Shown: positions 1-36,105 of the stretch, piece by piece
How the letters are laid out: the number at the start of each line of letters is the position of its first letter
Numbering within the stretch: position 1 is the first letter of the stretch
Assembly: GCA_030156385.1 (NCBI GenBank)
Contig: JASGMR010000013.1
Location: 1 to 36,105, forward strand
Source: Kosmotogales bacterium
GTDB taxonomy: Bacteria > Thermotogota > Thermotogae > Petrotogales > Kosmotogaceae
DNA: 36,105 nucleotides
Direction: 5' to 3'
Position numbers and translations under genes: made by a program
Notes under the pieces: generated by a model
Seen by the model: only the letters and a program-made list of their open reading frames with translations
What the model was told of the DNA's origin: nothing
Databases searched by the model: none

Positions 1-541
1 GCGGTAGTTCATTGAACAATTTGTTGTTCGATATTCTTATCAATGTATCCACAGAGGTTTTTAATTTCCTCAATCCCTCATTCGCAATTTTGAGCCTTTG
101 ATTACCTTCAAAATAAAACGGAGTAGTTACGACAGCCACAGTCAGAATACCCATATCCCTGGCAACAGAAGCGATTACAGGAGCAGCTCCCGTACCCGTT
201 CCACCACCCATTCCAGCCGTGATGAACAGTAAATCGGTGTCTTCAAGAAGTTCCTTGATTTCATCGATACTCTCTTCAGCGGAATGTTCTCCAATTGCAG
301 GATTCCCTCCGGCTCCCAATCCTCTTGTCAGTTTCGCACCAAGTTGGATCAATTTGGAAGCTTTGTTGGTTTCCAGAACCTGAATATCCGTATTGGCAGC
401 AATGAAATCAACTCCATGAATTCCTTCGTTTATCATTCTGTTTACGGCATTTCCACCCGCGCCACCGACACCTATTACTTTTATATTAGGAAGTCTCATC
501 GCACGTGATTCTTCTTTACCGGTATCTATTTCGAAACTCAT
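1..541 (-). CDS. ftsZ: Cell division protein FtsZ, N-terminal part (cut by window edge)
   Basis: Tubulin-like GTPase that polymerises into the division ring. About 180 codons are present and the C-terminal half lies beyond the left edge. The sequence shows the N-terminal nucleotide-binding motif [13 protein letters not shown] near residue 23 and the tubulin signature [10 protein letters not shown] about 90 residues later, both near-identical to the family consensus. The ATG at 541 overlaps the ftsA stop as ATGA, and a GGGGGTGA Shine-Dalgarno lies in the end of ftsA, so the two genes are translationally coupled. It is the last gene visible in the long dnaG-to-ftsZ run. Identity is certain; only the 3' end is unknown. 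Confidence 0.98.
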
Positions 542-1845
542 TCTTCTTCACCCCCAAAGAAGATTGATTTTATAATGTCACCAAATCCTTTTTTTTCTTT
601 TTCTTTCACTTTTCCATCCTCTTCGTTGGATAAAGGAGCTTCTTCCAGAACTCCCTTTTCAGTACTTTCAAGAAGATTTCCAAGGCATGCACTGAACATG
701 GGATCATTGGACACATCATCGGAATTCTCAATCCTCGGATTAAAACTCGTTTCGTAAGTTCCTACCCTCACAGGCATCCTTAATGTTTCTACTCCAGTGT
801 CTGTAAGGCCTCTCAATTTTGCTCCTCCTCCGGTTATAACGATACCTCCCGGTAATTTATCTTCGGTGATATTTTTGTTCTCCGTATAGAAAATCCCTAA
901 TTCTCTTCTGATTTTATTGAATAATTCTCTCACTCTCGCATAAACCACTCTGGAAAGTTTTCTCATGCTCACGCTTTTCCTTGTCCTTCCATCCAGCGCA
1001 AAATATTCAACTCTTTCTTCACCTGAATTATTGATATTGGTGTCGCCGTATGTAACAAGCAATTTTTCAGCCTCATCGAAAGATGTTTCAAGGACCTTCG
1101 AGACATCCTTTATTATATTTTTGATTCCCAGAGGTATCTGAGAAATGTAAACGGGGAGATTTTCTTTATAGCAAATAATTTCGGAAACACTGTGTCCCAG
1201 TGTAACACACATTACGCCGTGCTGCCTTTCTTTATCAGTCAGTACCGATTCCGCAGCTGATACAAGTGAAGGTCTTATATTGAATACTCCGCTTCCATAA
1301 AGTTCTTCAAAAATTCTTTTGAAAATTTCTGAAGACCTTCCTTCACTTGATATATAAACAATCTCAAGATTTATCTTCGAAGCCTTCATTTCCACAGGAT
1401 TGAACACTATCTTTTCGTCATCAAGAATATATTTTCTTATATAACTCTTATGAATTTTTATGTTTCCCCTTGTGAATTTTTCCTGTTCGATATTCTCTAA
1501 AAGATCTTTGATCGTTTCCTCTTTGATCACTGCAGGTTCACCATCTGAAATTATTTCTTCGACATTTTCCGATAAAACAGAATAATTCATTTCAGAGAAA
1601 CTAACATAAAAATCTGCAATGATATCTTTTTTTGGCATCTGATCTATTAAACCATCCACCAATTTTCTCAAAGCCCCTTTTAAAGCAACAGCATCATTTA
1701 TACCTGATTTTTCTATACCTGCGGATTTAACGCTGCCATAGGCTTCCAAAAATTGTCTTCCTGTTGCATCCAGACTTGTTATTACACCTTTTAAAGAACT
1801 AGTTCCGACATCGATAGATACATTGTAGTTCTTTCCTTTGGACAT
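538..1845 (-). CDS. ftsA: Cell division protein FtsA
   Basis: Actin-like ATPase that tethers FtsZ filaments to the membrane and recruits later divisome proteins. The 435-residue product has the actin-fold phosphate-1 motif [10 protein letters not shown] near the N-terminus and the adenosine motif [13 protein letters not shown] around residue 335. Its C-terminus, [16 protein letters not shown], fits the amphipathic membrane-targeting helix typical of FtsA. Length is normal for the family. The ATG at 1845 follows a GAGGTGA ribosome site formed by the last codons of the ftsQ-like gene. The order ftsQ-ftsA-ftsZ is the classical division cluster, which supports the call. Confidence 0.96.
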
Positions 1846-1850
1846 TCATG

Positions 1851-2489
1851 TCACCTCACTCTTTGCATATCACCATTTTCTTTATATAAATACTTTTGCA
1901 TATCCGGAGAATCATCATAAATCTCAACTATTTTATCCTTGTAATAAGAGAAATTTTTCCAATTGAAAACCTGGATTCTTATTCCCCTTTTAAGATATAA
2001 TACATTATTTTCAAAGTCAATGAGTGAAATTAATTTCAGAACACTTTCATCATCGTAAAGCCTCTCTATGACTTCTTTCATCCATTCCGGGTTATTTTCA
2101 GATATTTCAAATTCGCCTTTCTCACCGAGATAGAAGTCCACTCCACTCAAAAACGGCGTCGTCATTATTTCGTCTTTACTCGCAAAATCAACGATTAAAA
2201 AATCTTCCGAAACCCAGTAATAATTATTCAGGTAATTCACAATATATATTCCTGGTTTTATGTAAAAACGATATCCGGGAAGATCATTCGATGTGGGAGG
2301 GTAAAAATCAACGCTTTTAAAAACACTCGCCAGATAAGTTGGATATTTTAACCCGATTTTTTCTTTCCCCACCGCTTCCAATTCCATAGTAATTGGTTTC
2401 GTGAAATATATTTGTATTACAAAATTTACAAAGACCATCGCAATAAAACAGATCAAAAAAATGAGAATTAATGAAACTCTGATTTTCAT
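1851..2489 (-). CDS. ftsQ: FtsQ/DivIB-like division protein
   Basis: Probable bitopic divisome protein linking cytoplasmic FtsA/FtsZ to the FtsB/FtsL complex. The 212-residue product has a short basic start, one hydrophobic membrane segment at about residues 5-30, and an extracytoplasmic remainder. A stretch around residues 85-120 (PGIYIVNYLNNYYWVSE then FLIVDF, followed by TPFLSGVDF) resembles the beta domain of FtsQ, but the preceding POTRA region is short and weakly conserved. The call therefore rests mainly on topology and position directly upstream of ftsA. It starts two bases after the gyrB stop with no clear Shine-Dalgarno, suggesting re-initiation by ribosomes leaving gyrB. Confidence 0.65.
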   Translation of the reverse strand: MKIRVSLILIFLICFIAMVFVNFVIQIYFTKPITMELEAVGKEKIGLKYPTYLASVFKSVDFYPPTSNDLPGYRFYIKPGIYIVNYLNNYYWVSEDFLIVDFASKDEIMTTPFLSGVDFYLGEKGEFEISENNPEWMKEVIERLYDDESVLKLISLIDFENNVLYLKRGIRIQVFNWKNFSYYKDKIVEIYDDSPDMQKYLYKENGDMQRVR

Positions 2490-2491
2490 CT

Positions 2492-4685
<2,194 letters not shown>

Positions 4686-4689
<4 letters not shown>

Positions 4690-5534
4690 ACTCCTGCCCA
4701 GTTAGTCTCATCAGACATTATAAATCCTTCGAAGTTATCCAGTAGTAACCTCGTGACGTTGTCGGTGAAATCTTCGATCAAAACTTTTTCGCCCATTTTT
4801 CTCACTGGAACTATACCAGCACTCGTATGGGTCAGGAAAATCTCGGAACTTTCGAATAACTCGTATGACCTCACTGGTCTTATTTGTAATTCAAATTCCA
4901 GTGATTTGATCAAACTGATCATATTTTCTCTCGTTATGCCAGATAAAACTCCCGATAATATATCCGGGGTAACGATCTTATTTTCTTTAATAAGAAAGAT
5001 ATTCGTATACGTTCCCTCACAAACATTACCTCTTTCGTTCAATAGTATGAGATCGTATCTTTCATTCATAATTTTTTTCGATCTCATATTCCATGATTGT
5101 CCGGAAATTTTTAAATACGGCGAGACTATCCATCCCGATGGTTTTATTATTGGAGAGATTCCAATATTTACACCGAGTTCGTAAATATCCTTAGAAATTG
5201 GAGGAAGCGGCTCAAAATTTATCAAAATATCGTCTGTTGTTCCTCCGGAAAACAGTATGATTCTTATTCTGAATTCTCTGTTTTCCTCACTGTTATTCAA
5301 TTGTAAACCTTCTCTTATTATAGAAAACAGCTCTTTACATGTGAATGCAAGGGGTATTTGCATTATAGAAGAGGATTTTTTAAGTCTTTCAAAGTGTTTT
5401 TTTACAGCGAAAGGAATTCTGTTGTAAGTCCTGATGACTTCATAAACATTGTTTCCCAATAGCAAATCTTTTTCCCTTAAAGTCAACACTTTTTCGCTTT
5501 CATCGTGCCATTCAGACTTAAAAAAGCTTTTCAT
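4686..5534 (-). CDS. Class IV PLP-dependent aminotransferase (branched-chain / aminodeoxychorismate lyase type)
   Basis: Fold-type IV PLP enzyme of 282 residues, within the usual range of 270-310. The C-terminal half carries the class IV signature EGTYTNIFLI followed by TPDILSGVLSGITR, where Glu173 would hold the pyridine nitrogen. By spacing, Lys142 in SPYLKISG is the probable PLP-binding lysine. The N-terminal GNNVYEVIRTYNRIPFAVKKHFERL block is also typical. Branched-chain aminotransferase, D-amino-acid aminotransferase and 4-amino-4-deoxychorismate lyase share these motifs and cannot be separated by eye. The 5' end overlaps mtaB by 17 bases and the 3' end overlaps the DciA-like gene. Confidence 0.85.
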
Positions 5535-6777
5535 TTGAATTCACCCCATTTTTATATATTTTTTGTATTTTTACGTTGATAAAATTATTGGAATCGAAAT
5601 CCCCCTTCAGATAATGATAAATATAATACTGATCATAACCTCTTGAATAATTACCTTCGCTGGTTTCTATTAAGACTCTTGAAACACAGTTTATGTTGTC
5701 TTTTAAAAAATCCCTTTTTGTTTCCTCCGCTTTGTTCTTCAATATATGAGCTCTTTCCTTTTTCAAAACCGGATCGATTTTTTTCTCAAATCCGTATGCT
5801 GGGGTTCCTTTTCTTGGAGAAAATTTAAAAATATGTATCTTCAGAAATTTCACTCTCCGTATAAAATCCACTGTTTCAGAAAAATTTTTATCGCTCTCTC
5901 CCGGGAATCCCACTATCACGTCCGTGGTGAAAGAAAATCTTCTGTCCTCTTTTCTGCAGTATTCAACGATATTTAAAAAATCATCGGTTGAATATTGCCT
6001 GTTCATATTTTTTAAAACCTCATCGGACCCACTCTGTAAAGAAAGATGAAAATGATCGGCAATTCTGTCATTTTCTAAAATATAGTCGATCGTTTTGTAA
6101 TTCAGTAATTTTGGATCTAAAGAACTCAGTCTTATTCTGAAATCTCCCTCAATTTTATCGAGTTCTTTCAACAAATCTAAAATATTTGTATCTTTCTCGC
6201 GCCCATAATAAAGGATATTTATCCCCGTCAGGACGATCTCCTTGTAACCTTTTTTAACGAGAGAGTTCACTTCGTTGAAAATACTTTTTACCGGTTTGCT
6301 TTTTATTTTATTGCCTCTTGCCAGTCTTATCCTGCAATATGCACAGGCATTCAAGCATCCATCCTGGATGCCTATAAAAGCTCTCGTATGATCATTCTGA
6401 TAATTTAAAACGGAAAAAAAACCGGTGTCATGAGTAGAAAAACTGCCTTTTTCGATGTATTTAAATATATTTGTCTTTTCATTTACTCCAAGTACAATAT
6501 CAAAACCGAGTTTCTCAAATTGCTGTTTATCGAGTTGTGAATAACATCCTGTGACTACGAAATACGCGTTCTCATTCTTTTTTTTTAAACTTCTGTAATT
6601 TTGTCTCAACTTTCTCTCAGCTTCCGCTGTAACCGTACATGAGTTAAAAATGAAAATATCGGCATTTTCTCCTTTGAATGAAACATCATAATCATCTTTT
6701 AAAAGTTCAGCCATGCCCTGTGTTTCGTATTGATTCAATTTACATCCATATGTATAAAATGAAACTTTTTTCCTCAT
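5518..6777 (-). CDS. mtaB: tRNA t6A37 methylthiotransferase MtaB
   Basis: Radical SAM enzyme that adds a methylthio group to t6A37 of tRNAs, giving ms2t6A. The 419-residue product begins with the MTTase domain (SFYTYGCKLNQYETQ near residue 6, then FNSCTVTAEAERKLRQ and VTGCYSQ), whose cysteines bind one cluster. The radical SAM motif CLNACAYC follows at about residue 140. The C-terminal part (from NCVSRVLIETSEGN) fits a TRAM-like RNA-binding domain. The GCKLNQYET start and absence of RimO or MiaB hallmarks favour MtaB. Arg replaces the usual small residue after the third cysteine (CRIRLARG). Its ATG overlaps the stop of the CBS gene as TAATG. The substrate pathway connects with the sua5 gene at 25888. 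Confidence 0.88.
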   Translation of the reverse strand: MRKKVSFYTYGCKLNQYETQGMAELLKDDYDVSFKGENADIFIFNSCTVTAEAERKLRQNYRSLKKKNENAYFVVTGCYSQLDKQQFEKLGFDIVLGVNEKTNIFKYIEKGSFSTHDTGFFSVLNYQNDHTRAFIGIQDGCLNACAYCRIRLARGNKIKSKPVKSIFNEVNSLVKKGYKEIVLTGINILYYGREKDTNILDLLKELDKIEGDFRIRLSSLDPKLLNYKTIDYILENDRIADHFHLSLQSGSDEVLKNMNRQYSTDDFLNIVEYCRKEDRRFSFTTDVIVGFPGESDKNFSETVDFIRRVKFLKIHIFKFSPRKGTPAYGFEKKIDPVLKKERAHILKNKAEETKRDFLKDNINCVSRVLIETSEGNYSRGYDQYYIYHYLKGDFDSNNFINVKIQKIYKNGVNSNEKLF

Positions 6778-7232
6778 TACTCTTCAGATACTTTTCCATG
6801 AGAAGCCGCATGAATAAGATATAGTCTTGACAGAACCCCGATCAAAATGTTTTGATCGTTCACAACGGGTAATACTTTAATACTGTTTTTTATAAACAAA
6901 TCCGCGGCATAAATCAGAGTATCTTCCGCTCCGACCGTAATTGGAGGTTTGGTCATAAATTCGGATACCGGATAGTCCTTGATTTTCTCAAGTTTTTTCA
7001 CAAATTGATGTGTATCCGGAATAAACGAAGCCGATTGAAGTAAGCTGAAATAACTCGGTAAAGAACTCTTTATGATATTTTCTTCACTTATATAACCGAC
7101 GACTTTAAAATCTTCGTCAACGACCGGTAATCCGGTTTTTTTATGTCTTAAACACTGAATAACGAATGATTCAACTTTTTCATCTTTAAATATAACCGAT
7201 AAATCCCTTATCATCGCGTTTTTTACTAACAC
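6777..7232 (-). CDS. CBS-domain pair protein
   Basis: Stand-alone tandem CBS domain protein, about 151 residues. Each half has the CBS pattern: TGLPVVDEDFKVVGYISEENII in the first, and VSEFMTKPPITVGAEDTL then IKVLPVVNDQNILIGVLSR in the second. CBS pairs usually bind adenosyl ligands and regulate a partner. No enzymatic domain is attached, so the partner is unknown; neighbouring PfkB kinase is one candidate by position only. I place the start at a GTG (7232) because GGAGTGA lies 5 bases upstream of it. A longer reading from a TTG at 7259 has no ribosome site and would overlap pfkB by 23 bases. Confidence 0.8.
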   Translation of the reverse strand: MLVKNAMIRDLSVIFKDEKVESFVIQCLRHKKTGLPVVDEDFKVVGYISEENIIKSSLPSYFSLLQSASFIPDTHQFVKKLEKIKDYPVSEFMTKPPITVGAEDTLIYAADLFIKNSIKVLPVVNDQNILIGVLSRLYLIHAASHGKVSEE

Positions 7233-7236
7233 GTTC

Positions 7237-8190
7237 TCACTCCAATCTTTCCACCACAAATGAATTTTTATATTCTTCTATTTTCTCTAAAGTAAACAAT
7301 TCTTTTCCTAAGCTCTCACTTTGTGCCATCGCCGAAGACATGCCAAACTTAGCAGCTTCAAAGTAATTTTTATCGTAATTCATAAGATAATATACTACCC
7401 CGGCAATATAGCTATCTCCTGCACCTAAAAGGTGAGATTTTTCTATTTTCTTTTTTGTGCTGAACAGCCATACACCCTCTTTTGTTGCAATTATATCACC
7501 TCTTATATGATACGATAAGATGGCCAGTTCAGTACCTTTATCTACAATATATTTTGCAGAATCGATGTAGTCTTTATATGAAATGAGTTTCTTCCCAAAT
7601 AATTTTTCTTTTCCCCTTAAATCAGGTCTCGCTACGGTTATACAACCGGTTTCAACGAGATCTTCAATATATTCACTCGAACACTCCGATATGAATATCT
7701 TTCCGGCTTCGCAGACCTTTTCAGCGATTTCCAGATACGCTTTATGTTTTTTCGGAATATTCGGCAAACTTCCGGAAGCCACCACGATGTCAACGTAGTT
7801 CAGCACGGTAGAAAGCCTTTTATGAAACATATTTAGTTCATTTTCAGTTATATCGGGTCCCTTGCTGTTTATTTCAGTTATTGAGTCATTCACAGGATCA
7901 ACTATTGTGATATCCTGTCTTGTTTCGCTTTCAACTCTTACAAAATTAGTATAAATATTATCAGAAACTTTTCTAAGAGATTCCTCCAGCAAATTTCCTA
8001 CAAATCCACCCAAAAACCCAATGGCTATGCTCTCTATTCCCAGACCTGCTAAAAACAACGATACATTTATTCCCTTTCCACCGGGAAGTGCCACAGGTTC
8101 GTCTATTCTGAAAAAAGAATTTGTATGAAAATTTTCTATTATGTATTCTAAATCTAAGGCAGGATTTAAAGTAATAGTCATTACTTTCAC
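7237..8190 (-). CDS. PfkB-family sugar-phosphate kinase, 1-phosphofructokinase-like
   Basis: Ribokinase-superfamily kinase, about 317 residues. The start TITLNPALDLEYII and the VALPGGKGINVSLFLAGLG block are typical of 1-phosphofructokinase (FruK) and tagatose-6-phosphate kinase. The C-terminal anion-hole/catalytic motif is LLGAGDSYIAG, with the catalytic Asp in GAGDS. No PTS fructose gene lies nearby, so the substrate is open; a role as a glycolytic phosphofructokinase is also possible. The start is placed at GTG 8190: GGAGGTG at 8197-8203 lies 6 bases upstream of it. The first possible ATG (8208) lies on the far side of that ribosome site and is unlikely. Confidence 0.85.
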   Translation of the reverse strand: MKVMTITLNPALDLEYIIENFHTNSFFRIDEPVALPGGKGINVSLFLAGLGIESIAIGFLGGFVGNLLEESLRKVSDNIYTNFVRVESETRQDITIVDPVNDSITEINSKGPDITENELNMFHKRLSTVLNYVDIVVASGSLPNIPKKHKAYLEIAEKVCEAGKIFISECSSEYIEDLVETGCITVARPDLRGKEKLFGKKLISYKDYIDSAKYIVDKGTELAILSYHIRGDIIATKEGVWLFSTKKKIEKSHLLGAGDSYIAGVVYYLMNYDKNYFEAAKFGMSSAMAQSESLGKELFTLEKIEEYKNSFVVERLE

Positions 8191-8215
8191 GAAATACACC
8201 TCCACCATGTTTATA

Positions 8216-8935
8216 CTAAGTTTCTTCTAAGTTCAAAAATCCCCCAGAATCACCATGATATATTATTTTACCATTTTTAATAAATAACAACAAATCAGCA
8301 TACGGCAGAAATCTTTTTATATTCCTCGTTGAAATCAAATATGACTTTTTTTCTTTATTATTGGCAATATGATTAAATATTCGTGCAACCGTATCGTCAT
8401 CGGCCTTGTCCAAGAAATTGTCGTAGATCACAAATTCTGAATTAGAGGTAAAGGAAAGAAATATCAATAGCTTCAATCTCGTGAAATTGTTCATGAAATT
8501 AATTTTTTTTGAATACAGTTTCGAGAGATCATCAAGCAGATCCAGTTCTTCCAGAATGTTCAGGTAGGATTGAGAAAAATTTTCAAATATTATCCTTTCA
8601 CCATAATGAAGCGATATGAGCTCTTCGATTTTAAAATACCTGAGAGCATTGAGAAAATTATTATCCAGATACGCCACTTTTTTTCTCAGGTCATATTTAT
8701 CATATTCCAGAATGTTCTTATCTTTGAAAAGGATTTCACCCTTATTCTGATATTTTTGATATATTTCTTCATACATTCTCGAAAAGGTCTGAAGAAACAG
8801 GGTTTTTCCCGAATTGTAAGAACCATAAACGATAGAAGTTTTATTTTTTGGTATTTCAAGATTTATGTTTTCGAGTTTTATTCCTCTGTAAACATCCAGA
8901 TAATATTTCTTAAAAGAAAAAGCAGTCGATTTCAT
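8216..8935 (-). CDS. Degenerate ABC-type ATPase-like protein
   Basis: A 239-residue protein with the outline of an ABC nucleotide-binding domain, closest in layout to PstB. Walker A is intact (GSYNSGKT, residues 38-45), and the D-loop strand FVIYDN (168-173) fits Walker B. However the catalytic Glu after Walker B is Asn, the LSGGQ signature is unrecognisable (KINFMNNFTRLKLL), the Q-loop Gln is replaced (AYLDNN) and the switch His is Arg (ISTRN). It may bind nucleotide but should hydrolyse poorly. No permease is adjacent, so transport is unlikely; a regulatory or structural role is possible. The ATG overlaps the stop of the upstream 51-residue gene. Function unknown. Confidence 0.75.
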   Translation of the reverse strand: MKSTAFSFKKYYLDVYRGIKLENINLEIPKNKTSIVYGSYNSGKTLFLQTFSRMYEEIYQKYQNKGEILFKDKNILEYDKYDLRKKVAYLDNNFLNALRYFKIEELISLHYGERIIFENFSQSYLNILEELDLLDDLSKLYSKKINFMNNFTRLKLLIFLSFTSNSEFVIYDNFLDKADDDTVARIFNHIANNKEKKSYLISTRNIKRFLPYADLLLFIKNGKIIYHGDSGGFLNLEET

Positions 8936-9087
8936 CTCGACTGCCCTTTTAAATTTTCACTTGAACCCAATCTGTTTTTAATTTCTTCGATCAATTTAAA
9001 ATCACCGGAGTTTATACGCTTCAACAAATCATACTGTGACATAATCTTAGGATTCTTAGAAATGGATCTTTCGTTAGACCTTGCCAC
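8932..9087 (-). CDS. Small basic protein of 51 residues, unknown function
   Basis: Short gene starting at GTG 9087 with GGGAGTG seven bases upstream and ending in a TGA that overlaps the ATG of the ABC-like gene (ATGA). The product starts MARSNERSISKNPKIMSQ, continues YDLLKRINSGDFKLIEEI and ends KNRLGSSENLKGQSR. It is charged, soluble and probably helical in the middle; there is no membrane segment or cysteine. The good ribosome site, the four-base overlap with the next gene and codon use like its neighbours support real translation. Its place between rpoD and the ABC-like gene suggests it works with the latter. I do not recognise a family. Confidence 0.7.
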   Translation of the reverse strand: MARSNERSISKNPKIMSQYDLLKRINSGDFKLIEEIKNRLGSSENLKGQSR

Positions 9088-9177
9088 AAAAATACACTCC
9101 CAATTAAAACGTGATTACCCTACTTTCCTAGTATAACCCTTTTAAATATAATAAAATTACGTTTTAGTTATATTTTA
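9088..9177 (-). promoter_or_regulatory. Spacer between rpoD and the small gene, possible internal promoter
   Basis: The largest gap in the dnaG-to-ftsZ run. On the minus strand a TATACT hexamer (9130-9135) could be a -10 box about 45 bases before the small gene, but no good -35 is found 16-18 bases upstream in this very AT-rich stretch. No hairpin terminator is visible after rpoD. The downstream genes therefore probably depend mostly on read-through from dnaG-rpoD, with a possible weak promoter here. Confidence 0.3.
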
Positions 9178-10410
9178 TTACTCTTTCTTTGAATTATTTA
9201 ATAAACCCATCAGCGCCTTAAGAGCTTTACTTCTTGACGGATGTCTCAGCTTTCTGAGAGCCTTAACCTCAATCTGTCTTATTCTTTCTCTGGTAACATT
9301 GAAAAACTGTCCGACTTCCTCCAGAGTCTTGGTTTTACCATCGAGCAAACCATATCTCATTTTCAACACCATCGCTTCTCTGGGACTGAGGGTATCCAGG
9401 ATCTGATCGATCTGTTCCCTCAGCAACATTTTCATCGCTGCCTCTTCGGGCTGATCTAAAGAATCATCATGAATAAAATCCCCCATCGTAGATTCCTCAT
9501 CACCGCTTATAGGTGATTCGAGTGAAACCGTTTCTTTGGAGGCCGCGAGGATTTCTTCAATTTTTTCGGGGGTTTTTCCCGTCAATTTACCCAGTTCTTC
9601 CACACTGGGGTATTCTCCGTGAACTTGCATGTGTTCTTTTATAACTTTATTCAATTTATTAATGGTTTCAACCATGTGAACGGGAACTCTTATGGTTCTT
9701 GCCTGATCGGCTATGGCTCTTGTAATCGCCTGTCTTATCCACCAGGTTGCATAAGTACTGAATTTATAACCCTTTTTCCAGTCAAACTTTTCAACGGCCT
9801 TTATCAGGCCTATATTTCCCTCTTGAATCAAATCCAGAAACGATAGTCCTCTTCCAATATATCTTTTCGCGATTGAAACCACCAGTCTGAGATTTGCGGT
9901 TATTAATTCTTCTTTTGATTTTGTTTCTCCTTTTTGAGCTCTTCGTGCGAGTTCTCTCTCTTTACTTGGTGTGAGCAAAGAAATTTTACCGATTTCTTTC
10001 AGATACATCTTTATAGGATCTTTTAAAGATATGTTGTCATACATCTCCGGTGTTGAAGTGATCAATGATTCAATTTCTTTGCTGTCCTCATCATCTTCAT
10101 CGTCATCGGTTTCCGGGGGCTTTTCTAAAATTACTATTCTTTCTTTTTCGAAGGACTCATAAATTTTTTCTACGAAATTTGAATCAAAACCGTCATATTC
10201 TGGTGGAATCGCGTTATCGATGTCTTCATAAGTGATATATTTGTCCCTTTTTCCCTTTTCAATTAAAGCATTGATTCTTTTTTGAATATCCTTTTCATTA
10301 AATTTCGTGGTTTTCTTTGATGATTTAGACTTTCTTTTTTTAGAAATTTTTTCTGCGTATTTCTGAAGGAGTTTCACGTCCTTATTTGTAAGGTTCTGAT
10401 CTTTCGCCAT
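9178..10410 (-). CDS. rpoD: Primary sigma factor RpoD (sigma-70 / SigA)
   Basis: Housekeeping sigma factor, 410 residues. Region 1.2 ([18 protein letters not shown], about 131-148), region 2 ([19 protein letters not shown] and the [14 protein letters not shown] promoter-melting segment, about 168-245), region 3, and region 4 with the -35-reading helix-turn-helix ([20 protein letters not shown], near the C-terminus) are all near consensus. The N-terminus is Lys/Ser rich, and an acidic run ([10 protein letters not shown]) precedes region 1.2. I place the start at the ATG at 10410, because GGTGAT sits just upstream; the earlier in-frame ATG at 10425 has no ribosome site. It follows dnaG, as in the classical macromolecular synthesis operon. 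Confidence 0.97.
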
Positions 10411-10428
10411 TAAATCACCATCCAAATT

Positions 10429-12108
10429 TCAATTTATTTTTTTTCTTAATTCTATACTTTTCAACAAAAGTTCTTTTTTTCTTTCGGGATTTTTTTCATT
10501 CTGTAATTCTCGTTTAATCGTTTCCAGATCTTTGCTGATACTCTTTTGCCGAATAACATTTTCATACTCTTCCAGTATCTTTTCTTCTTTCTCTTCTTCG
10601 ATTTCAACGTCGCTGATTTCAATCAGTGCTGCTCTTTCTTCCCCGTTTAAATTCCGGGCTATTTCTTCCAGTTCCATATCCTTTTTCATATAGGGCAGGA
10701 TTTTTTTCAATTTTTCAGATAAAACCAAATTTTCTAAAATTTTTATCACCCTGGATCTGTTCTGAATTCCATTGAAAAAAATAGATAACAATTCCCTCTC
10801 CTTCAAACCGAATTTCTTTCTTCTGTCTATTCCGACCGTTTTTTTTGAGCCCTTTAAACCTCTGATCAATATATCCTCATTCAATCCGGTTTTCTCAGAT
10901 AAGATTTTAATTATCTTCCTGTAGTTCAATTCATCGCCCAATTTTAAATATTTCATAATAAAGGGTTTAAGAAGAGTGATGAGTTTTCTCTTACCTTCAA
11001 CGGAATTCAATTGCACTTTCTTTGAAAAATAATGAACTTTGAATTCACAGCCGCTTATAGCACCGCCTATCACAGATTTTATGAATTCATAGTTTTCTTT
11101 TTCACACAGTTCGCCCGGATCTTTGTATTTATTCGATAAGACCGCGGCTACCGAAAATCCATTTTCCTCCAATTTATCAACTGCTTTCAATGTTGCTTCC
11201 ATTCCGGCGTTATCGGAATCGAAAAACACCATGACATTGTTGGTGAAATTCTTTATATTTTTTAAATGATATGTCGTCAGATTCGTTCCAAGAACACCGA
11301 TCGTATTTTTTATGCCCTTATTCCACAGACTTATCACATCAAAATATCCTTCTACAATGATACAGAAATCCAGGACTTTAACTATTGGAAAAGCTCTGTG
11401 GGCGTTGAACAACAGAAAACTTTTTTTAAAAATCGGACTTTCGGAAGAATTGATGTACTTTGCTCCATTCGATCCGGGTAAGATCCTCCCCCCAAGACCG
11501 ACAGTTTTTCCGGACAGATTATCTATGGGTATTATTATTCTGTTATCATATTTTTCTGCTATCACTCCGTTTTTACGATAGAATAACCCCGTCCTGAACA
11601 GGAAATTTTCATCGACGTTCATTTCGGTTTTCAAATATTTCTGAAACTGGTTATTGTCTTTTGAAAGACCCAATTTAAATTCGTTTATGGTCGAATCTGA
11701 AATCTTTCTGTTTTCCCGGAGAAATTTGAGTGTTTCTCTGTTTTTTTCATTCAACAAATTATTGTGATAAAAATTTACGGCATGCCTCAAAGATTCGTAT
11801 AAACTATAATTTTTATCTCTTTTGGTTTCCGGCAATTGGATTCCGGATATCGATGATAATTTTTCCAGCGCTTCGATAAAACTCAAATTTTCAGTCTTCT
11901 GAATAAAAGTTATTATATCGCCTTTTTCTCCACAACCAAAGCAATGATAAAAATTTTTTTTCGGATTAACATAAAACGATGGGTCATTGTCACTGTGAAA
12001 AGGACATAATCCTCTGTAATAACTGCCAACCTTTGACAGATTGACAGATCTTCCTATATAATCGACAATATCAATTGATTCTTTTATTTCTTCAATAACT
12101 TTTTTCAA
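10429..12108 (-). CDS. dnaG: DNA primase DnaG
   Basis: Makes RNA primers for replication. The 559-residue product has the N-terminal CHC2 zinc ribbon (CPFH at about 35-38, then CFGCG at about 56-60). The TOPRIM catalytic core follows: IIVEGYFDVISLW then VMVFFDSDNAGMEA. A Lys/Glu-rich C-terminal helicase-interaction region ends the protein. Length is slightly short for the family. The start appears to be a TTG at 12108; GGTGAT lies 12-13 bases upstream, farther than usual, and an in-frame stop just before it excludes a longer protein. The leader contains the rpsI terminator, so transcription may come partly by read-through from the ribosomal operon. Confidence 0.96.
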   Translation of the reverse strand: MKKVIEEIKESIDIVDYIGRSVNLSKVGSYYRGLCPFHSDNDPSFYVNPKKNFYHCFGCGEKGDIITFIQKTENLSFIEALEKLSSISGIQLPETKRDKNYSLYESLRHAVNFYHNNLLNEKNRETLKFLRENRKISDSTINEFKLGLSKDNNQFQKYLKTEMNVDENFLFRTGLFYRKNGVIAEKYDNRIIIPIDNLSGKTVGLGGRILPGSNGAKYINSSESPIFKKSFLLFNAHRAFPIVKVLDFCIIVEGYFDVISLWNKGIKNTIGVLGTNLTTYHLKNIKNFTNNVMVFFDSDNAGMEATLKAVDKLEENGFSVAAVLSNKYKDPGELCEKENYEFIKSVIGGAISGCEFKVHYFSKKVQLNSVEGKRKLITLLKPFIMKYLKLGDELNYRKIIKILSEKTGLNEDILIRGLKGSKKTVGIDRRKKFGLKERELLSIFFNGIQNRSRVIKILENLVLSEKLKKILPYMKKDMELEEIARNLNGEERAALIEISDVEIEEEKEEKILEEYENVIRQKSISKDLETIKRELQNEKNPERKKELLLKSIELRKKIN

Positions 12109-12131
12109 ATCGGATATTTATATCACCACGC

Positions 12132-12155
12132 AAAAAAAGGACCATCATAGGTCCC
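12132..12155 (-). terminator. Rho-independent terminator after rpsI
   Basis: On the minus strand the bases read GGACC, a six-base loop TATGAT, GGTCC, then seven T. The stem is short (5 bp, four of them G-C) but ends directly in the T run. It lies 20 bases past the rpsI stop and about 25 bases before dnaG, so it should separate the ribosomal operon from dnaG only partly. Confidence 0.7.
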
Positions 12156-12173
12156 TTATCTATATGAAAAAGA

Positions 12174-12569
12174 TTAACGTTTAGAGAACTGTGGGGATCT
12201 TCTGGCTTTTTTCAATCCGTATTTCTTTCTTTCAACTACTCTGGAATCTCTGGTCAACAATCCTTCTTTTCTCAATATCGCTTTCAGGTCGGGGTTAAAT
12301 TGAATCAATGCCCTTGCCAAACCCAATCTTATTGCACCTGCCTGACCGGACAAACCGCCACCATTCACTCTGATAACAAAATTGAATTTTCCCATTTGTT
12401 CGGTAGCCACGATAGGTCTCAATGCATGCCTTACCCATCCGTCATTATCCAGATAATCTTTGAAATCCGATATTTCTTTTCCGTTTATTTTAATTTTTCC
12501 TTCGCCCGGTCTTAATCTTACTCTCGCTACTGCAGCTTTTCTTCTACCTGTTCCGTAATAATCTGTCAT
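12174..12569 (-). CDS. rpsI: 30S ribosomal protein S9
   Basis: Small-subunit protein whose C-terminal tail reaches the P-site tRNA. The 131-residue product starts [16 protein letters not shown] and ends SPQFSKR, the universally conserved tail. The [19 protein letters not shown] block is also standard. It follows rplM by 11 bases, the normal bacterial order. Confidence 0.98.
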
Positions 12570-12580
12570 CTATTTCCCTC

Positions 12581-13105
12581 CTATTTAAGAATTTCCATAA
12601 GTTCTGGTTTTTGAGCTTGATGTTTGTGTTCATTTCCTTCGTAAACTTTCAACTTTTTCAACATCTGCTGTCCCAAAACATTCTTAGGAAGCATTCTTTT
12701 CACTGCAAGCTTAACCATCTTAATAGGGAATTTTTGTCTCATTTCCTGAGCTGTTCTTTCTTTTATTCCGCCGGGATATCCGGAATGTCTGTAGTACTTT
12801 TTATCAAGAAGTTTGTTTCCTGTTAATGCTACCTTTTCAGCATTTATTACGATCACAAAATCTCCTGTATCAACGTTTGGTGTGTAATAAGGTCTATGTT
12901 TGCCCTGAAGAATTCTTGCAATCTGAACCGCCAGTCTTCCAAGTGGCTTGTCTGCGGCATCGACCACGATCCACTTTCTTTCAAGTCTTTCTCCATTAAC
13001 ATCTTTTATATAAGATTCAATTTTCTCTATTTCACCTTTTCGTTTAGTTTGAACTGTCTTTGAATTTCTTCCGTACGTACAAATAGGCGTTTTATTTGAT
13101 ATCAT
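12581..13105 (-). CDS. rplM: 50S ribosomal protein L13, with N-terminal extension
   Basis: Early-assembly large-subunit protein. The core is standard: [46 protein letters not shown] and [18 protein letters not shown], ending [11 protein letters not shown]. At 174 residues it is about 30 longer than usual. The conserved Trp that normally falls near residue 15 is at residue 45, because extra Lys/Glu-rich sequence lies before it. The ATG at 13105 has GAGG seven bases upstream, so the extension is probably translated. A shorter internal start is not supported by a ribosome site. Confidence 0.96.
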
Positions 13106-13125
13106 ATATATACCTCGCTTTGTAA

Positions 13126-13383
13126 TTATAATGTTTCAGGTTCTGGATTTACACTGACTATTTTTCTGTTTCTTTTAACGGAAAAATGAACCTTCCCGTC
13201 CTTCAAAGCATATAGTGTAAAATCTTTTCCACAACCAACATTTTCGCCGGGATGTATCTTTGTTCCTCTCTGTCTTAAAATAATCGTTCCGGCTTTTACC
13301 GAACAATTTTCTCCTCTTTTAACTCCCAAATAATTCGGATTACTGTCTCTTCCGTTAGTTCTATTGGAACCTTTTCTGGCCAT
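13126..13383 (-). CDS. rpmA: 50S ribosomal protein L27
   Basis: Large-subunit protein near the peptidyl-transferase centre. The 85-residue product shows [37 protein letters not shown] and [11 protein letters not shown]. It begins directly [14 protein letters not shown] and so lacks the Firmicutes-type N-terminal leader that Prp protease removes. This agrees with the absence of a prp gene between rplU and rpmA. Confidence 0.98.
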
Positions 13384-13397
13384 CAGATCACCTCCAC

Positions 13398-13712
13398 CTA
13401 ATACTCTATTTTCTGGATCAGAACATTCGTATAAGTCTGTCTATGACCCTTGATAGTTTTGGAATTTTTCCTTGATCTAAATTTAACGATTCGAATTTTC
13501 TTGCCCTTTACATTTTCCAACACTTTTCCAACGACTTTTACGTTCTCAAGGTAAGGTTTTCCGATTTTCGTATCTTCACCATTTTTGAGCATTAAAACTC
13601 TGTTGAATTCAATAGTGTCACCCTCTTTGTAATTCTTCTGCTTTTCTGTGGCTATAGTAACGCCTTCTTCTACCTTGTACTGTCTTCCTGAATTATCAAT
13701 GATTGCGTACAC
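13398..13712 (-). CDS. rplU: 50S ribosomal protein L21
   Basis: Large-subunit protein binding 23S rRNA. The 104-residue product begins [16 protein letters not shown] and contains [21 protein letters not shown], the conserved RNA-binding segment. The start is GTG with a strong GAGGAGGTG upstream. It is the first gene of the rplU-rpmA-rplM-rpsI operon. Confidence 0.98.
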
Positions 13713-13850
13713 TATCGCACCTCCTCTTTTGCTTATAAATTTGCTGAAAAAGGTACCTTAAAGGTTTTAAAACCCGTTTCAAGCATAAGTAACCTCAGTT
13801 ATTGTATCATTAAATGAGTTCTTTTTTTCCGTAATAAGTAAAATTTATAT
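13713..13850 (-). promoter_or_regulatory. rplU leader with overlapping palindromes and probable operon promoter
   Basis: About 40-60 bases before rplU the DNA holds two perfect palindromes, GGTTTTAAAACC (13763-13774) and AAGGTACCTT (13750-13759), and a third, ACCTTTAAGGT on the minus strand (13755-13765), that overlaps both. In RNA these pairings would exclude each other. A TACAAT hexamer lies farther upstream near 13804-13809 but no convincing -35 was found. Autoregulatory leaders are known for ribosomal protein operons including L21; this being one is inference. Confidence 0.4.
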
Positions 13851-13914
13851 GAATTATATATTTAGGCAAAGAAAAATTATATAAATAAAAATATTATACT
13901 TTTCATATGGCAAG

Positions 13915-13995
13915 CGTTATTAATAATCAGAAAATAGTATAATGAAAACATGTCATCTGAATTATACAAAATTTTTTCTGAAATTCAAAGGAGGT
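13915..13995 (+). promoter_or_regulatory. Promoter region and ribosome site of the S9 peptidase gene
   Basis: A consensus -10 box TATAAT lies at 13938-13943, about 56 bases before the gene. The -35 position 17 bases upstream (13915-13920, CGTTAT) is poor. An excellent Shine-Dalgarno, AAAGGAGGT, lies at 13987-13995, five bases before the ATG. The stretch 13850-13935 is extremely AT-rich and serves both divergent transcription units. Confidence 0.45.
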
Positions 13996-13999
13996 ATGT

Positions 14000-15940
14000 A
14001 TGAAAAAATTGAAAGTGGAAGATATTTACAATTATAAAATTTTAGGCGCTGTAAATTTTATTGACAACGATTCTTTTCTGTTTGTAAAAAAAGTTTTGAA
14101 TGAAGAGAAAAATACTTACGAAAGCAGTATATGGATACATAATTTAAATGAAAAAAGCTTCAAGAGATTAACGGCCGGAGTAAACGATTCCAACCCTGTT
14201 TTTAATTCCGAGAAAAACGAGGTTATTTTTCTTTCCAAAAGGGATAAAGACAAAAAGGAAATTGGATTATACAAAATATCCATGGAATTCGGCGAGGCGG
14301 AGTTGATAAAAGAATATTCAGATTCACCGGCAAACATACAGTGGAAGAAAAAGAATGAAATATTCTATACAAAAAATGAAAGATACGACGGAAAGAAAAT
14401 TGAAAAAGAAGAAGACGATAAAAAAATATATCATTTCAAACATATCCCGTTTTTAGCGAATGGACAGGGGTTTAGGGAGGATGTGGGAAATCATCTTTTC
14501 AAATTCAATCTTAAAACGAAGAAAGAAGAATGCCTGATCAAAGGATTTGTAAATGTCAATAATTTTGATCTATCGGATGACGGCAGGAGATTGGCCGTGT
14601 GTTTGAATAAAAATCCCGAAGATCCCGTGAAAGCTTCCGCATTTTTATACGATTTGAAAGAAGATAAAAAAGAAGAAATCGGTATAGAGGGCTATACTGT
14701 GTCCAAGGTACTCTGGAGTGATAACAGAAGTATATTCATCCTGGCGAGTGATGAATCCAGAGGATTTGCAACGAGTCCCACGCTTTTCATATATGATACA
14801 GATACGAAGATGCTCAAAATGCTTATAGATCCAAAGAAAAATGAATTTTCTCTGGGTAATTCACTGAACAGCGATGTTCTGGGTGTCGCGGGAAGAAACT
14901 TTAAAGTTCATGATAAACGCCTATATTTCATAGCAACGGAAGGGATACATACATCAATTTATTCGATTTCCTCAAAAGCTGAGATAAAAAAAGAGGTCAA
15001 TTTCGAATCCAGTATTACCGATTTCGATATCAGTTCTGCTAACAACGTCGCTTTTATAAGATCTTCAAGCATAACGCCTTCTGAAATTTATTACTATGAT
15101 TATTCTGATTTTTATAAAGTTTCTGAATACAACGACTGGTTTTATAAAAAAGTGAATTCTGAAGTAAAATTCATAAAATTCAATAGTTCCGATGGGAAAG
15201 AGATAGACGGATTGATATTATTTCCCCCGGAATTCGAAGATGAAAACAAAAAATACCCCGCGATTCTGGAAATTCATGGAGGGCCGAGAACCGCTTATGG
15301 TAATTCCTATATGCATGAGTTTCAGGCCCTCGCTTCAAAGGGATACGTCGTTATCGCGTGTAATCCGAGGGGAAGTTCCGGATACGGAAGCGATTTCGCA
15401 GATATTCTCAAGCATTACGGAGAGAGGGATTTCAAGGATATAATGGAGTTCGTTGAGTTTTGTATTGAAAATTATAAATTTATAGATAAAGATAGAATAG
15501 GTGTCACCGGTGGTTCCTACGGTGGTTTTATGACGAACTGGATCGTCGGTCATACTACCTTTTTCAAAGCTGCTGTATCTCAAAGATCAATTTCAAACTG
15601 GTTTTCAATGTACGGTTCCACCGACATTGGCTATTATTTCAGCGAAGATCAGATCGGTGAGGATTATTTGGCCGAGCCGTATAAATTCATAAAGCAGTCT
15701 CCGATATTTTATTCGAAAAATGTGAAGACTCCTATACTCTTCATTCATTCTTTGAATGATTTCAGGTGTGAAGTACAACAGGCGATGCAGTTTTTTACCA
15801 CACTCAAAAGACTGGGCAAAAAAACGGAAATGATACTTTTCCCAGGTGAAACCCATGAACTATCCCGGTCAGGAAAACCTGTTCACCGGATAAAAAGATT
15901 GAATGCGATGATTGATTGGTTTAATAAATATTTGAAATGA
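14000..15940 (+). CDS. S9 family prolyl oligopeptidase / acylaminoacyl peptidase
   Basis: Serine peptidase of 646 residues acting on short peptides, probably cytoplasmic because no signal peptide is present. The N-terminal two thirds fits a beta-propeller lid with repeated short blades (for example NEKSFKRLTAGVNDSNPVF). The C-terminal alpha/beta-hydrolase domain starts around residue 395. The nucleophile is Ser506 in GGSYGGFMTNW; Asp587 (HSLNDFRCEV) and His619 (GETHELSRSG) complete the triad. The oxyanion region is HGGPRTAYGNS. Together these favour the S9C acylaminoacyl-peptidase branch. It has its own promoter, on the opposite strand to its neighbours. Confidence 0.92.
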   Translation: MKKLKVEDIYNYKILGAVNFIDNDSFLFVKKVLNEEKNTYESSIWIHNLNEKSFKRLTAGVNDSNPVFNSEKNEVIFLSKRDKDKKEIGLYKISMEFGEAELIKEYSDSPANIQWKKKNEIFYTKNERYDGKKIEKEEDDKKIYHFKHIPFLANGQGFREDVGNHLFKFNLKTKKEECLIKGFVNVNNFDLSDDGRRLAVCLNKNPEDPVKASAFLYDLKEDKKEEIGIEGYTVSKVLWSDNRSIFILASDESRGFATSPTLFIYDTDTKMLKMLIDPKKNEFSLGNSLNSDVLGVAGRNFKVHDKRLYFIATEGIHTSIYSISSKAEIKKEVNFESSITDFDISSANNVAFIRSSSITPSEIYYYDYSDFYKVSEYNDWFYKKVNSEVKFIKFNSSDGKEIDGLILFPPEFEDENKKYPAILEIHGGPRTAYGNSYMHEFQALASKGYVVIACNPRGSSGYGSDFADILKHYGERDFKDIMEFVEFCIENYKFIDKDRIGVTGGSYGGFMTNWIVGHTTFFKAAVSQRSISNWFSMYGSTDIGYYFSEDQIGEDYLAEPYKFIKQSPIFYSKNVKTPILFIHSLNDFRCEVQQAMQFFTTLKRLGKKTEMILFPGETHELSRSGKPVHRIKRLNAMIDWFNKYLK

Positions 15941-15950
15941 GAGGAATAAG

Positions 15951-16352
15951 ATGGACGAGAAATCGTTGGAATTATTGAAGGATAGAAAAGCACTGTTATT
16001 TTGCTTTGCAGAAAAAAATAAAAATATCGATATTTTAGAAAAAACGGCTGAAGATTTTGAAATTATTAAGTGTAATGGAATAGAATTCTTTCCGGTGTAT
16101 GAGATATTGTTGAATAAACATACACCGAAGGAAGAGAAAAATACTTTTCCATATAATTATGGGATATTTCATAATTTTTCCAGAGATGAGATAGTGAAAT
16201 ATATTCCCGTGATAAGAGAAAAAGTGGATGGAAAAACTATTTTTGCCACCACCACTCCAACAAATCTGAACTGGGGATTTTTGGATTTAATAAAAGAGAT
16301 AACTCAGGAGCATGAAGAAATGTTGAGAATAAGAAAAAATGCGAGTGAATAA
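15951..16352 (+). CDS. Small protein resembling DUF3783, unknown function
   Basis: A 133-residue soluble protein starting 10 bases after the peptidase stop, with GAGGAA as ribosome site, so co-transcribed with it. The C-terminal half has the pattern GKTIFATTTPTNLNWGFLDL, then IKEITQEHEEML, which I associate with DUF3783, a family without known function. The N-terminal half (LLFCFAEKNKNIDILEKTAEDF) looks like a beta-alpha unit. No catalytic motif is visible. Its stop codon lies inside the loop of the shared terminator. Confidence 0.75.
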   Translation: MDEKSLELLKDRKALLFCFAEKNKNIDILEKTAEDFEIIKCNGIEFFPVYEILLNKHTPKEEKNTFPYNYGIFHNFSRDEIVKYIPVIREKVDGKTIFATTTPTNLNWGFLDLIKEITQEHEEMLRIRKNASE

Positions 16353-16365
16353 CTCGCATTTCTTA
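16331..16365 (+). terminator. Bidirectional terminator between the DUF3783-like gene and xylA
   Basis: Hairpin AATGCGAGT (16338-16346), loop GAATA, ACTCGCATT (16352-16360), a perfect 9-bp stem. It is followed by TTCTTATT on the plus strand and by TTTTTTCTT on the minus strand, so it can stop both converging transcripts. It overlaps the end of the plus-strand gene. Confidence 0.85.
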
Positions 16366-17685
16366 TTAAAGGGCTTTTACTATAGCTCGCGTGACAAGCG
16401 TTTCCAGATATTCCTGTTTTCCTGATTTATTGATTATTTCACCTTTGTCGATTATATATTTTTCAAGCGAATCGAAATTTTCTTTTCCCTCGACTATGCT
16501 CTTTCCGATTCCGGAATCGAAGGATGAATATTTCTCCTCTACGAATTTTTCAAGCAGTCCTTCCTCGAGCAATTTGGCGGCAGCTTTCAAACCCAGAGCA
16601 AAAGTATCCATACCGGCAATATGACCGATAAAAAGATCTTCGAGATCTATAGAAGGCCTTCTGAGCTTGGCATCGAAGTTCAAGCCGCCCGGATTGATTC
16701 CGCCTCCTTTGAGAACTTCGTACATCGCCAGAGTGGTGATATAGGCATTCGTTGGAAATTGATCCGTATCCCATCCCAGAAAAAGATCACCCTGGTTGGC
16801 GTCAAGACTTCCCAAAATGCCGTTCGTTCTTGCATACCTTATTTCGTGTTCAAATGTATGACCGGAGAGCGTCGCGTGATTTACTTCCAAATTCAACTTG
16901 AACTTATCCTGCAGATTGTTTTTCAGTAAGAAAGCATAAGCGTTTGCGGCATCGTAATCGTACTGATGTTTTGTCGGTTCCATCGGTTTCGGCTCAATCA
17001 GGAACTGTCCCTTGAATCCGATTTTTTCAGCGTAATCAACAGCCATATGCAAAAATCTGGCGAGGTTTTCCTGTTCGAGTTTAAAATTTGTATTTAAAAG
17101 TGTTTCATAACCTTCTCTACCGCCCCAGAAAACATAATTCTGTCCGTTCAGTTCTTTCGTTACTTCCAGGGCTTTCTTCACCTGCGCCGCCGAATAAGCG
17201 AAAACGTCGGCATTGCTGGTAGTTGAAGCGCCGTGCAGAAATCTCTTGTTGTTGAATAAATTGGCGGTTCCCCAGAGAAGCCTGACATTGCTGCTTTTGT
17301 ATTTTTCTTTTATATAGTCTATGACAATATCCAGATTCTTATTGGTTTCTCTCAGCGTGGCACCTTCGGGAGAAATATCCCTGTCATGGAAACAGAAAAA
17401 TTTCACGCTCAATTTCTCACAGAATTCAAAAATTCCATCGATCTTTGCCTTCGCCCTTTCGATCGGATCGGAAATCGAATTCCAGGGACGGGTCATCGTT
17501 TCTTCGCCAAACATATCCCTTCCCTGAACATTCATTGTATGCCAGAATGCAACGGCGAATCTGAGGTGGTCCTCCATTTTTTTTCCGAGAATAACTTCGT
17601 CTTTGTTGTAATATTTAAATGCCAGAGGATTTATGGAATCTTTACCCTCAAAACTTATCTGGATGTCTTCGAAAAATTTTTTCAT
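16366..17685 (-). CDS. xylA: Xylose isomerase
   Basis: Converts D-xylose to D-xylulose with two divalent metal ions. The 439-residue product has the catalytic histidine motif [13 protein letters not shown], the [15 protein letters not shown] block, the [13 protein letters not shown] metal-ligand block, and [17 protein letters not shown] and [18 protein letters not shown] with further metal ligands. Length is typical of the long class II enzymes found in Thermotogota and Firmicutes. A strong AAAGGAGG precedes the ATG. It lies 14 bases after xylB and shares its promoter. Confidence 0.97.
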
Positions 17686-17699
17686 TTTATTTTCCTCCT

Positions 17700-19172
17700 T
17701 TAACTTCTTTGATATTTTGAAATAACATCAAAATCATTTTTTAAAGAATTATATAAGTTTTTATACTCAACAAATAAACTGTCATATTTATTAAAATTAC
17801 TTTCTGTTGGGTTGAAAGTGTCTGTTATTTCAATCCATTCATCCGTGTTGAAGTTGACATAATTCCCGGCCAATCTTGCCGACCCGTAAGCGGCTCCCTC
17901 ATCAACTTTAAGCCTGTTTACTGTGAGTTTGAAATTATCGGCGATCATTTGGCACCAAACATCACTCCTCGAACCTCCACCGACTACTTTTATTGATTCA
18001 AAATTATTTCCAAGTTCTTTTATACATTCGCCTCCCTCTCTCAACGCATAGACCACGCCTTCATAAATCGATCTGAGCATATCGGATTTATTGTGAAAAG
18101 AAGACATTCCGAAAAAAACGCCGCGTGCATTCGGGTTTTTATGAGGGGTTCTTTCGCCATTCAAATATGGTAAAAAGATCAGACCGTTTGATCCCGGCCG
18201 GCTTTTCTCAACCAGTTCATTTATTTTATCCAGAGGAGAATCATTTAAGAAATTCTTCAGAAACCAGTTGAGAGAATTGGTGGCCGATAGAATAACAGCC
18301 ATATGATAAAAAGTATTTTCCTTAACATGTGCAAACAAATGAATTTTTCCCGAAATATCTTCGTCGGGAGATTCTGTAACCGCCACTACAGTACCTGAAG
18401 TACCGAGACTCACCATAGCATCTCCGGGTTTTTCTATTCCGCAACCAAAAGCGGCTGCTGCGTTGTCCGCCCCGCCGGAAACAACACTCACACCTTTTAA
18501 GAAGGGCAGTTCTTCACAATCAACTCTGCCGATCAGACCACCTGAAGGAATTATTTCCGGAAGCTGTTCTTCGGTTATGCTCAATTTTTCCAGTAATTTT
18601 TTGTCATAAACTCCTTCTTTTACCTTATATAAAGAAGTTCCAGAGGCATCGGACTGCTCGATAGCGAAATCACCGGTCATCTTGAATGCGATAAAATCTT
18701 TTGGTAATAGTATTTTATGTAATTTTTTGAAATTATCATTTTCATTTGTTTTCAACCACTGAATTTTCGGAGCTGTGAATCCTGTTAAAAACGGATTCCC
18801 GAATATTTTTATGACCTCTTTTTCCGTTCCATAAAATTCCGTGAGTTTTTCACATTCAGTTCCCGTTCTTTGATCACACCACAAAATTGCGTTTCTCAAA
18901 ATATTGTAATTGTTATCGAGAGAGACCATGCTGTGCATCTGTCCGCTGATGGATATCGCTTCTATTTTTACCGGATTTTTCAGATTTATATCCTTTAAAA
19001 CATTTTTTGTCGCTTCCCACCATTCCAGAGGATCTTCTTCGGCCCAGCCCGGTTTTGGAGTTAACAGTGTAACGGGAGATGTAGATGAATATATAATCTC
19101 TCCATTTTTGTCGACTAAAATTCCCTTTACTGAAGTTGTTCCTACATCTATACCTATTACGTATTTGTTCAC
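17700..19172 (-). CDS. xylB: Xylulokinase
   Basis: FGGY-family kinase phosphorylating D-xylulose to xylulose 5-phosphate. The roughly 490-residue product has the phosphate-1 motif [16 protein letters not shown], the substrate block [13 protein letters not shown] with WCDQRT, the second FGGY signature region ([23 protein letters not shown]) and [14 protein letters not shown] for ATP binding. GQMHS is characteristic of XylB. Two consecutive GTG codons (19175, 19172) follow GAGGTGAT; the second has the better spacing. Xylose transport genes are not adjacent. Confidence 0.95.
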
Positions 19173-19200
19173 CACATCACCTCACAAAACATTAATTGTG

Positions 19201-19300
19201 CTATTCAATTAATTATACTATACATACAAAACTATTAAAAACACATTTAATCAAAAAATACCAATATTATACCAGTTTATAGCCGTTTACAGCTAATAAT
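19201..19300 (-). promoter_or_regulatory. xylBA promoter region with LacI/CcpA-like operator candidate
   Basis: Two consensus TATAAT boxes face xylB, at 19266-19271 (preceded by TGG, extended -10 type) and at 19212-19217. An imperfect 16-bp palindrome, TAGCCGTTTACAGCTA (19280-19295), overlaps the -35 position of the first. On the minus strand it reads TGTAAACGGCTATA, close to the LacI-family/cre pattern with its central CG but with two mismatches. No regulator gene is adjacent. Function as operator is inferred. Confidence 0.4.
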
Positions 19301-19345
19301 TAATAATATTCTTAAAATATCAACTTTTCTTTTATTTTGAGTAGT

Positions 19346-19385
19346 ACAACTAAAAAAAGTGCAAACCGAACGGTTTGCACTTTTT
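19346..19385 (-). terminator. Strong terminator after the dipeptide epimerase gene
   Basis: Perfect 14-bp stem (19354-19367 with 19372-19385) around the plus-strand loop GAAC; the core is AGTGCAAACC / GGTTTGCACT flanked by A and T runs, so it can work in both directions. It ends the rpsO-pnp-M16-epimerase transcript and insulates xylBA. Confidence 0.9.
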
Positions 19386-19407
19386 GTCGTAATTTTTATT
19401 TGAAGAA

Positions 19408-20436
19408 TCAGTGAGGATACAGTTTATCTCCCACCGTCTTGAATTTATATTCGCCACATTCTTTCAGTAACAGATGTGAATCGAGATCACAATACGCGAA
19501 GGCTCCCGTTCCGGCGGCCAGTTGTACGCTTTGATTCACACCGATTGCCGATTCACTCATACATCCTATCATTAAAGATACGTTTGCGGTTCTGGATATT
19601 TCTATTATAGATAAAGCATCCGATACGCCGGATTTCATGAGTTTTATATTGATGAAATCAACACAGTCATCTTTGATCAATCTCAGGGCATCATATTTTG
19701 TCTTTATCGTTTCATCCGCACCGACCGGATATCTCGATGCATATCTGATCACTTTTAAACCATCGAAATCCGAATAATGAACAGGTTGTTCGAACACATT
19801 TATTGGAACGGATTCTCTGTACATGGCATCCGAAAAGGTTATAGCCTCTTTAACCGAATATCCCATATTCGCATCCACTATGAATCCTTCAAAATTGAAT
19901 TTTTCATTCACCGCTGTCAATCTTTCAATATCCGATTTAATATCTTCTCCGACTTTCATCTTTACATATCTAAATCCTTTTTTACTGAGATCTTCGGCTT
20001 CTTCCAACGTTTCTTCCAGTGTTCCTATTGAAATCGTTTTATCCGTAACCACATGATCTTTTTCTCCACCTAATAATTTATATACGGGGAAATTCAGATA
20101 GTTTGAAAGGGCATCCAGAACGGCGAATTGTACCCCCGCTTTCAAGCTTGGGGATGTTCTGCCGATTTTGTCGATCTGGTTGAAAATTTTTCTGTAATTC
20201 GTTACATCCATTCCTTTTATCAACTGAATTATCTGATCCCTGGAATTGTACAGAGCACTCACATTTTCACCGTTGACCCTGAATGATGATGAAGCCTCTC
20301 CCTTTCCTGTTATACCGGTATCGGTAATTAAAGTGATTTCAATGTTATCCTTTGAAGTCGATATGCTGTTTGTAATATGAAATGGTTTATAAAAATCGTA
20401 TTTTTTAATTTCAAAAAGAATATCTTTGATTTTCAT
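19408..20436 (-). CDS. Dipeptide epimerase (L-Ala-D/L-Glu type), enolase superfamily
   Basis: Enolase-superfamily enzyme of 342 residues, probably epimerising dipeptides such as L-Ala-D-Glu released from peptidoglycan. The general bases are seen as KMKVG (K-x-K motif) and NIKLMKSG. Metal ligands are in FIVDANMGY, FEQPVHYSD and VGADETIKTK. The C-terminal YCDLDSHLLL gives the DxD motif that recognises the substrate amino group in Ala-Glu epimerases, favouring this over muconate cycloisomerase. It lies 11 bases downstream of the M16 peptidase and is last in the rpsO-pnp operon. Confidence 0.88.
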   Translation of the reverse strand: MKIKDILFEIKKYDFYKPFHITNSISTSKDNIEITLITDTGITGKGEASSSFRVNGENVSALYNSRDQIIQLIKGMDVTNYRKIFNQIDKIGRTSPSLKAGVQFAVLDALSNYLNFPVYKLLGGEKDHVVTDKTISIGTLEETLEEAEDLSKKGFRYVKMKVGEDIKSDIERLTAVNEKFNFEGFIVDANMGYSVKEAITFSDAMYRESVPINVFEQPVHYSDFDGLKVIRYASRYPVGADETIKTKYDALRLIKDDCVDFINIKLMKSGVSDALSIIEISRTANVSLMIGCMSESAIGVNQSVQLAAGTGAFAYCDLDSHLLLKECGEYKFKTVGDKLYPH

Positions 20437-20447
20437 TTCTATCCTCC

Positions 20448-21725
20448 CTAAAATTCGAATGGTTCGATTTTGTCAATTTTTGTCTGTTCCGGTAACAAAT
20501 ATGTGATATTCCAGCTTTTCTTCAATGTATCTATGAGTATTTCATTCACATCATCGATTTTAATTTCATCTATGAATTTTAAAATGTGTTCAATCTGTAT
20601 CAGTCTTTCGTTTATGATAATATCATCAATTATTCTTGAAAGCGTTGGAAAAGTGCCTTCGGTGGAAATAAGAAGTTTTCCCTTCAATCTTTCTCTCCCA
20701 TAATTGAATTGTTCTTTGGTTATTCCGTTTTTTATCAGGTTATTGATTTCAGAATAAAGTTTATTTCTGACCTTTTTTAGATTTTTAGGATTTGTCAGCG
20801 CCGAAATGAAGAAGGTACCCGATTCCTTATAACTAATAAATTCGGAATCTATGTTATAAACCATTCCGAGTTTTTCTCTTATGTTGTGAAATATTATAGA
20901 ACTCATTCCGCTTCCAAAAATGATATTGAAGAGTTTAAATGCCTCAAAATTCTTTTGATTTTTCCTGCCGGGTGCCTCTACCGAAAACAGAACGTGTGCC
21001 TGCTGTAAATCCTTTTTTTTGTTTATCAGATAAACAGGCGATTTGATAATTTCCGGTGATCCCACATGAATATTTCCCGACTTTTTGTTGTAACCCGAAA
21101 TTTTTTCCTTCGTTTTTTTAATGAATTCGTCATTCACGTTTCCGGTCATACCAAAAACTAATCTGTTGGATGTGTAATAATTTCTGAAAAAATCCATGAG
21201 AGATTTTTGTTCGAATTTACTCACGGTTTCTTTGGTTCCCAGTATATTTTTTCCAAAAGAATTGGTCCACAGTTTTTCAACGGTGTTATCATATATCTGA
21301 TCGAAAGGATCGTCCTTTGAAAAGGCGATTTCTTCAGTTACGACTGTTTTTTCCAGTTCTATGTCATCTTTCATCATCATGGGATTTGATATCAGGTCAT
21401 AAAGAATATCGAAGGCCTCTTCGGCATATGTATCGGGTACTTTTGCAAAAAATACGGTGGATACCCTTCCCGTGTAAGCGTTCAGATTACCGCCCACTCT
21501 TTCAATGGGTTCCTTAATGTTGTATGCATTTCTTGTAAGCGTACCTTTGAATAGAATATGTTCTAAAAAATGTGATATACCGTTATTTACATCATCTTCA
21601 ACGGAGGACCCGACCTTAACTGCAAAAGCAAGAGAAACCGTCCGGGATTCTTTCTTCTTTTGCGCAAAATAAGTTACATTGTTATTGAGTATTTCATATG
21701 ATACTTTTTCTTCTCTGAAAATCAA
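20448..21725 (-). CDS. M16 family zinc peptidase (processing peptidase-like)
   Basis: Metallopeptidase of 425 residues. The inverted zinc motif HFLEH (in NGISHFLEHILFKGT, about residue 47) and the downstream Glu in EKTVVTEEIAF are intact, so it should be active. It has a two-lobe M16 organisation and no signal peptide. The M16 gene directly after pnp is also seen in Bacillus (mlpA), a known conserved pairing. The start is a TTG overlapping the pnp stop (TTGA); GGAGG lies 12 bases upstream within pnp. Confidence 0.9.
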   Translation of the reverse strand: MIFREEKVSYEILNNNVTYFAQKKKESRTVSLAFAVKVGSSVEDDVNNGISHFLEHILFKGTLTRNAYNIKEPIERVGGNLNAYTGRVSTVFFAKVPDTYAEEAFDILYDLISNPMMMKDDIELEKTVVTEEIAFSKDDPFDQIYDNTVEKLWTNSFGKNILGTKETVSKFEQKSLMDFFRNYYTSNRLVFGMTGNVNDEFIKKTKEKISGYNKKSGNIHVGSPEIIKSPVYLINKKKDLQQAHVLFSVEAPGRKNQKNFEAFKLFNIIFGSGMSSIIFHNIREKLGMVYNIDSEFISYKESGTFFISALTNPKNLKKVRNKLYSEINNLIKNGITKEQFNYGRERLKGKLLISTEGTFPTLSRIIDDIIINERLIQIEHILKFIDEIKIDDVNEILIDTLKKSWNITYLLPEQTKIDKIEPFEF

Positions 21726-23926
21726 GATTTTTTAGGGCCTCCATTTCTTCTTTTATAATCACGTTTATCGTTATTTCTGTTGTAAGTTCTTCTTTTATTA
21801 TTTTCATCATCGCCGTTATCTTCTACGCCGAATAGTTTCATCTGTATTCTGCCCATGTTATCTTTTCCGGTTATGACTACATCGATTTCCGAATTCAAAT
21901 CATATTTTTTCATGAATGTTTTGAAATCTTCGCCAGTCTTTGAACTGTGTATCATTCCGACGACACCGGGAGCGACATCAACGAAAAAGCCGTATTTTTC
22001 TATTCTGGAAATCTTACCAATATATTTTTTGCCGTATTCGGGGCCATTCGCGATTATGTTGACAATTTTGAGCAGCTTTTCAGCCTTTTCAGGGTTGTTT
22101 GAAATTATCTTAACCTGATTCTTTTCATCATCGATAAAAATATCTGCATCGTACTCGCTCGTGAGTTTTTTGATTACTTTCCCTCCGGAGCCGATCAATT
22201 CACCGATTTTATCATTTGGAATATCCACCAAAGTTACGACAGGGGCATATTTTCCAACGGATTCTCTCGGTTTTTCTATGGTGTCTGTCATTTTTTCCAG
22301 AATGGATAATCTCGCTTCTTTCGCTTGCTGCATAGCTTTTATCATGATTTCCTCAGTAACACCGGAGATCTTAACGTCCATTTGAAATGCCGTTATTCCG
22401 TCTTTTGTACCGGTTACTTTGAAATCCATATCTCCCATGTGGTCCTCATTTCCAAGGATGTCGGTGAGAACGACCGTTCCATCGGGTTCCTGAATTAATC
22501 CCATAGCCACTCCCGCAACGGGTTTTTTGAGTGGAACTCCTGCGGCCATTAACGACAGGGTACCGGAGCATACGGTTGCCATGGAGGATGAACCGTTAGA
22601 TTCCAGTATCTCGGAAACGATTCTCACCGTATACGGAAATTCCTCGACACTTGGCATCATGGCTTTTATAGCTCTTTCCGCAAGATGACCGTGACCTATC
22701 TCTCTTCTTCCCGGACCTCTCAGTCTCTTCACCTCGCCCGTACTGAAAGGAGGGAAGTTGTAATGTAACATAAAAGTGCTTTTTTTATCTTCAAATAACG
22801 TATCGATTATCTGCTCATCATCAGGTGTTCCCAACGTTACTATTCCCAGACTCTGTGTTTCTCCCCTGGTGAAGAGTGCCGAACCGTGAGTCCTCGGTAA
22901 AATATCGACTTCACACGTGATGGGCCTGATCTCGGTGGATTTTCTTCCGTCCATTCTTTTATCCTGTTCTATTATTCTTTTTCTCATCAATTCTTTTTCT
23001 TTGTCATGATAGAAATTCTTTATAAAAGAAAGGTTGTTGTCGAATTCTTCCTCATCGAATTTTTCCGAAGCTTCTTCCCTGTATTTTTCAATCAATTCAT
23101 CTCTGTACTCTTTTAATGCCTTGTCCTTTGCTTTTTTTCCGGGTACGTCCATGTTTTCCAGAATCTTCTCCGGGTCGATTAATTTTTCAAATCCCTCAAC
23201 GAATCCTTCGGGAGCTTCGGGTATTTCGATCTCAAATTTTTCAACGTTGAAAGACGAAATCATTTCCTTCTGAAATGATACCAGTTCTTTAATTGCATTA
23301 TGTGCAGTTTCGATCGCGTCCACCATAACTTTTTCAGATACCTCTTTTGCTTCTCCCTCTACCATTGTTACGGCATCTTTGGTACCGGCAACGACGATAT
23401 CTAGGTCACAATCTTCGAGATCTTTTTCCGAAGGAAATACGATGAATTCATCATTTTTTCTGCAGATTCTTACCCCAGCAACGATGCCCTCAAACGGTAT
23501 TCTTGAAATATTCAAAGCGAAAGAACTCCCGAAAATTCCCAAAGTGTCGGGATAACAATCGGGATCGGCAGATAATACCGTTACTATTACATTGATCTCA
23601 TTCCTCATTCCCTCAGGGAACAAAGGTCTCAAAGGTCTGTCGATCAACCTTGAAGACAGAATGGCTTCAACGGAAGGTCTGCCCTCTCTTTTATTGAATC
23701 CGCCAGGAATTTTTCCGGCCGCATAAAATTTTTCGGAATATTCAACTGTGAGTGGCATAAAGTCACCATCTATAGGATTTTCGTTACCGTCCACAGTACA
23801 TAAAATAACCGATTCGCCGTATTTTACCAAACACGAGCCACCCGCCTGCTTGGCCATCTTTCCCTGTTCAATTCTCAGTGTTTTTCCGAAAAAATCTTTT
23901 TCCCATACATTATAATTTAAACCCAT
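21722..23926 (-). CDS. pnp: Polyribonucleotide nucleotidyltransferase (PNPase)
   Basis: Phosphorolytic 3'-5' exoribonuclease of the RNA degradation machinery. The 734-residue product has two RNase PH domains (GGFNKREGRPSVEAILSSRL in the first; FTRGETQSLGIVTLGT and RREIGHGHLAERA in the second), a KH domain (IGELIGSGGKVIKKL, about residue 570) and an S1 domain (GKISRIEKYGFFVDVAPG, about 640). The acidic-then-basic tail (DNGDDENNKRR...) is variable in the family. GAGGTG precedes the ATG. It follows rpsO, the classical rpsO-pnp pair. Confidence 0.98.
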   Translation of the reverse strand: MGLNYNVWEKDFFGKTLRIEQGKMAKQAGGSCLVKYGESVILCTVDGNENPIDGDFMPLTVEYSEKFYAAGKIPGGFNKREGRPSVEAILSSRLIDRPLRPLFPEGMRNEINVIVTVLSADPDCYPDTLGIFGSSFALNISRIPFEGIVAGVRICRKNDEFIVFPSEKDLEDCDLDIVVAGTKDAVTMVEGEAKEVSEKVMVDAIETAHNAIKELVSFQKEMISSFNVEKFEIEIPEAPEGFVEGFEKLIDPEKILENMDVPGKKAKDKALKEYRDELIEKYREEASEKFDEEEFDNNLSFIKNFYHDKEKELMRKRIIEQDKRMDGRKSTEIRPITCEVDILPRTHGSALFTRGETQSLGIVTLGTPDDEQIIDTLFEDKKSTFMLHYNFPPFSTGEVKRLRGPGRREIGHGHLAERAIKAMMPSVEEFPYTVRIVSEILESNGSSSMATVCSGTLSLMAAGVPLKKPVAGVAMGLIQEPDGTVVLTDILGNEDHMGDMDFKVTGTKDGITAFQMDVKISGVTEEIMIKAMQQAKEARLSILEKMTDTIEKPRESVGKYAPVVTLVDIPNDKIGELIGSGGKVIKKLTSEYDADIFIDDEKNQVKIISNNPEKAEKLLKIVNIIANGPEYGKKYIGKISRIEKYGFFVDVAPGVVGMIHSSKTGEDFKTFMKKYDLNSEIDVVITGKDNMGRIQMKLFGVEDNGDDENNKRRTYNRNNDKRDYKRRNGGPKKS

Positions 23927-23963
23927 TTTTTACACCTCAATTTATTTCATGTTCTTTCATGCA

Positions 23964-23990
23964 TAAAAAGGGAGCGGTATCCCGCTCCCC
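23964..23990 (-). terminator. Terminator/attenuator between rpsO and pnp
   Basis: Perfect 8-bp GC-rich stem GGGAGCGG (23970-23977) with CCGCTCCC (23982-23989), four-base loop, followed on the minus strand by five T. It lies about 18 bases after rpsO. pnp has no other clear promoter in the remaining 40 bases, so part of the transcripts must read through. Confidence 0.85.
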
Positions 23991-24007
23991 TATCATACAT
24001 CATATAA

Positions 24008-24268
24008 TTATCCTCTAATCCCTAATTTCTTAATCAAGTCAAGATAAACTTCCGGTTTGTTTTTCTTAACGTATCTTAGCATTTTTCTTCTTCTTCCAAC
24101 CATCTTTAAAAGACCTCTTCTGCAATGAAAATCTTTTTTGTGGACTTTCAAGTGCTCAGTCAAATGTTTGATTCTGTGTGAAAGAATTGCTATCTGTACT
24201 TCAGTTGAACCGGTGTCCTTGTCGTTAATGTGATATTCTTGAATGATTTCCTGTTTGTCTACTTTCAT
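24008..24268 (-). CDS. rpsO: 30S ribosomal protein S15
   Basis: Small-subunit protein binding the central 16S three-way junction. The 86-residue product has [23 protein letters not shown] and [20 protein letters not shown], both standard. The ATG at 24268 has GGAGG seven bases upstream. A TTG two codons earlier lies too close to that ribosome site to be used. Confidence 0.98.
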
Positions 24269-24289
24269 GTCCAAACCTCCAAACGAATT

Positions 24290-24329
24290 CCGATTACCAA
24301 GTAAAGGTTATGCCATTACCGAGTAACGG
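24290..24329 (-). promoter_or_regulatory. rpsO 5' leader: two tandem imperfect hairpins, possible S15 autoregulation site
   Basis: Two related segments lie in tandem: CCATTACCGAGTAACGG (24313-24329) and CCGATTACCAAGTAAAGG (24290-24307), written on the plus strand. In the RNA the first folds as CCGTTAC/GTAATGG around TCG; the second has an inner TTAC/GTAA stem with a CC/GG base. The first strand of hairpin 1 can also pair with the last strand of hairpin 2, so alternative folds exist. S15 represses its own mRNA through structured leaders in several bacteria; a similar role here is inference. Confidence 0.5.
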
Positions 24330-24336
24330 TCGTTGT

Positions 24337-24365
24337 ATTTTAACTTTTTTAATAGGCAATGTCAA
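24337..24365 (-). promoter_or_regulatory. Sigma-A promoter of rpsO-pnp
   Basis: Minus-strand TTGACA (24360-24365), 17-base spacer, TAAAAT (24337-24342). The perfect -35 lies within the last codons of sdaAA. Transcription would start near 24330, immediately before the tandem hairpins. Confidence 0.8.
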
Positions 24366-25218
24366 CATCTTTAAAATCTTTAATCATTTTTTTAGCCGTT
24401 TTACTCGCTGCAATGCCTCCCTTACCGGTTTCTCTGAGCTCTTCATTGAGCGATCTGCCAACCTGTCCCATGGCGATGATAACCTCATCCACGGGAATTT
24501 TCGACTCTATTCCGGCCAGGGCCATTTCAGCCGAAGTGAAGGAAGTTGAAACGGCAAAGGCGTTTCTTTTGACACAAGGGATTTCAACATATCCTCCCAC
24601 CGGATCACAGACCAGTCCCATGATTGACTTGAGAGTCAGAGCGGGAGCGGATAAAATAGCTCTTTTATTATCCGGTGCGAATGAATAAACGATAAGCAGA
24701 GAGGCCATCGCAGCCGCAGTTCCGATTTCCGCCTGACAACCGCCAACCGCTCCGGAAATAGAGGCTTCTCTTTTGATCAGTTCTCCCAGGGCGCTGGAGA
24801 CGACGAATGAATTTTTAAGAGTCTTTTTGTCGATCTTTTTATATTTATTCAAGGAGATGAGCACTCCGGGAATAATTCCACAGGCTCCTGCCGTCGGACA
24901 TGCCACAATTCTGGCCATTGATGCGTTGCTTTCTGAAATCGTCAACGCAACTTCAACAGCGAATTTCACAGTCTCGCTCAGGAAAAGGGCGTTATGGAAT
25001 CTCATCTTCTTCGCATTATCGCCGACCCAGCCGGCCAGTGATTTATTTATTTTTTCCCTGTTGTTTATATAACTCGAAAACATTTCTTCTATGAGAAATT
25101 CACAGTATTCCTCGAACTTTTCGACAGAATTTCCCGTGGAATAATAATACCAGTTCAGAATTATATCTTTCAAAGAATTTTCATTATCGATTTTTGAGAC
25201 GAGGGTTTCGAACTTCAT
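24349..25218 (-). CDS. sdaAA: L-serine dehydratase, iron-sulfur-dependent, alpha subunit
   Basis: Catalytic subunit that deaminates L-serine to pyruvate and ammonia. The 289-residue product carries the cluster-ligand cysteines in CPTAGACGIIPGVL, GGCQAEIG and LVCDPVGGYVEIPC. The ATG at 25218 overlaps the beta-subunit stop (ATGA), which is the natural coupling; a longer frame reaching 25281 would overlap sdaAB by 67 bases and is unlikely. The end of the gene hosts the -35 of rpsO. Confidence 0.95.
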   Translation of the reverse strand: MKFETLVSKIDNENSLKDIILNWYYYSTGNSVEKFEEYCEFLIEEMFSSYINNREKINKSLAGWVGDNAKKMRFHNALFLSETVKFAVEVALTISESNASMARIVACPTAGACGIIPGVLISLNKYKKIDKKTLKNSFVVSSALGELIKREASISGAVGGCQAEIGTAAAMASLLIVYSFAPDNKRAILSAPALTLKSIMGLVCDPVGGYVEIPCVKRNAFAVSTSFTSAEMALAGIESKIPVDEVIIAMGQVGRSLNEELRETGKGGIAASKTAKKMIKDFKDVDIAY

Positions 25219-25883
25219 AAATTCACTTCCAGTTTCGGCATGAACGAAATTTCCAGAACATTTTTTAATTTTTTTATACATTCTATGACGGCCGATGAAG
25301 GTTTGTTGTCCAGTTCAATAACGCAAATAGCCGTTTTTTTGATCTTATCGGATCTGATGAGGGATAAATTACTTATGTTAACATCATTTTTTCTTAAAAT
25401 GTAGAGAATCGAAGCCAGAGCGCCCGGAACATCACGGTTCTTTATGATCAATGACGGAAAAATCCCTACGATATTCACTTTTTGATTCTGGATCATTTTA
25501 ATGATGACTGAACTTCCGCCGATCGAGCAGCCCTCCATCGAAAGGGTTTTGTTTTTGTTTTTACCGACTATTTTTACGGTGTTCGGATGTTTCCCTGGAA
25601 AATTTGTGCATATGAATCTATATTTTATACCTTTATCCTTTGCCATATCGATGGAATATATCAGCGATTCGTCGGATTCATTTATACCCATTATCCCACC
25701 AAGTAAAGCTCTGTCCGAGCCATGGCCTTTGTAGGTAGAAAACAGCTGTTCATTCAGATAAAAACAAACCTCTTCGATCTTACCGTTAAAGATATAATGA
25801 AAAGCTCTGCCCAGCTTAACCATTCCAGCAGTGTGAGAACTGGAAGGTCCTATCATGACCGGCCCTATCACATCATAAAGCAT
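25215..25883 (-). CDS. sdaAB: L-serine dehydratase, iron-sulfur-dependent, beta subunit
   Basis: Partner subunit with an N-terminal ASB domain and a C-terminal ACT domain. The 222-residue product begins with VIGPVMIGPSSSHTAGMVKLG, the diagnostic SSSHTAG motif, and has SIGGSSVII near the middle. The last 75 residues (IVGIFPSLIIKNRDVPGALASIL onward) form the ACT regulatory domain. It starts four bases after sua5 with GGAGTGAT. The split two-gene form is the one common in Firmicutes and Thermotogota. Confidence 0.95.
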   Translation of the reverse strand: MLYDVIGPVMIGPSSSHTAGMVKLGRAFHYIFNGKIEEVCFYLNEQLFSTYKGHGSDRALLGGIMGINESDESLIYSIDMAKDKGIKYRFICTNFPGKHPNTVKIVGKNKNKTLSMEGCSIGGSSVIIKMIQNQKVNIVGIFPSLIIKNRDVPGALASILYILRKNDVNISNLSLIRSDKIKKTAICVIELDNKPSSAVIECIKKLKNVLEISFMPKLEVNL

Positions 25884-25887
25884 ATCA

Positions 25888-26913
25888 TCACTCCAGAATT
25901 ACATCTGCGGCTTTTCTGAGCCTGTTCATGATTGCCAGACCAATACCTGAATTCGAAAAGCCCTGGCAGATTATTCTTCTGTATTTTTTCTCCGTATCAA
26001 AATCGAGTCTCAGAAAGGAAAAAATATTTTTTGCAATATCGTATAAATTGTCGGAGTTTCCCAATGATATTCTGTCGAAATCTTCGGGAAGCAACCGGAG
26101 CATATTATCATCGCAGAAAATGATATCACCTTCTCTGTAAATGTTCCTGACTTCATTTATGAAATCTTCCGAATCGATCAGAACTAGCTGAATGTCCGGA
26201 GAATAATGTTTGTATTTCATCCCGGGAGATAAAACCGGGCCGGAATAATCGATTTTGGCGTACACGAAATCCGGAACTTCCAGATTCGGAATTATATTTT
26301 CGATATCTTCAACCGAGATAGGTCCCGGTCTCAACAACGTTGGTGCATCACCGGATAAATCGATGATGGTAGATTCCAGACCGAAAAAACAATCTCCATC
26401 CGAAATGATGTAATCAACTCTGTTTAAAAAATCTTTTATAACGTGATTGATCCTCGTGGAACTGGGCTTTCCTGAGATATTGGCACTCGGTGCCGCAATC
26501 GGAACGCCCGAATGTTTTATTATTTTCTGAGAAATTTTATTCGAAGGAAATCTTATACCGACGGTATTTTTTCCTCCCGTCACTGTCAACGGAACGGAAG
26601 AGGATTTTTTGAAAATAAAAGTTATAGGTCCGGGCCATAATCTTGAAATTATATTTTTATATTTACGGATATCCTCTTCCATACATTCATCCGCCATTTC
26701 GAGCGAATCGACATGCACTATCAGAGGATTGTCGGAAGGTCTGCCCTTCGCTTCGAATATCCTCTTTGAGGCATTTTCATCATATGCGTTTGCTCCTATG
26801 CCATAGACGGTTTCGGTTGGAAAGATCACCAGTGCGCCGTTTCTTATATCTTCGCCTATTTTATCCAGGGTACTTTCATCAAGCTCATCTTTTTCAAAAA
26901 TTTTTGTCTTCAA
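25888..26913 (-). CDS. sua5: L-threonylcarbamoyladenylate synthase (Sua5/TsaC)
   Basis: Makes threonylcarbamoyl-AMP, the first step of tRNA t6A37 synthesis. The 341-residue product has the YrdC domain (IFPTETVYGIGANAYDENA, KGRPSDNPLIVHV, PIAAPSANISGKPS) over the first 200 residues and a C-terminal Sua5 domain after a linker, so it is the long Sua5 form. Start is TTG with AAGGTGAT just upstream. MtaB at 5518 acts on the t6A made by this pathway. The gene is followed at once by sdaAB. Confidence 0.93.
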   Translation of the reverse strand: MKTKIFEKDELDESTLDKIGEDIRNGALVIFPTETVYGIGANAYDENASKRIFEAKGRPSDNPLIVHVDSLEMADECMEEDIRKYKNIISRLWPGPITFIFKKSSSVPLTVTGGKNTVGIRFPSNKISQKIIKHSGVPIAAPSANISGKPSSTRINHVIKDFLNRVDYIISDGDCFFGLESTIIDLSGDAPTLLRPGPISVEDIENIIPNLEVPDFVYAKIDYSGPVLSPGMKYKHYSPDIQLVLIDSEDFINEVRNIYREGDIIFCDDNMLRLLPEDFDRISLGNSDNLYDIAKNIFSFLRLDFDTEKKYRRIICQGFSNSGIGLAIMNRLRKAADVILE

Positions 26914-26935
26914 ACGATCACCTTAATCAAAAAAA

Positions 26936-27667
26936 TTACACCTCATTATAATAGTCTATAAAAAAGGTTTCTAAGTTAAATTTATCTTCTAAAAGAGTTG
27001 CTAAATTTTTAACTCCGAAAGTCTCTGTGGAGTAATGACCGCAGTTTATAAAATTGATTTTCATCTCTCTGGCCACATCCCTTACATGCTCTTTGACCTC
27101 GCCTGTCAGATAAGTATCGATTTCATTTTCAAGCGAATTCATATATGCGCTGCCCCCACCGGATAACACACCGATTTTTTTGACATAATCATTATTTTTA
27201 TAATATATGAATTTATCCCGGGGAATTATTTTGCTCATTTTCTCCAGAAATTCGTCGAATGGAACTTCGGGTGAAAATTCCCCTTTGAATCCAACTTCAA
27301 AGGGAAGAAAATCATTTATTCCCAATTTTTTCATTATTGAAGCGTTGTTTCCATAGACAGGGTGAGCATCGAGCGGAAGATGATAACCTATGAGTCCGAT
27401 GTCATTTTTTATCAGTAATCCCACCCTTTTTTTCAAAAAACCTTTCAGTGAAAAAAAATCTTTTCCGAAAATACCGTGATGAACCAGCAATAAATCCGCA
27501 CCGTTCTCCAAAGCCTTTTCAGCGAATTCAAAATTGAATGATACTCCCACCGCCACCTTTTTGATATCTCTGTCACATTCAACCTGAACACCGTTATGAC
27601 AGTAATCATTGAACTCTTCGGGTTTTAAAATCGAATTCAAATATTCTTCAATTTCAAAAATTTTCAT
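26936..27667 (-). CDS. Nif3-like dinuclear metal-centre protein (DUF34)
   Basis: Conserved protein of 243 residues, similar to YqfO/YbgI. Metal-ligand motifs are visible: LLLVHHGIFGK near residue 60, GYHLPLDAHP near 95, and INCGHYSTETFGVK near the C-terminus. It lacks the middle insertion seen in YqfO. Family members form hexameric toroids with two metals per subunit. Annotation as GTP cyclohydrolase type 2 exists for some but is not secure. GAGGTGAT precedes the ATG. It is first in the nif3-sua5-sdaAB-sdaAA run. Confidence 0.9.
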   Translation of the reverse strand: MKIFEIEEYLNSILKPEEFNDYCHNGVQVECDRDIKKVAVGVSFNFEFAEKALENGADLLLVHHGIFGKDFFSLKGFLKKRVGLLIKNDIGLIGYHLPLDAHPVYGNNASIMKKLGINDFLPFEVGFKGEFSPEVPFDEFLEKMSKIIPRDKFIYYKNNDYVKKIGVLSGGGSAYMNSLENEIDTYLTGEVKEHVRDVAREMKINFINCGHYSTETFGVKNLATLLEDKFNLETFFIDYYNEV

Positions 27668-27718
27668 ATAAGATCACCTCACCTTTTATTCAATAATACA
27701 TCATATTTATCCTATAAA

Positions 27719-27749
27719 ATTATATTTAAAATATCTGTAATTTTTTCAA
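27719..27749 (-). promoter_or_regulatory. Candidate promoter for the nif3-sua5-sda run
   Basis: Minus-strand TTGAAA (27744-27749), 19-base spacer, TATAAT (27719-27724), about 50 bases before the ATG. The spacer is longer than optimal, so this is tentative. No terminator with a clear T run was found after the FGGY kinase in 27750-27882. Confidence 0.4.
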
Positions 27750-27870
27750 ATAAATTCAGTGAGCCGGAACTCGATTTCATCATCATTCATACGAACAATA
27801 ATCAGGAATAATTCGCCTGTATTAAGCCTTGAAAGTTCATATTCGATTGAATATAAAGTTTTTGATAATC
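27746..27870 (-). pseudogene. Possible coding remnant in intergenic region
   Basis: One minus-strand frame stays open for about 40 codons between two stops, with no usable start before a late internal ATG and no ribosome site. It contains the protein-like string GELFLIIVRMNDDEIEFRL. It may be the tail of a lost gene, or chance. I do not recognise it. Confidence 0.2.
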
Positions 27871-27882
27871 AGAAAGAATGAC

Positions 27883-29331
27883 TCAGCGTGTAGAAAATAA
27901 ATCTTTATACACGTCCTCGTATTTTTCAGTCATTTTCATATATTTTTCATGGGTTTTTAAGTCGGGACGGATGATTTCCCTTTTCGAAATTATCGATTTT
28001 ATTCCCTTTAAATCGTTGATTTCGGCTATTGAATTATCTACAGTCAAAGCAATTTTTGCATCGCCGAAGGAAGCATCGATATCGTTATGAATTATCAATT
28101 CTTTTCCCGTTATATCTGATATGAGCTGCATGATTTTTTTGTTCTTTGCCATTCCACCGAGTACATTTATTCTTTTTGGCTCTTCATAAACTTTTTTCAT
28201 TTTTTTTATGAGCAGATATGTTTCATATCCGAGTGTCTCTCTCGATGCCTGATGAATCTCATTTTTTGAAGTGGTTCTTCTTATACCATAAAACACTCCC
28301 GAGGCTTCCGGATTGTCGAAAGGTGCTCTGGCGCCGTCCAGATAGGGGAGGATTATGATGTTGGTGGGAACTTCATATTCAAAATCAACATTTTCAATTT
28401 CAAAAAAATGATCGATCCACTCCAGAAATCTTCCACCCGATGAAGTTGGAGCACCTATTCTGTAGGTCCCCTCTATCAGAGACATTCCGGGTGCAAATCC
28501 CGAAAGAGTTATATATCTGTCCGTAGTCAGCAGTGTGCTGACCGTAGAACCGTATACAACGACAAGGTCGCCTGGATCGATTGCACCGGACGCCATCGCT
28601 TCCGCGTTGATATCACACGCCCCGCAGAATACCGTGGTGTCCTGTGATAATCCTGTTTCCTTTGAAGCCTTTTCCTTGATTTTACCGAGCACATCGAGGG
28701 GCCATTTCAGTTTGGGAAATTTGTTCTTATCCAGCTCGAAGTCATCGAATATTTCATATGGAAGCTCGTTTGTTTTTAAATTCACCAATCTCGAACCGGC
28801 AGCGGTGGGAAAATCCCATGCGGTTTCCTCAACCAGCCTGGCAGACACAAAATTATTGCTCTCCAGAAAATATTTTGATTTTGAATATATTTCAGGTTTA
28901 TTTTCTTTCAGCCACAGGACTTTTGGAATGATCGAATGAGTCGTGAATATTCCTCCGAGTTCATTTTTCAATTTTTCTTCCCCGTAGAACTCATTCAATC
29001 TTTCCGCCTGATTTTTTGATCTCGTATCTATACCATATAGAATGGCGTTATATACGGGATTGAATTCGTCATCTACCGGCACTACGGTACCACATAAAGA
29101 ACTGATGCATATAGATTTTATTTTCTTCAGATCATATTTTTTTGATATCTTATTACAGATCTTTTTGAATCCATTCCACCAGCTTTCTACAGGATTCACT
29201 TCAAAGAAACCTTCTTCAGGATTCAAAAGTATACTTTTTTCTGTTTGATTGAATAATATTTCGCCATCCTCATCGATTAAACAAGCTTTTATAGAGGAAG
29301 TTCCCATATCTATACCCAAATAATATTTCAC
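27883..29331 (-). CDS. FGGY-family carbohydrate kinase, substrate unknown
   Basis: Sugar or polyol kinase of 482 residues. It has the phosphate-1 motif LGIDMGTSSIKACLID, the phosphate-2 region DLVVVYGSTVSTLLT, the FGGY signature region (ILPYLDGARAPFDNPEASGVF) and the adenosine motif INVLGGMAKNKKIMQ. It lacks the GQMHS xylulokinase block, having SLCGTVVPVD instead, so it is a paralogue of XylB with another substrate. GTG start with GAGGTGA upstream. It is the last gene of the sugar-uptake operon but lies behind a hairpin terminator, so its expression is probably lower than that of the binding protein. Confidence 0.88.
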   Translation of the reverse strand: MKYYLGIDMGTSSIKACLIDEDGEILFNQTEKSILLNPEEGFFEVNPVESWWNGFKKICNKISKKYDLKKIKSICISSLCGTVVPVDDEFNPVYNAILYGIDTRSKNQAERLNEFYGEEKLKNELGGIFTTHSIIPKVLWLKENKPEIYSKSKYFLESNNFVSARLVEETAWDFPTAAGSRLVNLKTNELPYEIFDDFELDKNKFPKLKWPLDVLGKIKEKASKETGLSQDTTVFCGACDINAEAMASGAIDPGDLVVVYGSTVSTLLTTDRYITLSGFAPGMSLIEGTYRIGAPTSSGGRFLEWIDHFFEIENVDFEYEVPTNIIILPYLDGARAPFDNPEASGVFYGIRRTTSKNEIHQASRETLGYETYLLIKKMKKVYEEPKRINVLGGMAKNKKIMQLISDITGKELIIHNDIDASFGDAKIALTVDNSIAEINDLKGIKSIISKREIIRPDLKTHEKYMKMTEKYEDVYKDLFSTR

Positions 29332-29345
29332 TCAACTTCACCTCA

Positions 29346-29382
29346 ATAAAAAGCAGCACGGCAAATTTCCCGCCGCGCTACT
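29346..29382 (-). terminator. Intra-operon terminator between binding protein and kinase
   Basis: Minus-strand stem of 11 pairs including two G-U (29372-29382 with 29352-29362), ending in five T at 29347-29351. The kinase ribosome site begins only a few bases later. This would limit transcription of the kinase relative to the abundant binding protein. Confidence 0.8.
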
Positions 29383-29392
29383 CATGAAAAGA

Positions 29393-30304
29393 TCACTCCG
29401 GTAAATTTGTCTTGTCGACCAAAGGTGCATCCACATAAATGATATTTTTGCCGGCAGCCTCTTTTGGATCAATTCCTGCGATAATTTTCTCGATGATTTC
29501 GATCGCCTTATCAGCCATCTGGTCAAAAGGCTGAGCGACAGTTGCAGTCATTTGTCCCGATTTTATTCTTCTGTATGTTTCTTCGCTACCGTCAACGCTG
29601 ACAATCATGGCATTATTGATACCATACTCAGATAATACATCCGCTGCGGCATAAGCCAATTGATCGAAGGCACACCAGACACCGTCAATTTCATCGCCAT
29701 ATTTCAATGCATAAGTTTCGACAGCAGATCTCGTATCATCCATATATCTCGCCGTTGCTGCAACATTATATTCTGCCAGTACATTAATTCCAGGATATTC
29801 GCTTAAAACAACATCCAATATCTTACCCCTTCTTCTCGCTCCCTGATGTTTCTCAAATTTTACTACGATAATATTTCCATTTCCACTCAATGAATCCAGG
29901 AGATAAGTGGAAATTTTAGCTCCCATAACAAAATTGTCCGCCGTTATATCACAAACAACCCCGTCGACATACCCTGAATCAATTGTTATTACAGGAATTT
30001 CCGATTCTATAGCATAGTCGAGAGATGATCTTATTTCATTCGGATGAGACATTGCCATGACTACGACATCGACACCCATCTGAACAAGATTTTCCAATTG
30101 GGTTGATTGTTTTTCAATTGATCCTGCAGAGTTGAGCAGTACCAGTTCCCAGCCATTTTCCCCCGCCAATTTTTCGAATTCATTCGCCACCGTTGCCTGT
30201 GCCTCCGAAGAGAAATTTGTCGCTATGAATCCCACCTTCGGATTTCCCATTACTAAGATTGATAGTACAATTAATGTTACAACCAAAAGTGTTAACTTTT
30301 TCAT
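29393..30304 (-). CDS. Sugar ABC transporter substrate-binding protein, RbsB-like (CUT2)
   Basis: Periplasmic binding protein of 303 residues. A signal peptide is visible (MKKLTLLVVTLIVLSILVMG), with no lipobox cysteine, so it is probably a soluble secreted protein cleaved before NPKVGF. The type I periplasmic fold follows: VGFIATNFSSEAQATVANEF, then QLENLVQMGVDVVVMAMS, PVITIDSG and a hinge near the C-terminus. The two-domain pattern matches the ribose/galactose/allose group, whose exact sugar cannot be told by eye. GGAGGGG precedes the ATG. It follows the permease gene. Confidence 0.9.
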   Translation of the reverse strand: MKKLTLLVVTLIVLSILVMGNPKVGFIATNFSSEAQATVANEFEKLAGENGWELVLLNSAGSIEKQSTQLENLVQMGVDVVVMAMSHPNEIRSSLDYAIESEIPVITIDSGYVDGVVCDITADNFVMGAKISTYLLDSLSGNGNIIVVKFEKHQGARRRGKILDVVLSEYPGINVLAEYNVAATARYMDDTRSAVETYALKYGDEIDGVWCAFDQLAYAAADVLSEYGINNAMIVSVDGSEETYRRIKSGQMTATVAQPFDQMADKAIEIIEKIIAGIDPKEAAGKNIIYVDAPLVDKTNLPE

Positions 30305-30321
30305 ACTGTACCCCTCCTAAT

Positions 30322-31281
30322 TTAATTGCTTTCAAGCTTTTTTGCCTGAACCATAGTTATTGTTACCGATAGAATAATTATTGATCCTTTCGTTATATCC
30401 TGCATATAATAAGGCGCTCCCGCTAATGTCATTCCATTTGTTAATACCCCGATCATCAGAGCACCTATGAAAGTTCCGAATGGACTCGCTCTTCCAACAC
30501 TCAAAACAGTTTCTCCAAGAAGTGCCGCGGCAAATGCATCCATCATGAATCCTGAGGCACCTTCCGGGTTTGCTGCACCCAATTTTGAAGTTAACAGAAT
30601 ACCTGTAAAAGCCGCTGCCGTTCCGGAGAGTGTTAAAGCGAGAATTTTATATAAATCCGTATTGACCCCCGCCAGCTTTGCCGCATTTTTATTGGCACCG
30701 GTAGCCTGCATATATTTACCGGTTTTAGTTTTATTAATCAGAATATTTGCCGCAATTACGACGATTAACATGATTATTATCAGCATCGGTATCCCGAGTA
30801 CGGATCCTCTACCCAAAAACAAAAATGATTGTGACATTTCGCCATAAAAAGATACGCCTTTTGTATACCAGAAAATCATTCCCGTGGCAATTATTCCGGT
30901 TGCGAGAGTGGTGATCAACGATGGAATTCCCACTTTGGTGACTAATAAGCCCGCACCGATTCCAAAAGCAACACCTACACCTAAAGATATTATGACCGAT
31001 AGAAAAGGATTCATTCCGCTCAAAATCAAACCTGCTGAAATTACTCCCGCCAGACTGGCTACATTGGCAAATGATAAATCCAGTTCACCGACTATCAAAC
31101 ACATAGTGAATCCTTCTGCAATTATTGCTAAAAGAGCGATCTGTCTCAATATATTTAATAAGTTTCTCGCATTGATAAATCCCGGAACGAATATTGAAAA
31201 ACCAACTATAATGACAATTAATGCCAATATCGTTCCAAATCTTGTTAAAAATTGCTGTGCACCAAATTTTTCATTATTCAT
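30322..31281 (-). CDS. Sugar ABC transporter permease, RbsC-like (CUT2)
   Basis: Integral membrane permease of 319 residues with about eight to ten hydrophobic segments. The family pattern is clear: NLLNILRQIALLAIIAEGFTM, VGELDLSFANVASLAGV (equivalent to the GGIDLSVG motif), NKNAAKLAGVNTDLYKI (the coupling loop to the ATPase) and ALLGETVLSVGRASPFGTFIG. It starts directly after the rbsA-like stop (TAAATG). A single permease, working as homodimer, fits CUT2 transporters. Confidence 0.93.
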   Translation of the reverse strand: MNNEKFGAQQFLTRFGTILALIVIIVGFSIFVPGFINARNLLNILRQIALLAIIAEGFTMCLIVGELDLSFANVASLAGVISAGLILSGMNPFLSVIISLGVGVAFGIGAGLLVTKVGIPSLITTLATGIIATGMIFWYTKGVSFYGEMSQSFLFLGRGSVLGIPMLIIIMLIVVIAANILINKTKTGKYMQATGANKNAAKLAGVNTDLYKILALTLSGTAAAFTGILLTSKLGAANPEGASGFMMDAFAAALLGETVLSVGRASPFGTFIGALMIGVLTNGMTLAGAPYYMQDITKGSIIILSVTITMVQAKKLESN

Positions 31282-32760
31282 TTAAATCTCTCCCATCATT
31301 TTTGAAAGGATAGCTTCTTTATAGAAAGGCGGTTTGAATTCAGATACAATTTCAAATTCGTGCATGACGTAGATTCTATCTGATATCGCGACTAGTTCTT
31401 TCAGGTCCGAACTTATAAACCAGACACCGGCACCTTCTTTAGCAATATTCCCCATAATTGAATATATTTCTGTTTTTGCATCGACATCGATACCCTGAGT
31501 TGGTTCATCGAAAATCCATATGTTGGCATTTTCTCCAAGCCATTTTCCAACGGAAACTTTCTGTTGATTACCTCCGCTCAGAGTTCTGACTTCCTGAAGA
31601 GGCGAAAATACTTTTATTGAAAATTTTTCTATAATGTTTTTTACATAGTCTTTTATTTTATTTTCACTCGTGAATCCACCCTTCGTTAAAGAGGACAAAT
31701 GTGGCATAATGATGTTCTCTTTTACGGTCATATTCACCAACAATCCCTCGCCTCTTCTGTCTTCGGGTATCATGACCAGGCCGCTGTCAATGCTTTTTTT
31801 TGAATTTCTGGATTTGAAATTTTTTTTGTAAAGTTCAATAGATCCACTATCGAGTTTATTGCCTGAAAAAATGCTTTTTGCCAATTCCGTTCTTCCGGAT
31901 CCGACAAGTCCTGCAAAACCCACAATTTCTCCGGATCTGATGTTGAAATTAATATTTTTAAATCCTATTTTTTTGGGTGTGTAATCTTTTACCTCAAAAA
32001 TAACTTCGTTTATCTCTGTTTTGACCTTCGGGTATTGATTTTGCATGTCTTTTGAGATCATCAAATTTATGAGTTGTCTTTCTGTCACATCATCGTTTTT
32101 TATAGTATCTACTTTCTGACCATTTCTTAAAACCGTTATGCTATCCGAAAGATCCAGTATTTCAGATAAGTGGTGTGATATATATATAATAGTTAATCCT
32201 TTTTTCTTGAGATCTCTGATCAATCTGAATAATATCTCACTTTCTTTGATACTCAACGGTGCGGTGGGCTCATCAAAAATAATTATTTTGGGATCCCGGA
32301 ACAATACTTTTAAAATGGTCAACATTTCCTGTTGACCACTGCTCAGATCACTCGCAGGCAGATCGAGATCTACATCAAGATTATATTTCTGAATGAATTT
32401 TTTTGTTTTTCTTTTCATTTCCTTCTTCAGTAAAAATCCGCCCTTAGTGAGTTCAAGTCCCAAAAACAAATTTTGATAACCTGTGAAATGGGGAACCAAT
32501 TCTCTTTCCTGATGAACTACTCCTATAAACTCTGAAGCATCTTTTGGAGAGTGAAACTGCTTTTTCTCGCCTTCAATAAAATATTCTCCTTTTGTCTGAT
32601 GATAGACTCCCGAGATTATTTTGACCAAAGTCGATTTTCCTGCACCATTTTCACCAACTATGGCGTGTATTTCTCCTTTTTCAACAGAAAGATTCACTTT
32701 ATCTAAAGCTATTACACCTGGAAATTCTTTAGATAAGTCTTTGGTCTGAAGTGAAATCAT
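31282..32760 (-). CDS. Sugar ABC transporter ATP-binding protein, RbsA-like (two domains)
   Basis: Cytoplasmic ATPase of 492 residues with two fused nucleotide-binding domains, typical of CUT2. Domain 1: Walker A GENGAGKST, signature SSGQQEMLTI, Walker B IIIFDEPTAPLS. Domain 2: degenerate Walker A GLVGSGRTELAKS, signature LSGGNQQKV, Walker B IWIFDEPTQGID. The Lys-less second Walker A is usual in this group. The ATG overlaps the BtpA-family gene stop by four bases. Confidence 0.95.
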   Translation of the reverse strand: MISLQTKDLSKEFPGVIALDKVNLSVEKGEIHAIVGENGAGKSTLVKIISGVYHQTKGEYFIEGEKKQFHSPKDASEFIGVVHQERELVPHFTGYQNLFLGLELTKGGFLLKKEMKRKTKKFIQKYNLDVDLDLPASDLSSGQQEMLTILKVLFRDPKIIIFDEPTAPLSIKESEILFRLIRDLKKKGLTIIYISHHLSEILDLSDSITVLRNGQKVDTIKNDDVTERQLINLMISKDMQNQYPKVKTEINEVIFEVKDYTPKKIGFKNINFNIRSGEIVGFAGLVGSGRTELAKSIFSGNKLDSGSIELYKKNFKSRNSKKSIDSGLVMIPEDRRGEGLLVNMTVKENIIMPHLSSLTKGGFTSENKIKDYVKNIIEKFSIKVFSPLQEVRTLSGGNQQKVSVGKWLGENANIWIFDEPTQGIDVDAKTEIYSIMGNIAKEGAGVWFISSDLKELVAISDRIYVMHEFEIVSEFKPPFYKEAILSKMMGEI

Positions 32761-33566
32761 GCATTTTTCTCCCTTGCTTCTCTCGCTTTTCTAATAAATT
32801 CTTTTGCACGTTCCGGATCAATGGGATTAAAAGTATTTTTATCCACTTTTATGCTGGTTCCCATAATCACTCCATCCGCCAGAGAGAGCATTCTTTCAAC
32901 GTTTTCTGTTCTAACACCCGTTCCCGCAATGACCGGAACTCCTTCGGCTCCTTTTCTTGCATCGTGTAAGTCAGATTCTTCTATTTCGCTTCCTGCTGTG
33001 GTTCCGGCAAGGCATACCGCATCAGCCAATCCGAATTTTACCGCGCCCCTTGCGATATCTTCAAGCGATCTTCCGCCCAATGGTTCGGTGTGTCCCGATA
33101 TATTTGCGAAAATTTTCATTTTGCCAAAATTATTTGTTTTCACTCTTTGAAGTTTTCCCGCACAGGGGTCAACAATTCCCCAATCCCCGACATAAACCCA
33201 GGACAAAAAGATTCTTACAAAATCTGATTCCACAGCGGTACCTATGGCTATCGCCGCTTCTGGATCCGCTAAAACCGATAATCCAAAAGGTACATTTATA
33301 CCTATAGTTGCTTCCTTAATAACACTGCTCATCGCTGCAACAGTCACTTTTTCGACATTTGAAAGATATGGTCTGTCTCCTTCATTGCTGAAAACTATCC
33401 CGTCAAATCCGGCTTCCAATAATGATGCGACATCTCTTTTTGCCGTGTCTCTGATATAAGTCATACCTTTATTCGAATCGTACAGAGGTGATCCGGGCAA
33501 AGGTGGAAAGTGCACCATTCCTAAAATAGGCTGTTTTACTCCAAACATTTCTTCAAATATTTTCAT
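32757..33566 (-). CDS. BtpA/SgcQ-family TIM-barrel protein
   Basis: A 269-residue protein of the BtpA family. It starts PILGMVHFPPLPGSPLYD, the family hallmark, and continues with EAGFDGIVFSNEGDRP, FANISGHTEPLGGRS and ADGVIMGTSIKVD, the last resembling the phosphate-binding end of a TIM barrel. BtpA itself was linked to photosystem I stability in cyanobacteria, but SgcQ-type members lie in sugar operons and their reaction is not established. The four-base overlaps with both neighbours show it is an integral part of this uptake operon. An aldolase- or isomerase-like step on the imported sugar phosphate is a guess. Confidence 0.9.
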   Translation of the reverse strand: MKIFEEMFGVKQPILGMVHFPPLPGSPLYDSNKGMTYIRDTAKRDVASLLEAGFDGIVFSNEGDRPYLSNVEKVTVAAMSSVIKEATIGINVPFGLSVLADPEAAIAIGTAVESDFVRIFLSWVYVGDWGIVDPCAGKLQRVKTNNFGKMKIFANISGHTEPLGGRSLEDIARGAVKFGLADAVCLAGTTAGSEIEESDLHDARKGAEGVPVIAGTGVRTENVERMLSLADGVIMGTSIKVDKNTFNPIDPERAKEFIRKAREAREKNA

Positions 33567-34516
33567 TTTTCATTTCCTCCATTTTCTAATATATACAAAC
33601 ATGTTTGATAATCAGTTATTAAATAATTTACAATCCCTGCTTCTAATGCAGCTTTGACACTTCTGTATTTATTTTGACCGCCGCCTATGCCGACTCTTTT
33701 CGGTATTTTTTTCAACACGTCGATGGGGATGGAGATCAATCTTCTGTTGTAATCTATATCGAGTTCTTCACCATCTTCATTTATTATTCTTCCGGCAATA
33801 TCCCCCACGGCTTTTAAACTTTTCACATTTTCGATGATATCCCTGTTATCGGTCAATGTCGGAAACAAACTGTTTTCTATTTCAGGTCCTATTGAAAAAA
33901 TTACCGTGTCAAGTTTTTCCCATAATTCTGTCACCGCAGAGATCTGCGGCTCGTTTAAGAACATATTTTTAACATTCTCGCTGCTGACGATAGCGGGAGC
34001 GGGCAAAAGATAATAATCCGTTCTCAATACTCTCGCCATAGAACTCACCAGTTTGTTCGTTTCGGTAGTCAGATTGTGTATTCCCCAGCTACCCATGATC
34101 GGTAGTATCTGGATTGCAGGAATATTCAGGTCGGTTGAGAGTGATTCGATCAATTCACTCATCGTCGATCCCGGACCTATTCCCACTTTTTCACCGGCGT
34201 TGAATAAATCGGAAATAAATTCGCTGCTCTTTTTCCCGAGTAATTTTTTTAAATCCCAGTCATTTCCATTTGAAGGAGTTTCAAGAATGATTATTTCTTC
34301 AATATCATATTTTTCTTTGATTTTTTCTCCCAGCGAATGTGCCTGACTTTCTATATTGACTATTTTGACCTGAACAATTCCCAGATCAATACTCTCCTGC
34401 AGCATTCTTGAGACAGTGGGAACAGACACAGATAATTCTTTTGAGATTTCCTTTTGTGAGTATTTCTTTTTATAATATAATTCAGCAACTTTTATTAATG
34501 TTGTGTAAGAATACAT
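33563..34516 (-). CDS. SorC-family transcriptional regulator
   Basis: Sugar-responsive DNA-binding protein of 317 residues. The N-terminal helix-turn-helix (AELYYKKKYSQKEISKELSV then PTVSRMLQE, residues 10-45) and the C-terminal sugar-binding domain (VGIGPGSTMSELI, about 110; DIAGRIINEDGEELD; RVGIGGGQNKYRSVKAALEAG) are typical of SorC/DeoR-like regulators that sense phosphorylated sugars. AAGGAGG lies six bases upstream of the ATG. Being first in the operon, it probably controls itself and the transporter; the likely effector is the product of the FGGY kinase or a later step. Confidence 0.93.
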   Translation of the reverse strand: MYSYTTLIKVAELYYKKKYSQKEISKELSVSVPTVSRMLQESIDLGIVQVKIVNIESQAHSLGEKIKEKYDIEEIIILETPSNGNDWDLKKLLGKKSSEFISDLFNAGEKVGIGPGSTMSELIESLSTDLNIPAIQILPIMGSWGIHNLTTETNKLVSSMARVLRTDYYLLPAPAIVSSENVKNMFLNEPQISAVTELWEKLDTVIFSIGPEIENSLFPTLTDNRDIIENVKSLKAVGDIAGRIINEDGEELDIDYNRRLISIPIDVLKKIPKRVGIGGGQNKYRSVKAALEAGIVNYLITDYQTCLYILENGGNEK

Positions 34517-34567
34517 CGATAACCTCCTTGAAAAATATTTCAGAAAATAATTTCACGACAATTATAA

Positions 34568-34596
34568 ATCTTAAAAGATCACATTTCAAATGTCAA
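34568..34596 (-). promoter_or_regulatory. Promoter of the sorC-btpA-ABC operon with palindromic operator
   Basis: Minus-strand TTGACA (34591-34596), 17-base spacer, TAAGAT (34568-34573). A perfect 13-bp palindrome, ACATTTCAAATGT (34581-34593), fills part of the spacer and touches the -35, a classical place for a repressor. The leader to the sorC ATG is about 45 bases. Confidence 0.7.
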
Positions 34597-34747
34597 AGTA
34601 CATAGAATATTGCAAATAAATGTGCGTAATAAGGTTTATTTTCGTATAATCGGTTTTAATCACAGATAAAATTTTTTTCATAAAATTTTTTCAGCGATTT
34701 AATTATCATTCGATCATTGCTTAAAAGCTGAAGAGCAAAAAAGCTTA

Positions 34748-34771
34748 ACCGCTTAAAAGATAAAAAGCGGT
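34748..34771. repeat. Inverted repeat at the edge of the purine-rich block
   Basis: ACCGCTT (34748-34754) and AAGCGGT (34765-34771) form a perfect 7-bp stem around a ten-base loop. There is no adjacent T run, so it is not an obvious terminator. It marks the left edge of the purine-rich stretch. Confidence 0.45.
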
Positions 34772-34778
34772 ACAGAGA

Positions 34779-34858
34779 ACAGAGAACTGGTAAATAGAGA
34801 ATAGATAAAATGGAATGGGATAGAAAACAGAGAATTGATAAATAGATAACAGGAAAAC
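34779..34858. repeat. Imperfect direct repeat, two 32-base copies, purine-rich
   Basis: Copies at 34779-34810 and 34827-34858, offset by 48 bases, share ACAGAGAA then TAAATAGA and about three quarters of all positions. A looser related stretch with TTAGATAACAG lies near 35132. It probably arose by local duplication. Confidence 0.5.
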
Positions 34859-35001
34859 ATCATAAAAAAACCTAAGATCAAAATGCCAAAAAGCCGAAAG
34901 ACGGTGTCTAGGGTGCAGAAGGAACAACAACCACCATAGGAGAACAATTGGCCAACAATTGAGAAGCGGTTGGGAAGCAATCGTAGAACTATTAACGAGC
35001 G

Positions 35002-35047
35002 GGGGACTGTACCAAGAACCGTTCTTTGGTTCGGGTGGACCGTCCCC
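35002..35047 (+). repeat. REP-like hairpin element, copy A
   Basis: Begins GGGGACTGTACCAAGAAC and ends GTGGACCGTCCCC. The ends pair over nine positions with one mismatch (GGGGACtGT with ACcGTCCCC), and an internal AAGAAC/GTTCTT makes a second hairpin. It shares all conserved blocks with copy B at 35340. Such short palindromic elements with a fixed outer GGGAC/GTCCC stem are typical REP sequences, often moved by RAYT transposases; no transposase gene lies in this window. Confidence 0.7.
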
Positions 35048-35227
35048 TCGAGTGACGGAACAATAGTTAAGCAGCAGGAAAATCGTAGAAAAAAAGGGTG
35101 AAGGATGTATAAGAGAATGGATAGTAGAAAATTAGATAACAGCGAAAAAACAGTGATCGGGAATTGGTGTATAGTGCTTGGAGAAAACACCCGAAAAAAT
35201 GAGTGTGTATAATAAACGGTGTAAACT

Positions 35228-35311
35228 GAAAAAATATTCATATGGAACTCCTAAATATTCTCTCCATCCTTCCGCATTCCAATTAAATCCTAACTCATGC
35301 AGATCATTTAA
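35228..35311 (-). pseudogene. Possible coding remnant
   Basis: A minus-strand frame reads as 28 protein-like residues, including GFNWNAEGWREYLGVPYEY, with no start codon or ribosome site. It lies just before REP-like copy B in the direction of reading. It may be the surviving piece of a gene broken by element insertion. Family not recognised; chance cannot be excluded. Confidence 0.25.
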
Positions 35312-35339
35312 AAATGAGAAAATTGAAAATGGATAAATA

Positions 35340-35384
35340 GGGACAGTACCAAGAACTTGTTCTGTAGTTTGTGTGGACTGTCCC
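35340..35384 (+). repeat. REP-like hairpin element, copy B
   Basis: Begins GGGACAGTACCAAGAAC and ends GTGGACTGTCCC. The outer stem GGGACAGT/ACTGTCCC is perfect, and AGAAC/GTTCT forms the inner hairpin. Relative to copy A, changes are concentrated in the loop; the stem change at position 6 restores a pair that is mismatched in A. Both copies point the same way, 338 bases apart. Confidence 0.7.
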
Positions 35385-35483
35385 GTTTTATCCTAATGAA
35401 AAAATACGATATTGATTATCCTTTTGAATAAAAAACATAAAATCAATTTTTTCAGCATTTATCTAATAAATAAAAAAGATATT

Positions 35484-35531
35484 GGGAGGTTTGATTTGAA
35501 TTCATATTTTCACTTTTTGAGTATTAGCTAA
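35484..35531 (+). other. Ribosome site with 11-codon frame (leader peptide-like)
   Basis: GGGAGG (35484-35489) is followed six bases later by a TTG that opens an 11-codon frame (MNSYFHFLSIS, stop at 35529-35531). The stop is immediately followed by a terminator-like hairpin. This is the layout of an attenuator leader, but no gene follows on this strand, so it may be the relic of one. Confidence 0.3.
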
Positions 35532-35560
35532 AAAGAGGGAAAAACCTCTTTATTATTTTA
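35532..35560 (+). terminator. Terminator-like hairpin
   Basis: AAAGAGG (35532-35538), loop GAAAAA, CCTCTTT (35545-35551), followed by ATTATTTTA. A 7-bp stem with T-rich tail on the plus strand, right after the small frame. Confidence 0.5.
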
Positions 35561-35701
35561 TCAAATGAATAAATTAGAATTTTAAGGTAATCACTGCAAT
35601 TTATATTTTCATTTTCTTGTTAATCAAATAAGAACACAAAGAATACTTCGGGTCATTAGCTCGAAACTTAAAAATCAGTTTTTGATTGGTAAATGAAGAA
35701 A

Positions 35702-35748
35702 AATAAGTGGTGTCTGTCAAGAAGAATCATTGTTCTTTATGATTCTTC
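35702..35748 (+). repeat. GGTGTCTGTC repeat, copy 1, with long hairpin
   Basis: The 17-base block AATAAGTGGTGTCTGTC (35702-35718) recurs at 35863 with one change. Here it is followed by a perfect 10-bp inverted repeat, GAAGAATCAT (35721-35730) and ATGATTCTTC (35739-35748), with an eight-base loop. CAAGACAC near 35782 may pair with the GTGTC, closing a larger structure. Confidence 0.55.
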
Positions 35749-35809
35749 GACCGAGAAAAATTGCATGAAATTGCTATGTTTCAAGACACTTTCAGATTTT
35801 TCGAAGAGA

Positions 35810-35827
35810 ACCTTATCCTTATAAGGT
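35810..35827. repeat. Small perfect hairpin
   Basis: ACCTTAT (35810-35816) and ATAAGGT (35821-35827) with loop CCTT. No T run follows, so it is not a normal terminator. It lies between the two GGTGTCTGTC copies. Confidence 0.45.
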
Positions 35828-35862
35828 CTAAAAACGCTTTATACAATTAGGTTACAGGCAAT

Positions 35863-35879
35863 AATAAATGGTGTCTGTC
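35863..35879 (+). repeat. GGTGTCTGTC repeat, copy 2
   Basis: AATAAATGGTGTCTGTC, 16 of 17 bases identical to copy 1 at 35702, same orientation, 161 bases away. Here it continues CCCTTTTTTAGTCCC instead of the long hairpin, so only the head of the element is shared. Confidence 0.55.
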
Positions 35880-35972
35880 CCTTTTTTAGTCCCAAAAGTA
35901 CAAACTGATTTTCAAATAAAGATTGCAGAAAATATAAAATATAAAACGATACAGCAGAATTTATGGAGATAT

Positions 35973-36105
35973 TCACTTCAGTTTTTTTAAATCATTTTCC
36001 AATTGCCGTAATCCTTCAAGAATTTCATCAAAAGAAGGTTTTTCTCCAAATATCATTGCCTGCATTTTATTATAATCTTCTTTTAAAACTCCTATAATTT
36101 CAGCA
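35973..36105 (-). CDS. C-terminal end of a protein, possibly AbiEii/AbiGii nucleotidyltransferase (cut by window edge)
   Basis: The last 44 codons of a gene entering from the right edge, ending in TGA at 35973-35975. The visible tail contains EDYNKMQAMIFGEKPSF and then DEILEGLRQLENDLKKLK. A DY-x-x-M-x-x-M-[IF]-x-G-x-x-P-S-F-x-E-[IL]-L pattern at the very C-terminus is what I remember for AbiEii-type nucleotidyltransferase toxins of type IV toxin-antitoxin systems. The catalytic region is outside the window, so this is only a suggestion. Codon use resembles a real gene. Confidence 0.6.
   Translation of the reverse strand, partial: AEIIGVLKEDYNKMQAMIFGEKPSFDEILEGLRQLENDLKKLK

Follow-up and report, generated by a model that had tools for sequence, protein, structure and literature searches.

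Short hairpins around a transposase relic in a Kosmotogales genome as probable palindromes of a subclass 2.1 RAYT

Two hairpins and a RAYT relic in one contig

The window (the whole stretch of DNA analysed, 36,105 nucleotides) is the entire contig C68 of a Kosmotogales bacterium, whose 2.3 Mb genome is assembled in 138 contigs. Two imperfect hairpins in the same orientation, identified by sequence reading and folding, lie near its end with the relic of a transposase between them, and the surrounding DNA is partly repeated elsewhere in the genome:

34933-35081, no strand, unit overlapping the next one, 81% identity with contig C107
34956-35104, no strand, 149-bp repeat unit around copy 1, 94% identity with contig C88
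35003-35046, plus strand, hairpin copy 1 (type A, 44 nt), GGGACTGTACCAAGAACCGTTCTTTGGTTCGGGTGGACCGTCCC
35245-35338, minus strand, C-terminal relic (about 30 codons) of a RAYT-type Y1 (HUH) transposase, without the catalytic domain
35247-35700, no strand, duplicated block of about 450 bp (RAYT relic, copy 2 and a non-coding tail), closely related to a stretch at about C96:90-535
35331-35393, no strand, copy 2 with the complementary flanks GGATAAATA / GTTTTATCC, which lengthen the stem
35340-35384, plus strand, hairpin copy 2 (type B, 45 nt), GGGACAGTACCAAGAACTTGTTCTGTAGTTTGTGTGGACTGTCCC
35709-35718, plus strand, GGTGTCTGTC, near the edge of the duplicated block, resembling a motif (GGGACAGACACC) upstream of a RAYT in the related genome G003
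35870-35881, plus strand, GGTGTCTGTCCC, the complete form of that motif

The two hairpins have GGGACNGTACCAAGAAC, GTTCT and GTGGACNGTCCC in common. With up to three mismatches allowed, the 17-nt block GGGACNGTACCAAGAAC matched the window at copies 1 and 2 only (0.11 matches expected; two matches in 0 of 100 shuffles), and the proposal of a sequence-only reading that two same-orientation hairpin elements with common blocks lie here was thus confirmed, at lengths of 44 and 45 nt. Read on the minus strand, copy 1 is GGGACGGTCCAC...GGTACAGTCCC and copy 2 is GGGACAGTCCAC...GGTACTGTCCC, and both follow the layout GGGACNGTCCAC - inner hairpin - GGTACNGTCCC. The outer stem has 5 bp; position 6 varies, and next come a GT/AC step and two C-G pairs with a bulged T; the inner stem is separate and also 5 bp long. 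Folded as single-stranded DNA, copy 1 had a z-score of -1.6 and copy 2 of -3.1, the latter reaching -5.8 with its complementary flanks. The feet of the hairpins read GCGG / AATA on the plus strand and CGAG / AAAC on the minus strand, and the tetranucleotides GTAG and CGTC are absent from either foot of both copies.

Comparison of the two copies revealed that the outer stem is the same save for position 6, which is paired in type B (A-T in copy 2) and mismatched in type A (T.C in copy 1), and that at one inner pair both sides change (C-G to T-A) whereas at another G-C becomes G-T. Given the mismatch at position 6 in type A, the earlier statement that paired positions are kept or repaired is right in part only. 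Among the four distinct variants of the genome, two of the five inner pairs show two-sided changes and 95% of structure cells pair; this level was matched by 40 of 500 shuffles and a strong claim would need more than four sequences, so pairing conservation within the genome is weak evidence alone.

The relic is bracketed by the two hairpins, with copy 2 touching its 5' side and copy 1 about 200 bp past its 3' side. A longer version (C96:1-176) lies against another hairpin copy, where the minus-strand translation is ...LHELGFNWNAEGWREYLGVPDDEDFMREFKMKTRSGKPFFSQEKIE; beside copy 2 the frame is the same up to ...WREYLGVP and then diverges. The relic translation aligns with the C-terminal part of proteins of 230-304 aa from seven genomes of the same family. 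A profile search of the assembly found no catalytic domain of this RAYT family, only the two C-terminal relics. The relic had no match in viral, plasmid and phage collections, nor the hairpin in the viral collection. A PF01797 match in contig C13 was considered as the RAYT of the hairpins and rejected as a separate gene; this IS200-type transposase gene (C13:13496-13801; Y1_Tnp, E-value 2e-18) is unrelated to the RAYT relics.

Hairpin copies across the genome

Five hairpin copies were found in the 2.3 Mb genome, two in the window and one each in contigs C88, C96 and C107, all of them near contig ends. The three outside the window are:

C88:7359-7402, identical to copy 1 (type A)
C107:56-99, variant of copy 1 (type A)
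C96:178-222, second copy of type B

No further copies came to light when patterns were searched in the whole genome and 1.83 Mb of contig sequence was scanned, the remaining 0.48 Mb or so being covered by pattern and protein searches only. The number exceeds the two copies that would have spoken against a mobile family, and falls short of the many copies that the sequence-only reading had led one to look for.

Each copy has flanking DNA (150-450 bp) in common with another copy of its own type, so the spread within types went by longer duplication. Types A and B have the hairpin alone in common, and this split is the one feature which suggests that a hairpin moved by itself.

Two other kinds of repeated sequence were observed in this genome. 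Positions 34690-35240 of the window are non-coding and contain the short recurring words TTCTCTGTTCTC, GCTTAAAAGCTGAAGAGC and CTATTGCTTNCC; some 30 stretches like it occur in other parts of the genome, several of them near contig ends. Contig C30 carries at about 13000-14099 a dense array of 12-13 copies of an identical repeat (CTCAGTAAATGTATAA / GAGACCGTTAGGGAAC), which is probably a CRISPR.

Hairpins and RAYTs in relatives and distant phyla

Full-length RAYTs (230-304 aa) are encoded in seven related genomes (G002, G003, G004, G007, G009, G010 and G016). These proteins match the Pfam family Y1_Tnp (best E-value 3e-17), and score up to 72 bits against the REP_Tyr_transpos model, just below its curated cut-off of 80, and 26 bits against the IS200 model. 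Their alignment shows the motifs NHVH, WQ, Y..RNP and SSA, which are those given for subclass 2.1 (PMC6006769). A conserved C-terminal region is present, and the proteins of five relatives gave no Pfam HTH match at an E-value of 0.1 (the published C-terminal domain resembles Bac_DnaA_C / HTH_23 / HTH_28). Placed by motifs, without a tree, the proteins fit subclass 2.1, a subclass that PMC6006769 identifies with RAYT group 1 and, probably, the TIRYT proteins described in PMC3733652. No REP is listed for this subclass (PMC6006769), and the published consensus of the TIRYT inverted repeats is GGGGWSAS (PMC3733652, PMC6006769). Solo C-terminal RAYT fragments of about 55 open codons, resembling the window relic, were also observed near intact RAYTs in relatives (L033 at about 2300-2400 and L028 at about 260-360).

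Of 38 relatives, two matched the window-derived pattern GGGACNGTCCACN{6,36}GTCCC: G003 with nine occurrences and G002 with one. These hairpins are 26 nt long and lack the inner stem, with the same head and tail as the window hairpins; one of the G003 copies lies downstream of a RAYT at a distance of 241 bp, and its orientation with respect to that gene is that of the window copies with respect to the relic. With this pattern alone, a hairpin was near one of three RAYTs (chance about 1%). Near matches of the 17-mer GGGACNGTACCAAGAAC in other relatives were rejected as hairpins, those inspected having no second arm.

Another genus of the family has a sister hairpin, GGG(T)ACAGAC..GTCAGTCCC, set in AAAAT/ATTTT arms beside several RAYTs; five species have between 4 and 42 copies of it in a genome. 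In G010 sister hairpins lie 35-39 bp from the RAYT on both sides, and in G009, G007, G004 and G003 a hairpin lies on one side. Altogether a hairpin was within 300 bp of 5 of 10 intact RAYTs, where 0.07 would be expected. The comparison is circular in part, the sister pattern having been chosen after RAYT flanks were viewed. The genome G012 has 22 copies of the sister hairpin and no RAYT was found in it, making this an orphan family.

A collection of 85,000 species contained no match to a plus-strand gapped pattern with the head GTACC..GAAC. The minus-strand core with a short loop, GGGACAGTCCACNNNGGNACNGTCCC, was found there in WOR-3, Omnitrophota, Acidobacteria, Desulfobacterota, Hydrogenedentota and Abyssobacteria. 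Of 12 distant genomes carrying the 26-nt core, 10 also encode a protein that matches the RAYT profile, RAYTs being common enough for such genome-level co-occurrence to be weak evidence, and at 1 of 23 hairpin loci in the distant phyla a RAYT lies within the few kilobases of sequence examined. One Acidobacteriaceae contig (L234:1916-2347) has three 26-nt hairpins within 450 bp, all in the same orientation. The published GGGGWSAS motif occurs exactly, as GGGGACAG, in the G003 hairpin beside the RAYT and in most distant hairpins, and with one mismatch on the minus strand of each window copy (GGGGACGG in copy 1 and CGGGACAG in copy 2). Among 15 genomes compared, with pattern spacers of 2-26 nt allowed, the long apical loop occurs in this genome only; it exceeds the loops of all relatives found by 18-19 nt, and the extra bases contain a separate stem.

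Covariation in relatives, whose absence would have spoken against the sequence-only reading, is present. In 47 distinct sister hairpins the pair beside GAC/GTC is G-C, A-T or C-G in 44 (mean of permutations 18; 44 reached in 0 of 10000). The 26-nt core was compared in 25 copies of distant phyla: their flanks are locus-specific, and the two arms of a locus are complementary to each other (6.16 of 10 positions match vs 4.39; 0 of 5000 permutations as high), with the limit that these copies are partly non-independent, several loci coming from one genome and many arms being A/T runs. Judged from these alignments, the paired form is conserved across relatives, and the relatives provide stronger covariation evidence than the four variants of the genome itself.

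Origin of the hairpins and comparison with known systems

Taken together, the window hairpins are probably non-autonomous palindromes of REP/TIR type that belong to a subclass 2.1 RAYT (group 1, 'TIRYT'), and the site is probably a decayed RAYT element. The earlier suggestion of palindromes served by RAYT/IS200-type transposases was supported in its RAYT link, by the relic between the hairpins, the relatives' hairpins near RAYTs and the covariation, but not in the expectation of abundance. Likewise, the RAYT gene flanked by the same stem was recovered as a bracketed relic here and as intact genes beside hairpins in relatives, but its catalytic domain is missing from the assembly.

In E. coli, Stenotrophomonas and Marinomonas, TnpAREP enzymes recognise REP hairpins as single strands and cut them (PMC8266576). 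By analogy, the RAYT, as an HUH single-strand nuclease, would recognise the folded hairpin on single-stranded DNA such as the lagging-strand template. It may then cut beside the hairpin and move or copy it. Types A and B would have multiplied internally as parts of longer duplications, and with the catalytic part absent from the assembly their movement has probably ceased. Neither an empty site nor an insertion polymorphism was found, and the mobility of the hairpins is what we infer.

A rather doubtful alternative is that the hairpins are passive relics, the palindromic ends of an ancient transposon which spread by segmental duplication only and at no time moved as 45-nt units in this lineage. 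The 150-450 bp of flank common to each copy and another of its type would agree with it, as would the lack of an intact RAYT and the position of every copy near a contig end. However, the restriction of the A/B likeness to the hairpin calls for either a copying event of about 45 nt or total divergence of the flanks, and sister copies are dispersed in relatives, up to 42 per genome. That the hairpins are small structured RNAs or regulatory RNA elements, duplicated by chance, is far less probable still: they are intergenic and fold compactly as RNA (z-scores of -2.0 for copy 1 and -3.6 for copy 2), but they match no Rfam family, promoter- and terminator-like sites are at shuffle level, none of the promoter-like sites is placed for the hairpins and the sole terminator-like site is elsewhere, and the relatives' versions are dispersed or adjoin transposase genes rather than one regulated gene, so this option of the sequence-only reading was dropped. 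Ordinary GTAG- or CGTC-type REP elements can be set aside almost entirely, for although the palindromes of 44-45 nt fall within the 20-50 nt of imperfect GTAG palindromes, neither tag stands at either foot, there are five copies, and the linked RAYT is of a subclass said to have no REPs.

Returning to palindromes of a subclass 2.1 RAYT, a wider and more tentative proposal is that RAYTs of this subclass come with a hairpin family of their own, marked by a GGGACAG head and spread across Thermotogae, WOR-3, Omnitrophota, Acidobacteria and Desulfobacterota. Its copies would sit in locus-specific complementary arms, as if inserting into the tips of existing hairpins or building a stem at each site, and the window lineage might have kept the outer stem and rebuilt the loop with a second stem. 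Such complementary arms suggest a target preference.

The kind of system, a RAYT with palindromic or inverted repeats, is already known. Among the open-licence papers searched, no description was found of a covarying hairpin family tied to RAYTs of subclass 2.1 in this family of bacteria, or of the long-loop variant. The hairpins offer a candidate substrate, with covariation, for a RAYT subclass that is among the largest and for which published surveys give inverted repeats only and no REP, and a relative's RAYT with a 26-nt single strand makes a simple system in which repeat cutting can be tested.

One of the closest known systems is the terminal inverted repeat of TIRYT, RAYT group 1 or TnpAREP subclass 2.1 (PMC3733652, PMC6006769). 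It resembles the present one in the long transposase with NHVH, WQ, Y..NP and a C-terminal domain, in repeats that in relatives start with GGGGACAG (published as GGGGWSAS), and in moderate copy numbers. It differs in that here and in relatives there are clear single hairpins, some beside the gene, where PMC6006769 lists no REP, and in that this genome has the longer loop and copies by a RAYT relic. Repeats flank the gene in relatives too, but at only half of the intact RAYTs, and in the window they bracket the relic. The GTAG REPs and REPINs of RAYT groups 2 and 3 (E. coli, Pseudomonas) are likewise short imperfect hairpins with stem mismatches and a link to a Y1 HUH transposase, whereas the window hairpins have no GTAG head, few copies and another transposase subclass. 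The CGTC-3 REPs of K. olearia and M. prima (PMC3733652) are also short palindromic repeats of Thermotogae, but they are said to have no dedicated transposase and their CGTC tag is not found in the window. Subterminal hairpins of IS200/IS605 are single-strand hairpins read by a related Y1 nuclease, while the repeats here are dispersed without the gene and the relatives' protein scores far better as a RAYT than as an IS200 transposase.
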